64,000 nucleotides of DNA from Nitrospirota bacterium. GTDB taxonomy: Bacteria; Nitrospirota; Thermodesulfovibrionia; UBA6902. This document shows, piece after piece, positions 1 to 64,000 of the stretch. The number at the start of each line of letters is the position of its first letter. Within the stretch, counting starts at the first letter, position 1. Where the stretch lies: NCBI GenBank assembly GCA_016214845.1, contig JACRMS010000014.1, positions 1-64,000 of the forward strand, written 5' to 3'. Made by a program: the position numbers and the translations under genes. The notes under the pieces were generated by a model. That model was not told where the DNA came from and did no database searches. It worked only from the letters and a program-made list of their open reading frames with translations.

Positions 1-112
1 TACTTTATTACAGATTCTGTCAGTTACTCTTTTCGAAAAAATGCCTTTACAACAAATAGTTCAGTATTCCAATTATGGTTTCAATATAACCGAAAATCAA
101 AACCAGTTGAAT

Positions 113-751
113 CTATTCGATTCTTAACCGGACAGTAGTGGCTTCATCTATCATTTGATGGGCCATGCAGCTCAGGCCATCGGCTCTGATTTTTTTCAAT
201 GTCTTAATTATGCGGTCAATAGATGGTCCCCATTCCCCTGTGTTCTTGTCCCTTGTGAAACTTGTAAGCAACAGGGCTTTTATCCGGGGCATCTGTATTT
301 TGCTTTCAAGGACCACATCTTCATTAAAAGATATGACAACCGTTTGCCGGGGCTGAAGTCCTGATCTTTCTATCGCATCCTTCAGAGGCGGCATGATCTC
401 CACGCCGCACTTGATCTCAATAAAAATCTTTTTGCCTTCAGGGACAGTTGAGAATATTTCTTCAAGAGCGGGAATCCGTTCCCCGGCCCATTTTGTACTT
501 TTCCACGAACCGGCATCAAGAGCATGGAGCCGGCTGAAAGCGGACTTTGAAACAGTGATATTAACTCCGGCAGTGCGCTTCGTTGTCGCGTCATGAATAC
601 AGACGATCCTGCCGTCTTTAGTCAGGCGGAAATCCCCTTCGGTCCCGTCCGCGCCCTGAAGCCAGGCATGTTTGAAAGCGGCCAATGTGTTTTCCGGGGC
701 ATCATGAGAAGCCCCCCGGTGCGCAATTATTTCAGGATAAATGAGGGACAT
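113..751 (-). CDS. Glycerophosphodiester phosphodiesterase family protein, C-terminus short
   Basis: GDPD (UgpQ/GlpQ) family TIM-barrel enzyme that hydrolyses glycerophosphodiesters to glycerol-3-phosphate and an alcohol. The N-terminus has the family signature: HRG at residues 11-13, then APENTLAAF, an E-x-D pair (EGDFRLTKDG) and the catalytic-type HD in CIHDATTKRT. EIK near residue 112 is the metal-ligand strand. At 212 aa it is about 30-40 residues shorter than usual, and the terminal W-T-V-N / GVDGIxTD part is absent. The stop (TAG) comes soon after MIDEATTVRL, so the gene may be frameshifted near its 3' end or simply diverged. The 112 bases below it hold no clear gene. The start is an ATG. 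Confidence 0.8.
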   Translation of the reverse strand: MSLIYPEIIAHRGASHDAPENTLAAFKHAWLQGADGTEGDFRLTKDGRIVCIHDATTKRTAGVNITVSKSAFSRLHALDAGSWKSTKWAGERIPALEEIFSTVPEGKKIFIEIKCGVEIMPPLKDAIERSGLQPRQTVVISFNEDVVLESKIQMPRIKALLLTSFTRDKNTGEWGPSIDRIIKTLKKIRADGLSCMAHQMIDEATTVRLRIE

Positions 752-857
752 GATTGTTCAAAATATAAAAGATTTATTAAGGATTGTAAACAGGGAATAA
801 AACAGTTAGTGATAAGTGACGAGTAACTGGTGACGGGAAGGGTGAAAAACTTCAGAA

Positions 858-2297
858 TTATTTATAACTGTTTGTCCAGATGCTGTTTATTAAGCCGTCA
901 TGCTGCTGCCATACTGCGATGGCATTTCCGTTTGAGTCAACGGCCATCCTGGGGTTTAATGCGTTACCGGCATTATCAGTTTCAATCAGTCCGGCAGTTC
1001 CCCATCCTGAACCTGCAGTGTAGCGGTTTGTCCAGATATTATTAGTTGAGCCATCCGACTGATACCAGACAGCAATAGCATTTCCGTTTGAGTCAACGGC
1101 TACCTGCGGACGAGAAGCATCTCCGGTATTATCAGTTTCAATCAGTCCGGCAGTTCCCCATCCTGAACCTGCAGTGTAGCGGTTTGTCCAGATATTATTA
1201 GTTGAGCCATCCCACTGGTACCAGACAGCAATAGCGTTTCCGTTTGAGTCAACGGCTACCTGCGGGCGAGAAGCATTTCCGGTATCATCAGTTTCAATCA
1301 GTCCGGCAGTTCCCCATCCTGAACCTGCAGTGTAGCGGTTTGCCCAGATACTGTTCATTAAGCCATCCCACTGTTCCCAGACAGCGGCAGCGTTTCCGTT
1401 TGAGTCAACGGCTATCGTGGGATTTAAAGCGTCACCGGCATCATCAGTTTCAATCAGTCCGGCAGTTCCCCAACCTGACCCTGCGGTGTAGCGGTTTGCC
1501 CAAATGTTGTTTATTAAGCCATCCGACTGATACCAATCAGCAATAGCATTCCCGTTTGGACCAACGGCTATCTGTGGGCGAAAAGCATCTCCTGTATCAT
1601 CAGTTTCAATAAGCTCAGCAGTCCCCCAACCTGAGCTCGTTGTAAATTGATTTGCCCAGATATTATTAGTTGAGCCATCCCACTGTTCCCACACTGCAAT
1701 GGCATTTCCGTTGGAGTCAGCGGCTACCTGCGGGCGAGAAGCATCTCCGGTATCATCAGTTTCAATCAGTTCAGGAGTCCCCCACCCTGAGCCAGAGGTG
1801 TAACGGTTAGCCAAGATGCTGTAAGTTGAGCCATCCCACTGTTCCCACACTGCAATGGCATTTCCACTTGAATCAAAGGTTATCGTGGGATTTAAAGCGT
1901 CACCGGTATCATCAGTTTCAATCAGTTCAGGAGTTCCCCACCCTGAGCCAGAGGTGTAACGGTTAGCCAAGATGCTATAAGTTGAGCCGCCCCACTGTTC
2001 CCAGACTGCGATAGCATTTCCACTTGAGTCAAAAGCTATCTGTGGGCTCAAGGCATCTCCGGTACTATCTGTTTCAATTAGCTCCGCGGTTCCCCATGAT
2101 TTAGGAGTGATTACAACCGGGTCCTGAACAGGACTTGTACCGGGATCCTGAACAGGGTTTGTCCCTGGATCCGGCGAAGGGCTTGTCTCAGATTGCAGGG
2201 CAGGGTTACTTCCTCCATTATTAGAGCCGCATGAAATCGAAATGATGGCCGCGATCACAAATAGCAAAAGCAATATTGGTTTTGCAATCTTAAACAA
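858..2297 (-). CDS. Lipoprotein with eight 52-residue tandem repeats
   Basis: Predicted outer-membrane or periplasmic lipoprotein of unknown function, 479 aa from the chosen start. I chose a TTG at 2297 because AAGGAAG lies just upstream and the product begins with a clean lipoprotein signal (MFKIAKPILL..., lipobox ISISC, Cys23); a farther TTG at 2333 adds 12 residues. After a Pro/Asp-rich linker (repeated DPGTNPVQ-like units) come eight tandem units of 52 residues starting near residue 68, each with WGTAxLIETD, a Ser/Asp-Gly-Asn-Ala segment (DSNGNAIAVW) and ANRYTAGSG. Aromatic-rich repeats of this size suggest a beta-propeller or beta-solenoid (inference). No neighbour points to a role. Confidence 0.75.
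   Translation of the reverse strand: MFKIAKPILLLLFVIAAIISISCGSNNGGSNPALQSETSPSPDPGTNPVQDPGTSPVQDPVVITPKSWGTAELIETDSTGDALSPQIAFDSSGNAIAVWEQWGGSTYSILANRYTSGSGWGTPELIETDDTGDALNPTITFDSSGNAIAVWEQWDGSTYSILANRYTSGSGWGTPELIETDDTGDASRPQVAADSNGNAIAVWEQWDGSTNNIWANQFTTSSGWGTAELIETDDTGDAFRPQIAVGPNGNAIADWYQSDGLINNIWANRYTAGSGWGTAGLIETDDAGDALNPTIAVDSNGNAAAVWEQWDGLMNSIWANRYTAGSGWGTAGLIETDDTGNASRPQVAVDSNGNAIAVWYQWDGSTNNIWTNRYTAGSGWGTAGLIETDNTGDASRPQVAVDSNGNAIAVWYQSDGSTNNIWTNRYTAGSGWGTAGLIETDNAGNALNPRMAVDSNGNAIAVWQQHDGLINSIWTNSYK
861..2096 (-). repeat. Eight tandem 156-bp coding repeats
   Basis: DNA-level tandem repeat inside the lipoprotein gene: seven full 156-bp units plus a slightly short last one. Units near the gene's 3' end are almost identical over long stretches (for example the ATCAGTCCGGCAGTTCCCCA block recurs at about 983, 1142 and 1300). 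Units near the 5' end are more diverged, which points to recent expansion at the C-terminal end. Confidence 0.9.
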
Positions 2298-2402
2298 TTT
2301 TGTCTTCCTTAAAAAATATGCCTGCCTATACAAATGATATCGACATCTTGCCGGGGAATCTTAAGGGGAATCCAGTAAGAAAAGGGAGCAGAGGGTTGAA
2401 AG

Positions 2403-3620
2403 CTACAGGATAGAGGGTTTAAGCGGACGGCGAATCAAATCATGTTCTCTCACCCCCGGCTGGATAGGTAACAGCACCTGCTCCTCATTTTTTGCCGAGT
2501 CAATCCTGTCTTCTTCCAAATCAAAAAGCTGCTGCACTTCAAAAGTCTTATGCTCCAGGCCGCTTGAAAGGAATTCAATATAGTCTCCGGCCCTCAGACT
2601 GCTCCTGAGGGCGACTACTGCCTTGCCGTTTCTGATTGACTTGACGACCCCTACAAGCTCATGGCTCATCTTGTAAACTTCATCATCGTGAGTGTAACTG
2701 TTGTCCGGCTGCCTGCCCAAAAACATACCCGTAGTGTAGCCCCTGCTTGAAAATATTGAAAGCTCCTTAAGCCACGTCTCCCTGACTTTGTACGGCCTGA
2801 CTTTCAGGCTGTCAACCGCCTCTCTGTATGTCTTAACAACACCGGCAGCGTAATTGATGCCTTTCATTCTTCCTTCGATTTTGAAGCTGTTCACCCCTGC
2901 GTCTGAAAGTTTATCGAGGTGTTCGATCATGCACAGGTCCCGTGAGCTCATGACATATGTTCCGCGGTCATTCTCATACACCGGGAAATATTGTCCCTGC
3001 CTTGTCTCTTCCATCAATGTATAATTCCATCTGCACGAGTTAGTGCATTCTCCGAGGTTTGCCGGTCTGTTGGCAAGGAAACTGCTGATGTAGCATCTGC
3101 CGGAGTATGAAATGCAGATTGCGCCGTGGACAAAGCATTCCAGCTCAATCGACACTTTTTCACGGATATCTTTGATCTCATCAATGGTGAGCTCTCTTGA
3201 AAGCACGAGCCTTTTAGCGCCCAGTTTTTCCCAAACCTTTGCCGAACGGTAATTTGTAATATTCGCCTGCGTGCTGATGTGGACCGGGACATCGGGAATG
3301 ATTTCATTTGCCATGTCAAACGCGCCGATGTCTGAAATTATGAGTGCGTCAGGTTTCATTTCCGCAAGCGACCTCAGGTGTTCTTTCATACAAGGGATGT
3401 CCCTGTTGTGGGGAAAAATATTTATGGTAATGTAAAACCTTTTGCCTTTTGAACGAACAAGGTGAGCGGCCTTTTCAAGCTCCCCTAAATTAAAATTGTC
3501 CGCCTTGGCCCTGAGACTGAATTCTGACAACCCCATATACACGGCGTCAGCGCCGTAATGAAGCGCGGTGATCAGTTTTTCATAATTCCCGGCAGGGGCG
3601 AGAAGTTCGGGTAATTTCAT
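2403..3620 (-). CDS. Peptidase U32 family protein (TrhP/RlhA-like RNA hydroxylation)
   Basis: Member of the U32 family, once annotated as collagenase-like protease. The characterised bacterial members TrhP (YegQ) and RlhA (YdcP) are needed for hydroxylation of tRNA U34 or 23S rRNA C2501. The 405-aa protein begins MKLPELLAPAGNYEKL, has the YMGLSEFSLRA segment, and carries the conserved Cys set CISYSGRC ... CTNSCRW (about residues 168-198) proposed to bind an Fe-S cluster. FVHGAICIS is the family core. Its length is closer to TrhP than to RlhA (about 650 aa). Which RNA it modifies cannot be told from sequence. It lies 48 bp below the HD-GYP gene on the same strand. Confidence 0.85.
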   Translation of the reverse strand: MKLPELLAPAGNYEKLITALHYGADAVYMGLSEFSLRAKADNFNLGELEKAAHLVRSKGKRFYITINIFPHNRDIPCMKEHLRSLAEMKPDALIISDIGAFDMANEIIPDVPVHISTQANITNYRSAKVWEKLGAKRLVLSRELTIDEIKDIREKVSIELECFVHGAICISYSGRCYISSFLANRPANLGECTNSCRWNYTLMEETRQGQYFPVYENDRGTYVMSSRDLCMIEHLDKLSDAGVNSFKIEGRMKGINYAAGVVKTYREAVDSLKVRPYKVRETWLKELSIFSSRGYTTGMFLGRQPDNSYTHDDEVYKMSHELVGVVKSIRNGKAVVALRSSLRAGDYIEFLSSGLEHKTFEVQQLFDLEEDRIDSAKNEEQVLLPIQPGVREHDLIRRPLKPSIL

Positions 3621-3668
3621 GGGTTATATTTTAACTTAATTAAACACAGAGAACACAGAGGGAGTACT

Positions 3669-5000
3669 TCATTCCGGCTTAGTTGACTGGTTGATGCGTT
3701 TGATAATTTCATCACTTGATACCGCTGACTTTAACGCCTCTACGACAAGGGGGTCAAACTGTGTGCCTGAATATGTCTCGATCTCTTTTACGGCAGCTTC
3801 GCAATCGAGCTGTTTCTTGAATGAATAGCTGCTTGTCAGCACGTCAAAGGTGTCCGCCACTGCCAATATCCTTGCGGCAAGAGGGATGTCATCTTTTCCC
3901 TTTGACAAAGGGTAACCTGTCCCGTCATATTTTTCATGATGGCACAGGACGATATCGGCGGAACCGCTCCAGAGGGAAATGGGTTTAAGCAGGTCATGGC
4001 CAAGTTTCGGATGCAGCATTATTTTGTCTTTGTCCCACTGTTCGCTCGCGCCTATCTTCAGCATCCCGATGTCGTGAAGAAGTGCCGCATGATACAGCCT
4101 TTTCAGTTCGGCCTCTGAGAACTCCATCTGTTTGCCGATGAGGTTTGCGTAGTTTGCAACCTTTCTGACGTGTCCTTTCCTGTTCTGCATATAATCCTGC
4201 GCGCTGACAAGGACCTCGGTTATTTGGATAAAGTCCATATGCTGCCGTTCTTTTATTCCATGCTGCACAATTGAGATGCTTGCCTGGTCGGCAAGGCTGT
4301 GAAGCAGGGCCTCGTCCTGGGCCGTAAACTCACCCCGCCGGTTGTTTCTCAATTCAAGAACGCCTATTGTTTCGTTTGAAGAAATAAGCGGGACGCACAG
4401 AACAGACACAGTCTTAATGCCGGTTTCATGGTCGAACTCAGGGTTGTACCGGTTGTCTTTTGATGCATCGTTGATCATCGCCGGCTTTCCCGTTTCCGCG
4501 ACCCACCCGGCAATACCGTCATCGGATTTCAGGCTCTTAAAATTGATCTTCTCAAAGTCCTTGCCCGCGGTCACTTTAAACCTGAGATGTCCCTGCTCGT
4601 CATAGAGGAGCAGAGTTCCTGATCCTGCGGCTGTGAGTTCCATCGCGGACTCCACGATCTTCTGCAGCAGGACGTCAGGATAAATGGTTTCCCGGAACTG
4701 CTTTGTTATGGCAAAGAGGCTGTTTATCTTTTTGTTCAGCTCCTGGGCGGAGGCGATCGATGAGTCGGTCGCCTTTGTCGAAAGGAGCAATCCGAGGACT
4801 GACACGACAACGGCAAGCACAAGCAGTATGCCGATATTAACAGGCACTTTTGAAATATCGCCGTGGGTGATATAAGGGTAGACGTACTTTATGGAAAAAT
4901 ATACGAGCAGGGCCAGTGGAATTACGGACGCGACAAAATACGAGATTTTGACGGAGCGGCGGATGTCATCAAAAAAAGTTTTGCCCTCAAGATTGTGCAT
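3669..5000 (-). CDS. Membrane GAF / HD-GYP cyclic-di-GMP phosphodiesterase
   Basis: Signalling protein, 443 aa. Two hydrophobic helices (about residues 19-40 and 55-75) anchor it in the inner membrane. A GAF sensor domain follows (about 95-255), then an HD-GYP domain (about 265-430). Metal and catalytic residues are visible: HD at 309-310 in HDIGMLK, HH at 354-355 in HHEKYDGTGYP, and VADTFD near 385. HD-GYP proteins hydrolyse c-di-GMP to pGpG or GMP. The start is the ATG at 5000, after AAGGAAAT; the TTG directly upstream is less likely. The PilZ protein at 9.3-10.0 kb could be a downstream c-di-GMP reader in the same neighbourhood (inference). Confidence 0.88.
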   Translation of the reverse strand: MHNLEGKTFFDDIRRSVKISYFVASVIPLALLVYFSIKYVYPYITHGDISKVPVNIGILLVLAVVVSVLGLLLSTKATDSSIASAQELNKKINSLFAITKQFRETIYPDVLLQKIVESAMELTAAGSGTLLLYDEQGHLRFKVTAGKDFEKINFKSLKSDDGIAGWVAETGKPAMINDASKDNRYNPEFDHETGIKTVSVLCVPLISSNETIGVLELRNNRRGEFTAQDEALLHSLADQASISIVQHGIKERQHMDFIQITEVLVSAQDYMQNRKGHVRKVANYANLIGKQMEFSEAELKRLYHAALLHDIGMLKIGASEQWDKDKIMLHPKLGHDLLKPISLWSGSADIVLCHHEKYDGTGYPLSKGKDDIPLAARILAVADTFDVLTSSYSFKKQLDCEAAVKEIETYSGTQFDPLVVEALKSAVSSDEIIKRINQSTKPE

Positions 5001-5123
5001 CAATAATTTCCTTCATGCTTAACGAATACAATAATCCTACTCATAATATCGACTCTGGGAGTGGAAACTTTAGGTTCTTCCGGGAATATGCCGAAGTAAT
5101 AAAAGCGGAAAGCGCAGGGTCTT

Positions 5124-5152
5124 TTGCAGTTATGAAGGATTTTTAATATAAT
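5124..5152 (+). promoter_or_regulatory. Sigma-70-type promoter of the GH57 gene
   Basis: TTGCAG at 5124-5129 and a perfect TATAAT at 5147-5152 are separated by 17 bp. A start of transcription near 5159 would give a leader of about 44 nt before the ATG at 5203. Confidence 0.6.
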
Positions 5153-5202
5153 TGTGCATTGCGGAGTTAAAGATATCACTGCTTATGTCGGTAAGTTAAT
5201 TA

Positions 5203-7623
5203 ATGGATAGATACATTTGCGTTCACGGACATTTCTACCAGCCCCCGAGGGAAAACCCCTGGCTTGAGGAGATAGAATTTCAGGACAGCGCCTATCCGTA
5301 TCATGACTGGAACGAGCGGATAACCGCGGAGTGTTACGCCCCGAACGCTGCGTCCCGCATCCTCGACAAAGAAGAGAAGATTGTCGATATCGTAAATATT
5401 TACTCGAAGATAAGTTTTGATTTCGGCCCTACCCTCCTTTCGTGGCTTGAGCGGCATAAGCCGGATGTGTATGAGGCGATCCTCGAAGCCGACAGGCTCA
5501 GCATGAAGAGGTTTTCAGGGCACGGCTCTGCCATCGCGCACGGATACAATCACATAATATTGCCCCTCGCCAACAGGAGGGACAAGTACACCCAGATAAC
5601 CTGGGGGATAAAAGATTTTGAAAGAAGGTTCAAGAGATTCCCCGAAGGTATGTGGCTCCCGGAGGCTGCCGTAGATAAAGAGACCCTTGAGGTGCTGGTC
5701 AGCCTCGGCATTAAATTCACGGTACTTGCCCCGAGGCAGGCCCAGAGGGTGCGCAAATCCGGGGAGGCCGTCAACTGGAACGACGTGAGAGGGGAAAGGG
5801 TCGACCCGACAACCGCGTATACCTGCGTGCTCCCTTCCGGCAGGAACATAGACATTTTCTTCTATGACGGCCCCATCTCCCGCGACATATCATTCGGAGG
5901 CCTGTTAAACAACGGCGAGGGCTTTGCAAGAAAACTGCTCTCAGCATTTTATGATCAGAGGAAATGGCCGCAGCTTGTGCATACGGCAACCGACGGAGAG
6001 ACGTTCGGACATCACCACCGCTTTGGAGACATGGCGCTCTCATACGCGCTGCATTACATCGAATCCAACAGGCTTGCGAAGATCACAAACTACGGCGAGT
6101 ACCTTGAAAAACACTCGCCGGACCACGTTGTAGATATTTTTGAAAACTCATCATGGAGCTGCGTCCACGGTGTTGAAAGATGGCGCAATAACTGCGGATG
6201 CAATTCAGGGATGCACCCCGGCTGGACACAGGCATGGAGAAAGCCCCTGCGTGATGCGCTGGACTGGCTGCGCGACAGCCTTATCCCGGTTTACAGTGAA
6301 GAGGCCTCAAAATACTTCCATAATCCATGGGACGCAAGAAATGATTATATCGGCGTCATGCTCGACAGGTCGCATGAGAGCATAGAAAATTTTCTGACAA
6401 TGCACGCCGTCAGGGAACTTTCAAAAAAAGAAAAGATGACCGCGCTGAAGCTCCTGGAGATACAGAGGAACATTATGCTTTCGTACACAAGCTGCGGCTG
6501 GTTCTTTGACGAGGTTTCGGGCATTGAGACCGTACAGATAATGCAATATGCCTCAAAGGCCATTCAGTACGCGGAAGAACTCAGGGGGCTGAAGCTTGAA
6601 GAGGGATTTTTAAAGTACCTCGAAAAGGCCCCGAGCAATGTATACAAAAACGCGGTAGTCCCTTACGGGATGTTCGTGAAAAACGCAAAGAGCGACCTCC
6701 TCCGCGTAGGCGCACACTACAGCATATCGTCCATATTTGAAGAGTACCCCGAAAAGATGAAGATATACTGCTATACCACAAAGAGCGAGGTCTACAACAA
6801 GAGAGAGGCCGGGAAGTTAAAGCTCGCAACAGGCAAGGCGAATATCAGCTCTGATGTGACCTGGGATGAAATGACCATCAGCTTTGCGGTGCTGCACCTC
6901 GGAGACCATAACATCAACGCAGGGGTCAAAGAGTTCAGCCGGGCTGAAGACTTCGCGGTCATGCAGGCCGAGATAACGGAGGCGTTTGAAAAGGGTGATA
7001 TCCCTGAGCTGATAAGGCATATGGACAAACACTTTGACGGCAATATATTTTCTCTCTGGCATCTGTTCAGGGATGAGCAGAAGAAGGTCCTCGACCAGGT
7101 GCTTCACCAGACATATGAGGGGGTCGAGGCCTCCTACCGCCATATTTACGAAGACAATTCCACCATAATGAATTTCTACCAGAGCCTCCTGCACAGGATA
7201 CCCCGTCCTTTTCTTTCAGCGGCTGAATACATAATTAATACTGACATGAAGAGGATCTTTGAAAAAGAGGACCTCAATATAGATGAACTGAAAAAATTGA
7301 TGGACGAGATCAAGCGATGGTCCATCCCTCTTGACACAACCACAATAGGGTTTGTTGCAAGCTCGTGGATAACATCGGTCATGGAAAGGCTCAGCCAACA
7401 GCATGAAGACGTCAGTCTTTTTGAAAAGATAGATACTGCCCTCGAGCTCCTGAAACCGCTTTCTCTTCCGCTGAATCTCTGGAAGGCGCAGAACATCTAC
7501 TTTTCAATCGGGAGAAACCATCTTGATAAAATGAAGGAATGGGCCGCAAAGGGAGACAGTCTCGGCAGGAAATGGGTTGAAGGCTTTTCAAAATTGGGTT
7601 ATTATTTGCATGTGAAGATTTAA
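5203..7623 (+). CDS. Glycoside hydrolase family 57 / DUF3536 protein (copy 1)
   Basis: Large cytoplasmic GH57-type enzyme, 806 aa, with the C-terminal DUF3536 region. GH57 motifs: HGHFYQP at the N-terminus, GMWLPE with the candidate nucleophile Glu154, and TDGETFGHHH with the candidate acid/base Asp264. GH57 enzymes act on alpha-glucans (amylases, branching enzymes, glucanotransferases), but the substrate of the DUF3536 subgroup is not established to my knowledge. The neighbour malQ, 157 bp downstream on the same strand, supports a role in glycogen or maltodextrin metabolism (inference). A paralogue of nearly equal length lies at 35.3-37.7 kb on the other strand. Confidence 0.85.
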   Translation: MDRYICVHGHFYQPPRENPWLEEIEFQDSAYPYHDWNERITAECYAPNAASRILDKEEKIVDIVNIYSKISFDFGPTLLSWLERHKPDVYEAILEADRLSMKRFSGHGSAIAHGYNHIILPLANRRDKYTQITWGIKDFERRFKRFPEGMWLPEAAVDKETLEVLVSLGIKFTVLAPRQAQRVRKSGEAVNWNDVRGERVDPTTAYTCVLPSGRNIDIFFYDGPISRDISFGGLLNNGEGFARKLLSAFYDQRKWPQLVHTATDGETFGHHHRFGDMALSYALHYIESNRLAKITNYGEYLEKHSPDHVVDIFENSSWSCVHGVERWRNNCGCNSGMHPGWTQAWRKPLRDALDWLRDSLIPVYSEEASKYFHNPWDARNDYIGVMLDRSHESIENFLTMHAVRELSKKEKMTALKLLEIQRNIMLSYTSCGWFFDEVSGIETVQIMQYASKAIQYAEELRGLKLEEGFLKYLEKAPSNVYKNAVVPYGMFVKNAKSDLLRVGAHYSISSIFEEYPEKMKIYCYTTKSEVYNKREAGKLKLATGKANISSDVTWDEMTISFAVLHLGDHNINAGVKEFSRAEDFAVMQAEITEAFEKGDIPELIRHMDKHFDGNIFSLWHLFRDEQKKVLDQVLHQTYEGVEASYRHIYEDNSTIMNFYQSLLHRIPRPFLSAAEYIINTDMKRIFEKEDLNIDELKKLMDEIKRWSIPLDTTTIGFVASSWITSVMERLSQQHEDVSLFEKIDTALELLKPLSLPLNLWKAQNIYFSIGRNHLDKMKEWAAKGDSLGRKWVEGFSKLGYYLHVKI

Positions 7624-7659
7624 GGTTATTCACAATAAAGTTGCAATATATATTAAATT

Positions 7660-7759
7660 ACCACAGAGACACAGAGGCACGGGGAGACAGAAAAAAGATA
7701 TGAAATTGAGAAGCCTTATCTTCTTAATTTCTTTCTCTGTGTCTCAGTGACTCAGTGGT
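7660..7759. repeat. Dispersed inverted-repeat element (CACAGAG type)
   Basis: Intergenic palindromic element between the GH57 gene and malQ. The left arm starts ACCACAGAGACACAGAGG and the right arm ends CTCAGTGACTCAGTGGT. Inside is a second near-palindrome, AAATTGAGAAG...CTTCTTAATTT. The transcript could fold into one long hairpin. A short piece of the same family (AACACAGAGAACACAGAGG) occurs at about 3642-3660. Confidence 0.6.
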
Positions 7760-7780
7760 TCTCTATCAACTAAGACAGGT

Positions 7781-9286
7781 ATGCATATGGAAAAAAGAGG
7801 CAGCGGGATTCTTCTCCACATAACATCTCTTCCGTCTTCTTACGGCATAGGAGACTTCGGGTCCGAGGCGTATTTGTTCGCCGATTTTTTAGCTGAAACG
7901 CATCAGAGCTACTGGCAGATACTGCCTTTGACCCTGACGAGCACTGCGTACGGGAACTCTCCTTACAGCAGTTTCTCGGCCTTTGCCGGGAATGTTCTTT
8001 TGATAAGCCCTGAGAGGATGCTCAAGGACGGCTTTCTGTCTGAAGCCGATATTCAATCCCCCCCTGAATTTCCAAGGGACATGGTAGATTTTGCCGCGGT
8101 CACCAAATATAAAGAAAAGCTTTTCCGCACGGCCTTCAAAAAAACCAAAGATAAGCTTGCAGACCATAATGACTTTCAGAAATTCTGCGGCGAAAATACG
8201 CACTGGCTTGATAACTACTGCCTGTTTATTTCGATTAAAAACCATTTAAAAGGAATTGACTGGGGCAGATGGCCTGAGGAGCTGAGGGACAGAAAGGAAA
8301 GCGCATTAAAAGAATGGACCGGGAAATTGCACGACAATATCCAGCAGGAGAAATTCCTGCAATATGTTTTTTTCACTCAGTGGAACGCGCTCAAAAATTA
8401 CTGCGACAGCATAAACATAAAAATATTCGGCGACATTCCCATATATGTGAATTACGACAGCGCCGATGTCTGGGCCAACCCTGAGATATTCAGCCTGGAC
8501 AAAGAAAAAAAGCCAGTGTATGTCGCAGGCGTGCCGCCGGATTATTTCAGCTCCACGGGACAGTTGTGGGGCCACCCGGTCTATAAATGGGACGTGATCA
8601 AAAAAACAAAGTACTCATGGTGGCTGCAGCGCGTTGAACACAACCTGAAACTTTATCATATCTTCAGGCTTGATCATTTCAGGGGTTTTGTCGGCTACTG
8701 GGAAGTGCCTGCTTCGGAGAAGACCGCGATAAACGGCAAATGGGTCAGCGCTCCGGCGGATGATTTTTTCAGTACGCTGTTCAAACACTTCCCGCAGATC
8801 TCCATCGTTGCCGAAGACCTCGGCATCATAACCCCGGACGTGCGGGAGATAATGAAGAAGTTCGGGTTCCCCGGTATGAAGGTGCTGTTATTCGCGTTTG
8901 GAGAAGAGCTGCCCGCTAATCCCTACGCACCGCACCACCATGTGAAAAACTGCGTTGTTTACACAGGCACGCACGACAACAACACGGTCAAAGGATGGTT
9001 TAAGAAGGAGCTGGATGTTGAAGGCAAAAAAAGGGTCTCTGATTATATAGGGCATGAAGCAACCGACAAAGCCATTCACTGGGACATCATCAGGCTTGCC
9101 ATGATGTCTGTAGCAGACATGGTCATTATACCCATGCAGGACATCCTCGGGCTTGGCGAAAAGGACAGGATGAACCTTCCGGCAAGTCCTGAGGGCAACT
9201 GGGAGTGGCGACTGGCGCAGGAGCAGATCACCCCGCCGCTTGCTAAAAAGTTTTTGGAGATCACAAAAATTTACGGCAGGGGCTAA
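7781..9286 (+). CDS. malQ: 4-alpha-glucanotransferase (amylomaltase, GH77)
   Basis: Transfers alpha-1,4-glucan segments between maltodextrins in the cytoplasm. The 501-aa length and the N-terminus (GSGILLHITSLPSSYGIGD) are typical of GH77. All three catalytic residues are visible: Asp298 in FRLDHFRGF, Glu345 in IVAEDLG, and Asp399 in YTGTHDNNT. The C-terminal NLPASPEGNWEWR segment is also a family hallmark. Two in-frame ATGs lie 6 bp apart (7781, 7787), and the ribosome site is weak, so either may be used. The last 4 bases overlap the end of the convergent REC-PilZ gene. Confidence 0.95.
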   Translation: MHMEKRGSGILLHITSLPSSYGIGDFGSEAYLFADFLAETHQSYWQILPLTLTSTAYGNSPYSSFSAFAGNVLLISPERMLKDGFLSEADIQSPPEFPRDMVDFAAVTKYKEKLFRTAFKKTKDKLADHNDFQKFCGENTHWLDNYCLFISIKNHLKGIDWGRWPEELRDRKESALKEWTGKLHDNIQQEKFLQYVFFTQWNALKNYCDSINIKIFGDIPIYVNYDSADVWANPEIFSLDKEKKPVYVAGVPPDYFSSTGQLWGHPVYKWDVIKKTKYSWWLQRVEHNLKLYHIFRLDHFRGFVGYWEVPASEKTAINGKWVSAPADDFFSTLFKHFPQISIVAEDLGIITPDVREIMKKFGFPGMKVLLFAFGEELPANPYAPHHHVKNCVVYTGTHDNNTVKGWFKKELDVEGKKRVSDYIGHEATDKAIHWDIIRLAMMSVADMVIIPMQDILGLGEKDRMNLPASPEGNWEWRLAQEQITPPLAKKFLEITKIYGRG

Positions 9287-10017
9287 TAGTTTAACGAAGC
9301 AGCCAGGGCAGAAATCCCCTTTTTCGTTTCTTCGCTGATCTCGTCTATGAATTTCACCGCAACCTGGATCTGCCGGGCCCTGGCAACGGTACCGATAACT
9401 TCAATTCTCACAACTACCCCTTCGATCCCTTCAATATTTTGTTTATTGTCCTGTTCTATGCTTAAAACAACCTTGTCAAGTATATGAGGCACGGCATCTT
9501 TACTGTCGAACAAACTCAGCACCCCTCCCATACCGGCATTTACAAGCCTGCCCCTGCTGTTATGTGGTTTGAACCTTATGAATATGCCGCCATCCGCACT
9601 AAACCTCGGGTCCTTTCTCCTGTCAATAGAGTCCTTCCCATTTTTGCTTAAGATCTCCTTGACCTTGGCAATCAGATGTTCCCTCAATAACGGTTTGACA
9701 AGATAAGCGTCCGCCCCTAAGTGTACAGCCTTCTTAAGACATTCACCGTCACTGTTGGCAGACATCATTATGAAAGGGGTAGTTTTTAATGTGTCATGTT
9801 TTCGCAGCCATTCCAGAAGCGCATCGCCGCTTAAAAAAGGCATATCACTGTCATAGATGACAAGGTCAAAACGTGTATCTTCGAGCCTCTGCTGCACATT
9901 TCTTCCGTTGGGCGCCATATCAATATCAATATCCGGGAAAGAATCCTCAAGGGCATATTTTATGAATTGTCTTACAGACGCTGTGGCATCAGCTACTAAA
10001 ACCTTCAATTTTTTCAT
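9283..10017 (-). CDS. Response regulator with PilZ domain
   Basis: Single-chain regulator, 244 aa: receiver domain (about residues 1-125) followed by a PilZ domain (about 135-240). Phospho-acceptor Asp56 lies in DLVIYDSDMP and the conserved Lys in YLVKPL. The usual acidic pair after the first strand reads A-D (V8-A9-D10), so one metal ligand is replaced. The PilZ part begins with DRRKDPRF, a form of the RxxxR c-di-GMP site. It likely joins phosphorylation and c-di-GMP signals, for example in motility or polysaccharide output (inference). No kinase gene is adjacent. Confidence 0.85.
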   Translation of the reverse strand: MKKLKVLVADATASVRQFIKYALEDSFPDIDIDMAPNGRNVQQRLEDTRFDLVIYDSDMPFLSGDALLEWLRKHDTLKTTPFIMMSANSDGECLKKAVHLGADAYLVKPLLREHLIAKVKEILSKNGKDSIDRRKDPRFSADGGIFIRFKPHNSRGRLVNAGMGGVLSLFDSKDAVPHILDKVVLSIEQDNKQNIEGIEGVVVRIEVIGTVARARQIQVAVKFIDEISEETKKGISALAASLNY

Positions 10018-10330
10018 GGCATTTCTCCAGCTTTATAATCGGTAGAAAGGTGAAAAACCTTTACGCAAAACATATTGGTAGTTTGATGGATGTAAAAAAG
10101 TGAGACATGGCACATAAGTGCGCCGCAATATTCAGGTCGTGTTACATAGGCAGTAACAACTTCTGTATTTGCGGAAACATGCAAGTAGCTGATTTCAGAA
10201 AATAATAAGGCTTATAAAATTTCTTAACAGTTTGGCATGATTCTTGTAATATCAAAAGCTACAACGACTGATGTTGCACTCTTCAATCAGGAGGGAATAC
10301 GGTCTATAAATATCATAGGAGGGAAGTGAC
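10018..10330. other. Intergenic regulatory region upstream of the PEP-CTERM gene
   Basis: 313-bp gap between divergent genes. It holds the sigma-54-like promoter at 10233-10247 and a strong ribosome site (AGGAGGGAAGTGAC) before the ATG at 10331. I see no open frame or riboswitch in the rest. Confidence 0.6.
10233..10247 (+). promoter_or_regulatory. Sigma-54-like (-24/-12) promoter
   Basis: TGGCATGATTCTTGT matches the consensus TGGCACG-N4-TTGC with the correct GG to G(C/T) spacing. The deviations are T for C at one -24 position and T for C in the -12 GC. It lies 84 bp upstream of the PEP-CTERM gene. PEP-CTERM genes are often controlled by sigma-54 with the PrsK/PrsR pair. Confidence 0.6.
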
Positions 10331-10966
10331 ATGAAAACTTTAAGGAAGATGTGGATGTTCATTCTAATGTTGGGGGTCATTGTGGTCCCGTCATTGGCCT
10401 TTTCTGCGCCAACCATTAGCGTAGATATGGACCCATTAACAGATGGTATTCAAACGGATATAATGGTGAACCCGGGACAGGCATTTACAGCAAGTATCTT
10501 ATTAACTCTGCATGATAATACGGAGAGTCTTTCTTCATTAAGCTATTCGCTGTTTTTTGACATAGCGGAGCTAAACACACCTGCGGCGAGCAACATAAGT
10601 GTCTCGCCTATTACAGTGGCGTGGGGCGCTTTGGATCCGTTGAGTATTTCAGAGCCATACCTTCTCAATTTCTCACAATTTAATATGTTGGGTTCTTCTC
10701 AAGGCTCCGTTACTGCTACAATAGCAACTATAAACTGGACCGCCAAAAATCCTGTAACCGATGGCAATATGGATATTATGCCGGGCTTTCTGAATGGTAA
10801 TGATTCCGCATTTGATAAAGATTTTAACTCTGCATCATTTAACTTTGAAGGCGGAAAGGTCAATCTTGCCCAGCAGACACCGGTTGCGCCTGAGCCAATA
10901 AGCACCATTCTCTTCTTAGCCGGCGGAGCGACCCTTGGTGTAAGACGTTTCTTGAAGAAAAAATAA
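10331..10966 (+). CDS. PEP-CTERM sorting-signal surface protein
   Basis: Exported protein, 211 aa. A Sec signal peptide (about residues 1-26, ending LAFSA) precedes a beta-rich body of about 150 residues. The C-terminus is a PEP-CTERM signal: V-A-PEP, a hydrophobic helix, and the basic tail GVRRFLKKK. Exosortase would cut at or near PEP, tying the protein to exopolysaccharide or the cell surface. The body (VNPGQAFTASILL..., LSYSLFFDIAELN) resembles the cohesin-like beta-sandwich seen in other PEP-CTERM proteins, but that is a weak visual match. No exosortase gene (EpsH/XrtA) is in the window. Confidence 0.85.
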   Translation: MKTLRKMWMFILMLGVIVVPSLAFSAPTISVDMDPLTDGIQTDIMVNPGQAFTASILLTLHDNTESLSSLSYSLFFDIAELNTPAASNISVSPITVAWGALDPLSISEPYLLNFSQFNMLGSSQGSVTATIATINWTAKNPVTDGNMDIMPGFLNGNDSAFDKDFNSASFNFEGGKVNLAQQTPVAPEPISTILFLAGGATLGVRRFLKKK

Positions 10967-10993
10967 GAAGTAAGCTGATTAGAATAAGCTAAG

Positions 10994-11025
10994 AAAGGGA
11001 AGGTGACGTGAGTTGCTTTCCCTTT
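10994..11025 (+). terminator. Intrinsic terminator after the PEP-CTERM gene
   Basis: Stem AAAGGGAA (10994-11001) with TTCCCTTT (11018-11025), followed by more T residues. The loop is 16 nt. The rest of the 303-bp gap to 11270 holds two similar GTGACGTGAG stretches and no clear gene. Confidence 0.6.
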
Positions 11026-11269
11026 TTTTCTATCAAGCCAGGGACAGTAGCCTGCTTTGCCGAAGTGCTGCAAAGGCTGAACTACGTAATCTTAAAGGGG
11101 ACCATTTGCCTCTGCACCGGCACCTGTGCTCCATGAGCCAGTTACCGGAGGTGGAATGAAGAAGAGGTTAGGTAAGGAAGTGACGTGAGGCGACAAGTTG
11201 AGTAACGGATAATAAATGAGCAGCTTTATGCTTATAAATAAAATATTAAACAAAAAGGAGCGGTAAAAC

Positions 11270-14017
11270 ATGCTGAAACTGAAATCCACGAAAGAGGTTG
11301 CGAGAGTTTTTGCAATTGTAGTAGTGTTGTTAAGTATTTTTTCGCATGGTGTGCTGGCAGCAATTCCGAAGACCATCAACTATCAGGGATTCCTGACGGA
11401 GACGGACGGCACTCCGGTCAACAATGCAGCGGTGCAGATGCGGTTTTCTCTGCATGACTCGCTTAACGGGGGGGCCGAGTTATGGAATGAAACTCAAACG
11501 ATAAATGTACAGAATGGGATATACAATGTTGTCCTTGGTACAGCAGCGCCATTCCCTGTGTCACTCGATTTCAGTGCGCAGTATTATCTTGAAGTGGCTG
11601 TATTTAACACAAACGCTTTTGAACCCCTTTCGCCAAGACAGCCGTTGACCAGCGTGCCGTATGCATTGAGGGCCGCAAGCGCGGATATAGCAGTCAGTGT
11701 TTCCGGCAGCGCTATCGCAGGAGGATCGATCACTCCTGACAAACTTGCAAGCATTTGTAGTGAAGGGCAAGCTCTGGTGATGACTGCAAACGGCTGGGTA
11801 TGCGGAAAGATAATTTCTCAGGTTTGTTCCCCCGGAGATTTTATCAACTGTTATAGCGGGCCGGACGGGACTATGAATGTTGGTATCTGCAAATCAGGTA
11901 TTCGCAGATGCAACGCTGCAGGCACCGGGTTCGGAGAGTGTACAGGGCAGACACTACCTTCTGCTGAAATTTGCGACGACATTGACAACGACTGTAGCGG
12001 AGTTGTTGATGATGTCCCTGGTTCGCCGGTATGGTATCCGGACAATGACAATGACGGTTACGGGGACCAGTCAGCGGGAGTGATGAAATGTACTCAGCCT
12101 TCGGGATACATAGAAACAGGAAATGACTGTAATGACAGCCTGGCCTCAGTACATCCTGGAGCAGGAGAAATTTGCGACAACATGGACAATGACTGTGACG
12201 GCAAAACGGATGAGAGCTGTGTCTACACTGCCTGCGCTGCTCAGGAACTGGACGTGCTCAACAATTGCGTCACAAACTGCGGAAGCAATTTTGTATGTCA
12301 GCAGATGTGTCTGTCTTCAGCGACTCCGGCTTGCGGGAACGCGTTCATGAGTCTTTACATGTGTTCCATAGGTGAGGGGTGTAATATGGACCCGAATTGC
12401 ATGATGGCCAGCTGCCCCAATCAATGGATAAATATTTACGGATCAATGTGTGATAACGGGGAGACAAAGGTTTGCGGGTCGAACATAGGCGCTTGCCGTC
12501 AGGGCGCTGAGACCTGCGTCAACAGCGTATGGGACCATATATGCACCGGTGAGATCGCGCCTGTTGCGGAAATATGCGGAGACGGTATTGATAATGACTG
12601 CAACGGTACAACTGACGATCAATGGGTTTGCAGTGATAACGATGGTGACGGTTTTATTGGTAGAGACGATTGCAATGATGGCGATCCGGCCATTAATCCG
12701 TCTGCAGTGGAGGTATGCGACGGTATTGATAACAACTGTGACGGGCAGACAGATGAGGGTGTGACGACTCAATACTTCATCGATCGCGATGGAGATGGTT
12801 ACGGGGACCCTTACATGAGTATTGATGCCTGTTCTCCGCCGTCGTTTGAATACGTACCCAATTCAAGCGACTGTGATGATTCCCGAAGTGATATTCATCC
12901 CGGCACTGATGAAGTATGCGACGGGAACGACAATAATTGCAACGGGCAGATTGACGACAACTGCTATTCATGCGGTAACGGCATTTGTGAAGCGGATAAA
13001 GGAGAAACTCTTGCCAAATGCGCGTTCGATTGTCCTGTTTGCGGCGACGGCACATTGCAGCCCTCAGAGCAGTGTGAGGACGGCAATACGAACAACAACG
13101 ATGGCTGCAGCTCAAACTGCATGAATGAATATTGCGGCGACGGCATTGTTCAGTTGAATGAAGAATGTGATGACGGCGGCACTATGAACAATGACGGCTG
13201 CAACTACATCTGCATGAGAGAGTACTGCGGCGACGGGATCCAGCAGCCCGGTATCGGTGAAGTTTGTGATGACGGCAATGCCGTCAATGGAGACGGGTGC
13301 AACACGCTGTGTCAGCTTGACTGCATTAACAATTCAACCATGCTGTGCGGGTCATCCAATGTGGGTGAGTGCAGACAGGGCACTCAGACATGTATTGACG
13401 GAATATGGAGTCAGTGCATTGGAGAGATCGGCCCCTCAGCAGAAATCTGCGACGGCCTTGATAATGACTGTGACGGCAAGACGGATGAAGATTGCGTCCC
13501 GTCTGATGGTGCGGCTTGCAATGACGGAGATGCGTGCACGACCGGCGAGACATACGTGTCGGGTGTCTGCCAGGGTGGGACTCCCGTGAATTGCGATGAC
13601 GGCAATGAGTGTACAAGTGATTCCTGTGATCCCGCTTCGGGATGTATTCATTACAATTCTGCGGCAGGGACGGCATGTTCCGGCGGTGTATGCGACGGCA
13701 GCGGAAGCTGCGTTGTTTTATCATGTGGAGATGGGGTGAAGAACGGCAATGAAACTGATATTGACTGCGGAGGATTCTGCCCGAATAAATGCGTGGATGG
13801 AAAGATGTGCAGTGCCTCCCCGGACTGTGCGAGCGGCGTCTGCCATTATACCGGCTTCTGTTTAGCTCCCACCTGCATGGACATGGTAAAGAACGGCAGT
13901 GAGACGGACATTGATTGCGGAGGAGGCGTCTGCTCTAAATGCAGTATCGGCGAGGATTGTAATAGTAACTCTGATTGTTCAAGCGGTATATGCGCCAATA
14001 ATATATGCGGACAGTAA
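11270..14017 (+). CDS. Secreted Cys-rich protein with MopE-type metal-binding and DUF4215 repeats
   Basis: Predicted extracellular protein, 915 aa. The order is: Sec signal peptide (about 1-30); an N-terminal beta domain common in secreted bacterial proteins (IPKTINYQGFLTETDGTPV ... PLTSVPYALRA, about 31-160); then a long Cys-rich part. This contains six MopE-type units of the form EICDGxDNDCDGxTDE, three CGDGxxQxxEECDDGN..NNDGC units (DUF4215-like), and two NGxETDIDCGG units near the C-terminus. MopE of Methylococcus binds copper; here the units look more like Asp/Asn-rich calcium or metal sites held by disulfides. The ribosome site AAAGGAGCGG precedes the ATG. It is the first of three large secreted proteins in a row on this strand. 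Confidence 0.8.
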   Translation: MLKLKSTKEVARVFAIVVVLLSIFSHGVLAAIPKTINYQGFLTETDGTPVNNAAVQMRFSLHDSLNGGAELWNETQTINVQNGIYNVVLGTAAPFPVSLDFSAQYYLEVAVFNTNAFEPLSPRQPLTSVPYALRAASADIAVSVSGSAIAGGSITPDKLASICSEGQALVMTANGWVCGKIISQVCSPGDFINCYSGPDGTMNVGICKSGIRRCNAAGTGFGECTGQTLPSAEICDDIDNDCSGVVDDVPGSPVWYPDNDNDGYGDQSAGVMKCTQPSGYIETGNDCNDSLASVHPGAGEICDNMDNDCDGKTDESCVYTACAAQELDVLNNCVTNCGSNFVCQQMCLSSATPACGNAFMSLYMCSIGEGCNMDPNCMMASCPNQWINIYGSMCDNGETKVCGSNIGACRQGAETCVNSVWDHICTGEIAPVAEICGDGIDNDCNGTTDDQWVCSDNDGDGFIGRDDCNDGDPAINPSAVEVCDGIDNNCDGQTDEGVTTQYFIDRDGDGYGDPYMSIDACSPPSFEYVPNSSDCDDSRSDIHPGTDEVCDGNDNNCNGQIDDNCYSCGNGICEADKGETLAKCAFDCPVCGDGTLQPSEQCEDGNTNNNDGCSSNCMNEYCGDGIVQLNEECDDGGTMNNDGCNYICMREYCGDGIQQPGIGEVCDDGNAVNGDGCNTLCQLDCINNSTMLCGSSNVGECRQGTQTCIDGIWSQCIGEIGPSAEICDGLDNDCDGKTDEDCVPSDGAACNDGDACTTGETYVSGVCQGGTPVNCDDGNECTSDSCDPASGCIHYNSAAGTACSGGVCDGSGSCVVLSCGDGVKNGNETDIDCGGFCPNKCVDGKMCSASPDCASGVCHYTGFCLAPTCMDMVKNGSETDIDCGGGVCSKCSIGEDCNSNSDCSSGICANNICGQ

Positions 14018-14071
14018 GTGATGATAATGTCGAATACCATTAGATACAGATTTTGTAATCAAGGAGAAAAT

Positions 14072-14788
14072 ATGAAAAGTAATAAATGGTTTACAAAGTA
14101 TCTGTCATCAACAGTGTTTGCTGCGATCTTCCTCCTGACTGCAAACATACTTCATGCCGCAGGGCAGTCGAGCGCGCATTACCAGATACCAACAGATGTA
14201 ATTTCAGGCGGCGGAGGCGGCGGAGGCTCTGCGAATTACACTGTCGGTCACACAACGGGTCAATCCACCGCTATCGGAGAATCAGCGAGCGCGAATTACA
14301 AAAACCAGGCAGGCTTTTGGTACACATTTCTGGGTATACCATCAGGCGATACTGATGGTGACGGAATCCCTGACGGTGATGGTACAAATCCGTGCACGGG
14401 GGGGAATGCGGTTGGTTGTGATGACAACTGCATTAACACATCTAATGCTGACCAGGCTGACGCGGACAGTGATGGAGCCGGCGACTTGTGCGACAACTGC
14501 CGGCTTGTTTCAAACCCTGACCAGATGGACGGCAATGCAGCAGAAGATGATAACAAAGCAGTTGCGGGCATACAGCATTACGGGAATCTGTGCGACCCTG
14601 ATTTTGATGAAAGCGGCTTTGTGAATATCATCGACTTCAACGAATGGCGCAGGTGGACGGGAAAGACGGTCCAGCAGGGAGCTCCTGCATATATTGATTT
14701 GGACGGCAACGGGACCGTATGGATACAGGACTTCAACATTTGGCGCAAATTTTACGGCAAAGCCCCGGGGCCGGGTGTTGGAGACTAA
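14072..14788 (+). CDS. Secreted protein with thrombospondin-3 and dockerin-like C-terminus
   Basis: 238 aa from the ATG at 14072, which follows AAGGAGAAAAT; an upstream in-frame start at 14018 has no such site. A Sec signal peptide runs to about residue 30 (LHAAG). A Gly-rich linker (eight consecutive Gly) and an ASANYKNQAGFW segment follow. The C-terminal half has Asp-rich thrombospondin type-3 motifs (DTDGDGIPDGDG, DADSDGAGDLCDNC) and two dockerin-type calcium loops, DPDFDESGFVNIIDFNEW and DLDGNGTVWIQDFNIW, ending GKAPGPGVGD. The last 128 residues or so are shared with the next two genes. The gap to the preceding gene is 54 bp, so they are probably co-transcribed. Confidence 0.78.
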   Translation: MKSNKWFTKYLSSTVFAAIFLLTANILHAAGQSSAHYQIPTDVISGGGGGGGSANYTVGHTTGQSTAIGESASANYKNQAGFWYTFLGIPSGDTDGDGIPDGDGTNPCTGGNAVGCDDNCINTSNADQADADSDGAGDLCDNCRLVSNPDQMDGNAAEDDNKAVAGIQHYGNLCDPDFDESGFVNIIDFNEWRRWTGKTVQQGAPAYIDLDGNGTVWIQDFNIWRKFYGKAPGPGVGD

Positions 14789-14842
14789 GGCAGGGATTAG
14801 AGGCAAACGCAGAGTAGGGCAGTTTAAACCTGCCTGAATGTA
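14619..14842 (+). repeat. Duplicated 224-bp block, copy A
   Basis: Covers the last dockerin-like part of the gene ending at 14788 plus 54 bp beyond its stop. It matches 17001-17224 with six mismatches by my count, including the non-coding tail AGGCAGGGATTAGAGGCAAA and onward. Identity past the stop codon shows DNA duplication or gene conversion rather than protein-level conservation. Just downstream are two more short repeats: ATTCC...GGAAT at about 14861-14880 and GCAGGCTTCAGCCTGC at 14899-14914. Confidence 0.9.
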
Positions 14843-15010
14843 GGTGCACGCCCCTCTGGATTCCTGCCTGCGCTGGAATGACAGCCAGAATGGTAGCCGC
14901 AGGCTTCAGCCTGCCGGGATAAAATTAAACGAAGTGAATTTTACCTTTACTGTTTCAGGGGAGCAACGTAATCTTGAAGCAATCCATTTCACATAATAAA
15001 GGGGGCAACA

Positions 15011-17170
15011 ATGAAGACATTAAAAAACAAGGGACTATTTTTAATTGTCCGGCTTTCACTCTTACTTTTTATTTCTGCTGTAACGACTGCCCACGCAGTA
15101 AATTTTGCGGATTACTTTCCATTGGACACATCCAAACGCATATTAGTTGCCACAGTTGGTAATCCGGCAGATATTGGAACGATATATGAGAACAAGGTAT
15201 TAGGAACTGAATTGATCAGCGGCGCCATGACAACAAAAACAGGTGTCTTCCCGCATGCAAAATTGGATAGTAATACATATGAAGATTTTTTTAATGTTAC
15301 AAATGACGGTACTACAGTAATGTTTTATGGAACTCAGTCATGCTTACTTGATCCATCTATAACAATGTTCTCCGGCACATTAAACGACGGTGATATCCTG
15401 CCTGCAGCAACAGTAGACTGCATCGACCGGGTAAGCGGAGCAAGAAATGCTATCGAGATTAGTTCTCAGTTGATAGATATACGGGACGTTACACTTTCCG
15501 GAGTTACTTATCCCAACGCATTAGTAATGTTTGCGATTGATACGGAGTATCAATCCACAGATGTTAATTTTGGCGTCAACACATTGGGTTTCCCTTCAAC
15601 ATATCTGCCAAATTCAAACAGCCCTTTAACATGGGCGCTTACAGGTTTCGAAATTTATGCTAAAGGTATCGGGCTGATAGCTAATGGCAATATAGATGCA
15701 GCTACCGGAAATTTTGAAGCGCTTATTGAGCTCCGTAGTTATATTTCTGCTCCTTCTATTATCGGCACATGGGGGTATGCTCATCTAAGGCACAATAACA
15801 ACGGCGCGTGGAACTCTAAAAGCGGAAAGATCATATTTAATAATGATGGGACAGGTACTGACGTTTTCAGCACTAATGGCAGCGGGACCCCAAGCACTAA
15901 AATAAAAAACTTCACTTATACAGCTGTCTCCAATACGGACAGTAGCATAACTGTTAACTATGTCTATCAGGATAATACTACCGGTACAGAGAGATACGTT
16001 ATGGCGGATAACGGAAATGAGATGGTAATGGACGGAACAGATGATACGGACGTTCAGAAGATGAGGATCGCTACAAGGCTTGACACCTCAAAGACCTATT
16101 CAAACGCTGATATGTACGGCTTTTATTATAAAGCGAGATACGGCTACTGGAAGTCGGACGAAACCTACCGGGCCATGTCAGGATTATCTGAATGTGACGG
16201 AAATGGAAATATGAGTAATTTTATTACGAAAAGGAATAAGAACGGGATCGTGGATGAATATGCAGAATCTCATACTTATGCTGTTAATTCCGACGGGACA
16301 TTTACGAGGGACGGCGGGATCGTAGGCGGCCTGATGTGGGATGGCATCGGTGCAGGAAGCACTCATGCTGATACCGCTGATATATTTTCTCTCGGTATCC
16401 GCATCAAAAAGCAGGACAAGGAATACTCAACATCCGACCTTGCTGGGAAATGGGTAATAGCCGCCTTTGGTGATGACAGCGAGACAAGCTTTAATGCCCA
16501 GTTCGGCACATTTACTTGCGATAATAATGGGCGCTGTATTTATTCAGCAAAAGACCAGAGAGACGGCGCTATTAAGTATGAATCGTCCAATGTAACTCTT
16601 TCCGTTGCATCTGACGGAAGCTTTGGTTCATCTTTGAACCCCGATTCTCCCTCTTATGCTGGTGCTATAGGAAATAACGGCAACATGATAATAATCAATC
16701 CCAGTTTTGACCCCAACGAGCTCTTCCACAGAGAAATACTTGCAGGCGTCAGATGCAGTAACTGCGCTATTGACACTGATATGGACGACGTGCCTGACTC
16801 AAACGACAACTGCCCCAGCATATCCAATGCAGACCAGACAGACACCGATGGCGACAATGTCGGCGACGCGTGCGACAATTGCAGGCTTGATTCAAACCCT
16901 GACCAGCGTGACAGCAATTATCCCGAAGATGACAATTTGAACAAAGCAGGCATTCAGCATTATGGAGATGCATGCGATCCTGATTTTGACAACAACGGAT
17001 TTGTGAATATCATCGACTTCAACGAATGGCGCAAGTGGGCTGGCAAGACGGTCCAACAGGGAGCTCCTGCATATATTGATTTGGACGGCAACGGGACCGT
17101 ATGGATACAGGACTTCAACATTTGGCGCAAATTTTACGGCAAAGCCCCGGGGCCGGGAGTTGGAGACTAA
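15011..17170 (+). CDS. Secreted protein of unknown function with thrombospondin-3 and dockerin-like C-terminus
   Basis: 719 aa. A signal peptide is clear (about residues 1-30, ending AHAVNF). Residues 31-580 or so form a beta-rich region I cannot assign; it has repeated lipocalin-like phrases (SIIGTWGYAHLRHN, SDLAGKWVIAAFGD) that suggest small beta-barrel units (inference). The C-terminus has thrombospondin-3 motifs (DTDMDDVPDSNDNC, DTDGDNVGDACDNC) and the same two dockerin-type loops as its neighbours (DPDFDNNGFVNIIDFNEW, DLDGNGTVWIQDFNIW), ending PGPGVGD. The purine-rich AAAGGGGG lies before the ATG. The 222-bp gap upstream holds dispersed repeats. Confidence 0.78.
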   Translation: MKTLKNKGLFLIVRLSLLLFISAVTTAHAVNFADYFPLDTSKRILVATVGNPADIGTIYENKVLGTELISGAMTTKTGVFPHAKLDSNTYEDFFNVTNDGTTVMFYGTQSCLLDPSITMFSGTLNDGDILPAATVDCIDRVSGARNAIEISSQLIDIRDVTLSGVTYPNALVMFAIDTEYQSTDVNFGVNTLGFPSTYLPNSNSPLTWALTGFEIYAKGIGLIANGNIDAATGNFEALIELRSYISAPSIIGTWGYAHLRHNNNGAWNSKSGKIIFNNDGTGTDVFSTNGSGTPSTKIKNFTYTAVSNTDSSITVNYVYQDNTTGTERYVMADNGNEMVMDGTDDTDVQKMRIATRLDTSKTYSNADMYGFYYKARYGYWKSDETYRAMSGLSECDGNGNMSNFITKRNKNGIVDEYAESHTYAVNSDGTFTRDGGIVGGLMWDGIGAGSTHADTADIFSLGIRIKKQDKEYSTSDLAGKWVIAAFGDDSETSFNAQFGTFTCDNNGRCIYSAKDQRDGAIKYESSNVTLSVASDGSFGSSLNPDSPSYAGAIGNNGNMIIINPSFDPNELFHREILAGVRCSNCAIDTDMDDVPDSNDNCPSISNADQTDTDGDNVGDACDNCRLDSNPDQRDSNYPEDDNLNKAGIQHYGDACDPDFDNNGFVNIIDFNEWRKWAGKTVQQGAPAYIDLDGNGTVWIQDFNIWRKFYGKAPGPGVGD

Positions 17171-17224
17171 GGCAGGGATTAGAGGCAAACGCAGAGTAGG
17201 GCAGTTTAAACCTGCCTGAATGTA
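17001..17224 (+). repeat. Duplicated 224-bp block, copy B
   Basis: Second copy of the block at 14619-14842. It again runs through the stop codon and ends at CCTGCCTGAATGTA. The third family member, at the end of the 1312-aa gene (about 21150-21319), is more diverged and its 3' flank is different. Confidence 0.9.
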
Positions 17225-17380
17225 AAGGCGTTTAATGATACACACACAGTTCTCCGGTGCGTGAATTTACCTTGAGTATTTGGTTGCCTGAGGTTAAAAT
17301 TGATTCATCCCTATTGTTTAACTTAAAATCTCCCTCGTTCCGATAGGAATGGATAAAAAAGGGGGACAAGGAGGGCCAAA

Positions 17381-20300
17381 ATGAACATTCACAAAATTTT
17401 CAGGCATACCGATGATATATTCAAATTTCTGAAACAACTGAAGCCAGCCGTATCCTCTTTAATCTTATTCATTACCGTATTCCTTTCCGCTATATCGGCC
17501 CAGTCTGCGACTGTTACCGGGACGTTCCGGTTCCTTGATGAACTGGACCCTGCTGGTTCACCTCCCCGGCCGATTGCTTATGCGAAGGTAGAGATTTGGC
17601 ATGTGGGTCCCTATTTCGGCAACACATGGGCCAAAGTTGGAGAAACAACTACGTACGCAGACGGTTGGATGTACTATTTTGACAACAGCAGCGACGGCAC
17701 ATATGCAGTGAGGGTCTTTGCAACTAACTACGCCGCGGTTGTTTGGCCCGATGATGTTCTTCATACAGTTCCTTTTCACAGGGAACCCGGCGAACCCGGT
17801 CCGGTCATTCACAGGCAGGTCTTTTCAGTGCAGGAAGTCGCAGATTTCACATATGATTTTACTGACTCATGGTCTGCCGGGCATTATAATATTGCTGATA
17901 CAGTCCGCCACGGATATGATTATGCAAATGCGCGCAGAGATCCGGGCGAAACAGATCCTCTTCCGCAGGCAAATATGCAGAAAACTTCGGTCACAGGTAA
18001 TCCGAGAAACTTGAGTTGGTACAACCCGGCTGCCAATACAGTCATTATAGAAGCTGCGCGGGCCTTTGAGGACTATTTGATTTTGCATGAATATACACAT
18101 TGGCTTGAAGCCAACATCAGTAGTTTTATATGGAGCGCAACTGATCATGATGGCTGCGCTGCGCGTGACATATTCGGCAATATCATAAATTCCCCTGAAC
18201 ATGCCTGGATGGAAGGCTTTGCAGATTTCTTTGAAGGTGCGGTCGGATTTAATCTGCCAGCCGGTACATTAAATGGCAGCGCATATCCATGGCTTGCAAT
18301 TGGAAATATCAATATTGAAAGTCCTCCGCCCTGTACAGTTGCTTCAGCGGACACAGTGGAAAGTTTTGTGGCTGCCAGTCTGTGGGACCTGATTGACGAG
18401 TATCCATATGACAGCTATGCTTATGAACCGTTTGATTTTTTGAGCCGAATGGACACCGCAATATTTCAGATATTTGACAAGGAACTTGATATTTATGGCG
18501 TAGCACCAACAATCTGGGACTTCAGAAACGCCTGGATAGCGCGCGGTCTTGACCAGCCCGGACTGGACCGCATTCTTAGCCATTATGGGATTCTCCCGCC
18601 GATGCCAGACAGGACTGCTCAATTCATAGCTCAAGATGTTCCGGCTTCGATGTTCGCAGGTCAGACATACAATGTATCAGTTACGATGAGGAATACCGGG
18701 ATTAACTTGTGGGCGTCTTGGTCAACAGACAAGCTGGGTTCGCAAAATCCGCAGGATAATCTTACATGGGGCATAAACCGCGTGACTGTACCAGTGCTTA
18801 CTTTACTGGGGGCGCAGGTGACTTTTAATTTCAGCGTTACGGCCCCTTCTGCACCGGGGACATATAATTTTCAATGGCGTATGATACATGATACCGCAGG
18901 ATGGTTTGGGGACTATACTCCAAATGTTGCTGTAAATGTTTATACTGCTCCCGACCTTGCAATACAGAGTGTTTCTGCTGAACCGGCAACTCCTGTCTAT
19001 GGCGAGAACGTTGCGATAACTGTGAACGTCAGAAACCAGGGCAGCGCAGACGCCGGGCAATTCTATGTGGATTTCTACAAGGACAGAATAACTGCGCCGG
19101 GTCCATTGGAATATGGAGATGCGTACTGTTACATCGGTAGTTTGGCGGCAGGGGCTTCGGCTCCATGTATCGTCAATGTCAGCTATGCGGCAGAAGGCAT
19201 GTACAGCATGTGGGCTCAGGTTGATGCAAACCAGTATGTGTCAGAGTCCAATGAGAATAATAATATCTTTGGGCCGCAAACTCTCAACGTAACCTGTCCG
19301 CTGACAACCTATTACAGAGATTATGACAATGACGGCTATGGCGACCCATTAATGTGGGTACGGGTGGGATGTGAATTTCTTATCGGCTATGTGGCAAATA
19401 ATTTGGATTGTAATGACAATAACGCGAATGAACATCCGGGACAGACGTGGCATCAGGATGCAGACAACGATGGAATTTCTACCGGCAATTCACTGACGCA
19501 ATGTGCAAGGCCCGCGGGTTACAGGTTAGCATCTGAACTGACTGCGTTGTCAGGAGATTGTAACGATAACAACTCAACTGTATATCTTGATGCTCCGGAG
19601 ATATGTGACGGTCTGGACAACAACTGCGATGGGAAAGCGGACAACTCCCCTGTTATTGTCAGATTTGATGATGTTGCCAATGGAACGAATATAAATACAC
19701 ATTACTCCGGACCAGGAATTCTCTTTTCATGTGTGACCTGTACATCCGGGTCTGCTTTCGCGATGCAATCCCTTCTTGCAGACTCCTCGCCAAATGGAGT
19801 TTCGTTACATGATTGGACGTCAACTTTTGCCGGAGAAGAAGGCGCTGTAAAGGCGCAATTCTCCGCACTACAGAACCATGTGAGCATTGATGTCAGAGGG
19901 GTTGAGGCTATGGAAATTGTCGGGACCCATCATGAAAAGCCTTTCATTCAGGCCTTTGATTCAGCAGGCAATTATCTTGAGACCGTGTATTATCCTTATG
20001 AATATGGGAACCCCGGCTGGGGCACCTGGCAAACTTTGACAATAAACAGGGCGACGAGTGATATCAAGTACATCCTGTTCTCATCGAGGAACAATCTTGT
20101 TGAGCACCCCAACGGTGTCAGCCGCGGGGTCGGTGGAATATATGGCGAGTTTGACAACTTGCGGGCTGCAGGGAATTTTACTGACAGCGATGGTGACGGA
20201 TATTCGCCTATGGGCGGAGGCGCCTGTGGTTCGGCGGACTGCAATGACAATAATGCGGCGATCCATCCGGGGGCTCTCGAAGTATGCGATGGGATAGATA

Positions 20301-21319
20301 ACAATTGCAACGGACTGATAGACGATGCAGGGACAACATACTACAGGGATATTGATGGAGATGGTTACGGCAATCCCAATAGCCCGATTCAGGCATGTTC
20401 ACAGCCTGCCGGATATGTAACAAACAATGCGGACTGCAATGACGATAACAGGTCTATCCACCCCGGAGTTGCTGAAATATGCGACGGTGTTGATAACAAC
20501 TGCAATGGGCAAGTTGATGAAGGAGTAAGCAGCACTTACTACGCGGACAAAGACAGCGACGGTTATGGAGACCCCAATGAAGCAATTCAGGACTGTTCAC
20601 AACCAGCGGGTTATGTTACGGACTTTACAGATTGCAATGACAAAAATCCTGATGTGCATCCCGGGACCACGGAGATCTGTAAAAATAAGATTGATGATAA
20701 TTGCAATGGCGTTATTGATGAAATGACGGTGTATTACTTGGATGAAGATGGAGACGGTTACGGCAATCCGGACAAGGCAGCCGAAGCCTGCGAACAGCCT
20801 GCAGGATTTGTAGCTGACAATACAGACTGCAATGACGCTGACAAAGAAATACACCCGGCTGCCGCTGAAGTATGCAATGGAGCAGATGACAACTGTAACG
20901 GAATGACTGATGAAGGCTTTGATGCAGATGGTGACGGCGTTGCGGATTGCTTTGACAACTGCCCGAAGACCGCGAATAAAGAGCAACTCGACATAGACCT
21001 TGACAGCGTCGGAGATGTCTGCGACAATTGCAGGCTGGTTTCAAACCCTGACCAGTTGGATGGCAATGCAGCAGAAGATGATAATAAGGCACTTGATGGC
21101 ATCCAGCATTACGGAAACTTGTGCGATCCTGATTTCGACGAAAGCGGATTTGTAAATATCATAGACTTCAACGAATGGCGCAAGTGGGCCGGAAAGACCG
21201 TTGCGCAAGGGGCTCCGGCAGATATTGATCTGGACGGAAACGGGACCGTGTGGATACAGGATTTCAACATCTGGCGCAAGTATTACGGCAAAGTTCCGGG
21301 GCCGGGAGTGGGGGACTAA
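17381..21319 (+). CDS. Secreted HExxH metalloprotease with CARDB, MopE and dockerin-like domains
   Basis: 1312 aa. Signal peptide about residues 1-43 (ISAQSATV). A peptidase region follows with the zinc motif HEYTH (His236, Glu237, His240) and a downstream EGFADFFEG (Glu278), the gluzincin pattern. Next come an Ig-like domain (about 408-520), a CARDB-type domain (DLAIQSVSAEPATPVYGENV, about 525-640), and Cys/Asp-rich MopE-type units (five of the EICDGxDNNCNGxxDE form). A separate beta-sandwich (VIVRFDDVANGTN ..., about 757-925) splits the MopE units. Thrombospondin-3 motifs and the dockerin-like pair end in PGPGVGD. AAGGAGGGCC precedes the ATG. The protease specificity is unknown. Confidence 0.8.
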   Translation: MNIHKIFRHTDDIFKFLKQLKPAVSSLILFITVFLSAISAQSATVTGTFRFLDELDPAGSPPRPIAYAKVEIWHVGPYFGNTWAKVGETTTYADGWMYYFDNSSDGTYAVRVFATNYAAVVWPDDVLHTVPFHREPGEPGPVIHRQVFSVQEVADFTYDFTDSWSAGHYNIADTVRHGYDYANARRDPGETDPLPQANMQKTSVTGNPRNLSWYNPAANTVIIEAARAFEDYLILHEYTHWLEANISSFIWSATDHDGCAARDIFGNIINSPEHAWMEGFADFFEGAVGFNLPAGTLNGSAYPWLAIGNINIESPPPCTVASADTVESFVAASLWDLIDEYPYDSYAYEPFDFLSRMDTAIFQIFDKELDIYGVAPTIWDFRNAWIARGLDQPGLDRILSHYGILPPMPDRTAQFIAQDVPASMFAGQTYNVSVTMRNTGINLWASWSTDKLGSQNPQDNLTWGINRVTVPVLTLLGAQVTFNFSVTAPSAPGTYNFQWRMIHDTAGWFGDYTPNVAVNVYTAPDLAIQSVSAEPATPVYGENVAITVNVRNQGSADAGQFYVDFYKDRITAPGPLEYGDAYCYIGSLAAGASAPCIVNVSYAAEGMYSMWAQVDANQYVSESNENNNIFGPQTLNVTCPLTTYYRDYDNDGYGDPLMWVRVGCEFLIGYVANNLDCNDNNANEHPGQTWHQDADNDGISTGNSLTQCARPAGYRLASELTALSGDCNDNNSTVYLDAPEICDGLDNNCDGKADNSPVIVRFDDVANGTNINTHYSGPGILFSCVTCTSGSAFAMQSLLADSSPNGVSLHDWTSTFAGEEGAVKAQFSALQNHVSIDVRGVEAMEIVGTHHEKPFIQAFDSAGNYLETVYYPYEYGNPGWGTWQTLTINRATSDIKYILFSSRNNLVEHPNGVSRGVGGIYGEFDNLRAAGNFTDSDGDGYSPMGGGACGSADCNDNNAAIHPGALEVCDGIDNNCNGLIDDAGTTYYRDIDGDGYGNPNSPIQACSQPAGYVTNNADCNDDNRSIHPGVAEICDGVDNNCNGQVDEGVSSTYYADKDSDGYGDPNEAIQDCSQPAGYVTDFTDCNDKNPDVHPGTTEICKNKIDDNCNGVIDEMTVYYLDEDGDGYGNPDKAAEACEQPAGFVADNTDCNDADKEIHPAAAEVCNGADDNCNGMTDEGFDADGDGVADCFDNCPKTANKEQLDIDLDSVGDVCDNCRLVSNPDQLDGNAAEDDNKALDGIQHYGNLCDPDFDESGFVNIIDFNEWRKWAGKTVAQGAPADIDLDGNGTVWIQDFNIWRKYYGKVPGPGVGD

Positions 21320-21338
21320 AGACCGGCTGAGTTAACGG

Positions 21339-22400
21339 TCAGCAGTTATTGATCTCGTCGATGAGGTTTCTCAGGCGTCCGAAGTCCTTGAGGTTATAAT
21401 CAACTACCAGTCTCGGCAGATGCTCCATCTCAGGCTCATCCGCTTCTTCATCAAGGGCATCAGAAAGGCACATGCCGCCGCCCGGCAAGAGTATGTCGGC
21501 AAAGCGCCTGGTCAGCTCCTGAATGTTTGAGGGAGTGATAACAGTAGTAAGCCTTATGACCAGCTTTTTATCAATATAACGCAGGCTGTGATAGCGCTTG
21601 TAAAAACATTTGATACGTTCAACCGCGGCGTCTACGGACTCAACGCACTCAAAAAGATTAAAGTCAGTATCGGTGATATATCCTTCCGCCCGCAGCTCTT
21701 CTTTAAGAAACATTAGAAAACGTTTCCAGTAAGTCCCTTCTCCCGGCTCATCGATCAGCACGAGCGGCAGGGGAGTATGCTTCCCTGTCTGCAGAAGTGT
21801 GAGGGTTTCCATGGCCTCATCAAGCGTGCCGAAGCCGCCGGGAAAAAGCGCGACCGCGTCCGCCTCTTTTAGAAAGGCGACCTTCCGGTTGAAGAAATAT
21901 TTATACGTTATAAGGCGGGGATTGCCTGCGAGCACGGGATTTGGTTTCTGCTCAAACGGGAGGGAGATATTCACGCCAAAGGAGTGATCAGGCCCGGCGC
22001 CTTCATTGACTGCCTGCATGATGCCGCCCCCGCCGCCGGTAATGACCATGTATCCTGTGTCGGCGAGCTTCTTTCCAAACTCACAAGCTATTTTATAAAT
22101 AGGCTCATCAGGCTGTGTGCGGGCGGAACCAAAGACCGTGACCTTCCGCACGGTGCGATAGGGCCCGAATACCTTTCCGGTGAACCTCATTTCCTTCATG
22201 GTGGTGTTCATGAGTTTCAGGTGGGCCCTGTCATTGCCCTCCTGTCCAACCTTCAGGGCAGCCAGGATCATCTCGCGTACAAGGTCTGGATATTCGACAT
22301 TGCGTGCAAGGCCGATCAGACTGTCAATAGCGTCATCGACCGGGCCGTTGGTCCTTGTGAAGTGCAGCGTACTGTTGCGATTTGAATTTTTATGAAACAT
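21339..22400 (-). CDS. LOG family protein (TIGR00730-like, Rossmann fold)
   Basis: 353 aa. The core has GGGGGIMQAVNEGA and PGGFGTLDEAMETL, the PGGxGTxxE signature of the LOG family. Members include cytokinin-activating phosphoribohydrolases and the nucleosidase PpnN; many were wrongly labelled lysine decarboxylase. The extra N-terminal segment (about 90 residues) and C-terminal segment (about 90) make it longer than plain LOG proteins (about 190-200 aa). A likely activity is hydrolysis of nucleoside monophosphates (inference from family). CAGGAGATGG precedes the ATG. Its end lies 19 bp from the end of the convergent protease gene. Confidence 0.82.
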   Translation of the reverse strand: MFHKNSNRNSTLHFTRTNGPVDDAIDSLIGLARNVEYPDLVREMILAALKVGQEGNDRAHLKLMNTTMKEMRFTGKVFGPYRTVRKVTVFGSARTQPDEPIYKIACEFGKKLADTGYMVITGGGGGIMQAVNEGAGPDHSFGVNISLPFEQKPNPVLAGNPRLITYKYFFNRKVAFLKEADAVALFPGGFGTLDEAMETLTLLQTGKHTPLPLVLIDEPGEGTYWKRFLMFLKEELRAEGYITDTDFNLFECVESVDAAVERIKCFYKRYHSLRYIDKKLVIRLTTVITPSNIQELTRRFADILLPGGGMCLSDALDEEADEPEMEHLPRLVVDYNLKDFGRLRNLIDEINNC

Positions 22401-22565
22401 CCATCTCCTGATTTATTTTCATGGATGAAAACTGAATTTCCAAGAAAGCAGATATATATTAACAGTTCCAGCGCTTTTGTTGGAAGATGCGAATAACATT
22501 TTAAATTGCGCCGGTGAATATAAAATGCCTTGACCATAGTGCCTTTATTGTGCTACAAAAAACAC

Positions 22566-23951
22566 ATGACAATTCAGGAGCAGCTTTCACAATTGCCTTC
22601 CGTTGACGAATGTTTAAAGAGCGTGTACGGTGAGAAGTGGCTTTCCTCCTACGCGAGGAAGACGGTCCTGCGCGCGATCAGAGAGGTAATTGAATCAAAG
22701 CGCGAAGAGATATTAAGCGGCGCAAATGCCGACGTGACAATTGACGCCATTTCACGGGACATTGAGACCGCGATCAAAAAACATTCCGCCTACAAGCTCA
22801 GGCCGATTATAAACGCAACCGGCATTGTCATCCATACCAATCTCGGCAGGTCGATCTTATCTGACAAGGCAATTGAACATATAACTACAACCGCCCGGAG
22901 CTTTTCAAACCTCGAATATGAAATTTCCACAGGCAAGAGGGGCAAGAGGTATTCGCACATAAAAGATATCATCAGGGAATTGACCGGCGCGGAAGACGCC
23001 GTTGTTGTCAACAATAATGCCGCGGCAGTTTTAATTTGCCTTGACACATTCGCGAAGGGGAAAGAAGTCATTGTGTCGCGCGGGGAGCTTGTGGAGATAG
23101 GCGGTTCATTCAGGATACCAGAAGTGATGAAGGCGAGCGGGGCGATACTGAGAGAGGTCGGTACAACGAACAAGACCCATCTTGCCGATTACGAAAATGC
23201 CCTGTGCGGCAACACCGCCCTTTTGTTAAAGGTGCACCAGAGCAATTATAAGGTGATCGGCTTTACCGAAGAAGTCCCGATTGAAAAGCTGTTGAAGATC
23301 GGAAAAGAATATAAGATACCGGTTGTAGACGACCTCGGCAGCGGGTGCATGATCAGCCTCGAAAAATACGGCGTGCACGGAGAGCCGACTGTGCAGGAAG
23401 TTGTTAAAACAGGAGCTGACATCGTGACATTCAGCGGAGACAAACTCCTGGGCGGACCGCAGGCGGGCATCATCATCGGTAAGGAAAAACTTATTCAAAA
23501 GATCCAGAAGAACCCTTTGCTCCGGGCAATGAGAATAGACAAGATGACCCTCGCTTCGCTTGAAACCACATTCATGCAGTATCTCGATGAGGAAAAGGCG
23601 ATGAAGGAGATCCCCACGCTCAGGATGATGACGGAGCCTGTTGAGATAATCAAAAAGAGGGCGAAGAAGATCTTTACATCCCTGAAAGAGATTGCCGGTA
23701 AGGCCGATTTAGCTGTTGTCCCTGACGAATCACAGGCCGGCGGCGGCTCTCTGCCGGAGATAAACTTCCCGACCTTTGCCGTATCAATAAAGCCGTCAGG
23801 CATTTCCGTAAACTCATTAGAGAAAAAGTTGAGGCTCGGCGATCCGCCGGTGATCGCGAGGATCAAAGGTAACGCGCTTCTTATTGACGCAAGGACGATC
23901 CAGGACGGGGAAGTGAAAGACCTGGTGAAATGCGTAATTGCGGCGCTCTGA
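22566..23951 (+). CDS. selA: L-seryl-tRNA(Sec) selenium transferase
   Basis: PLP enzyme that converts Ser-tRNA(Sec) to Sec-tRNA(Sec) with selenophosphate. 461 aa from the ATG at 22566, the usual length; the upstream in-frame start at 22530 would add 12 unsupported residues. The PLP lysine is Lys293 in FSGDKLLGGPQAG. LRPIINATGIVIHTNLGRS and SNLEYEISTGKRGKRY are SelA hallmarks. No Shine-Dalgarno is visible, and TTGACC (22530) with TACAAA (22554) would place transcription start at the ATG, so the message may be leaderless (speculative). selB lies 7.1 kb downstream on the same strand, beyond a minus-strand defence island. Confidence 0.96.
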   Translation: MTIQEQLSQLPSVDECLKSVYGEKWLSSYARKTVLRAIREVIESKREEILSGANADVTIDAISRDIETAIKKHSAYKLRPIINATGIVIHTNLGRSILSDKAIEHITTTARSFSNLEYEISTGKRGKRYSHIKDIIRELTGAEDAVVVNNNAAAVLICLDTFAKGKEVIVSRGELVEIGGSFRIPEVMKASGAILREVGTTNKTHLADYENALCGNTALLLKVHQSNYKVIGFTEEVPIEKLLKIGKEYKIPVVDDLGSGCMISLEKYGVHGEPTVQEVVKTGADIVTFSGDKLLGGPQAGIIIGKEKLIQKIQKNPLLRAMRIDKMTLASLETTFMQYLDEEKAMKEIPTLRMMTEPVEIIKKRAKKIFTSLKEIAGKADLAVVPDESQAGGGSLPEINFPTFAVSIKPSGISVNSLEKKLRLGDPPVIARIKGNALLIDARTIQDGEVKDLVKCVIAAL

Positions 23952-23960
23952 TCAACCAAA

Positions 23961-24431
23961 TCATGCAGATGTCAATAAACCGCATTTAATATTCTTTATT
24001 GTCTTCTCAATAGCATCATGATCATTTAAAGCTAAATGATATATACTGCCCTGCTTCGGCATTTGAAGATGCTCTGAGCTGCCGACTAATAAACATGGGA
24101 CTTTAATTTCTCCGTCATTGCAAAGCTCAACATACATATCCCACACATCTTTATCTATAATGCTTCCGTCAACGACAGCAATAAAATGATGTTCCAAAAT
24201 CAATTCGATACTATTGGGCCAGTCAAAAAGTATTTCACAGTCTATCTCTTCGGCGCATGTCTTTAATGCAGCTTCCAGTTCCGGATTATCCACAACGCAG
24301 TAAATTGCCGGACCCAGTTTGCGACTGGTTTTATTAGACATGTTCATCAATGTTTCTGCGAAAAGATTACCGTGGTTTAATGCAAGCCCGGTTGCAACAA
24401 AGCCTTTGAGAAAAACCCGCCTGTTCAGCAT
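23961..24431 (-). CDS. Hypothetical exported protein with Tat-type signal
   Basis: 156 aa, no family recognised. The N-terminus MLNRRVFLKGFVATGLAL has a twin-arginine pattern (RRxFLK) and a short hydrophobic stretch, so it is probably Tat-exported or anchored. The rest alternates hydrophobic strands and helices (IYCVVDNPELEAAL, HFIAVVDGSIID, VPCLLVGSSEH), reminiscent of a receiver-like alpha/beta fold but lacking a clear phospho-Asp site. GGGAGGCAATT precedes the ATG. It converges on selA with a 9-bp gap. No function is assigned. Confidence 0.65.
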   Translation of the reverse strand: MLNRRVFLKGFVATGLALNHGNLFAETLMNMSNKTSRKLGPAIYCVVDNPELEAALKTCAEEIDCEILFDWPNSIELILEHHFIAVVDGSIIDKDVWDMYVELCNDGEIKVPCLLVGSSEHLQMPKQGSIYHLALNDHDAIEKTIKNIKCGLLTSA

Positions 24432-24507
24432 AATTGCCTCCCTTATTTTAGAAACATATTATCAAATGATGGTGACAGCAGGGTGTCAGCGGTCGGAAGG
24501 GACTCGG

Positions 24508-24945
24508 TTAATCAAGCGAGCCAATAAAAATGTAGGTTGCCTTTTTAAAATTCTCCAAAGTCTTTTCAATGTCACTCACAAGAGGCTTAAGCTCTTCCCA
24601 CCGCAGAGTAAAACTGTATGAATGGACAAAGAAGTGCCGAAACGAAAGGTAGTTTGACAACGCGTTGTACAGGTCATCGGATATAATCCCGATATCCGCT
24701 GCCGCTTTTAATATATCTTTATGCCATGTTGGGGTATCCCTGAGTTCTATGCGTCTGTAAGAGAAAATCCTTTTCAAAATATTTTCCGCTCCGTTGTAGA
24801 AGTTATGAATAAACGTTGCAACAGCAGCCAGCTCTGCGATTGAATAACCGGCTTCGGGTTTCAACAGTGCTTTGAGTTGATAGAGCACAGTATCAATATT
24901 CTCAAACTCCGCATCACTATATTCTTTAAGCTGCTGCTTTGTCAT
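24508..24945 (-). CDS. HEPN-domain toxin (HepT-like)
   Basis: 145-aa all-helical protein with the HepT RNase motif R-x4-H-x-Y at R103, H108 and Y110 (RHFFVHSY). HEPN toxins cleave RNA. The partner MNT protein neutralises by adding AMP to the Tyr of this motif in HepT/MntA pairs. The gene overlaps the MNT gene at 24926-25213 by 20 bp, the usual antitoxin-toxin arrangement. All motif residues are intact, so this pair looks functional, unlike several neighbours in the island. Confidence 0.82.
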   Translation of the reverse strand: MTKQQLKEYSDAEFENIDTVLYQLKALLKPEAGYSIAELAAVATFIHNFYNGAENILKRIFSYRRIELRDTPTWHKDILKAAADIGIISDDLYNALSNYLSFRHFFVHSYSFTLRWEELKPLVSDIEKTLENFKKATYIFIGSLD

Positions 24946-25213
24946 ATATGAGTTTGCCTTCTTTGATGATAATATCCTTGAATTTTGTTTTACCGCCGGA
25001 AAGGTCTATCAGATCCACATTCTTTGACAATTTTCTGAACAGTTCACCATAAAATTTAAAAAAATTGCCGACTGGCACATCGCTTACTGCAAAATCATAG
25101 TCATTTGCATCTGCCGAATCTTTATAAAGGGAGGAACCGATTAAATATAATTTCCCTACCCCGTGCTTCTTTGCTATTTCAATGGCCTGTTCAAGCTCAT
25201 GCTGAGGGATCAT
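24926..25213 (-). CDS. MNT-domain nucleotidyltransferase antitoxin (MntA-like)
   Basis: 95 aa. It has the minimal nucleotidyltransferase motif GS-x10-D-x-D (G26-S27 ... D38, D40; IGSSLYKDSADANDYD). The family AMPylates the active-site Tyr of its HEPN toxin. A strong ribosome site (GGAAGGAG) precedes the ATG. It is encoded first in the two-gene operon, overlapping the toxin by 20 bp. Confidence 0.85.
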   Translation of the reverse strand: MIPQHELEQAIEIAKKHGVGKLYLIGSSLYKDSADANDYDFAVSDVPVGNFFKFYGELFRKLSKNVDLIDLSGGKTKFKDIIIKEGKLIYDKAAA

Positions 25214-25304
25214 TATCTACTCCTTCCGGCTTTTCATGATAACAGAATGTTGTTGTCTGCTCAAGTCGATATTTAAGGAGAGCGCTTATTTCTTCGTCTT
25301 TCAA
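25197..25304 (-). pseudogene. Remnant of a HEPN-domain gene (N-terminus only)
   Basis: A TTG at 25304-25302 overlaps the stop of the upstream MNT gene as TTGA, a coupled-translation layout. It opens a 35-codon frame whose first 16 residues, LKDEEISALLKYRLEQ, look like the start of HEPN partner proteins. The similarity stops there and the frame ends inside the next toxin-antitoxin pair. This looks like a deletion that removed most of the toxin gene. Too short for certainty. Confidence 0.4.
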
Positions 25305-25621
25305 ATAAGCACCCCCTCTTCTTTAACTGCCTGAGCAAGAAGGGAATAACGTTCAGGGCTGTCCTCCCATTCCTCCCGCGTGAAGACAACCGGGACTACT
25401 ACAGTCCCATGCTCAAAACCGGCTTCCCATGCGCAGTCGCTGACATACTCATAATCCTGCCCGCCGGAGACCCTATCCAGAATGACCAACACATCCATGT
25501 CGGAATATTGAGCAGCGTCACCTCTTGCCCTTGAGCCGAAGAGAATCATCTTATAAAGTGAAAGGCGTTTTAACAGTAATGCCTTGAAGGTGTCGAGGAT
25601 GTTTCTTTCGAGAGTAGTCAT
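25301..25621 (-). CDS. Second MNT-domain nucleotidyltransferase, toxin partner lost
   Basis: 106 aa from the ATG at 25621 (a TTG at 25651 would add 10 residues). GS-x10-D-x-D is complete: FGSRARGDAAQYSDMDV. The sequence is not close to the other MNT in the island and carries a longer C-terminal part (HGTVVVPVVFTREEW). The expected HEPN partner gene starts in the overlapping TTGA but is truncated. An orphan antitoxin is the simplest reading. Confidence 0.8.
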   Translation of the reverse strand: MTTLERNILDTFKALLLKRLSLYKMILFGSRARGDAAQYSDMDVLVILDRVSGGQDYEYVSDCAWEAGFEHGTVVVPVVFTREEWEDSPERYSLLAQAVKEEGVLI

Positions 25622-25691
25622 ATTCAGTGCCTTATGTACTATTTTATTCAAATAACATAATATGTGCTACTGTTTTTTAACTGTACGTTTA

Positions 25692-27037
25692 TCATTTACC
25701 TTGATATTGTTCTGAGAGGAGACATTCAATGCATTTTAAAGAGCTATTTTCATCCTTGCCGCTAAGAGGCAGTCTAACAGGACATGCATAAAGGCGCATC
25801 ACATCTTCGCTTTCATGATATAAAAATTCAGGTAACGGACTGTTAAAATCATCACTTTCAGGATAGAGCAAAAAGAGCTTCTTCACTTTTTTATATTTCT
25901 TGCCATATGTAAACATCTGATACATGTCAGGCTGAGAAATGTCATAGTTATATCTGTCACTTGATTTGTTCTGATTTATGAGTTTCCATTTTGTATCAAG
26001 GATTATTATCCCGGAATTATTTTTTTCTCTTGCCACTATGTCAGGCTTCAACTTAAATCTGGGTTGATTACAATGATTCTCTACAAGAAAATTTTGTTTG
26101 TTCTGAAGACTGATATCCATTATTTTATTAAAATGTCTTTTAAACAACGTCCCAACGTAATCCTCAAATATCCTCTCCATCGGGAAAAGGAGCGCCAGCG
26201 ACACTGCTGTGCCTTTGAAATTAGTAAAGCTCTCGTTTCGCAGAAAGACCCGGCACCATCTTATGTCTTTTCATAATGCGTTATTAGCCTGTTATGTTTA
26301 TTTTTTGAGATGTCTGCATTAATATCGCAGGATTCCGGCACTTCATCGAATGTAAATATAAATTCCCGTATTCTTTTCTGATTATTGTTTGACCGGGCTT
26401 TCTTCGCTAAAAGCTGGAGCGTTGATTTAATGAGACGGTTTTCAGGACGGTTTGATATGAATTCGTCAAAGGATACATAAAACCGCTCTTTATGCAGGAA
26501 GTTGTATTTAATATTCTGGTTAAAGAGTAGCTTGCCTTTCAGAAAGGGCTGATTTTTCTCCACGCTCACATAATCTTTGGCTATTCCTTTCTGGATAAGC
26601 TGTTCGAGGTCTTTCAGGAAAAGGGTGATGAAGATTTCAAGAAGAGAATGCTTTGTCGTATGGAGATGAGCGTCATCGATTTTCTTAAAAGGAGAATCCC
26701 GGAGACATCTCAACATATTCAGAAATATCTTGCGGGTATTGTTTTTATCATCCTCGGAGGCTCCCGCATAGATTTTAGGCAGTATCTCGACAACCGTGCC
26801 GCATTTTGTCTCGATTACGCCGACATAGGATTTGGCTTTGAGCGCATCTACTTTAGTGCCGTCTTTTGTCTTGCACCTTGTTAAGGTAAAGATAGCGTCA
26901 TCATTGTCTGCATTGAATTTCTTCAGGGCTTCAAACGTCTTAGCATCCGCTTCGTCGCAGAGGAATTTATCCAATGCAGGCGTCTTCTCATGTCCGATAG
27001 CTCCGTATTCTGTTATGGTTATGGCTTTCTTGCTCAT
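25692..27037 (-). pseudogene. mcrC: McrC, frameshifted (two fragments)
   Basis: McrC is the partner and nuclease subunit of the modified-DNA restriction system McrBC. The N-terminal fragment (27037-26261, 258 aa) stops at HYEKT. The frame that continues the protein (DIRWCRVFLRN...NFKGTAVSLALLFPMER) is displaced by one base and runs to 25692. Restoring one A in the AAAA run (plus-strand T-run 26268-26271) joins both. The C-terminal fragment has the PD-(D/E)xK-type core: KPDIV near its start and ILDTKWK. The ATG at 27037 overlaps the mcrB stop. Either a real null mutation or a sequencing error. Confidence 0.8.
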
Positions 27038-28870
27038 TGTGTTTGCTGCTCAGGTGAAGCTGTAGGCGATTTTATGCAAGCAGAATCATAGATTTTTATA
27101 AATGCCTCTGGGTCCAGCTTTTTAATATCATTAAGTTCATACATTGATTTGTCATTATCATAATTATCATGATCAAACCCTATAATATTAAGTTCATTAT
27201 TAGAAATGTCTTTAATAAATCTCATTGAATCCTTTTTGTATTCAGCCTTATAATTCTTACACTGCTCTTTGTGATCGCCCAGTACAATCTGTATCTTCTC
27301 CCAATTATCATAGAAGTATTCCTGCAGAAGGGGAATAATTTTGGTGGCAAACGCATTACACAATGCAGGGTAATCCTTCACCTCCATAAAATATGCATGG
27401 CCAATCTGATGGTCCCGGTCATAAAGGAACTCGATTCTCTCATTTACCTTTGCAAGCAATTTCTTAAGGTTAATGGATGCCCCCAGTGGGTGTTCAACTG
27501 CCTCTAACAAGTCAGGTCTCGGCATCATTTCCTCAAATTCAAACCGTCTTCTCAATGCTTGTATCAATCAGGGCAATTGATCTGTCGGCTGTGTTCATCG
27601 TGCCGATGATGTGGAGGTTATCCGGCACACCGAAAGAATCTTGAGAATACTGAAGCGTTGCTCTCATTTCATGCTTACTGCCTAACCGTTTATCTTTTTC
27701 AATCAGAGTGATAAGCTCTCCGAAGATTTTAGAAATATTCCCTCGGTTGATTTCATCAATGATAAGGACATATGGTTTCTTATCAGGGTCATCATCCGCC
27801 CGTTCACAAAGACGTTTGAACACACCATCTTTGACATCATATTGAATTTCTTTTGTATTGTTTATGGGCTTAATGCCTTCAATGAATTCTTCATATGAGT
27901 AGGATTGATGGAAGGTGATGAATTCGATTCGAGGTTTGTCACCTCCTCGTAGAGAATCAAAAGTTTCTTTAGCTTTATTGTAACTCGCATCATTAACATA
28001 TCCTTCTCGATTAAAGGTATCCACGATCTCTTTTTCTTTACCTAATAGCTCAAGTGCTTTGAAGATGGTAGAGTACGTCTTCCCCGTGCCAGGAGGGCCG
28101 AAGAGGATGTGGTTGAGGGGGTGCTCAGATGAGTTCATCCGAGGAACAATAGCTTCTTTCTTGGATTTAATTTCTTTCTTACCTTTCCGTTCTGACTCTA
28201 TGTGCGCTTCATGAGAAATTTTAAAAAAAGGTTTATTCAATTTTGCTGCACTCTCAATAATTTCTTTATATTTGTCAAAAGAAAAAACCTTTTTAGCATT
28301 TGGTTTTTTTAATTCATTCAAGTATGGCATTATATTATCGTCAGGCAAGTGATTCATGAGATAGTCAATAGATTTACTATCCAATGGCATATACCTTTCA
28401 GGATTTAACCAGAATAGACCCATTGTAATTTTTGCAACTCCAACTTCCTTTACATTTAGTACTGATTCAATATCCATTTTTTTAAAGTCTTCGTTCAAAG
28501 CTTCCTTATACAGTTCCCACAATTTATTAATATCAGCTTTCTCGTGATTACGACTAACAAACCATGTTCGCTGATTATCGACAAGAGGGATACCAGAAAA
28601 GTCCGATGGAATTAATGATGTTAGATTCAATTCACGTTTTATGTTTTCTAATATATTTATCCTGTTGCTATCTGTTAACCTTCTGTTAAAATTCCCAAAA
28701 AAGGTAAACGGGTCTATTTCCTCAGAACTTTCAAGTTTAAAAGTAGGTATATTTTCTTTTTTCAATCTCTTTAAGAACTCCAACAATTCCTCCTGCCTGT
28801 TCTCATACTCAAGAAGTTTTCTCGCAATCTCTTTATAAATCGGAATCCAGGTAAACATAGGCTTGTCCAT
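27034..28870 (-). pseudogene. mcrB: McrB AAA+ GTPase, frameshifted (two fragments)
   Basis: Motor subunit of McrBC. The start is the ATG at 28870, with GAGGAGG 8 nt upstream. The N-terminal DNA-recognition region (about 1-250) is followed by the AAA+ core: Walker A FGPPGTGKT, Walker B VLIIDEINRGN, and the McrB signature MNTADRSIALIDT. The first fragment ends after IEKTV at 27539; the continuing frame (ALRRRFEFEEMMPRPDLL...) is reached by removing one base near 27559, where GATACAAGCA should read GATACAGCA. The second fragment (to 27034) supplies the sensor/C-terminal part. The stop TGA overlaps the mcrC ATG. Read-through as selenocysteine is unlikely because another in-frame TGA follows two codons later. 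Confidence 0.82.
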
Positions 28871-28884
28871 CAGATATCTCCTCC

Positions 28885-29141
28885 TCATTTGTGTATATTA
28901 TTTAACCCCAAACTCCCCATAAATCCCCCAAACTCATTCCCCGCGACATTCGCCTTTTCATACTTGCATTTGATCGCCAGCATCGCCTCACGCAGCTCTT
29001 CATTGGCGCTCCCGTTCTTGATTGCCGAATATGCCTCGATGAATGCGGCAGCTCCACCATCTCCACAGGGCGCACCTTGTCATTCCACCGCTGCATGTAT
29101 GCGGCGTCGAAGATTTTTAAAAGTAGTGTCTTGCCGATCAA
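28885..29141 (-). pseudogene. Fused gene remnants upstream of mcrB
   Basis: Two broken pieces join here. The 5' piece (about 29130-29050) reads KTLLLKIFDAAYMQRWNDKV, like the start of an HD-domain protein. The 3' piece, in another frame, reads ELREAMLAIKCKYEKANVAG and ends at 28885, 14 bp before mcrB. I do not recognise the second piece. Neither has a complete frame. It looks like a deletion junction between two former operon members. Confidence 0.45.
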
Positions 29142-29146
29142 TCTGT

Positions 29147-29658
29147 TTATTCTTTCTCTCTGTTAAAGCCGATTTTACGTTTTTTGGTTTCAGGCGGCGT
29201 CATCAACTGGCGGATCGCATCAAAAACAATCTTAAAATGTGCGTCATATTTCTTTCCATCAATTCAAGTTTTCGGGCAAGGTCTTTATGGGTTGAAAGTA
29301 TCTCCCGCAATTTTACAAAAGCCCGCATGACAGCAATATTTACATCAATAGCTCTTTCGCTGTTTAATACGCTTGAAAGCATAGCAACGCCCTGTTCTGT
29401 AAAGGCATAGGGAAGAAATCCGCCGAAGTGCTTCTTGTGAGGTATCACATTCTGTGATACCAGTGCGTCGGCCTCTTCTTCGCTGATTTGAAACATGAAA
29501 TCTGCCGGAAATCTCCTTATGTTCCTTCGCACCGCCTGGTTGAGCGCCCTTGTTTCTACTTTGTAAAGCTCGGCCAAATGCATGCTCAGCATAACTCTCT
29601 GTCCACGAATCATATAAATTTTCCCATCAACCACTTCCTGTTGAATAACAATCTCCAT
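29147..29658 (-). pseudogene. ORF6N-domain protein, frameshifted near the C-terminus
   Basis: ORF6N domain protein (KilA-N-type phage or defence DNA-binding domain). The open frame (29658-29203, 151 aa) has [36 protein letters not shown] and [15 protein letters not shown]. It then drifts at [12 protein letters not shown]. In the next frame the family's usual end continues ([17 protein letters not shown], then TPPETKKRKIGF) to a TAA at 29147, so one A is missing in a short A-run at about 29249-29251. Most of the domain is intact, so the shortened protein might still fold. AAGAGGGGG precedes the ATG. Confidence 0.75.
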
Positions 29659-29764
29659 TGATATGTCCCCCTCTTAACTATTGGTTGCTGTTCATTATTT
29701 TCCCAACGTCAGCCATTCTGCCTTTTTTATTCACATGATACATAGCATCTGTGACAGCAGTATG

Positions 29765-30766
29765 TCATGAATGCTTTTTGAGCGTTTGTGAAAGTTCTTC
29801 GTTTATCTGCCTTCTCAGGCGTGCGGGTCTTACCACTTCAATATAAGGCATCCATGAATATATCCAGCGCTTGATCTCGTCCGTCCCAGCCACTTCGAAT
29901 GACGACTCCACATCGCCATTTGCAAGCACCCGCCTCTTTTCAGACGGATGCCATTTGTCCTTTCTGAGGACGTACTCGGCCACCTTTTCTGAAAATCTTA
30001 CTGTTACAGAGGAGGGTTTATCGTTATACTGTATCCCCCAGCAATGTAACAGACGGTCCTTCAGATCGAAGTCATCCCCCAGTTTAAAGCGGAAGGCCGT
30101 TTCCTTCAATTCCACAATCCTGTCCAGCGCAAAAGTCCGCATTTCTTCCCTGAGGCGACAATAGCCGGTGATAAGCCATGCGCCGTCGTAAAATATCAGA
30201 CCGTAGGGGTCAACCCGCCGTTTAGTGATTCTTCTGCTGTAAAGGACGTTATAGACAATATCAATCGAGAGCTTTTCCCGGATACAATGAGAGATGGCAC
30301 TGAAATAATCATTCAGTTTTTCGGTCTCAATAGCCTCAGGCATTTTTACGACAACAGGGAATTTGTCCGGCGGTATCTTCTTTATATTGGCAAGGTCCTC
30401 AACAAACTTCTGAAATTCCTGCCTCAGGGGAGCGCCCAGGTGTGAAACCGTCTCTCCCATTGTAAACAGCAGCAAAAGCTGTTCCTCTGACAGGATCAGT
30501 TTCTTTATGCGGTCTCCGTGGGTAAATCTGTAGCCGCCTCTCTGTCTGTCAAACTCAACAGGGTCAATGATGTTGATAAGCGCGAGGTCTCTATGGACGG
30601 TTCTTTTTGTTACTTCAAATTTGTCGGTGAGCGAATTTACTGAGGGGAATTTGTTCTGCGCAATAAGCGTATAGATACCAAGAACTCTGATGACCCTTTC
30701 GGTAATGCCGGAGGGTTTATCTTTCTTACGTCTCGCCTTTATGTTTTCAGGATACCTTGCTTTCAC
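29765..30766 (-). CDS. WYL-domain transcriptional regulator
   Basis: 333 aa. An N-terminal winged helix-turn-helix (VNSLTDKFEVTKRTVHRDL, about residues 42-62) precedes a WYL domain (about 150-225; DPYGLIFYDGAWLITGYC) and a WCX C-terminal part. WYL regulators are common controllers of defence islands and respond to nucleic-acid-type ligands. The start is a GTG. It lies at the edge of the island and is likely its regulator (inference). The frame is intact. Confidence 0.85.
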   Translation of the reverse strand: MKARYPENIKARRKKDKPSGITERVIRVLGIYTLIAQNKFPSVNSLTDKFEVTKRTVHRDLALINIIDPVEFDRQRGGYRFTHGDRIKKLILSEEQLLLLFTMGETVSHLGAPLRQEFQKFVEDLANIKKIPPDKFPVVVKMPEAIETEKLNDYFSAISHCIREKLSIDIVYNVLYSRRITKRRVDPYGLIFYDGAWLITGYCRLREEMRTFALDRIVELKETAFRFKLGDDFDLKDRLLHCWGIQYNDKPSSVTVRFSEKVAEYVLRKDKWHPSEKRRVLANGDVESSFEVAGTDEIKRWIYSWMPYIEVVRPARLRRQINEELSQTLKKHS

Positions 30767-31069
30767 CCCATCGCCCTCAGCAATCTGCGGGTGAATTTGT
30801 ACGAGGGAGGACTGTAAAGACTGTAGAAATCAGAGGGCTTTATTGTTAAAGTCATTGATTGATTCCCCGCTTGCCAACTCAATCTGATATAACAAAGATT
30901 GAAATATCATAAGCAAAGAAAGCAGTAAAGCGCAATAAGTTCCCTTTTTCTTTTTTTGAATTGCCATGTATGTCTGTGCCGGTAACAACCACAGTTTATC
31001 CCTTCCATCTCAGAAAATGATAAAATAACTACTGTTTTTCTATTAAGTCCGAAAATTAAATTTTTAAAC

Positions 31070-32959
31070 ATGAATCGTTACGTAATACTCGGCACAGCAG
31101 GCCACATTGACCACGGGAAAAGCTCTCTTGTTAAGGCGCTGACGGGCACTGACCCTGACAGGCTCAAGGAGGAGAAGGAGCGGGGCATCACCATTGACCT
31201 CGGGTTTGCGGATTTAGCGTACCCCGATGGATTGAAGGTCGGCATCGTCGATGTCCCCGGACACGAGCGTTTGATAAAGAACATGCTTGCAGGCGCGGGC
31301 GGTATCGACATCGTGCTCATGGTCATTGCCGCTGACGAAGGCATCATGCCGCAAAGCAGGGAGCATCTCGATATCTGCAATTTGCTTAAGGTCAAGAGGG
31401 GGCTCATTGTAATAAACAAATCCGACCTCGTTGAAAAAGAATGGCTTACCCTGATCGAAGACGACATAAGAAAATTCGTGAAAGGCACCTTCCTTGAAAA
31501 CGCGGAGATGATACCGGTCTCTTCAAAGACCGGGGACAATATTGAGGTCCTGAAAGAAAAGATACACGCGCTTGCCATGAGTGTTGAGCCGAAATCGGTC
31601 AACGGCATTTTCAGGCTTCCCATAGACAGGATATTCACGCTGAAAGGCTTCGGCACTGTTGTCACAGGCACGGCGGTTTCAGGGAGCATTTCCGTGGACG
31701 ACCCTGTTGAAGTGCTTCCAAAAAAGATAGCCACAAAAGTAAGGGGCCTGCAAAGCCACGGAGAGACGCTCAAGACTGCTTATGCCGGACAGAGGGTGGC
31801 GATGAACCTTCAGGGCCTTTCAAAAGACGAGATCCAGAGAGGCGATGTCATCACCATTCCGGACAAAATAAAGACCACATATGTTATCGATGCGGGACTT
31901 GAGATACTGAAAGAAACTGCCATTGAGGTCTTAAAAAGCAGGAGCCTCGTCCACTTTCACTCCGGCACATCAGAGCTTGTCGCAAGGATAGTCATTTATG
32001 AAAAAGATGAACTGAAGCCGGGTGATAAGGCGTACTGCCAGTTCAGGTTCAAAGAGCCGGTTGCAGTTATGGCCGGAGACAGATATATCATCAGAAAATT
32101 CTCGCCTCTCCTGACGATCGGCGGCGGAGAAGTACTGGACCCCTCGCCGGTGCGCAGGAGAAAAGGTGAAAAGCTCAAAGACCTTCAGGCTCTTGAGCAG
32201 GGCAATCTCAGGGACAAACTGTCATTAAAGGTTCTTCAGAGCGGCCTGAACGGATTAACGCAGGCTGATATTGAAGGCTGGATCAAGGCGGAACTGCCGG
32301 AGATAAACAAGGAAATAAAATCCCTGATCGCGGAAGGCAGGGTCACACGTTATGAAGACAGGCTCTTACATAAAATAATCTTTGACGACTTCGCCAATAA
32401 AGTAATTACGGCCCTTGCCAATTTTCACAAGAGCAATCCCCTTAAGCAAGGCATGTTGAAAGAGTCCTTCAGGGCCGCTTTCAAAGGACTGGACCAAAGG
32501 CTCTTTGAATCACTCCTCGGGCTTATTAATCAGGTGGTAGTTGAACGGGAGATCCTCCGCCTTAAGACATTCATGATCAATTTGAGCGATGATAAGAAGG
32601 TCTTAAAAGACAAAATATTAAAGACCCTTGAACAGGCTGAATTCCAGCCGCCGACAAAAGATGAACTCGCCCAGTCCATATCATTAAAGAAAGAAGAAGT
32701 GGGCGAACTGTTCAAGATCATGGCCTCGGAGAAGACCCTTGTGCGCATAAACGATTCCATCTATATCCCGATGACCCTTCACGCGAAGATGATGGAGAAC
32801 CTTAAAAAATTCTCCGCCCAGAAAAACGAGATGACGGTCGGTGAGTTCCGCGATATTCTGGGGACGTCGAGAAAGTACGCCCTGCCTTTCCTTGAATACC
32901 TCGACAGCAATAAGATCACACTGCGCGTCGGGGAAGTACGAAAGTTTCTGAAAAAATAG
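31070..32959 (+). CDS. selB: Selenocysteine-specific elongation factor
   Basis: GTPase that delivers Sec-tRNA(Sec) to UGA codons marked by a SECIS hairpin. 629 aa. The EF-Tu-like N-terminal part has [19 protein letters not shown] (P-loop), [24 protein letters not shown] and NKSD. The C-terminal part (about 380-629) is a series of winged-helix domains that bind SECIS. The start has no Shine-Dalgarno. The 303-bp gap upstream (30767-31069) holds AT-rich sequence with no clear gene. No selenoprotein gene is recognised in this window. Confidence 0.97.
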
Positions 32960-33058
32960 CTGTAAGCGATCAGCTTTCAGTTCCCTGCCGTTATTTTTCT
33001 GCTGACGGCAGACCGCTTCTTCCCCTTCCGCGTTTCCTTGTGTCACAATAGATACACA

Positions 33059-34132
33059 ATGACAGACATCAACTCAATCGCCTCGCAGGTCAAGCTCAAC
33101 TGTAATATTTCAGACGCCAAATTCTGGGGCTATTACCAGCCCTGCGGGCTTCTCCTGAGAATGAGGGACCTGTACAAGATCGAAAACGACGTGAAGCCCC
33201 GGGAGAAAGTTGAGACCGAAAGGATAGCTGACTGGATCGGGAAAAGGGAAAAGCTGTGGGAGGAACTTCAGCTTCGTGATTTTCAGAAAATAGAAATTGA
33301 CGGTAAGCGGTATGGTCCCTTTGATGTAAAGAACATAAATAACGCGCTTGCAAGCCGTGGACTTCTCTACGGGGCCGGTTATGGGAATCTTTTAAAGCCC
33401 GCATTCCTCCTTGCCGAGATCTCCGGGAAAACCTCGGTCGGAAAGCACAGCATTTTTATCGCCGGCTGGGAAATGGCCCGCGACCTTTCAACTTCCCCTG
33501 CGATGCTCAGGGGCAATATGATCATTGTGAGACAGCAGACCATGAATTTATTTTTCCGGGACAAGTTCGAAGAGGTAATGGCAGGGAAATGCAGCGGCGC
33601 GCTCTTTCACGCGTTTTCCGAATACGGCCTCGGTAAAGATGAGGCGGCGCGGCTTTCTCCTGAAGAGCTTGAAGAGAAATTAACACGCATCACACATGAA
33701 GAGGTCTCGGTTTACATCCGCCACGAACTCGGCGAAGCAGCGCAAAGAAGGAGACTCGGGAAGTGGTGGCGGGAACTGTTACTCCAACTCCCGTACGGCA
33801 GGGCCGAACTGTTTTTGAGAGGGCTGAAAGACGTCATGTCGGACACATGTGACAACGGAATGCTGGCATATATAATCAAAAACAAAAAGGCAGGCTCCCT
33901 GTTTTTTTATGTTGCCCTGCTCGGCGGTTTCAGGCGGAGCATTTTCCCCGAGATTATAAAAGCGTATGAAGGGTTCACAGCGACACGCGACTGGAAGCTT
34001 GTTGAGCGCGCGCGCAAAGAAGGCCGCATGAAAGCAAAAGGCTATGTGAAAATTCTTAAAGAAATTTATAACAGCGGCAATATCTCTTCTGAGATCATTG
34101 AGCGGGAATTCATGCCGAAGCTTAACACTTAA
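33059..34132 (+). CDS. Conserved hypothetical protein between selB and selC
   Basis: 357 aa from the ATG at 33059; a TTG at 33038 would add 7 residues. Predicted soluble, rich in charged residues, no signal peptide. I recognise no catalytic motif. Segments such as YGPFDVKNINNALASRGLLYGAGYG and HEEVSVYIRHELGEAAQRRRLG look conserved-protein-like, and the length suggests a DUF family known from deltaproteobacterial genomes. It starts 99 bp after selB on the same strand and ends 50 bp before the selC promoter, so it may share the selB transcript. A link to selenium use is only positional. Confidence 0.7.
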   Translation: MTDINSIASQVKLNCNISDAKFWGYYQPCGLLLRMRDLYKIENDVKPREKVETERIADWIGKREKLWEELQLRDFQKIEIDGKRYGPFDVKNINNALASRGLLYGAGYGNLLKPAFLLAEISGKTSVGKHSIFIAGWEMARDLSTSPAMLRGNMIIVRQQTMNLFFRDKFEEVMAGKCSGALFHAFSEYGLGKDEAARLSPEELEEKLTRITHEEVSVYIRHELGEAAQRRRLGKWWRELLLQLPYGRAELFLRGLKDVMSDTCDNGMLAYIIKNKKAGSLFFYVALLGGFRRSIFPEIIKAYEGFTATRDWKLVERARKEGRMKAKGYVKILKEIYNSGNISSEIIEREFMPKLNT

Positions 34133-34181
34133 CCTTTGTTCTTCCGCTCTTCCGCGCTATCACACTTTTGCTCTTATTCAG

Positions 34182-34210
34182 TTGCCTTGCTCAAAAAAAA
34201 CAGGTATCAT
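34182..34210 (+). promoter_or_regulatory. Sigma-70-type promoter of selC
   Basis: TTGCCT (34182-34187), 17-bp spacer, TATCAT (34205-34210). The tRNA starts 11 bp after the -10 element. Confidence 0.6.
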
Positions 34211-34220
34211 GTAATGCATT

Positions 34221-34318
34221 GGGAGTGTATAGGGTTCTGGTGTCCCTCCCGGACTTCAAATCCGGTGTTGCTTGCCACAAGTGAGCAGGGTGGGTTCGAT
34301 TCCCACACGCTCCCGCCA
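34221..34318 (+). tRNA. selC: tRNA-Sec (UCA anticodon)
   Basis: 98 nt including an encoded CCA. An 8-bp acceptor stem forms between GGGAGTGT (34221-34228) and ACGCTCCC (34307-34314), with one G-T pair and discriminator G. The anticodon stem CCGGA/TCCGG holds the loop CTTCAAA with anticodon TCA at 34256-34258. A long variable arm follows (TGTTGCTTGCCACAAGTGAGC region), then the T arm GTGGG-TTCGATT-CCCAC. The long acceptor, long extra arm and TCA anticodon identify tRNA-Sec. The element described next begins at the base directly after CCA. Confidence 0.97.
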
Positions 34319-34382
34319 GTACACTTCGCTTGCGCTACGCGTACTTGGCAGTACTTTTAGGTAAGCGAACTGAAACGGAGTT
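34319..34382 (+). repeat. Left inverted repeat of the GIY-YIG element
   Basis: 64 nt, starts GTACACTTCGCTTGCGC and ends AACGGAGTT. It shares with the reverse complement of the right arm the ends GTACACTTC and GGAGTT, a perfect 17-base core CGCGTACTTGGCAGTAC, and AGGTAAGCGAA. The core itself contains a small hairpin, GTACT-TGGC-AGTAC. Confidence 0.85.
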
Positions 34383-34408
34383 TACCACGGGGACATGGGC
34401 TTGGCGCA

Positions 34409-34699
34409 ATGTATTACACATATATCTTGAAAAGCATCAAAACTCCCGGGGCGATATATATCGGATATACTGGTGATCTGACATCAAGATTGGAGCAGCA
34501 TAATGACCCTCAAAATACCGGGTATACCAGGAGACACGCTCCATGGGAGATAGAAACATCTATAGCTTTTTCTGAAAAAGAAGAAGCTCAAAGATTTGAA
34601 CTGTACCTTAAGTCCAGTTCTGGCAAGGCATTTATGAAAAAAAGACTGCTATCGGGTGAATTTAGAGAGGTCTTGGAGAAGTTTAATAACGGCAGGTAA
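34409..34699 (+). CDS. Small GIY-YIG nuclease
   Basis: 96-aa single-domain GIY-YIG endonuclease. The two-strand core is YYTYILKS ... IYIGYTGDL. The catalytic Arg is in RLEQHN and the metal-binding Glu is in the EAQRFELYLK helix. Stand-alone proteins of this size are annotated only as GIY-YIG family, and their substrate is mostly unknown. The ribosome site is weak. The stop codon (34697-34699) falls at the first bases of the right inverted repeat, so repeat and gene end together. Confidence 0.9.
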   Translation: MYYTYILKSIKTPGAIYIGYTGDLTSRLEQHNDPQNTGYTRRHAPWEIETSIAFSEKEEAQRFELYLKSSSGKAFMKKRLLSGEFREVLEKFNNGR

Positions 34700-34760
34700 C
34701 TCCGCGTTGCTTCGCTTACCTTGGGGTACTGCCAAGTACGCGAAACGAAGTGAAGTGTAC
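34698..34760 (-). repeat. Right inverted repeat of the GIY-YIG element
   Basis: 63 nt; its reverse complement starts GTACACTTCACTTCG and aligns with the left arm over its whole length with one or two 1-nt gaps and mismatches mainly in two short blocks. It ends 4 bp before the ATG of the next gene, so the repeat supplies that gene's 5' leader. Confidence 0.85.
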
Positions 34761-34764
34761 AAAT

Positions 34765-35115
34765 ATGGCAATCAGGTGCGGAAATTGCGGCAGGGATTAT
34801 GATGTCACCCTGTTTGAATTTGACAGGTCCATTACGTGTGCCTGCGGAAGGACTGTCACGTTCAGGCATGAGAGGATGACGGACGAGGCGCTTTATGCGC
34901 GGAGCGCTGAAGACAGGAAGGTCAGGGAGATAAGGGACATGGCCGACCGGATCGCTTCCCTGATCGTCGCCAGTGACTATCCGATGATTGATATTGAAAT
35001 AGAAAAGCAGAAGCTCAGGGAGAGGATCTCAGAGCTCTTCCCGGACAAGATCGATCTCTACGATCTCATTTACGAACCGAGATTTAAGAGGCTGAAGGAG
35101 CAGTTCAGGGAGTGA
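34765..35115 (+). CDS. Hypothetical protein with N-terminal Cys knuckle
   Basis: 116 aa from the ATG at 34765; a GTG at 34750 lies inside the inverted repeat. The N-terminus has IRCGNCGRDYDVTLFEF ... ITCACGRTV, a CxxC plus CxC pair that could bind zinc. The rest is helical and charged (ERISELFPDKIDLYDLIYEP). No family is recognised. The leader comes from the right repeat of the GIY-YIG element, so the insertion may have changed its expression. The 144 bp after it holds nothing clear. Confidence 0.65.
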   Translation: MAIRCGNCGRDYDVTLFEFDRSITCACGRTVTFRHERMTDEALYARSAEDRKVREIRDMADRIASLIVASDYPMIDIEIEKQKLRERISELFPDKIDLYDLIYEPRFKRLKEQFRE

Positions 35116-35259
35116 GGATAGCGCTTCAATGCTATCGCGCTTTGATTTTCCTTAATGCACGGAACAAGATATAAAAAAGAAAGCGAGGTATAGAAAGGAA
35201 AATATTTCAAAAGTGCAAAAGAACAAAAGCGCGGAAGACTGAAAGTGCGCAGGGCCGAA

Positions 35260-37683
35260 TCACGAAACTTTTACGTGCAGGTGATGGCCGAGTTTGCGAA
35301 AGGAGTGGACCCATTTCTGGCTGGCGTTTTCTCTTTTTGACGCTTCGTCCTTCATGGTCTTGTAAAGCTTTTTATTTATCGAGAAGTATATGTTCTGCGC
35401 CTTCCAGAGGTCGAGCTCCACGGGGAGCATCCTTGTAAGCTTCAGGATGTTCTCTGCCCTGTCAATGAGCACGGCATCTTCAGGCCGCTGAGCGAGTTCT
35501 TCCATGAGGGTGTTTATTCTTGAGCCGGCAACGTAGCCCACTGTTGCGGCATCAAGCTCCACGGACCATTTTTTGATCTCGGGTATAAGCTTTTCAAGCT
35601 TCTCTATTTTGATGTCCCCTTCTTCAAATATTTTCTTTAAGTCCCTGTTTATGATATGACCGGCAGCCGCGCTGAACGCTGCGGGGACCTTCATATTGAG
35701 AGACGGGAAGAGGTCCATTATGGCGTAGTAATTTTCGTATATCTGTCTGCATGAGGCGTCAATGCCTTCATACGCCAGGTCGAGTATCTGCTGCATGATC
35801 TTTCTCTGCTCGTCCCGAAAGAGATGTGATAAAGAGAAGATCCTCTCGCCGAAGTGTTTGTTTATGAGCGTTTCAACAGAGGAAAAGTCTCCGCCTTTAA
35901 AAGATCTTTGCAGGTCCTGCTGCATGGCGATGTAGGGCTTATCTCCGTCAAATTCCTTTACTCCGGCGAAGATGTTCTGGTACCCGAGATGCAGCACCGC
36001 AAAGATGAGCGACTTTTCTTCCAGGGTAACATTTGAAATGATGCGGACCTTCCCGGCGGCAAGTTTCTGCTTTTCATTTTTCCACACATTGTATTCCTCT
36101 GTCTTTACCGAATAACAGAATATCGCTGCCGTTTGAGGATACTCATTGAAAACAGACGATATCACATAATGCGCACCGACACGCAGGAGATCTACGCTTG
36201 CGGGTTTTACAAACATCTCATAGGGCTTTGCCGCGTTGCCGTACACATTACTCGGCGCGTTGGCAAGGGCGTCCACAAAATCGGCTTCAAGGGACTCGCC
36301 TTTCAATTCCGATGCAAACTGAATGACCTTTGCCGCGTATTGCATTATCTGCACTGTCTCGATACCGGACACTTCATCGAAGAACCATCCGCAGCTCGTA
36401 TACATCAGCATGGCGTGTCTCTGCATCTCAAGAAATTTCAGGACCCTTATCTTTTCCTCAGGCGTAAGTTTTTTAGCGGCGTTCCTCTGGAAGAACCGTT
36501 TGACATTCTCTTCGTCCCTGTCAAGGATGACAGAGATGTAATCATCCCTCGCCTGCCACGGATTTTTCAGAAGGTCCCGGAGGCCTTCATTAAACATGGG
36601 AATGGCGGCATACCTCAGTTCATCAAGAGCTTCCCTCAAAGGTTTCCTCCATTCCTGCGTCCACCCCTCGCGCGTGCCCGTGTGGCAGCCGCAGTTGTCC
36701 CGCCATCTCTCTATGCCGTGTATACAGCTCCATGAGGAATTTTCAAAGATCTCAACTTCATATGCTGGGGGATGTTTCTCAAGGTACTCGCCGTAGTTTG
36801 TGAGCTTCGCAAGCTTTTTGGATTCAATGTAATGCAGGCAGTAGGCAAGCGCCATGTCTCCGCCGCGGTGATGGTGACCGTATGTCTCGCCGTCAGTTGC
36901 GATGTGCACGAGCTGCGGCCAGCTCCTTTTGTCAAAAAAAGCGCCCGTGAGCCTCCGGGCAAATTCCTCACCGTTGCCGAGCAGGCCGCTGAAGGCAACG
37001 TCCTGAGAGATCGGGCCGTCATAAAAGAACAGGCTTATATTCCTGCCTGACGGAAGTCGGCAGAGATAGGCGGTGGTCGGGTCGATCTTCCCGTCTGAGA
37101 CATTCTGCCACCGTGAGCCCCGGCCTAATTTACGGGACCTGCGTGCCTGGCGCGGCGCGAGGACCGTAAATGATATGCCGAGCTCAGCAAGGATATCGAG
37201 GGTCTCCACATCAACGGCAGTCTCAGGAAGCCACATCCCTTCGGGAAACCGCTTGAACCTGTATTCAAAATCTTTGATCCCCCATACCGCCTGCGTATAT
37301 TTGTCTCTCCTGTTTGCAAGGGGCATGATCATGTGGCTGTATGCCTGCGCCATCGCCGAGCCGTGCCCTGAGAAGTTTTCCATGCTTTGCCTGTCCGCCT
37401 CGATGATGGCCTGGTATGTTTCAGGGCTATGCCGCTCCATCCAGGACAGGAGGGTAGGACCGTAATCAAAACTGATCTTTGAATAGTTGTTAACAATATC
37501 AGTTATCCTGCCGTCGGTATCGAGAATTCTTGACGCCGTATTCGGCGCGTAACATTCCGCCTTGATCCTCTCGTTCCAGTCGTGATAGGGATGAGCGGAA
37601 TCCTGAAGCTCGACTTCCTCAAGCCAAGCGTTCTCCCTTGGCGGCTGATAAAAGTGCCCGTGCAGGCAGATATACTTTTCCAT
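35260..37683 (-). CDS. Glycoside hydrolase family 57 / DUF3536 protein (copy 2)
   Basis: 807 aa from the ATG at 37683, chosen because it aligns with the start of copy 1 (MDRYIC / MEKYIC); an upstream ATG at 37734 would add 17 residues with no ribosome site. It has the same GH57 motifs: HGHFYQPPREN, GMWLPETAVD with the candidate nucleophile Glu, and TDGETYGHHHRGGDMA. Conservation along the whole length marks the two as paralogues. The DUF3536 part covers the C-terminal half. It is a single gene here, with no malQ next to it. Confidence 0.85.
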   Translation of the reverse strand: MEKYICLHGHFYQPPRENAWLEEVELQDSAHPYHDWNERIKAECYAPNTASRILDTDGRITDIVNNYSKISFDYGPTLLSWMERHSPETYQAIIEADRQSMENFSGHGSAMAQAYSHMIMPLANRRDKYTQAVWGIKDFEYRFKRFPEGMWLPETAVDVETLDILAELGISFTVLAPRQARRSRKLGRGSRWQNVSDGKIDPTTAYLCRLPSGRNISLFFYDGPISQDVAFSGLLGNGEEFARRLTGAFFDKRSWPQLVHIATDGETYGHHHRGGDMALAYCLHYIESKKLAKLTNYGEYLEKHPPAYEVEIFENSSWSCIHGIERWRDNCGCHTGTREGWTQEWRKPLREALDELRYAAIPMFNEGLRDLLKNPWQARDDYISVILDRDEENVKRFFQRNAAKKLTPEEKIRVLKFLEMQRHAMLMYTSCGWFFDEVSGIETVQIMQYAAKVIQFASELKGESLEADFVDALANAPSNVYGNAAKPYEMFVKPASVDLLRVGAHYVISSVFNEYPQTAAIFCYSVKTEEYNVWKNEKQKLAAGKVRIISNVTLEEKSLIFAVLHLGYQNIFAGVKEFDGDKPYIAMQQDLQRSFKGGDFSSVETLINKHFGERIFSLSHLFRDEQRKIMQQILDLAYEGIDASCRQIYENYYAIMDLFPSLNMKVPAAFSAAAGHIINRDLKKIFEEGDIKIEKLEKLIPEIKKWSVELDAATVGYVAGSRINTLMEELAQRPEDAVLIDRAENILKLTRMLPVELDLWKAQNIYFSINKKLYKTMKDEASKRENASQKWVHSFRKLGHHLHVKVS

Positions 37684-37800
37684 ATAGCAAATCATAGCAG
37701 GTGATCGCCCTGATGACAATTGTTTTTCAACCATCGTTGTCGGTTATAATTGCTTGATCAGCTTGTTGGTGGTCGATGGATATTGAAATGAGGGTAGTCA

Positions 37801-37849
37801 GTAGTTAGTAGACAGTAGTTGGGACCCCTAACTACTGTCTACTAACTAC
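37801..37849. repeat. Perfect 20-bp stem hairpin (TAGTAG/ACTACT type)
   Basis: GTAGTTAGTAGACAGTAGTT (37801-37820) pairs perfectly with 37830-37849 across a 9-nt loop. Related AGTCAGTAGT sequence occurs in the coding ends at about 49056-49080 and 50584-50612. It is in the 211-bp gap between the divergent copy-2 GH57 gene and miaA. Confidence 0.8.
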
Positions 37850-37894
37850 CAGCTACTTTTTTGTTGTCGATTAAAGAGATTCTGGAGCAATCTT

Positions 37895-38836
37895 ATGCAG
37901 GATAAAATTGTTATCATCATCCTCGGGCCTACGGCTGTTGGGAAGACAGGGGTCTCGCTCAAGCTTGCAAAGGCGCTGGGCACGGAGATCATCAGCGCGG
38001 ACTCCATGCAGATCTACCGCCACATGGACATAGGCACCGCGAAGCCTTCGCCTGATGAACTGAAAGAGGTCCCGCATCATTTAATAAACATTCTGTCTCC
38101 TGATCAGCCTTTCAGCGCGGGAATGTTCAAAGAAAAGGCCGTGCAGATCATAGACGGCCTGCACAGTATGAATAAGATTCCTATTATCGCCGGAGGGACC
38201 GGCCTTTATATCAGATCGCTTACCAGGGGACTCTTTGACGGCCCCCCTGCGGACTGGCCGTTAAGGGAGCGGTTAAAGGAAGAAGAAAAGACCTTTGGCA
38301 AGGGGCATCTTCACAAATATCTGAGCTCTATTGACCCTGAAGCCGCGGCGAGGATCAGCCCGAATGACTTGAGAAGGACCATTCGCGCTATCGAGGTTTC
38401 AGCAGGCGGGGACAAAACGATCTCGGAATTTCAGAAGGCAGAAACAAAACCCGCGATGTACAATTTCATCAAGATAGGGCTCAGCCGGGACAGGAAAGAG
38501 CTTTACGGACTGATCGAAGCCCGCATTGACACAATGATAGAAAGAGGCCTCTTGCATGAGACGCAGGACCTGCTGAAGATGGACCCGGACAGGACCGCGC
38601 TGCAGGCGCTTGGATACAAAGAGATGACGCAGCACATTAACGGGCAGATCGGATTTGAAGAAGCAGTGCGGCTGCTGAAAAAGCACACGAAGATGTATGC
38701 CAAACGGCAGGTCACATGGTTTAAAAAAGAGCCTGATATAAACTGGGTGGACATAACGGGCATCATGGAGCCGGACAGGATATTTGAAAAGGTCATAAGT
38801 AATGTTGAAATTCTGAAGAAATTGATTTACTCTTAA
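37895..38836 (+). CDS. miaA: tRNA dimethylallyltransferase
   Basis: Adds the dimethylallyl group to A37 of tRNAs reading UNN codons. 313 aa. P-loop LGPTAVGKTGVSL at residues 11-23, then IISADSMQIYRHMDIGTAKP and PIIAGGTGLYIRSLTRGL, then LQALGYKEM and the C-terminal KRQVTWFKKE. GGAG lies 8-9 nt before the ATG. hfq follows 88 bp downstream, the widely conserved miaA-hfq order. Confidence 0.97.
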   Translation: MQDKIVIIILGPTAVGKTGVSLKLAKALGTEIISADSMQIYRHMDIGTAKPSPDELKEVPHHLINILSPDQPFSAGMFKEKAVQIIDGLHSMNKIPIIAGGTGLYIRSLTRGLFDGPPADWPLRERLKEEEKTFGKGHLHKYLSSIDPEAAARISPNDLRRTIRAIEVSAGGDKTISEFQKAETKPAMYNFIKIGLSRDRKELYGLIEARIDTMIERGLLHETQDLLKMDPDRTALQALGYKEMTQHINGQIGFEEAVRLLKKHTKMYAKRQVTWFKKEPDINWVDITGIMEPDRIFEKVISNVEILKKLIYS

Positions 38837-38924
38837 TGAGTGCTGATCGGCACCTTATGTTTGGAAAGTGCAGTTAGTGACTTTGCAGTGCATCAATAGA
38901 TAATCTTTAAAAAGGAGACGTCAT

Positions 38925-39161
38925 ATGATCAACAACGCAGACCACAAACTTCAAGACCTTTATCTCAACGGGATAAGAAAAGAGAAGATCCCGGTCACAA
39001 TCTTCCTCGTCAACGGCACGCGCCTGAAGGGCCTGATAAAGGGTTTTGACAAATTTGTGATCCTGCTTAAGAACAATGACACCCAGCAGCTCGTGTACAA
39101 ACACGCCGTATCGACCATTTCCCCTGAAAAGGAATTTACCGTACCGACAGAAAGTCAGTAA
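38925..39161 (+). CDS. hfq: RNA chaperone Hfq
   Basis: 78-aa Sm-like protein that pairs small RNAs with mRNAs. Sm1 motif [25 protein letters not shown] and Sm2 motif [11 protein letters not shown] (proximal-face Y-K-H) are intact. The C-terminus is short (about 10 residues after the core). AAAAAGGAGAC precedes the ATG. It follows miaA. Confidence 0.97.
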
Positions 39162-39172
39162 CAGACTCCCCC

Positions 39173-39574
39173 ATGGAACCCAAACCTAAAAACCCGCTTC
39201 TTACAGTTGACGCGATCATCGAAATTGAAGGCGGGATAGTGCTCATCAAAAGGAAAAACCCTCCGCCGGGATGGGCGATACCCGGAGGTTTCGTCGATTA
39301 CGGAGAACCGCTTGAGGACGCCGTGTGCCGGGAGGCAAAGGAAGAGACAGGACTTGATATCAGGCTTGTCAGACAGTTTCACACATACTCAGCCCCCGGA
39401 CGGGACCCGAGGCACCACACAGTATCCACGATTTTCATTGCCACTGCAACAGGCAAACCGGAGGCGGGCGATGACGCAGGAGAGGCAAAGATTTTTACAA
39501 GAGACAACCTACCCAATGATATCGCCTTTGACCACAGACAGATTCTCGAGGATTATTTCAGCGGTAAGTATTAG
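39173..39574 (+). CDS. Nudix hydrolase
   Basis: 133 aa. The Nudix box is complete: [26 protein letters not shown] (G-x5-E-x7-REAKEETG). The preceding [13 protein letters not shown] resembles ADP-ribose or house-cleaning Nudix enzymes of Deltaproteobacteria and Nitrospirota. The substrate is not assignable. It starts 11 bp after hfq and is likely the last gene of the miaA-hfq transcript. Confidence 0.9.
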
Positions 39575-39649
39575 TTAAAAACAAATCCGCAGATTTTGCA
39601 GATTGCTCAGATTAAATAAAAAACTTTTTGTAATTGGGGAGGCACTCTG

Positions 39650-40066
39650 TCATGAGTTTTGATATTTTATATTTTGTGAAACTTTCATCAGCTTCCCGGT
39701 AGCGTCGGCAACGATCACACCGTCTTTTGTCTCTGCTTTTGCGTAAGCTTCAAGTATTTTTTTCGTCACCCTGGTCATCTCCGCATGAACAATTATTTTC
39801 TCGCCTATGCCTAATGCCTTTTTCAGGCGGATGTCCATCTGCGCGGTGACGGCGGGCATACCCAGTTCAATCGCGAGCTTGACCATTGCCTCGTCAAGAA
39901 GTGTCGAAATTATTCCGCCGTGGACGATATTGAAATATCCCTGGTGTTCTTTCTTCGGGATGAATTCCGTCTTTATGGTTTTTCCGTCAAAAGAAAAATC
40001 GAGCTTCAATCCGACCGGGTTCTTCTTCCCGCACACAAAACAGTATTGGTCGTCAATGAGTTCCAT
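39650..40066 (-). CDS. PaaI-family hotdog thioesterase
   Basis: 138 aa from the ATG at 40066, which sits 4 nt after the MarC stop; a TTG at 40090 would overlap. Hotdog-fold acyl-CoA thioesterase: DQYCFVCGKKNPVGL at the N-terminus, the catalytic-type HGGIISTLLDEAM loop, then VTAQMDIRLKKAL. The substrate is unknown. Coupled to the MarC gene. Confidence 0.85.
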   Translation of the reverse strand: MELIDDQYCFVCGKKNPVGLKLDFSFDGKTIKTEFIPKKEHQGYFNIVHGGIISTLLDEAMVKLAIELGMPAVTAQMDIRLKKALGIGEKIIVHAEMTRVTKKILEAYAKAETKDGVIVADATGKLMKVSQNIKYQNS

Positions 40067-40070
40067 TTTG

Positions 40071-40658
40071 TTATTTGACAAGGTGCTCAACCCCGAGGCG
40101 GATCATCATCACGGCAATAGAGGCCAGAAGGATCGCCATGATCTTTGAAAGCGCGACGATGCCGTTCTTGCCGATCATGTGAGTTATCTTTTCCGCATGA
40201 ACAAATGTCCCCCATACTATAAGTAAATTCAGGACAAGAGATATCACGGTCGGGGCAATGCCGTAGTGGTCGATCAGGACGAGCAGTGTGGTCAGGACTG
40301 CGGGACCGACTATCAAAGGCACGCCGATGGGGACAACGCCGACCGTGTCTTCAACCTTCCTGCGCTCGCCGCCGTATCGCAGGAGATCAAGCACGGCTAT
40401 GACCAGAAGGACAAGCCCGCCTGCTATCTTGAAGTCGTCGACAGTAATGCCCAATATTCTGAAGATCACCTCTCCGACCGCGACAAAGGCAAGGCTTACG
40501 GCAAGCGCGGTCACTATCGATTGTTTGACGATCAGTTTTTTTTCAGCCCCGGATATCTCGCTGGTAACCGCGATGAATACCGGCAGAACAGCAAACACAT
40601 CCATCGCTACAAAAATGGGTATAAACGTCATCGGCAGATTTGTTAAGGCTTCGAGCAT
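40071..40658 (-). CDS. MarC family integral membrane protein
   Basis: 195 aa from the ATG at 40658 (MLEALTNLP); an alternative start at 40718 lies inside a hairpin and adds 20 residues. Six hydrophobic helices and the MarC/UPF0056 signatures (FVAMDVFAVLPVFIAVTSE; VPIGVPLIVGPAVLTTL). The family was named for the mar locus, but its transport function is not established. It overlaps or abuts the thioesterase gene. Confidence 0.85.
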   Translation of the reverse strand: MLEALTNLPMTFIPIFVAMDVFAVLPVFIAVTSEISGAEKKLIVKQSIVTALAVSLAFVAVGEVIFRILGITVDDFKIAGGLVLLVIAVLDLLRYGGERRKVEDTVGVVPIGVPLIVGPAVLTTLLVLIDHYGIAPTVISLVLNLLIVWGTFVHAEKITHMIGKNGIVALSKIMAILLASIAVMMIRLGVEHLVK

Positions 40659-40691
40659 ATGTAGATTATAATTGGAAATGTGGAATTGGTC

Positions 40692-40727
40692 AAAAAAAGA
40701 GGGAATGTATTGAAACATTCCCTCTTT
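40692..40727 (-). terminator. Hairpin with T-run upstream of the MarC gene
   Basis: Thirteen-base-pair stem (40696-40708 with 40715-40727, loop 6 nt). Read on the minus strand it is followed by a run of T residues (40698-40692), the form of an intrinsic terminator. It lies 34 bp upstream of the MarC ATG at 40658, so it would end a leader transcript: a possible attenuator. Confidence 0.5.
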
Positions 40728-40788
40728 AAATAAATGTCACACCCATGTGGGAACTGGTTGAGATATAGCCTGTGTTAGAATATGAACT

Positions 40789-41682
40789 ATGCCGATTCGA
40801 TTAAAATCTGGATCTCCTCTCAAGGAAACCCTCGACAAATTCTACGATGAATATGATTTCAGGGAGCGGATCAAGCACGACCCGATCGAGTTTCCTCACA
40901 GGTATTCCAGGCCTGAAGATATAGAAGTCGCAGGCTTTATCGCGTCATGTTTTGCTTATGGAAAGGTCGGCCTTTTCAAGCCTGTGATAGAAAAAATCCT
41001 CAAGCCAGGCGGGAAACACCCCGCAGGCTTTATCAGGGATTTCGATCTGCAAAGAGACAAGAAGTCTCTTCACGGGATCAGCTACAGGTTCAATAAGGAG
41101 AAGGACGTCCTCTGCCTCATATATATTTTGAATCAGACTCTGGGCGAATTCGGTTCGCTGAAAAATCTGTTTTATCACAGTTACAACCCCTCTGCGTCTC
41201 CCCTTGCCAAGGGGCGAATTAAAGAGGGGGATGAAGATATCGGCCCTGCGCTTAGTGAATTTGTAAATTATTTATTAAGCATTGACACATCTCCTGTTTA
41301 CGGAAAGAACATCAAACCGGACGGAGTGAAGCAGCTTTTCCCCTCGCCTGAAAACGGCAGCGCGTGCAAGCGCGTGAACCTTTTTCTGAGATGGATGGTA
41401 AGGAGAAAAGATATCGACTTCGGCATCTGGAACAAAATCACGCCTTCTAAATTGATCATTCCTCTTGATGTCCACATCGCAAGGATCTCAAGGTGCCTCG
41501 GCCTGACAAAGAGAAAAGCCTCCGACTGGAAGACGGCAAAAGAGATAACCAGGGCATTGAAAAAGTTTGACCCCGATGACCCTCTCAAATACGATTTCGC
41601 CCTCTGTCATCAGGGCATATCACGCATGTGCAGAGGGGAAAAATTCAAAGACACCTGCACAGCGTGCGCGATCATATCTTAA
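40789..41682 (+). CDS. TIGR02757 family protein (DUF2400)
   Basis: 297-aa conserved bacterial protein of unknown function. Recognised by LDKFYDEYDFRERIKHDP at the N-terminus, the PLDVHIARISRCLGLTKRKA block and the C-terminal ALCHQGISRMCRGEKF. The latter parts resemble DNA glycosylase-like helices, but no activity is known to me. Residues about 133-147 (NPSASPLAKGRIKEG) are encoded by a palindromic repeat inserted in frame (41187-41230). Confidence 0.85.
   Translation: MPIRLKSGSPLKETLDKFYDEYDFRERIKHDPIEFPHRYSRPEDIEVAGFIASCFAYGKVGLFKPVIEKILKPGGKHPAGFIRDFDLQRDKKSLHGISYRFNKEKDVLCLIYILNQTLGEFGSLKNLFYHSYNPSASPLAKGRIKEGDEDIGPALSEFVNYLLSIDTSPVYGKNIKPDGVKQLFPSPENGSACKRVNLFLRWMVRRKDIDFGIWNKITPSKLIIPLDVHIARISRCLGLTKRKASDWKTAKEITRALKKFDPDDPLKYDFALCHQGISRMCRGEKFKDTCTACAIIS
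41187..41230. repeat. Palindromic repeat inserted in frame in the TIGR02757 gene
   Basis: Nested hairpin: outer arms CCCCTCT (41187-41193) and AGAGGGG (41223-41229), inner CCCCTT-GCC-AAGGGG (41200-41214). The pattern resembles dispersed intergenic repeats and the hairpins at 54.36-54.45 kb. It keeps the reading frame. Confidence 0.75.
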
Positions 41683-41686
41683 CAAT

Positions 41687-41715
41687 GTAGGGGCGGGTTT
41701 TAAACCCGCCCCTAC
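41687..41715. repeat. Near-perfect palindrome after the TIGR02757 gene
   Basis: GTAGGGGCGGGTTT-T-AAACCCGCCCCTAC: 14-bp arms around one base. A very stable GC-rich hairpin just after the stop codon. It may end transcription, though no T-run follows directly. Confidence 0.8.
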
Positions 41716-41731
41716 CCCCTTGCCCCTCTAT

Positions 41732-41758
41732 ATGATTTAAATCATATGACGCAAATCA
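41732..41758. promoter_or_regulatory. Tandem FNR/DNR-like boxes upstream of norC
   Basis: ATGATTTAAATCAT (41732-41745) is a perfect palindrome close to the CRP/FNR-family consensus TTGAT-N4-ATCAA. ATGACGCAAATCAT (41745-41758) is a second, weaker match sharing one base with the first. They lie about 85-110 bp before norC. FNR, DNR and NnrR regulators commonly control nor genes. Confidence 0.6.
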
Positions 41759-41840
41759 TTTCCTGATAAAGAGGAAGTAGTGTATAAAAATATCATCTGA
41801 AAGTTTTGTATTTAAAAAAATTAAAAAGGAGGTTTTCTCT

Positions 41841-42512
41841 ATGAGTACTAATGCTGCAAAAAATCTGTTCATCTACGGCAGCCTGCTCTGCTTCATCGTT
41901 CTTATTGTGCTCACCATTGACACAATGGGAACTCTGGACAAGAGGGCGCCTGTAATTACAGACCAGGTAGACGCCGGCAAAAAGGTCTGGCACAAGTATG
42001 ACTGCATCGGCTGCCACACTATCCTGGGCAACGGTTCATACTTTGCCCCTGACATGACAAAGGCGGTTGAACGCAAGCCGAAAGGGTATTTGAAAAAATT
42101 TATAATGGACCCAAGGACGATAAAAGCTGATTCAGCTATGCCGGTGCTTGGGATATCTGAACAAGAAGCTGACGACCTAATAGCTTTCCTTGACTGGATT
42201 GCTAAAGTAGACACCAACGGCTGGCCGCCGAAACCTATTCTCATAGCGGCTGCTGCTGGCAAGGCGGCAACTCCGGGGCAGGTGCTTTTTCAGCAAAATG
42301 ACTGCTCGGCATGTCATCAGATCCAGGGGTTAGGCGGCACAGCAGGGCCTGACCTTACACGCATAGGTCTGAAACACGCTGATATCGAATGGCATATCAA
42401 GCATCTCAAAAACCCTGAATCTGTTGTCCCGAAATCCGCAATGCCGGACTTTGCCCATTTGAACGATGAGGATTTGAGGGCCCTGGCAGAGTACATGGTC
42501 ACATTGAAATAG
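41841..42512 (+). CDS. norC: Nitric oxide reductase cytochrome c subunit with a second heme domain
   Basis: Membrane-anchored cytochrome c that feeds electrons to NorB. 223 aa: an N-terminal transmembrane helix (about 8-28), a first heme domain with CIGCH (NorC-like: KKVWHKYDCIGCHTILGNGSYFAPD), then a second cytochrome c domain with CSACH and an axial-type Met in KSAMPDF. Classical NorC has about 150 aa and one heme, so the C-terminal 80 residues are an addition. AAAAAGGAGG precedes the ATG. norB follows after 136 bp. Confidence 0.9.
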   Translation: MSTNAAKNLFIYGSLLCFIVLIVLTIDTMGTLDKRAPVITDQVDAGKKVWHKYDCIGCHTILGNGSYFAPDMTKAVERKPKGYLKKFIMDPRTIKADSAMPVLGISEQEADDLIAFLDWIAKVDTNGWPPKPILIAAAAGKAATPGQVLFQQNDCSACHQIQGLGGTAGPDLTRIGLKHADIEWHIKHLKNPESVVPKSAMPDFAHLNDEDLRALAEYMVTLK

Positions 42513-42648
42513 TTACCACAAATGAACACGAATAAACACGAATGAAAAAAACAAATTTAAATGTGAGCGAAAATCCGGGCTGGTCTCTTTCGAGACAATT
42601 CGTGAAGATTCGTGGCTTAAAAAACTCAAATCGGTTACGGAGGAAATA
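42513..42648. repeat. Dispersed ACACGAAT-type repeat between norC and norB
   Basis: Contains ACCACAAATGAACACGAAT and AAACACGAAT on the left and ATTCGTGAAGATTCGTGG on the right, an imperfect inverted repeat around about 60 bp. The norB ribosome site (TTACGGAGGAAATA) closes the gap. No terminator-like T-run is seen, so norC and norB may still be one transcript. Confidence 0.55.
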
Positions 42649-44016
42649 ATGAAATATCAAAGTCAGAAAATAGCAGTCAACTTTTACACGGCTGCATTGC
42701 TGCTCTTTGCCGTGCAAGTTGTAGTAGGCATAATTGCGGCGCTGCAATTTATGTGGCCGGATTTCTTTATCCTTAACTTCAACACCATTCGCACATTGCA
42801 TATCAATGCGCTGGTTGTTTGGCTGCTGATGGGAATGATGGGCGCGACGTATTATGTAGTCACTGAGGAATCGGAAACAGAGTTGTGGAGCATTCCGCTG
42901 GCGCAGCTTCAATTCTGGGCAACCGTAATTGCTGTAAGCGCTGTTGTTATCGGATATATTGTGATGGGCTTGTTCCCACAGGCGAACATCGAAGTGTTCG
43001 GCACACAGTTACTGAACGAAGGCCGGGAATACATCGAGGCGCCGAGATGGGCGGACATACTGATCGTGGTATCAGTGCTCCTGTTTTTGTTTAACTGCCT
43101 CATGACGGTTTTTAAAACCAGAAAGTTTACCGCGGTGCAAGGCGTACTGCTTGGAGGCCTGACCTTCCTGGCGCTCATGTACCTGCCTGGAATGTTTTAC
43201 ACAAAGAGCATGGTGAAAGACCAGTTCTGGTGGTGGTGGGTAGTGCATCTCTGGGTTGAAGGCTCCTGGGAATTGATCGCAGCCGCGCTCCTTGCATTCA
43301 TGCTGCACAAACTCCTTGGCGCTGAAGTCAGGGTGTTAGCCAAATGGATGTATATCGAGACCGGCCTCGTTCTTTTTACAGGCATACTCGGCCTCGGACA
43401 CCATTACTACTGGATAGGCACACCTAAGTACTGGCTATGGGTCGGCGGCTTCTTCAGCTCACTTGAACCGATACCATTACTGCTGATGGTGTGGGACGCC
43501 TTCAGGACCACGCGTGAAACACGCGTAGCTGTGCCAAATAAAATTGGATTGTACCTGACTGTTGCTCATGCGATATTTAATTTTGTCGGTGCGGGCCTCT
43601 GGGGAGTGATACATACACTTCCGCAAGTGAATAAATGGACCCACGGCACGCAGTTGACAACAGCACACGGGCACCTTGCCTTTTACGGGGCATATGTACT
43701 TTTAATTGTTGCAATGATCTACGTTACCCTGCCGTCAATAAGGGGCGTAAAGGAATTCAACCAGTCAAAGGGTTATCTCGCCTTCTGGTGGATGACGATC
43801 TCAATGGTTTTTATAGTGATAACAATAACAGGCGCCGGAATGGTCCAGACATATCTTGAGCGGCTTCTCGGCCTTGATTATGTAACGGTAAAAGCCAGCT
43901 ACAATCTCTGGTTCTGGATTTTCAGGGCGATCTTCGGTGTGGGCTTTCTTGTCGGCGTGTTGATACTTGTTGCTGATTTTTTCACTCTCGGCAAGAAACC
44001 TTTACCTGCAAAATAA
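42649..44016 (+). CDS. norB: Nitric oxide reductase catalytic subunit (cNOR)
   Basis: Reduces 2 NO to N2O at a heme b3 / non-heme iron site in the inner membrane. 455 aa, 12 hydrophobic helices. FeB ligands His200 (WWVVHLWVEGSWE), His251 and His252 (GLGHHYYW); heme ligands His340 and His342 (TTAHGHLAFYG). The cNOR glutamates are present: Glu204 and Glu273 (SSLEPIPLL). The numbering runs about 7 behind the Pseudomonas protein, and there is no quinol-oxidising N-terminal extension, so this is the cytochrome-c-dependent type. Confidence 0.96.
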   Translation: MKYQSQKIAVNFYTAALLLFAVQVVVGIIAALQFMWPDFFILNFNTIRTLHINALVVWLLMGMMGATYYVVTEESETELWSIPLAQLQFWATVIAVSAVVIGYIVMGLFPQANIEVFGTQLLNEGREYIEAPRWADILIVVSVLLFLFNCLMTVFKTRKFTAVQGVLLGGLTFLALMYLPGMFYTKSMVKDQFWWWWVVHLWVEGSWELIAAALLAFMLHKLLGAEVRVLAKWMYIETGLVLFTGILGLGHHYYWIGTPKYWLWVGGFFSSLEPIPLLLMVWDAFRTTRETRVAVPNKIGLYLTVAHAIFNFVGAGLWGVIHTLPQVNKWTHGTQLTTAHGHLAFYGAYVLLIVAMIYVTLPSIRGVKEFNQSKGYLAFWWMTISMVFIVITITGAGMVQTYLERLLGLDYVTVKASYNLWFWIFRAIFGVGFLVGVLILVADFFTLGKKPLPAK

Positions 44017-44044
44017 AATTATGACCCCTCCATCCTCAAAGAAA

Positions 44045-44070
44045 AAGGCCAGGCAGCAATGCCTGGCCTT
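44045..44070 (+). terminator. Intrinsic terminator of norCB
   Basis: AAGGCCAGGCA (44045-44055), loop GCAA, TGCCTGGCCTT (44060-44070), followed by a T/C-rich tract. It lies 29 bp after the norB stop. Confidence 0.8.
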
Positions 44071-44150
44071 TCTCTCCTGTAAATAATTAAATCCGCAGAT
44101 TACGCAGATTTCACAGATTGTTATGAAATCACAAATTCATTGCCTTCTTT

Positions 44151-44222
44151 GTCATTGGGAGCGCACGAAGGATGCGTGGCAATCTGAATATTAAAAGGCG
44201 AGATTGCTTGGCTCGCAATGAC
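44151..44222. repeat. Dispersed GTCATTG...CAATGAC repeat
   Basis: Starts GTCATTGGGAGCGCACGAAG and ends GATTGCTTGGCTCGCAATGAC, an imperfect long hairpin of a kind common in intergenic spaces of related genomes. It is flanked by an inverted pair of CGCAGATT/AATCTGCG stretches at about 44090-44120 and 44257-44290. The rest of this 296-bp gap holds no gene. Confidence 0.65.
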
Positions 44223-44312
44223 AATATTTGTGGATGGGTTAAGCAAAGATTTTTTTATCTGTGTAATCTGCGAAATCTGTGGCGGAAATTTTTTTATTTT
44301 TCCTGCGGTAGC

Positions 44313-44855
44313 CTAAAACCAGTACTCGGGATATCTTCTATTTTTGGAGAGGTTATTTATCAGGAGGGCAATTACTAAAAGGATAAGCGCGCCGAGTCCT
44401 GCCGGAATAAAGGCGTAAAGAAAGCCGAGGTCATGTATCTTTTTGCCGCCGATAACGGCGATCAATGCGGTTGCGCCGCCCGGGGGGTGAAGTGTCTTTG
44501 TAAGAAGCATGGCCGCAATGGCAAGAGATACCGCTAATGACGAGGCCATCCAGATTGTGTCACCAAAGAGATTATAGCAGGCAACTCCTGCAAGGCCGGA
44601 TATTACGTGACCGCCAATCAGGTTTCTCGGCTGGGCGAGAGGGCTCTTTATCGCGCCATATGCAAGCACCGCTGATGCGCCGAACGAGCCGATTAAAAGA
44701 GTTGAATCCCTCGGTTCGAAATAATTAAAAGACAGATAGCCGCATATACCAATACCAGCGGCAGAGCCGAGCCCTGACCAGAGTATCTCCGTGAATGCAA
44801 CTCCCGGCGGACTCTGCGCCCCGCCCTTCATCTTTAGAAAATATTCTTTTACCAT
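44313..44855 (-). CDS. HPP family membrane protein
   Basis: 180 aa with about five hydrophobic helices and the family signature LHPPGGATAL near residue 120. A plant chloroplast HPP protein transports nitrite, so a nitrite or nitrate channel is possible here beside nor and nos genes (inference). HPP proteins are often fused to or next to CBS domains; here the CBS gene lies directly upstream with a 28-bp gap and is co-directional. Confidence 0.88.
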   Translation of the reverse strand: MVKEYFLKMKGGAQSPPGVAFTEILWSGLGSAAGIGICGYLSFNYFEPRDSTLLIGSFGASAVLAYGAIKSPLAQPRNLIGGHVISGLAGVACYNLFGDTIWMASSLAVSLAIAAMLLTKTLHPPGGATALIAVIGGKKIHDLGFLYAFIPAGLGALILLVIALLINNLSKNRRYPEYWF

Positions 44856-44883
44856 TTAAAGAAATTTTTGAATAATGTCTGCA

Positions 44884-45471
44884 TTATTTTGCAGACCCGA
44901 TTGCTCTGACTATATCCGCGCGTGAGATGACGCCGATGAGCCTGTTCTCTTCATCAACTACAGGAAGCCTCTTGATCCTCTTTTCATCGAGGATTCTTGC
45001 CGCTTCTTTTATGTCATCATCAGCTTTTGCGGTAATCGCGGGAGAGGTCATGATGTCTTTAACTTTATTGCCTTCCCTGCGTTCAGGCAGCGGCTCTCCG
45101 AATATGTGTCTCAAAATATCTTTAAACGTGTGACCTTTTTTCATTCCGGCAGTGGACAGGATGTCCGCCTCAGAGACAACGCCGATGACAATGTTTTCTT
45201 CATCTACAACCGGCAGCCCGCTTATATTATGTTCTGAAAGAAGCCTCGCCGCCTCATGGAAATCATTGTCTTTTTTGACGGCGATTACGTTCCCGGTCAT
45301 TATCTCGCCGACGGTGGTCCTGGCAGCGAGCCTCTGCCCCACGTGTTTCAGCGCTATTTCGTAAATCTTTCTCAGGTCTTCCTCAGTGACATCGATATAG
45401 GTTTTCATCTCACTGAGCGCTGCCCGTAAGTCTTCTTCGGAAATATTGCAGTCTTTTTGCGAATCGTCCAT
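44884..45471 (-). CDS. Tandem CBS-domain protein
   Basis: 195 aa from the ATG at 45471; an upstream in-frame start at 45519 lies within the palindrome region. After a helical N-terminus come two CBS domains (about 55-115 and 135-193), with TVGEIMTGNVIAVKKDN, ISGLPVVDEENIVIGVVSEADIL and KRLPVVDEENRLIGVISRADIV. CBS pairs bind adenosine nucleotides and gate partner proteins. The partner is probably the HPP channel encoded next. Confidence 0.88.
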   Translation of the reverse strand: MDDSQKDCNISEEDLRAALSEMKTYIDVTEEDLRKIYEIALKHVGQRLAARTTVGEIMTGNVIAVKKDNDFHEAARLLSEHNISGLPVVDEENIVIGVVSEADILSTAGMKKGHTFKDILRHIFGEPLPERREGNKVKDIMTSPAITAKADDDIKEAARILDEKRIKRLPVVDEENRLIGVISRADIVRAIGSAK

Positions 45472-45512
45472 AACACTATTATCATCAAAACAGATGGATT
45501 TTCTTATGACGA

Positions 45513-45530
45513 AAATCATAGTTATGATTT
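45513..45530. promoter_or_regulatory. Palindromic operator candidate between divergent genes
   Basis: AAATCAT-AGTT-ATGATTT, 7-bp perfect arms. It lies between the CBS gene (minus, from 45471) and the NapH-like gene (plus, from 45572). The arms carry the ATCA/TGAT elements of CRP/FNR sites but in the reverse order, so the regulator is unclear. Confidence 0.4.
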
Positions 45531-45571
45531 AGCTCATGGCATCGCTTCTTCTTTAAATGGTATAAAAAAAC

Positions 45572-46540
45572 ATGAAGCTTACCGTTTACAGGAGGACCAC
45601 CCAGGCAGCGTTCATACTTTTCATACTCCTCATGCCGGTCTTAAACATCTTCCGCTATGACGTGGATGCGAGGGCATTGATAGTCTTCGGTAATGTGTGG
45701 AGTCTCGGTCTGCCTCAGGGGTTTTATACTGACCGCAGTATCACAGGGTCGCTTCATGTGGCTTTGCGTTTTTTTCTCAAGGCGATACTGCCGTGGATAT
45801 TGATTTTATCCGTATTCCCGCTTCTCGGCACGCTTACCGGGAGGTCCTTCTGCGGCTGGTTCTGCCCGGAGGGCGCGGTGTTCGAGCTTTTCGATTTCTT
45901 AACGGTAAAGATCTTCGGCAGGAGAAGCCTGTTCACAAAAAGGCCCAATGACCCCGGAGAACATGCGAAGAACAGGATGCCCTGCATAATCCTTTCTCTA
46001 TTCTGTATGATCGCCATTCCGCTTTTTACCGGCATCATGCTTACGGGTTATTTTGTGGCCCCCCGGACAGTGTGGGGGCAGATAATGAACTGGGATTTTA
46101 CATTCGGCGTGAAGGCGGGGATCATCGGGGTTTCCATCTATCTTTTCATCTCCGCGATGATCGTCCGTCATACACTGTGTAAATATATATGCGGCGCCGG
46201 GCTTATGCAGATGTTATTCGGATGGGCCAGCCCCGTTTCATTAAGAATAAAAACAGACCCCGCGAAACTGGGCGCGTGCACGGACTGCAGGCAATGCGAA
46301 AAGGTATGCTTTATGAATGTAAAACCGAGGCTGCTTAGAAAAGATATAAATTGCGTAAACTGCGGCGAATGTATCTCCGCGTGCACTAAGGAGCTGGGTA
46401 AAGAGAAATGTATATTCAGCTTCGCGCAATCAAGGCATTGCGCCCTGCCTTCAAAAGAACCCGTCAGGAAAGCGGAAGATCCGCCGTTGAATTTCAACAA
46501 GCAGCTCAGTGATGAACACCGCGCGAAAACCTTCCGTTAA
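45572..46540 (+). CDS. NapH/CcoG-like membrane 4Fe-4S protein
   Basis: 322 aa, about five transmembrane helices. It has the CGWFCPEGA motif typical of NapH/NosR/CcoG-type proteins and two ferredoxin-type clusters near the C-terminus (CTDCRQCEKVC; CVNCGECISAC). Such proteins move electrons between quinols and periplasmic redox partners, or mature copper enzymes (CcoG). The placement beside nor and nos genes favours an electron-transfer role. There is no clear Shine-Dalgarno before the ATG. Confidence 0.85.
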   Translation: MKLTVYRRTTQAAFILFILLMPVLNIFRYDVDARALIVFGNVWSLGLPQGFYTDRSITGSLHVALRFFLKAILPWILILSVFPLLGTLTGRSFCGWFCPEGAVFELFDFLTVKIFGRRSLFTKRPNDPGEHAKNRMPCIILSLFCMIAIPLFTGIMLTGYFVAPRTVWGQIMNWDFTFGVKAGIIGVSIYLFISAMIVRHTLCKYICGAGLMQMLFGWASPVSLRIKTDPAKLGACTDCRQCEKVCFMNVKPRLLRKDINCVNCGECISACTKELGKEKCIFSFAQSRHCALPSKEPVRKAEDPPLNFNKQLSDEHRAKTFR

Positions 46541-46667
46541 TTTTCATTAGCATGTTTAATGAATGCAGAACAATTATTTATTAGACAACAGCCATGAACT
46601 TTGTGGTATACAAAATGAGCTTCATTTTCTAAAATAGCCGCAAATATTCATTCAAGGAGGACTTATC

Positions 46668-46961
46668 ATGGCTTTCGTTTGTTTACGGTATAAGATTGAG
46701 AATTACAAGAAATGGAAAACCGCTTTCAATGACGCCTTTGAGATGCGGAAGAAGTGCGGCGAAAGGAGTTGCCGCGTTTTCCGAAGCTCGGACAATCCGA
46801 ATGAAATGGTCCTTCTACAGGAGTGGGGCAGTGCCGCCAGCGCCCGGAGGTTCATGAAGCTTAAAGAAGTGCGGCAGTGCATGGAAAAGGCCGGGATAGT
46901 CGGGAAACGCGAAATCATTTTTTTAAAAGAAGTCCCGCAGTCGGACCAATCAGTACAGTAA
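46668..46961 (+). CDS. Small dimeric alpha/beta-barrel protein (ABM-like)
   Basis: 97 aa. The pattern VCLRYKIENYKKWKTAFNDA ... VLLQEWGSAASARRFM is that of antibiotic-biosynthesis-monooxygenase-like or cyclase-like small proteins with the ferredoxin-like dimeric barrel. No catalytic residues are assignable. CAAGGAGGAC precedes the ATG. Single gene. Confidence 0.7.
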   Translation: MAFVCLRYKIENYKKWKTAFNDAFEMRKKCGERSCRVFRSSDNPNEMVLLQEWGSAASARRFMKLKEVRQCMEKAGIVGKREIIFLKEVPQSDQSVQ

Positions 46962-46967
46962 TACCTG

Positions 46968-47315
46968 TTACTGACGTTTTGAAAGCACTTCCTTCAGCAC
47001 AACTGCATTGTTATGTTCGATGTCCTTTGCGGCAAATAAAAGCGTAACGGTCCCCTTTCTTAATTCTTCACGGAGCAGCTTCAAAAGCGCCGGCCTGTCT
47101 TTGAGTTCTTCTCTGTACCGTTTTCGAAACTCCGGCCATTTGGCGGGACCATGCGAAAACCATTTCCTCAGCTCATTGCCCGGCGCGATGTCCTTCAGCC
47201 ACAGATCAATTTTGGCATCCTCTTTTTTGATCCCCCTCGGCCAGAGCCTGTCGACGAGGACCCTCCGGCCGTCGCTGGGGGAAGGAGGATCGTATATTCT
47301 TTTTAACCTGACCAT
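46968..47315 (-). CDS. DUF488 family protein
   Basis: 115 aa, recognised by [23 protein letters not shown] and [20 protein letters not shown], the YeaO-type DUF488 pattern. The function is unknown. It follows the octaheme gene by 28 bp on the same strand and may ride on the nos transcript. Confidence 0.88.
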
Positions 47316-47343
47316 TGGATTTTGATTCCAGATGCGTTCTTTT

Positions 47344-48585
47344 CTATTTCGCTTCCCTGCGCATATCTCTTTCGAGTATCCTGATCAGCATCAACTCTTT
47401 TTTCATATTTGTCAGGCCGTACCAGTTTACATAATCAGGATTGGAATGCAATGCGCCCTGAAAGGTCTTCATGCGGTGCTCATAAAACATGTCATTCAAT
47501 CTTTTTTCGATCATGGACGGTTCGTCAGGCAATTTGAACAGGTCAGGGAAGGCATGAACATAGTCCGGCGGTTTTCTGAGCAAGCCCTCTTTGTATAAGG
47601 ACGCAACAATGCCGATCGCCTCTGCCATTATCTGATCGGCCTGTTTGATCACCCCTTCAGCCCTTTCAATCTCTGCCTTAACAAAATTAATGGAATGGCA
47701 CTGATTGCATGCCTTCTCCATTTTGTCACGTTCCTTCTGCCAATCTTCATGTGTAATGCGCAGAAGGTCAGCTTCCTTCCATATATCAAGGCGCGGCGCA
47801 GGCCTTCCGTCAGGATCAAGCAAACCGAGCCCTTTGAGAATGGCGGCCTGATCATCAGCCCACTGACTGTCTCCGTAAGATGGGAGCCTCACGGCGAAAA
47901 AACCCCACCCCGAGCTGACTGTATGATTGCCGTCCTGCATATGGCAGGTCTGGCAAGTGGGGGCGGAAACCTCTTCGGGAAGGGTCTTGCTCTGCTTCAG
48001 CAGGTATCTGACACCGTGCTTTGAAGATGAATATATCTGCCACTGCGGATTGTCGCCGCCGCTGTGGCAGGGGTTACACGCCTGCGGCTCTCTTGCTTCC
48101 TTCACGGAAAAGAGATGACGGGTGTGGCATGAGTCGCATGAAGCAACACCGAATTTCCTGCCTGCTTTTTTCAACACCATGATCTCCGTTTCTGTTTTCA
48201 ATCCTATCTTATGACAGTCGGCGCACATATCAATGTCACCCTCTCCCGCAACCAACTGAAAATGCGCGGTCGGCAAAGCCTTCATCGCCGTCCAGGCCTT
48301 TTCGTGCTTGCCGCTTTTGAACTGCCGGACCCGTTCCTTATGGCAGGGGGCGCATGTTTCTATCGTGGGGATCAGAACATTTGCGGTGTCTTTAGCGGAC
48401 TTGTGTCCGTCCCCGTGACACGCTGAACAGTCAATGCCCTTTTTGCTGTGCCTGCTCGCCTTCCAGTCAGAGACAATATTGGGCGTGGTCTTTCTGTGGC
48501 AGTTGACACATATTTGAGCGAAGACAACTGCAGTAAAGATCAGGCATCCCGAGATGATCATGATTATCAGAATAATTTTTTTCAT
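47344..48585 (-). CDS. Octaheme cytochrome c, hydroxylamine oxidoreductase family
   Basis: 413 aa, Sec signal peptide (about 1-24), eight CxxCH heme sites at residues 26, 53, 78, 121, 150, 170, 211 and 293. Spacing and the helical C-terminal domain with YVNWYG fit the HAO family. HAO oxidises hydroxylamine. Related enzymes of Epsilonproteobacteria (eHAO), lacking the cross-link Tyr, are proposed to reduce nitrite to hydroxylamine. Which type this is needs alignment at the cross-link Tyr. The start overlaps the TlpA-like stop by 4 bp (ATGA), making it part of the nos operon. Confidence 0.85.
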
Positions 48586-49100
48586 AATAAACTCCCGATA
48601 ATTTTCTCATACACCTTCCCTTCCACTTCACCAAAGAATGTTTCCTTGACAACGCCGTTTCTATCAACCACGTAAGTGGTGGGCGAGCTGACAAAACCGT
48701 ATCTTTTCGCGGCCACGGAATAGAGATCAAGAAGAACAGGATAAGTGACCGTCATGCCGGAAAGAAATCCTTCCACATCCTCTTTGGGCTGTCCCACATT
48801 TATTGCAAGGACAACAAAACCGTTATCTTTGTATTTGTTGAATACCGTCTCAATGGCCGGCATCTCCCTGACACAGTGATGGCACATGGCCTTCCAGAAA
48901 CGTATCATGACAACCTTGCCTCTAAAGTCATCGGGGAAAGCCACTTTATTGCCTTTTAAATCAGGCAGTGCAATATCCGGAGCTTGATCTCCGGCGGAAA
49001 GAGCAAGGAGAAGAGGGCAAAGGACGATGATGATAATAGCAAGTGCAGTTGTCTTTTTATTCTGACTACTAACTACTATCTTCCGCCTTCTGACTTTCAT
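48582..49100 (-). CDS. TlpA/ResA-like thioredoxin-fold protein
   Basis: 172 aa. A membrane anchor or signal (about 18-36) is followed by an AhpC/TSA-like thioredoxin domain with the active site CHHC (FWKAMCHHCVREMP) and a cis-Pro segment SSPTTYVVD. Likely a periplasmic thiol reductant for apocytochrome c or copper-site maturation of NosZ. The N-terminal residues VRRRKIVVSSQNK are encoded by a dispersed TAGTTAGTAGTCAG-type repeat. It overlaps nosY by 4 bp and the octaheme gene by 4 bp. Confidence 0.88.
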   Translation of the reverse strand: MKVRRRKIVVSSQNKKTTALAIIIIVLCPLLLALSAGDQAPDIALPDLKGNKVAFPDDFRGKVVMIRFWKAMCHHCVREMPAIETVFNKYKDNGFVVLAINVGQPKEDVEGFLSGMTVTYPVLLDLYSVAAKRYGFVSSPTTYVVDRNGVVKETFFGEVEGKVYEKIIGSLL

Positions 49101-49927
49101 AAAATGTCCCTCCTGCTGAATACCAAATAACCGCTAAAAGCCGTCAGGAATCCCAGTGCCAATGGATAGGCAATGCCGAACAATATAAAACCTGTCTTGC
49201 CGAAATGATCCAGGATAAACCACGATGCCGGGCCGAGCATTGTCAGGTCAGGGTCAAAAAGCGCCATTGAAGCGACCCTGAAGTCCTGAAGTGGGTTAAG
49301 AAGGGCAATGCTTATTATAAGCTCAGGGTTTACCTGCTTCTGAAGGAATACCCCTATCAGGACTATATCGATAAACAGAACGAGTATCAGCCATGAAAAG
49401 AACGCAATGCCCAGTCCTGTTTCCTGCCGGTTGACCAGAGAGGATATCAGCATCCCGATGCCGAGGAAACACCATGACATGGAGACCAGGAGGCAGCAGT
49501 ATGTGATAAAGATCTTAAGATCGATGTTCAGCCCCTTTATCCCCGCCCAGAGGGCAGCCAATAACATTGCTGCTAAAATTGGAACGAGGATGACGATGAA
49601 CCTTCCGGCAATTTTTCCCCAGAAAAAATTACTGAAAGAGACAGGCATTGACAGGAAGTATTCAAGGACACTGGATTCTTTGTCTCCCACAATCGAGCGG
49701 ACAGTGGTCATCAGGATAAAGATCGGCAGGACAACTACACAGAGCTGGAAATATGTTAACAGGAGCCTGCTTATTCCCGTGAAGCCCATGATCTGTGATT
49801 CAGTGATGCCGGTCAGAAAAAGGACTATCACCGCGCCTCCGAAAACAAGCGCATAGAGCCAGAACCATTTGGACGTTATTGAATCCTTAAGCTCGGTCTT
49901 TGTTATGAGCAGGAAAGTGTTCATCAT
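49097..49927 (-). CDS. nosY: NosY-type ABC transporter permease
   Basis: 276 aa, six hydrophobic helices, ABC-2 permease of the NosDFY system that supports copper-cluster (CuZ) assembly in NosZ. EYFLSMPVSFSNFFWGKIAGR is the family-typical cytoplasmic segment. The ATG overlaps the nosF stop (ATGA). Confidence 0.9.
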   Translation of the reverse strand: MMNTFLLITKTELKDSITSKWFWLYALVFGGAVIVLFLTGITESQIMGFTGISRLLLTYFQLCVVVLPIFILMTTVRSIVGDKESSVLEYFLSMPVSFSNFFWGKIAGRFIVILVPILAAMLLAALWAGIKGLNIDLKIFITYCCLLVSMSWCFLGIGMLISSLVNRQETGLGIAFFSWLILVLFIDIVLIGVFLQKQVNPELIISIALLNPLQDFRVASMALFDPDLTMLGPASWFILDHFGKTGFILFGIAYPLALGFLTAFSGYLVFSRRDIL

Positions 49928-50568
49928 GTTTTTGCCGTTCCCGTGTCCCGCGCGATCTTTCCGTAATCCATTTCAATGATCCGGCTGGAAAGAAAACTCA
50001 GTTCATCCGCTCTGTGACTTGTAAGAATGACTGTCGTATCTTTTGAGCACCCGGAAAGAAGGTCATAGAATATCTTTCTGCTCTCAGGGTCAAGATTTGA
50101 AGTCGGCTCATCCATAAGGATGATATCGTTCCCCCTCCCGGCTGCAATGGATATCATCACCTTCTGTTTCATGCCTCCAGAAAGCTTCATGAAATTTTTA
50201 TTGACGTCGCCTTCTTTATCAAGGTTAAGGGCGTTTGCGGTCTCCATAATAATCTCAGGCTGTTTGCCGGACATGGCGGCGGCATATTGCATGAGGTCAG
50301 CCACTTTCATATTTACCGGCGGGGGAGTTTGAGGCACATATCCGACCCTTTTTAAAATGTCCACCCGGCTCTTGCGGGTATCCATACCGTCGATACTCAA
50401 TTTCCCGTCGAATGTGTAAAGTCCCAGAAGGCAGCGTATGAAGGTGGTCTTTCCCGAGCCGTTGTGTCCCACGAAAACCACCCTCTCCCCCCTTGATATG
50501 GTCAGATTAATATTGTCCAGTACACATCGCCTGCCGAATGATTTTCTCAGACCCTCCGCGATTATCAA
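49924..50568 (-). CDS. nosF: NosF-type ABC transporter ATPase
   Basis: 214 aa. Walker A GHNGSGKTT, signature LSGGMKQK, Walker B DIILMDEPTSNLD, switch His in LTSHRADE. The start is a TTG with AAGGAGAAACG just upstream. Energises NosY/NosD during NosZ maturation. It is shorter than many NosF proteins (about 300 aa), keeping only the core ATPase. Confidence 0.9.
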   Translation of the reverse strand: MIIAEGLRKSFGRRCVLDNINLTISRGERVVFVGHNGSGKTTFIRCLLGLYTFDGKLSIDGMDTRKSRVDILKRVGYVPQTPPPVNMKVADLMQYAAAMSGKQPEIIMETANALNLDKEGDVNKNFMKLSGGMKQKVMISIAAGRGNDIILMDEPTSNLDPESRKIFYDLLSGCSKDTTVILTSHRADELSFLSSRIIEMDYGKIARDTGTAKT

Positions 50569-50578
50569 ACGTTTCTCC

Positions 50579-51490
50579 TTATCCTGGCTCCTGACTACTG
50601 ACTACTGATTTCTTTTTCCTGATCAGTACGGGGCATTTATCCTCATCCCAGAAATTCACCTGACACTCAAGGCAGCTTAGACATTCCCTGCTGTTAATAA
50701 ATCCGTTAGCACTGATCGCGTCAGGCTTGCATGTCCTGGGGCATATCCTGCAGTTCCGGCAGAAATCATATCTCCTGAGCTTTATGAACGGAATAAATTT
50801 AAGAAAGGAAGGCATCGCGATCGCAGCGCCGAGAGGGCAGAGGTACCGGCAGAACGCCCTGTAGATTATGACCGAGCCTGCCGTGAGTATCACAAAATAT
50901 GCGACAAAGTACCACTGCCTTTTCAGTTTAAGAATAAAGGTCCTGAAGGGCTCGATCTCCGTAAGATATTCGGCAAGGAAGAAATTATAAAAGCCTATCC
51001 CGATTATTACGACAAACAGCACATACTTCAGATATATCAGTTTCCAGTGGACCTTTTCAGGCAGGCTTAATCTGAATTTCGAGACCTTGTCGTAGAGTTT
51101 ATTTAAAAGCTCGAGCATTGCGCCGTAGGGACACAGCCATCCGCAGAATACACCTCTCCCCCAGACAAACATGGTCAGGACAATAAACGCAAAGGACAGA
51201 AATACAAAGGGCTCAAGAAGGAAAAGTCCGAGTGGGAACTGTTTGCTTTCTGCCGCTGTGTGCAATATCAGGATATTCGCCGTAGACGGCTGCGCCTTAA
51301 GTGCTATTCCTCCGTATACGAATGAGACGCACAAGATACTGTACTTGATCAGGTCCAGCGCGGTCTTATTTTTTACAACCCTGTCCTTGAAGATCATCGT
51401 GAGAAGTATTATCAGCAGGAAGACTGAAAAGGCGATGATATGCCCGATCTTCTCCTGCCAGACCTGTAACCAAAGCTGCTCAGAGTCCAT
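50579..51490 (-). CDS. NosR-C-terminus / NosH-like membrane polyferredoxin
   Basis: 303 aa, about six transmembrane helices, two CxxxCP motifs (FCGWLCPYGA, FCRYLCPLGAA) and ferredoxin-like Cys groups (CRNCRICPRTCKPDAI; CLSCLECQVNFW...CP). It matches the membrane and 4Fe-4S half of NosR, or NapH/NosH. It starts 4 bp after the FMN-binding gene, so together the two genes equal a NosR cut in two. The last residues (SVVSSQEPG) come from a dispersed AGTCAGTAGTCAG repeat. Role: electron supply to NosZ. Confidence 0.85.
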   Translation of the reverse strand: MDSEQLWLQVWQEKIGHIIAFSVFLLIILLTMIFKDRVVKNKTALDLIKYSILCVSFVYGGIALKAQPSTANILILHTAAESKQFPLGLFLLEPFVFLSFAFIVLTMFVWGRGVFCGWLCPYGAMLELLNKLYDKVSKFRLSLPEKVHWKLIYLKYVLFVVIIGIGFYNFFLAEYLTEIEPFRTFILKLKRQWYFVAYFVILTAGSVIIYRAFCRYLCPLGAAIAMPSFLKFIPFIKLRRYDFCRNCRICPRTCKPDAISANGFINSRECLSCLECQVNFWDEDKCPVLIRKKKSVVSSQEPG

Positions 51491-51494
51491 TTTA

Positions 51495-52559
51495 TTATTT
51501 CTCTAAAAATTGCTCCGGGATTTTATATTCAGCGCTGAAGGTCCTGTATGTTTTTTTGCCTCCCACGTAATAGGGCAGGATAAGATTAAGCTTAAAGGGA
51601 TCGGCCTGCTCAAAATCTTTCTCCTTAATATAAAACACACCGCCTTCCCTGACCGGGGGCGCGCCTTTGGCGTTTATGTCAGGCGCGTTCTCATAATCCT
51701 CTCCCGTAAAGAATATTTTCCTGCCGCCCTGTTCAAGTTCAAAGGTGCTGAATATCCCTCCGTAGGCAAAGCCCGTGCCTTTAAAAGAGCCGGCCTGTGC
51801 GGCGATGAATATTGCCGAGTCCTCAGGCCTCAGCTCTTTTACGGTCTCATTATAGGTTCTGTCTCCGAGGATATTCCTCCCGATCGAAGGAGGCGTCACA
51901 ACACCAAAATACAGGTTGATGTAAACATCTTCTCCCTTTAAGCCGAGTGCGCTGTTTTTGACGGTAATATTTTTAAGCGCCCCGGAACTTAACAGTTCAT
52001 CCCATGAAAGGGCGGAATATTTTTTACTGATCCTGCCCGCCTGCTTCTTTGCGGTCTTTTCAAGGCCCGTTGCGTCCGCAACACCCCTCGCGCTTCCGAG
52101 TATGGTTGCTGTCTGTACAACAGCGGTGACAGTGGCCCCGGTAATTGCGTCCATGGTTACCTCCCTGCCGACTGTCAGGGTGTCTTTTATATTCCTGCCG
52201 ACATATTGTTTTAAGAACTTATTGTAGTCTTCATCGCTGATCCCTATCATGAAAATAGGCTCCGAATAAGCAATGATCTTCACGCCCGTTAATACCCCGT
52301 TAGTGTCCATGCCGATAAGTGTCTCCAGGGGCTTGCTTGAATAACCGACAAGTTTCGGCGTCCAGTCCATTGACAAAAAGACATATCCCGCAAGCTTGCC
52401 GTCCTTATGGCCCTCCCAATAGCCTTTTTTGGGAACAAACTTGTCCGCGGCAAGAACGTCTTCGGGTTTATATTTAAACCTTCGTTCTACAAATCCGTCT
52501 CCTGTAAGCGGAAGACAAAGACTGACAAACAGAAATAATAACAGCCAACATCTTTTCAT
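51495..52559 (-). CDS. NosR-type periplasmic FMN-binding protein
   Basis: 354 aa. Signal peptide (about 1-20), then an FMN-binding domain with the flavinylation motif DAITGAT (Asp137-Thr143; FMN expected on Thr143 through a phosphoester). The C-terminal half is the beta-rich region found in NosR between the FMN domain and the membrane part. The flavin transferase ApbE is not in the window. AAGGAGCAGATC precedes the ATG. The next gene supplies the membrane ferredoxin half. Confidence 0.87.
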   Translation of the reverse strand: MKRCWLLLFLFVSLCLPLTGDGFVERRFKYKPEDVLAADKFVPKKGYWEGHKDGKLAGYVFLSMDWTPKLVGYSSKPLETLIGMDTNGVLTGVKIIAYSEPIFMIGISDEDYNKFLKQYVGRNIKDTLTVGREVTMDAITGATVTAVVQTATILGSARGVADATGLEKTAKKQAGRISKKYSALSWDELLSSGALKNITVKNSALGLKGEDVYINLYFGVVTPPSIGRNILGDRTYNETVKELRPEDSAIFIAAQAGSFKGTGFAYGGIFSTFELEQGGRKIFFTGEDYENAPDINAKGAPPVREGGVFYIKEKDFEQADPFKLNLILPYYVGGKKTYRTFSAEYKIPEQFLEK

Positions 52560-52569
52560 GATCTGCTCC

Positions 52570-53943
52570 TTAATGCTGTATTCCCGAATACGGCAGGGGG
52601 ACCGCTCCTTTCCTGCCCCTTCTCTCTTCCAGTAATTTGCTCGCCGCGATCCTCTCGTTCAGTCTCTTTCTTATCGCGTCCTCATCCTTCCATGCGTATC
52701 TTGCCGCATGTCTGAGGGGCTTTTCATCGACAAGCGCGAGTTCAGGCTCTGAGAACGGCGCAAGCCTTTCCAGAAAATCCATGAATGTCATTACAACTGC
52801 CCCCCTGAAAAACTGGAGCGCGGGATTATTCACCCAGAGCTGGTCTGCGTATATAAAGTATTTGTACGGGGTGTCTCCAACCCCGTCCCTGTCGCTGTCA
52901 AACCCTTCGTATTTGTCCCAGTAGTTTCTTTCCCATGAACCTTTTGCAAGCCCCCTCGTCCCTGATACGGTCACGTCCTGTATGTTCCATTTAAAGATAT
53001 TCCCTTCAAATATATTGTTTACACGTGTGCCGTCTGTAACAAACGACACCGCCTCGTTGTTGAAGACCAGTTCGTTGTTAATAAAATAATTATAGGTGTC
53101 AGGCTCAAACGGCGACTGGTCCACGCCGATGCCGCGTGAACAATAGATTATCCTGTTGTTTTTGCAGACGGTCTCGGAAGCCTCCTTGAGCCCTATGCCC
53201 ATGCCCGTTGCGCCGGGAGACCTCATTATCGTATTGCCTTCAATAACTATCCCGTTGGAGTACATGTTATAGATGCCGACGGAATTATTATTGAAGGTAT
53301 TATTTCTTACAAAATTGACGTCGGAGAACATGAAGTGAAGGCTGTACCTTGAATTGGTCACTGTGTTGTTCTCAATGTTGTTGCCCATCGAATACCAGAC
53401 AACGATGTCCCGCGAATCTGTAATCTTGTTGCCTGTAAAATTATTATTATCGCTCCACCATACCCATATCCCGTCGCCCCGCAGGCCGAGGTCATAGGGC
53501 AATGATGAGATCTCATTGTCCTTTACCAGATTGCGATGGGAATTCTGGAGGTTTATCCCGAAGAGACTTTTTTCGATCTTATTGTTCGTTATTTCACAGC
53601 GTGAGGAATCAAAGAGAGCAATGGCCGCGTCTATCATGTCGTGCCTGTCCCCCGTATTGATCACCTTCAGATTTTTTATCCTGACACTGTTGGCCTTTAT
53701 GATGATCACCGTGCCCTTCTTCTGCCCGTCTACCGTCGCTTCGCCGGCGCCGTCGATTGTGAGGGGTTTATTTATCACCACAGGGCCGGTGTAAACATTC
53801 CTGCCAAGCACAATGGTTGAATTTTCAGCAGCATGGTCCACGAGCTCCTGCAAGTTTGCCTGCGTTGTTTCCTGTTTCGCGGCGGCAGATATACTCAGGA
53901 GAAGAACGAAAATACAAAGACCGGACAGTTTCTTAAGATCCAT
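52570..53943 (-). CDS. nosD: NosD periplasmic copper-cluster assembly protein
   Basis: 457 aa, Sec signal (about 1-22), then a right-handed beta-helix of CASH-type repeats (GEATVDGQKKGTVIIIKANS ... NNFTGNKITDSRDIVVWYS ... NNIENNTVTNSRYSLHF). Family protein required for the CuZ site of NosZ. The C-terminal about 70 residues after the helix are charged. It starts 3 bp after the nosC stop. Confidence 0.95.
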   Translation of the reverse strand: MDLKKLSGLCIFVLLLSISAAAKQETTQANLQELVDHAAENSTIVLGRNVYTGPVVINKPLTIDGAGEATVDGQKKGTVIIIKANSVRIKNLKVINTGDRHDMIDAAIALFDSSRCEITNNKIEKSLFGINLQNSHRNLVKDNEISSLPYDLGLRGDGIWVWWSDNNNFTGNKITDSRDIVVWYSMGNNIENNTVTNSRYSLHFMFSDVNFVRNNTFNNNSVGIYNMYSNGIVIEGNTIMRSPGATGMGIGLKEASETVCKNNRIIYCSRGIGVDQSPFEPDTYNYFINNELVFNNEAVSFVTDGTRVNNIFEGNIFKWNIQDVTVSGTRGLAKGSWERNYWDKYEGFDSDRDGVGDTPYKYFIYADQLWVNNPALQFFRGAVVMTFMDFLERLAPFSEPELALVDEKPLRHAARYAWKDEDAIRKRLNERIAASKLLEERRGRKGAVPLPYSGIQH

Positions 53944-53946
53944 CCA

Positions 53947-54339
53947 TTATTTCTTCTCCTTTTTCTCCCCGCGCTTCTCTTCCTTCCTTTCAGCAGGCTT
54001 TGCCAAAGATTTAAGGTACTCATAAATAAGCTCCGCGTCTTTCGGCTCAACGCCCTGCTCCGGCATATGGAGATTGAATGCCTCGATCATGTCCTTTACC
54101 ATGGGCTCGTCATAATGTTTTTTTGGATTGAGGATAAAATCGATTATCCAGTCTTTGGGCCGGTTTTCTGTGACGTAGGTCAGATCGGGGCCGTTCCAGT
54201 CTTTACCCGGCACATGACAGCCCGAGCAGCCGTACGTGTCAAATGCCTCTTTGGCCTTATCGGGCTCTGTTCCTGCAATTGACAAAGCTCCGGCCAGAAT
54301 ACAGCCCGCCACGATGAGAAGCAGTAGAAAGTTTTTCAC
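53947..54339 (-). CDS. nosC: Small c-type cytochrome of the nos cluster
   Basis: 130 aa from a GTG at 54339 with AAGGAGG at the right distance; a TTG farther up overlaps that site. Signal or anchor helix (about 1-24), one heme site CSGCH near residue 39, and Met residues (LHMPEQ) as the likely axial ligand. The C-terminus is a charged Lys/Glu tail. Probable electron donor to NosZ, as NosC1/C2 in clade II clusters. Confidence 0.85.
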   Translation of the reverse strand: MKNFLLLLIVAGCILAGALSIAGTEPDKAKEAFDTYGCSGCHVPGKDWNGPDLTYVTENRPKDWIIDFILNPKKHYDEPMVKDMIEAFNLHMPEQGVEPKDAELIYEYLKSLAKPAERKEEKRGEKKEKK

Positions 54340-54360
54340 CGGTTTATGACCTCCTTCCAA

Positions 54361-54450
54361 ATCTCCCCCTTTGGAAAAGGGGGATTAAGGGGGATTTTTT
54401 AATTATAGTGTTTGCAAATCCCCCCTCACCCCCCTTTGCTAAAGGGGGGA
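54361..54450. repeat. Double palindromic repeat inside the nos operon
   Basis: Two strong hairpins: CCCCCTTT-GGA-AAAGGGGG (54365-54383) and CCCCCCTTT-GCT-AAAGGGGGG (54429-54449), joined by AGGGGGATTTTTT and AAATCCCCCC that can pair as well. It lies between the 132-aa gene and nosC in the 175-bp intercistronic gap. Confidence 0.85.
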
Positions 54451-54514
54451 ATATATATGAGGAATCATTAATAAAATTATTCCTTTTTGAAGCCCCGCCT
54501 TGCATGGGGGAGCT

Positions 54515-54913
54515 TCACTTCTGCTGTGCCGCTGCTTCAGCGTCCACAACCATCTTCTGCGCCAGCAATCCCTGGGTTGCAACCTTCACCTGGTACTGCC
54601 AGTACTGATTGGCCCAGCCGTATGCCTTTTCCCATTCGCCCCTGGCGGCAAGCGCCTCGGCCTTCTTCTTTGCCTCCTCGCCGTAACCGGCCTGATCGAG
54701 GGCGTCTTCCACTGTATTTTTTGCGGTGGGATAATTTTCATAATGATGGTCTTTCAGCCACTGGACCACCCCGTCAATTACTTTCTGGGTATCCGTGCAT
54801 TCTTTCATCTGTTTTTCATACCCTGCCTTGTAATCAACTTCCTGCGCAGCCGCATGAAAGGCAAACGGCAGTGTTATCAATACAAAGAATATGAAATATC
54901 TCAAATGTCTCAT
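54515..54913 (-). CDS. Small periplasmic protein after nosZ, unknown function
   Basis: 132 aa, signal peptide (about 1-23, ending HAAAQE), mature part all-helical and charged (EVDYKAGYEKQMKECTD ... KKKAEALAARGEWEKAYGW). It has only one Cys, so no heme site. I do not recognise it. Its position 11 bp after nosZ suggests a NosZ-related role such as assembly or electron-carrier docking (inference). Confidence 0.75.
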   Translation of the reverse strand: MRHLRYFIFFVLITLPFAFHAAAQEVDYKAGYEKQMKECTDTQKVIDGVVQWLKDHHYENYPTAKNTVEDALDQAGYGEEAKKKAEALAARGEWEKAYGWANQYWQYQVKVATQGLLAQKMVVDAEAAAQQK

Positions 54914-54924
54914 GTCTTGCCCTC

Positions 54925-56880
54925 CTATGGCTTTACAAGAAGGTAACCCATCATTTCGAGGTGGAGCGCTGAACAGAACTCTGTGCAGTAGTACGGATAT
55001 ACTCCTTCTTTATCTGCTGTAAATTCAAATGTTGCGGTCTTTCCCGGCTCAAGGCTCATATGAGCGCTGTAGCCGTATATGCCGAAGCCGTGTGTTTCAT
55101 CTTCCGCCCTCTCAAGGTTAGTCACATGGATAATGACCTTGTTGCCTTTCTTCACCTCGATACGCTCAGGATTTATATGGCTTCTTATGGATGTGGCAAA
55201 CACTTCGACAACATTACCCTTGCGGACGATCTTTTCCTTGCCTGCCATTGTCGCATATGAGGATGCTTCTCCTGTCCTGAAATCGGTGCCAGTCTTATAG
55301 CGGACTACTGGCTTCAGCAGTTTCGCGTTGATTATGGAGACATTATGCGGTTCTCCAATCGGTATCGGCAAATCGTAAAGCAGTTCCAGTTTGTCGCCTG
55401 TTATGTCAATGAGCTGGTGGTTTTGAGGATGCAATGGGCCGATCGGATTAAACCGGTCCACCGCAAGTTTGTTAAGCGCGATCAGATATTTCCCCTGCGG
55501 TTTTACTGTGTCGCCATGCGGAGCTACAAGATGGCCGATGTTATAATGCACCTGGATCTTGTCGAGTACCTGCAATTTTTTGAAATCCCACTTCACAACA
55601 GCTGAATCAACATAAAGGGATGTGTATACAATTCCATCCTGTGAATCATATTGCGTATGCAATGGGCCAAGGCCGAGCTGTACCTGCCCGTAAAGCGCCT
55701 TCTTGAGATCGAGTATGGGGATGCCGAACGGGTCCTTCCCCGCGAAATCCCTGCTGTCAATGAGCGTCTTTATCTTCTGAAAGTCATAAACAGAGGCGTG
55801 AGTGTCGAGTTTCCCGCAGACGATCATGTACTGGCCTGTCGGGTCTACATCAACGCCATGCGGACTTTTGGGCTCGGGGACCAGAAACAGGAGCCCCTTT
55901 TTGACAAGTGTGTCAATTGGAACAACTTTATGGCCGTTAATGACTTTGAAATTTCCTGCGGCTACTTCACTCTCTACGCCCTTCCAGTTAATCACATGCA
56001 GATAGTCGGTATCTCTTGCCGACATGCCGGCCTCATTAGGTGCGTTTCCTTCCTCTATACCGCCCGTGTACATTTCTGAATTAAATGAGTTTGTGAACGC
56101 CCACCCGTCCGATACGAGCTTTCCCAGATCAGCAAGGTCCTGCATGTACGGCGGAAGTTCCACGGAGAAGGAATTCTTTTCGTCGATCCTTCCTTTGCTC
56201 CTGTCGAACTTCCAGAAGGTCATTGCGCCCCGGTATTTTTCCTTGTACCTGGAGATCGGATAGTATTTGTTCTCAAGAGGCGCTGCATACTGTGAGGTTT
56301 CTATCACGTAATCAGTATTCGGCGTTACAAACGCCCCGCCGTGGTCTGACTTCATGACCGGATTTTTCACAATCTGTTTTGTGGTGAAGTCTTTGAGGTC
56401 TATGACCGCAACCCTTGCATGCGCCTTGTCATTGATAAAGGCATACTCGCCGTCATAGTCGCCGTTGGTCTCTGAAAAATGCGGGTGGTGTGTATCTCCC
56501 CAGTTCACGTCCTTGCCGTTGACCCTTCCGCCTGCAAGTATCTCCCTGCTTTCCTGGTCATAGCCGTATCCCTGCCAGGGCTCAGGAGTGAATACGCCGA
56601 CGACCTTCAGGATACGCATCGAAGGCACGCCGTAGACAATCACCTGCCCGCTCTGTCCGCCTGATGACAAGGCAATGTAAGGGTCATATTTGCCTGTCGG
56701 CGTATAGGTCTTTGCCGCGGCAAGTATGTCCTTTTCGGTAAGCCCTCTTTCTTTCATCACAGCTTCCAGCGATTGCGCCCTTTGCTGTGTAAGTGCGGGG
56801 ACCGTAAACAGGCCAAGCAGGATTATTACTGCCAATGCCAACAGGTACCACGTCTTATAGGTTTTTTTAAATTTTGCCAT
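54925..56880 (-). CDS. nosZ: Nitrous oxide reductase, Sec-exported (clade II type)
   Basis: Periplasmic N2O reductase, 651 aa. The N-terminus has a plain hydrophobic Sec signal without twin arginines, the clade II trait. The seven-bladed propeller holds CuZ-type His residues (DTHHPHFSE, SDHGGAF, SPHGVDVD, APHGD, GEPHNV). The C-terminal cupredoxin domain has the CuA ligands His597, Cys632, Cys636, His640 and Met643 (CTEFCSALHLEMMG). All expected ligands appear intact. GGAGGGGGAA precedes the ATG. First gene of the nos operon. Confidence 0.97.
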   Translation of the reverse strand: MAKFKKTYKTWYLLALAVIILLGLFTVPALTQQRAQSLEAVMKERGLTEKDILAAAKTYTPTGKYDPYIALSSGGQSGQVIVYGVPSMRILKVVGVFTPEPWQGYGYDQESREILAGGRVNGKDVNWGDTHHPHFSETNGDYDGEYAFINDKAHARVAVIDLKDFTTKQIVKNPVMKSDHGGAFVTPNTDYVIETSQYAAPLENKYYPISRYKEKYRGAMTFWKFDRSKGRIDEKNSFSVELPPYMQDLADLGKLVSDGWAFTNSFNSEMYTGGIEEGNAPNEAGMSARDTDYLHVINWKGVESEVAAGNFKVINGHKVVPIDTLVKKGLLFLVPEPKSPHGVDVDPTGQYMIVCGKLDTHASVYDFQKIKTLIDSRDFAGKDPFGIPILDLKKALYGQVQLGLGPLHTQYDSQDGIVYTSLYVDSAVVKWDFKKLQVLDKIQVHYNIGHLVAPHGDTVKPQGKYLIALNKLAVDRFNPIGPLHPQNHQLIDITGDKLELLYDLPIPIGEPHNVSIINAKLLKPVVRYKTGTDFRTGEASSYATMAGKEKIVRKGNVVEVFATSIRSHINPERIEVKKGNKVIIHVTNLERAEDETHGFGIYGYSAHMSLEPGKTATFEFTADKEGVYPYYCTEFCSALHLEMMGYLLVKP

Positions 56881-57106
56881 TTCCCCCTCCTTTCAATGAA
56901 GGATGAAAGTACGTTAAGTGATTGAATTGATAAAGTTGTTTGTTTATTTAGATAGATACTCTTTTACTCACCTCCCTGTAAGAGAAGGCTATCACCATGC
57001 CATGCTATGTCAAATTAAATTTGCTTATCTGTTTATTGGAAAAAAATAAGTTAGGGGAATAAAAGCAGATGTAGTAAGGAAGACCCTTTCAGGTTCACTT
57101 TAAAAA
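56881..57106 (-). promoter_or_regulatory. Upstream region of the nos operon
   Basis: Non-coding, about 226 bp before nosZ. It contains a short perfect palindrome CAAATT-A-AATTTG (57011-57023) and AT-rich stretches. I see no clear FNR box or -10/-35 pair, so the control of nos is not read from here. Confidence 0.35.
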
Positions 57107-57137
57107 AATAACCCTGCGCCGGTAAAGCAGGGTTATT
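57107..57137 (-). terminator. Intrinsic terminator of the DUF6448 gene
   Basis: On the minus strand AATAACCCTGC pairs with GCAGGGTTATT across a 9-nt loop and is followed by T residues (plus-strand A-run at 57102-57108). It separates the DUF6448 transcript from the nos operon. Confidence 0.85.
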
Positions 57138-57172
57138 GAGATAAACAGGAAAGTTAGATATTTGTTTAAATT

Positions 57173-57811
57173 CTAATGTTGATGCACTTCCGGCCCGGGC
57201 GTCTCCGCTCCCTCGTGATGTTCAACTTTAGCAGTCGCATCATTGTATAAACGTTCTACGTAATGGGTGAACACAACATAGGCTTCAACATATTCCCTGC
57301 CTGCCTCGACGCTTTCACCGGCATGTTTTTTGGTCTCTTTTGCGTGTGCAAATTTCTCCCGTATCCCTTTTGCGACTGCATCGGTTACATGTTTCACAAG
57401 CGTATCCGCAGAACCGCTTTCCAGCGCCTTGTCTGATTCCACAATGACCGGCTCAACAGCTTCGCCGGGTTTCAGTCCCGTGTAAGGCGCTCCTTCACCT
57501 GCGCGATGGACCCGCACAAGAGTTTCAAAGAAATACATGTCCGCAAGTTCTTTTGCCTCTTTGCCCTGTTTCCTGACGGCCAATGTTTTCTTGAAGGCTT
57601 CGTTTATCTCCCCCTCATTTTCCTTCTTCACCCATTTCAGAATCTGCTTGATGTCGCTTTTTTCAAGCGCTACTCTCGCTTCCTTCACCACTGGCCCTTC
57701 AAGGGTGTCACAGTGGGCACTGACAATATTAGGAGTAAGTCCAAAAACAATAATTGATATATCAAATATAAGTATTGATACGTTTCTGATAAAATTTAAC
57801 TTTGCAGTCAT
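57173..57811 (-). CDS. DUF6448 family exported protein
   Basis: 212 aa, N-terminal signal or anchor (about 10-31), mature part beginning AHCDTLEGPVVKEA, helical, with DMYFFETLVRVHRAGEGAPY as the most conserved-looking part and a His-rich tail (HHEGAETPGPEVHQH). I recall this as DUF6448. The His/Cys content could mean metal binding, but no function is known to me. AAAAGGAGGATAAA precedes the ATG. A terminator follows. Confidence 0.75.
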   Translation of the reverse strand: MTAKLNFIRNVSILIFDISIIVFGLTPNIVSAHCDTLEGPVVKEARVALEKSDIKQILKWVKKENEGEINEAFKKTLAVRKQGKEAKELADMYFFETLVRVHRAGEGAPYTGLKPGEAVEPVIVESDKALESGSADTLVKHVTDAVAKGIREKFAHAKETKKHAGESVEAGREYVEAYVVFTHYVERLYNDATAKVEHHEGAETPGPEVHQH

Positions 57812-57936
57812 TTTATCCTCCTTTTGTTTTTTTTATGGTTTACGTCAAAAGTCTATCATCTGTGAAATAAATTGCAACAGAAAAAAATTTTAATAATATC
57901 AAATCTCTTAAACCTAATTTTTATTGTCCGGGAGCC

Positions 57937-60195
57937 CTATTTCTTATCCAACTCCTCCCTTATCTTTTTGAGAAGGTCTATCGGCGATACCGGTTTAAAT
58001 ATCAAGGTCATCTCTTTTTCCAGCAGTCCCTTCTGCTGAATGATGTCGGCAGTATATCCGCTTATGAATATTGCCCTTATGCCGGACTTTATCTTCCTGA
58101 TTTCATCAAATGCCGCTTTCCCGCTTTTCTTCGGCATTATAAGATCAGATAAAAAAAGCTCTATGATGTCCTTGTGCTCCAGGAACTTACTCACTGCATC
58201 TTCTCCGTCCGCTGCCTCTATTACCTTATAGCCGAATTCATCGAGTACGGATTTTGTAAGCTGTCTCAATGATTCATCATCCTCCGCAAGGAGTATCACT
58301 TCAGAGCCGCGCTGGGGATATTCAGTCTTTGAGGTCATGCCCTCTGACTGAATATCTTCCGCTATTAACGGCAGGTAAATCCTGAATATTGTGCCCGCCC
58401 CGGGTTCGCTGTAGACATTAATGTATCCTTCATGCTGTTTAATGATTCCATAGACTATAGAAAGCCCGAGCCCCGTGCCCTTCCCCGGCTCCTTTGTTGT
58501 AAAGAACGGTTCGAATATTTTTTGCTTCGTGTTCTCATTCATGCCTGTGCCGTTATCCGTCACTGTTATGAGAGCGTATCTTCCGGGACTGCCGTATCCA
58601 TGCGCCCTTATGAATTCGTTATCAATCCTGCTCTTTTCTGTTGCAATTGTAAATGTACCTCCTTTCGGCAGGGCATCCCTTGCGTTTGTTGCCAGATTTA
58701 TTAAAACCTGCTCAAGCTGCCCTGAGTCGGCAAGAACCTTCAGGGCTTCTTCACTCAGCATTGTTCTGACTTTTATATCCTCTCCCATTATTCTTAACAA
58801 AAACTTTTCCACTCTCTTTATTATCCCGTTAAGGCCGACCGGCTTTTTGTCTGTTATCTGCTTTCTGCTGAAGGCGAGAAGGCTTTGCGTGAGGTAAGAT
58901 GCTTTGTCTGTTGCCTCAAGCATATGTTCTATATTCAGGCGCAGCGGATCGTCATTTGCCATCTTCAGAAGGGTGACATGCCCGTAGCCGATTATCGCTG
59001 AAAGAATATTGTTGAAATCATGTGCGACCCCGCCGGCAAGCTGCCCTACGGCCTCCATCTTCTGGGCCTGGCGCAGTTGCTCTTCGAGCTTTTTCTTCTC
59101 GGTTATGTCAACCAATGAAGCCATCATGCAGATTGGCTTCCCCTCATCGTCTCTGACCATATTGGCCGATAACTCAACAATAAACGCGGAACCGTCTTTT
59201 CTCAGGGCCCCCCGCTCTCCTGCCCATTCTCCTTTATTCCTCAGCGCTTCAACTATCTCAGTCGACTTGTCTTTTACCTGCCAGAACTTTGTGCAGTGCA
59301 TCCCAAGGACTTCATCCTCACTCTCGTATCCCCATAATTTAAGGAAAACAGGATTTACATAAGTCAGATTGGCTTCAAGATCGGCAAGGACCATCGCATT
59401 GGTGGATGATTTAATGGCCCAGTCCATGACCTTCAGCCTTTTCTCCATCTTTTTCTGTTCGGTAATGTCTCTGGCGATGTGAACGCCGCCGGTTACTTCG
59501 CCCTTATCATCAAGAATGGGGGAGACTGTTACCAATAACGGCCGTCCGATATGCGGGTCGTCAATCTCGACGGTCTCGGTTCTTTTTGATTTCAGCATCT
59601 TGTCGAGAGGACACTCAGGCCATTTCCCCTGGGTACCGTGAAAAATCTTGTAACAATGTTCTCCAACAAGATCTTCAGGTTTTATTCCCTTGAAATCAGC
59701 CAATGCCTTGTTCACTTTCGTGCACCTGAAATCCTTGTCATGCACAGAAACAAAATCCGATATCGAGTCAAAGGTGTGCTGCCACTCGGTTGCCGCTCTT
59801 TTTAACAGTTCATCTGTACGCTTATGCTCTGTAATGTCTCTTGCAACCTCAATTCCGGCAATGATCTTCCCTGACGAATCCCTTATCGGGGATGCGGTAA
59901 TTTCAACATGGAGGATGCCCCGTTCAGTTGCAGCGCTCCTCTCGGTTGTATGGCTCATGCCATCCTTAAAAGCCATATCAACAGGGCAGCCTTCACAGAC
60001 TTCGTCCCTGCATTCGTAGACTTTGTAGCAATACTCTCCAAGGTGATCGCCGATAAGTTTCCTGTGTGCCTGATTTTGATATAAGACCCTGAAATCGGTG
60101 CCCTGAATGCTCACGGCGTCTCCAATGACTTCGAGTATCCCCTGTTTTATCATCTCGTCAATCTGATCTTTTACTGCTTTGTCTTGGTGTTCCAT
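57937..60195 (-). CDS. PAS-rich hybrid histidine kinase
   Basis: 752 aa, soluble. Three PAS/PAC units (about 12-130, 135-250, 258-375); the first two contain Cys clusters ([16 protein letters not shown]), of the type found in redox or heme-linked PAS domains. HisKA follows with the phospho-acceptor His392 in GGVAHDFNN, then an HATPase domain ([32 protein letters not shown]) and a C-terminal receiver with Asp684 (LSDLIMP). Output is probably through phosphotransfer to another regulator. It starts 20 bp after the ABC permease gene and looks like the last gene of that operon. Confidence 0.92.
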
Positions 60196-60215
60196 TTTTG
60201 ACCTCCCAAAGTATC

Positions 60216-61328
60216 TTACCCAAGCCTCTTTTTAAACCTTAGAGAGCTCACAGTTATAACCGCTGTGCCTAACAGAAGCAGAGATATAATCTGCGGCCAC
60301 AGTATGTTTATCCAGTTGCCTTTCAGGAATATGCCCCTTATTATTACGAGAAAATATCTGAGCGGATTTATATATGTGACATACTGAATAAGCTTCGGCA
60401 TGTTCTCAATGGGAAACATAAAGCCTGACAGCAGGACGGCGGGGATATAGAAAAGAAAGGTCGCCATCAGCGCCTGCTGTTGGGTCTTTGAGATAGTAGA
60501 TATAAAAAGCCCGATACCCAGCACCGACAACAGATAGATAGCTGTCGTTAATGGCATCAGAGATATTGACCCCTTTATCGGAATATCAAACCAGAGTATC
60601 CCCACTGCGGTCACGAGAAACATGTCAAAGAAACCTATTGCCGCGAAAGGGATTGTCTTGCCAAGCATCAATTCCACCGGTTTGAGGGGCGTGACCATAA
60701 GTTGTTCCATGGTGCCTATCTCTCTTTCCCTGACAATAGCCATTGAAGTAAGAAGCAGGCAGGTCAGCATAATTACAATTGAGATGACGCCCGGCACATT
60801 ATAGTTTTTGCTTCGCAGGTCGGGATTGTACAGTGCCCTCGACCGTAAATCGATTCCAGACCTCAATGCGCCGGTCTGCTGCTTGCCCGAATCCTTTGCG
60901 TATTTCGTAATGATCCTGCTGGCATAATCCATTGCGACAGTTCCGGTATTGGAATCTGTACCGTCAATAAGTATTTGAATATTTGCCGGAGATCCCTTTT
61001 TTAGATCTGATGAAAACCCCCTGTTTATCTGGATAGCTGTGACAACCTTGCCCTTGTCCAGTAGATATTGGGCCTCGTCAGGTGATTCGGTAAAATATCT
61101 GATGCTGAAATATCCGGAAGATTCCAGCCTCCTTGCAATTTCCCGGCTCTCATACGATTTATCAAGATCATAAATGGCAGTTGAGATGTTATTCACATCA
61201 GTCGTAACTGCATAGCCGAAGGCGAGTAACTGCATTATAGGAGTAAAAAAAACAATCGCCTTCATCCGTTTGTCCCTGAAAATCTGGATGAACTCCTTTA
61301 TCACCATATTTTTTGTTCGTTCAAACAT
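60216..61328 (-). CDS. ABC-2 type permease (YbhR/YbhS-like)
   Basis: 370 aa with one N-terminal helix, a large periplasmic region (about 45-175) and five C-terminal helices, the layout of YbhS/YbhR or YhhJ drug-export permeases. REREIGTMEQLMVTPLKPVELMLGK is the conserved cytoplasmic loop. Paralogue of the next upstream gene (2-bp gap). Together they form a heterodimeric exporter. Confidence 0.9.
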   Translation of the reverse strand: MFERTKNMVIKEFIQIFRDKRMKAIVFFTPIMQLLAFGYAVTTDVNNISTAIYDLDKSYESREIARRLESSGYFSIRYFTESPDEAQYLLDKGKVVTAIQINRGFSSDLKKGSPANIQILIDGTDSNTGTVAMDYASRIITKYAKDSGKQQTGALRSGIDLRSRALYNPDLRSKNYNVPGVISIVIMLTCLLLTSMAIVREREIGTMEQLMVTPLKPVELMLGKTIPFAAIGFFDMFLVTAVGILWFDIPIKGSISLMPLTTAIYLLSVLGIGLFISTISKTQQQALMATFLFYIPAVLLSGFMFPIENMPKLIQYVTYINPLRYFLVIIRGIFLKGNWINILWPQIISLLLLGTAVITVSSLRFKKRLG

Positions 61329-61330
61329 TT

Positions 61331-62440
61331 CTACGCAATCCTCTTTTTGAATTTTCTGTTTGCAAGCAAGAATATCGTCAGGCCAAACACAACAAGAAGC
61401 GATGATTCAAACATCAGGAGGTTCAGGGGAGTTCCTTTAAGAAAAATGCCCTTCAGTATCGATACAAAATATCGGGCGGGAATTACATATGTAACAATCT
61501 GGAGCGCTTTCGGCATGTTTGATATTGAGTACATAAATCCTGAGAGCAGAAATGCCGGAAGAAATGTTGCGATCATCGAAATCTGGCTTGCAACAAGCTG
61601 GGATTTTGCCGCAATTGATATTAGTATTCCCAGGCTAAGTCCGCCGAAAAGGAATATGGATGAAAGCGCGGCGAGCAAGACGATACTCCCTCTTAGCGGA
61701 ACGTCAAATATAAAGACGGCCACCAGGACAGATACCGCCACATCAATAAAGCCGATGAGAAAATAGGGCATCAGTTTTCCGATTATCAGTTCCGGTTTTT
61801 TAACCGGCGTGGAGATCAACTGCTCCATGGTCCCCCTCTCCCATTCCCTTGCGATGGTAAGGGAAGTCAGGAGCGCTGCAATTACTGCCATTATTACGGC
61901 GATAAGTCCGGGGATTATGAAATTCCTTGACTTTAATTCCGGATTATACAAGACCCGGACACGAGGCTCTATGAGAGGTTTTATTCGTCCACCTTTTATT
62001 CTTTGTGAGTAGAGTTCAGAGATTGCGGATATATATCCAAGCGCAATGGTTGCCGTATTTGAATCGCTTCCATCAACAATCGTCTGAAGCCCTGCATTTT
62101 TACCTGCTTTTATATTTTTGGAAAAATCAGATGGTATTGATATGGCAATCTGCGCCCTGCCGGAATCAAGGTAGCTGTCAATGTCTTTGTTTGTATATGC
62201 ATTGCCGACAACCGTAAAATAGCCTGATTCCCTGAACTGCGCAACAAGTTCCCTGCTCAGGCTGCTTTTATCAAGGTCATATACGACTGTCCTGAGGTTG
62301 TTCACGTCAAGGGTTATTGCATATCCGAAGATAAAGAGGAGTATAACTGGCATCATGAATGCCATTGCAAGGCTCAAGGGATCACGACGTATCTGGATAA
62401 GTTCTTTTTTTGCTATTGCTTTGATTCTCAATAATTTCAT
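61331..62440 (-). CDS. ABC-2 type permease (YbhS/YbhR-like)
   Basis: 369 aa, same topology as its neighbour: helix near 25-45, periplasmic domain with YDLDKSSLSRELVAQFRESGYF, then five helices. The loop EWERGTMEQLISTPVKKPELIIGK is retained. The start is 1 bp after the ATPase stop. Substrate unknown. Confidence 0.9.
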   Translation of the reverse strand: MKLLRIKAIAKKELIQIRRDPLSLAMAFMMPVILLFIFGYAITLDVNNLRTVVYDLDKSSLSRELVAQFRESGYFTVVGNAYTNKDIDSYLDSGRAQIAISIPSDFSKNIKAGKNAGLQTIVDGSDSNTATIALGYISAISELYSQRIKGGRIKPLIEPRVRVLYNPELKSRNFIIPGLIAVIMAVIAALLTSLTIAREWERGTMEQLISTPVKKPELIIGKLMPYFLIGFIDVAVSVLVAVFIFDVPLRGSIVLLAALSSIFLFGGLSLGILISIAAKSQLVASQISMIATFLPAFLLSGFMYSISNMPKALQIVTYVIPARYFVSILKGIFLKGTPLNLLMFESSLLVVFGLTIFLLANRKFKKRIA

Positions 62441-62441
62441 A

Positions 62442-63374
62442 TCACGACACCTCGATAAGTGTCACAAATACGTCTTCCAGAGAGGGCATGATCCTCTCTA
62501 TCCGGTTTATTGAGAATCTCCCGCCCATGAGTATTTTCCTGATACGGGGGATTTCCAGACGGCTGTCCCGGACGGTCACGTGAAGCAGGCTGCCGAAGAT
62601 TGCCGCATCCATCCCGCCCCTGTTCAGGGCTTCCATGGCGTCAACAACCCTGTCAACGTCGATTTCAAGCACGTCATATGTCATGTGCTTTTGTTTCAGC
62701 TCATTGGGCGTGCCCCCGGCAATGATCTTCCCCCTGTAAATGAGGGCAAGCCTGTCGCAGTAGTCGGCTTCGTCCATGTAGTGCGTGGTGACGAAGACCG
62801 TTGTACCCCTCTGTGACATTTCATAGATGAGGTCCCAGAATTTCCGTCTCGAAACAGGGTCAACCCCTGACGTGGGCTCGTCAAGAAATATAATAGGAGG
62901 CTCATGGAGGATTGCGCAGCCGAGGGCGAGCCTCTGTTTATGACCGCCCGGGAGAGTCCTTGTAAGGGTTGTTCTCCTGTCTTTGAGCCCGGCCAATTCC
63001 AGCGCCCATTCCATGCGTTCCCTCTTTCTATCGCCCTTCACGCCATATATCCCGCTGAAAAACCGTATGTTCTCTTCCGCGGTCAGGTCATCGTAAAGGG
63101 AGAATTTCTGCGACATGTAGCCGATATTTTTCTTTATTTCTTCCGATTCCTTCATGATGTCATAGCCGCCCACAGAGCCATTCCCGCCAGTGGGCAGCAG
63201 GAGACCGCAGAGCATTTTGATGGTTGTTGACTTGCCTGCGCCATTGGGCCCGAGGAATCCGAATATCTCACCTTTGTGGACCTTGAGGCTGATATTGTCG
63301 ACTGCGACAAAATCGCCAAACCTGCGTGTCAGACTTTCAACACTTACTGCCGCTTTATCTTCTCTCATTGTCAC
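62442..63374 (-). CDS. ABC transporter ATPase (second of two)
   Basis: 310 aa. Walker A GPNGAGKST, Q-loop MSQKFSLYDDL, LPGGHKQR as a divergent signature (usual LSGGxxQR), Walker B PIIFLDEPTSGVD, switch His in TTHYMDEAD. The GTG start overlaps the upstream ATPase stop; an ATG 6 bp further is also possible. In YbhF the two ATPase halves are one chain; here they are separate genes. Confidence 0.92.
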   Translation of the reverse strand: MTMREDKAAVSVESLTRRFGDFVAVDNISLKVHKGEIFGFLGPNGAGKSTTIKMLCGLLLPTGGNGSVGGYDIMKESEEIKKNIGYMSQKFSLYDDLTAEENIRFFSGIYGVKGDRKRERMEWALELAGLKDRRTTLTRTLPGGHKQRLALGCAILHEPPIIFLDEPTSGVDPVSRRKFWDLIYEMSQRGTTVFVTTHYMDEADYCDRLALIYRGKIIAGGTPNELKQKHMTYDVLEIDVDRVVDAMEALNRGGMDAAIFGSLLHVTVRDSRLEIPRIRKILMGGRFSINRIERIMPSLEDVFVTLIEVS

Positions 63375-64000
63375 TCCACCGCTGAAATAAAGATGTCTTC
63401 CATGGACGGCAAGATATCCCTGTAATTCTCAATCACGATTTTTTCAGTCATAAGGCCGTCTATAATTTTCTGCATGATCTTTTTGTCCGTAAGAGCAATA
63501 TGAAGCCTGTTGCCGTACATACCGACACTTTTTACGCCGTCAATCTTTTTTATAATGTTCGCGGCCTTTCTCGAGTCATCGGACCACAGTTCCACCATCG
63601 GCATGCCCAGGGTTTTTTTGATCTCCCCCGGGGTATTATTCATGAGTATCGTTCCCTTATGAATAAGCCCGACTCTCGTGCACCGTTCTGCCTCGTCCAG
63701 ATATGCAGTAGAGACAAGAACGGTCACGCCTTCCTTTAAAAGCTCGTACAGGATTTTCCAGAAATCCCTTCGTGATACGGGATCAACTCCGTTTGTCGGT
63801 TCATCAAGAAACAGGACATCAGGCGTGTGTATTAAGGCACATGCAAGACCAAGCTTCTGTTTCATGCCGCCGGACAGCTTCCCTGCCGGGCGTTCCTTGA
63901 ACGGCGTAAGATTGCTGAATCCAAGGAGTCTCTCAATTCGTGCGGGGCGTTCTTTTTGGCGGACTTCATAGAGGTCCGCATAAAAAATCAGGTTTTCCAT
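63371..64000 (-). CDS. ABC transporter ATPase (first of two), partial
   Basis: Runs out of the window at its 5' end; 209 residues are present and the real N-terminus, including Walker A, lies beyond 64000. Visible: ENLIFYADLY (after the Q-loop), signature LSGGMKQK, Walker B DVLFLDEPTNGVD, and STAYLDEAE where the switch position has Ala-Tyr in place of the usual His. It overlaps the next ATPase by 4 bp. A membrane-fusion protein gene (YbhG-like) is expected further upstream. Confidence 0.9.
   Translation of the reverse strand: MENLIFYADLYEVRQKERPARIERLLGFSNLTPFKERPAGKLSGGMKQKLGLACALIHTPDVLFLDEPTNGVDPVSRRDFWKILYELLKEGVTVLVSTAYLDEAERCTRVGLIHKGTILMNNTPGEIKKTLGMPMVELWSDDSRKAANIIKKIDGVKSVGMYGNRLHIALTDKKIMQKIIDGLMTEKIVIENYRDILPSMEDIFISAVE

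Follow-up and report, generated by a model that had tools for sequence, protein, structure and literature searches.

A unit of 442 bases carrying one small nuclease gene lies flush against the selenocysteine tRNA gene (selC) in the stretch of DNA analysed here (64,000 nucleotides, hereafter the window). It is probably a free-standing homing element for tRNA genes; we infer the homing itself from sequence comparisons. Judging from the loci compared, members of its family generally insert within a tRNA gene and bring along a substitute for the half they displace. This element group is apparently widespread among bacterial tRNA genes and undescribed so far, no description of such bacterial elements having been found in the open-licence papers searched. 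If true, this reading would account for many small GIY-YIG nuclease genes that are currently without function, and would provide a source of partial tRNA genes besides integrase islands.

Organization of the unit at selC

The locus is composed of the following features:

34221–34318, + strand: tRNA-Sec gene (selC), identified by ARAGORN and Rfam (RF01852, 73.2 bits); intact, with the CCA encoded; host gene of the element
34319–34369, + strand: left inverted arm (part aligned to the right arm), with further hairpin sequence to about 34382
34409–34699, + strand: GIY-YIG nuclease gene, 96 aa ORF (Pfam PF01541, E 9e-15)
34711–34760, − strand: right inverted arm; the element end is the point where homology to congener G036 resumes
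34765–35115, + strand: downstream flank gene, coding for a 116 aa zinc-ribbon-like protein, syntenic in G036

The arms are imperfect inverted repeats with an alignment score of 60, against 32 for the best of 5000 first-order Markov shuffles (0/5000 as good). They contain a perfect 17-base core, CGCGTACTTGGCAGTAC, at 34338–34354 with its complement at 34726–34742, and both fold as hairpins. The first base of the left arm directly follows the CCA of tRNA-Sec, while the right arm ends at 34760 and is spaced by 4 nt from the next ATG (34765). This architecture (arms around a single 96-aa gene, core, internal hairpins and both junctions) had been described in an earlier note on the window and was confirmed. 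Between the arms there is a single intact GIY-YIG gene of 96 codons and nothing else is encoded: the unit has neither a known transposase nor an integrase gene, and the search for intron families gave no match at E ≤ 1 across positions 34000–35200, hence no group I ribozyme core. The downstream flank gene, whose product has no Pfam match, lies outside the element because it is syntenic in G036. The nuclease gene is single-copy in the 3.4-Mb genome (the second match is distant, 32%). A 15-base version of the core has no other zero-mismatch site in this genome, the next-best site having 2 mismatches, and no convincing further copies of the arms were identified in the genome or its order. Upstream of selB, the window also carries a row of genes (27539–30766) coding for an AAA_5 ATPase, an ORF6N-domain protein and a WYL-domain regulator, possibly a defence or prophage remnant.

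The residues of the nuclease motif (Y5, Y17, R27, H31, E64) are conserved in alignments. The best PDB matches of its predicted structure (pLDDT 91.5) are Slx1, HIGLE and UPF0213, and the modelled fold is Slx1/UPF0213-like. Slx1 is a branched-DNA nuclease, which makes recognition of stem-loop DNA by the window-type nuclease an attractive hypothesis. The window protein (P0001) has no matching NCBIfam model and no match at E 1e-5 in phage records (50,697 records) or in plasmids; one distant locus was found in viral contigs.

No close homologue of the nuclease was identified among nine congeners, and selC is present without the element in four (G034, G036, G037, G040). tRNA-Sec is conserved in congeners through its last base, where homology ends. 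The window and G036 are 95.7% identical along the 138 bases that end at 34318, and identity resumes at 34760 (93–95% onward), so the element fills exactly the interval between the homologous flanks. In G036 (L126) the interval holds, in place of the element, ~2 kb of DNA coding for an AAA_14/DUF4143 ATPase and a THEP1-like protein; this locus is thus not a clean empty site. Both G036 and G034 have the sequence ATGATTT..AAATCA after selC, which is likely the ancestral flank and is absent from the window. The DNA downstream of selC is variable in the window's genus.

Related nucleases at tRNA and tmRNA genes

The proteins closest to the window nuclease (L031, 75%; L032, in genome G002, 71%; L033, 63%) have a scattered distribution, G002 belonging to another family of the same order. 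L032 is docked on selC, L031 on the 3′ end of tRNA-Sec and L033 on tRNA-Ser(CGA). The tRNA-Phe assigned by ARAGORN in L031 was rejected, the sequence being the 3′ end of tRNA-Sec. In the three loci a hairpin of the form TAAACTTCGCTNNNGCTTCGCTTA is found directly after the CCA, with its inverted partner at the far end, and the right hairpin is directly followed by a copy of the host tRNA 3′ end (CGCTCCCGCCA, CACTCCCGCCA and TCCCTCTCCGCCA in this set). These repeats, of 11, 11 and 13 nt, are short. The outer base pairs of the hairpins vary between copies yet still pair when inspected by eye, and it seems to be the structure of the arm hairpins, not their sequence, that is conserved. The terminal motif ACTTCGCTNNNGCTACGC of the window left arm is common to the selC copy in G002, and, leaving aside one-mismatch near-misses, selC carries the core motif in 2 of the 47 genomes. 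A third exact core match (G008) was rejected as an element copy: its surrounding DNA is unrelated.

A search starting from P0001 alone gave 50 loci, in 23 of which a same-strand tRNA or tmRNA gene lies upstream. A profile run against 396 genomes of the phylum identified 169 distinct nuclease loci, 144 with usable proteins. Among the latter, 91 adjoin a co-oriented tRNA or tmRNA gene, a fraction biased upward by a profile built mostly from tRNA-docked members; when high-scoring loci are considered, 37 of 86 have such a gene at most 300 nt upstream on the same strand. From ~50 tRNA genes per genome, we estimate the chance of tRNA adjacency at a random position to be below 1%. Two layouts are found. 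Type I consists of an intact tRNA, the nuclease and a 3′ tRNA fragment, type II of a 5′ tRNA fragment, the nuclease and an intact tRNA. An intact tRNA or tmRNA lies immediately upstream of the nuclease gene in 64 loci (type I) and immediately downstream in 27 (type II), while 53 loci have neither. In type I, the host tRNA aligns to the sequence that follows the nuclease gene (score of at least 30) in 27 of 67 loci, compared to 0/63 further downstream and 11/670 for pairs from other loci. The 5′ fragment of type II often ends in the D loop (position 12–26) or in the anticodon loop (33–36), and in many cases the nuclease stop codon lies inside the first bases of the intact tRNA. In L171, L172, L096, L103 and similar loci it is tRNA positions 8–10 (TAG) that serve as the stop codon. 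For tRNA-Ser(CGA) the break occurs at 36|37 in both layouts (L215, L069, L194). The duplicated tRNA ends vary in length between 11 and 35 nt, with no fixed-length target duplication.

The only RNA genes found as hosts are tRNA and tmRNA genes, plus one group I intron near L091. The latter (L091 1792–2127, genome G005; RF00028, 65 bits) is located between two GIY-YIG reading frames. tmRNA genes with a related nuclease gene just downstream were observed in L034, L036, L037, L050, L146, L211 and L213.

Significant inverted arms are present in the window, L031, L033, L038 and L043, and weaker ones in L032 and L044. Such arms are retained only in the closest relatives (L031 and L033, more weakly L032) and in a few Patescibacteria-like copies, while the majority of the wider family has other arms or none.

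Occupied and empty sites and the nature of the element

The syntenic leuB/tRNA-Asn locus, found in 17 genomes of one family, carries elements in L225, L227 (type II), L229 and L230 and relics in L231, L232 and L241; the remaining loci showing a tRNA have no nuclease gene. The flank that follows the CCA of the empty locus L238 is the one that follows the tRNA fragment in L230 (85% identity over 81 columns, both starting from base 0) and in L225 (81% over 73 columns), and it does not match the flank after the intact tRNA of these two loci. The abutment of the empty-site flank on the fragment shows that the native 3′ half was pushed downstream, and that insertion takes place within the tRNA gene, which is made whole again. 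The 3′ half of the intact tRNA either arrived with the element or was rebuilt during insertion. The whole insertion at this site amounts to a few hundred bases and contains the nuclease gene only. Protein clades track tRNA identity: the isotype changes 28 times on the 144-protein tree compared to 58.0 times when shuffled (0/200 as low), although the shortness of the protein leaves many forks of this tree with weak support. The tRNA-Asn clade (n = 13) has one isotype change and both layouts inside.

These observations are best accommodated by a minimal selfish element that invades tRNA genes. Its GIY-YIG nuclease would cut an uninvaded tRNA gene within a stem-loop or at the T-arm/acceptor junction, and repair from an element-bearing copy would bring in the nuclease gene along with a substitute for the tRNA half that was cut off. 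The expected outcome, with a complete tRNA on one side of the element and the native half left over on the other, is what the relatives display. In the selC clade, entry would take place 11–13 nt from the tRNA 3′ end, with the inverted hairpin arms as bounds, and the window copy would be one such element on tRNA-Sec. Unlike its nearest relatives, it has no right tRNA fragment, probably owing to a later deletion, which in the window lineage would have reached the next gene and removed both the 11-nt fragment left by insertion and the DNA originally downstream. A point against homing is that the rebuilt intact tRNA would be expected to remain open to cleavage, unless it is protected by its sequence context or by modification.

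Three characters of homing elements are found in this family: cognate element-free alleles (the tRNA-Asn empty sites and selC in the four congeners), a patchy spread with degenerate copies (the relics L231, L232 and L241, and sporadic relatives), and a nuclease of a homing superfamily with conserved catalytic residues (PF01541). The intact hybrid gene accompanied by a displaced native end, which characterizes gene-end-replacing elements, is found in the family, the window copy being devoid of the displaced end. A homing element strictly defined is recognised by cleavage and conversion, both of which are putative here.

The earlier note viewed the unit as a minimal mobile element using a GIY-YIG enzyme in place of a transposase or integrase. 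Mobility, the nuclease as sole gene and a docking at the tRNA that is not accidental are retained from this proposal, while the enzyme as transposase and the arms as general element ends, given their restriction to few copies, are not. Of the checks it put forward, the search at other tRNA ends revealed relatives docked on many of them, and selC was found without the element in four congeners, G036 nevertheless not being a clean empty site. Neither of the outcomes that the note had held to speak against mobility was observed: the arms also occur outside the window, and relatives do not uniformly carry the unit.

A terminal-inverted-repeat transposon, with the arms as ends and the nuclease as transposase, would account for the significant arms of the window and of the loci listed above, as well as for a unit boundary that coincides with the arm ends. 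It is an unlikely explanation: most of the family lacks such arms, there is one copy per tRNA target with no dispersed arm-only copies, and the duplicated sequence is a tRNA end of variable length (11–35 nt) and not a constant target duplication. The element, having neither a transposase nor a constant duplication, is not an insertion sequence. We consider slightly less likely still that the nuclease is the passenger of a small island which a tyrosine integrase, acting in trans, mobilises at tRNA attachment sites. tRNA genes are classic integrase sites, a restored tRNA with a fragment is the classic footprint (PMC9897764), and an integrase-like reading frame was noticed by eye just upstream in L031. 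However, the clean insertion at tRNA-Asn has only a few hundred bases and the nuclease gene alone, the nuclease tree tracks the target although a passenger should be indifferent to it, 3′ and 5′ halves are both restored within one protein clade, and the fragments carry inserted hairpins (see below).

The Slx1/UPF0213-like fold and the prokaryotic Slx1-like/TrmH fusion discussed in PMC1564403 would suit a host gene that serves tRNA or DNA metabolism and is transcribed together with the tRNA, perhaps a repair enzyme of Slx1 type or an RNA-processing enzyme. This reading was already disfavoured, and it is very improbable in view of the patchy presence at syntenic loci with relics and empty sites, of the tRNA fragments on the far side and of the different tRNAs found in different clades. 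The element is neither an integrase island nor an intron. Group I introns invade tRNA loops and may carry GIY-YIG genes; the tRNA is restored here at the DNA level, which makes splicing unnecessary, and no intron was found in the unit region (34000–35200).

The closest parallel to the homing element proposed here is provided by mobile ORFs of fungal mitochondria that make gene hybrids (Allomyces atp6; Glomus/Rhizophagus atp6, atp9, cox2 and nad3; PMC3630166). In both cases a free-standing gene of a homing-type endonuclease (GIY-YIG in atp9) is found in the host gene and carries a replacement end (the 3′ end in fungi), the native end being left downstream as a displaced duplicate (PMC3630166). 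In fungi the host genes code for mitochondrial proteins, the inserts are long and the enzymes are larger and mostly of the LAGLIDADG type (PMC3630166), whereas the bacterial elements occupy tRNA and tmRNA genes, measure a few hundred bases and have enzymes of 80–100 aa and both 3′- and 5′-restoring layouts. If the homing reading is true, gene-end replacement as known from fungal mitochondria is also effective in bacteria, at tRNA and tmRNA genes, with an insert of this size and a protein of 80–100 residues. SegB of phage T4 and other free-standing GIY-YIG homing endonucleases also lie among tRNA genes and promote their own inheritance, but in the parts of PMC2988022 consulted the SegB target is a tRNA intergenic region in phages and a duplicated tRNA half is not reported. 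Integrase-type islands share a target inside the tRNA gene, with one intact and one partial tRNA at their ends (PMC9897764). They are ~9–23 kb long in the viral examples of that study compared to ~0.3–0.45 kb for the tRNA-gene elements, which differ also by the absence of integrase and cargo and by a 5′ half that can be the restored one. UPF0213/Slx1-like GIY-YIG proteins (PDB 1zg2, 6seh, 7cq2; PMC1564403) have the same fold and small single-domain size; known members were studied as repair nucleases or are uncharacterised, and no description of them as tRNA-gene mobile elements was found in the open-licence literature searched.

More tentatively, the elements may form a distinct and widespread class of autonomous bacterial mobile elements, a view that we hold as possible rather than probable. 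Their Slx1-like structure-selective nuclease would recognise, at the DNA level, the stem-loops of tRNA genes (in cruciform or single-stranded form), enter at the D, anticodon or T/acceptor region, restore either half and leave palindromic scars in the displaced one. Paired occupied and empty sites are numerous, which opens the homing mechanism to direct testing.

Palindromes, hairpins and tandem units

In displaced tRNA fragments, the D, anticodon or T loop is replaced by short perfect palindromes, TCCCGA..TCGGGA or variants in which both pairing positions have changed. They were observed in L183, L188, L196, L199, L201, L203, L206 and L208 (tRNA-Asn) and, for type II, in L096, L160, L172 and L187. 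Individually they are rarely significant (6/36 and 9/28 at 5%), and they are recurrent in the tRNA-Asn group. In L184, L191, L204 and L216 two successive hairpins with variable, well-pairing stems are found between tRNA-Ser(CGA) and the nuclease gene, separated by a near-constant CGAGATCTCG and followed by CGGATCCGCC; this arrangement looks like a structured RNA or DNA element. A tRNA-Ser direct repeat in L184 was rejected, the same sequence being native in the empty sister. L206 (G298:C17:117467-118029) and L215 (G184:C3) have a nuclease gene and tRNA fragment in tandem, which suggests either repeated entry, the regenerated tRNA end being invaded again, or unequal crossing-over or duplication of the unit.
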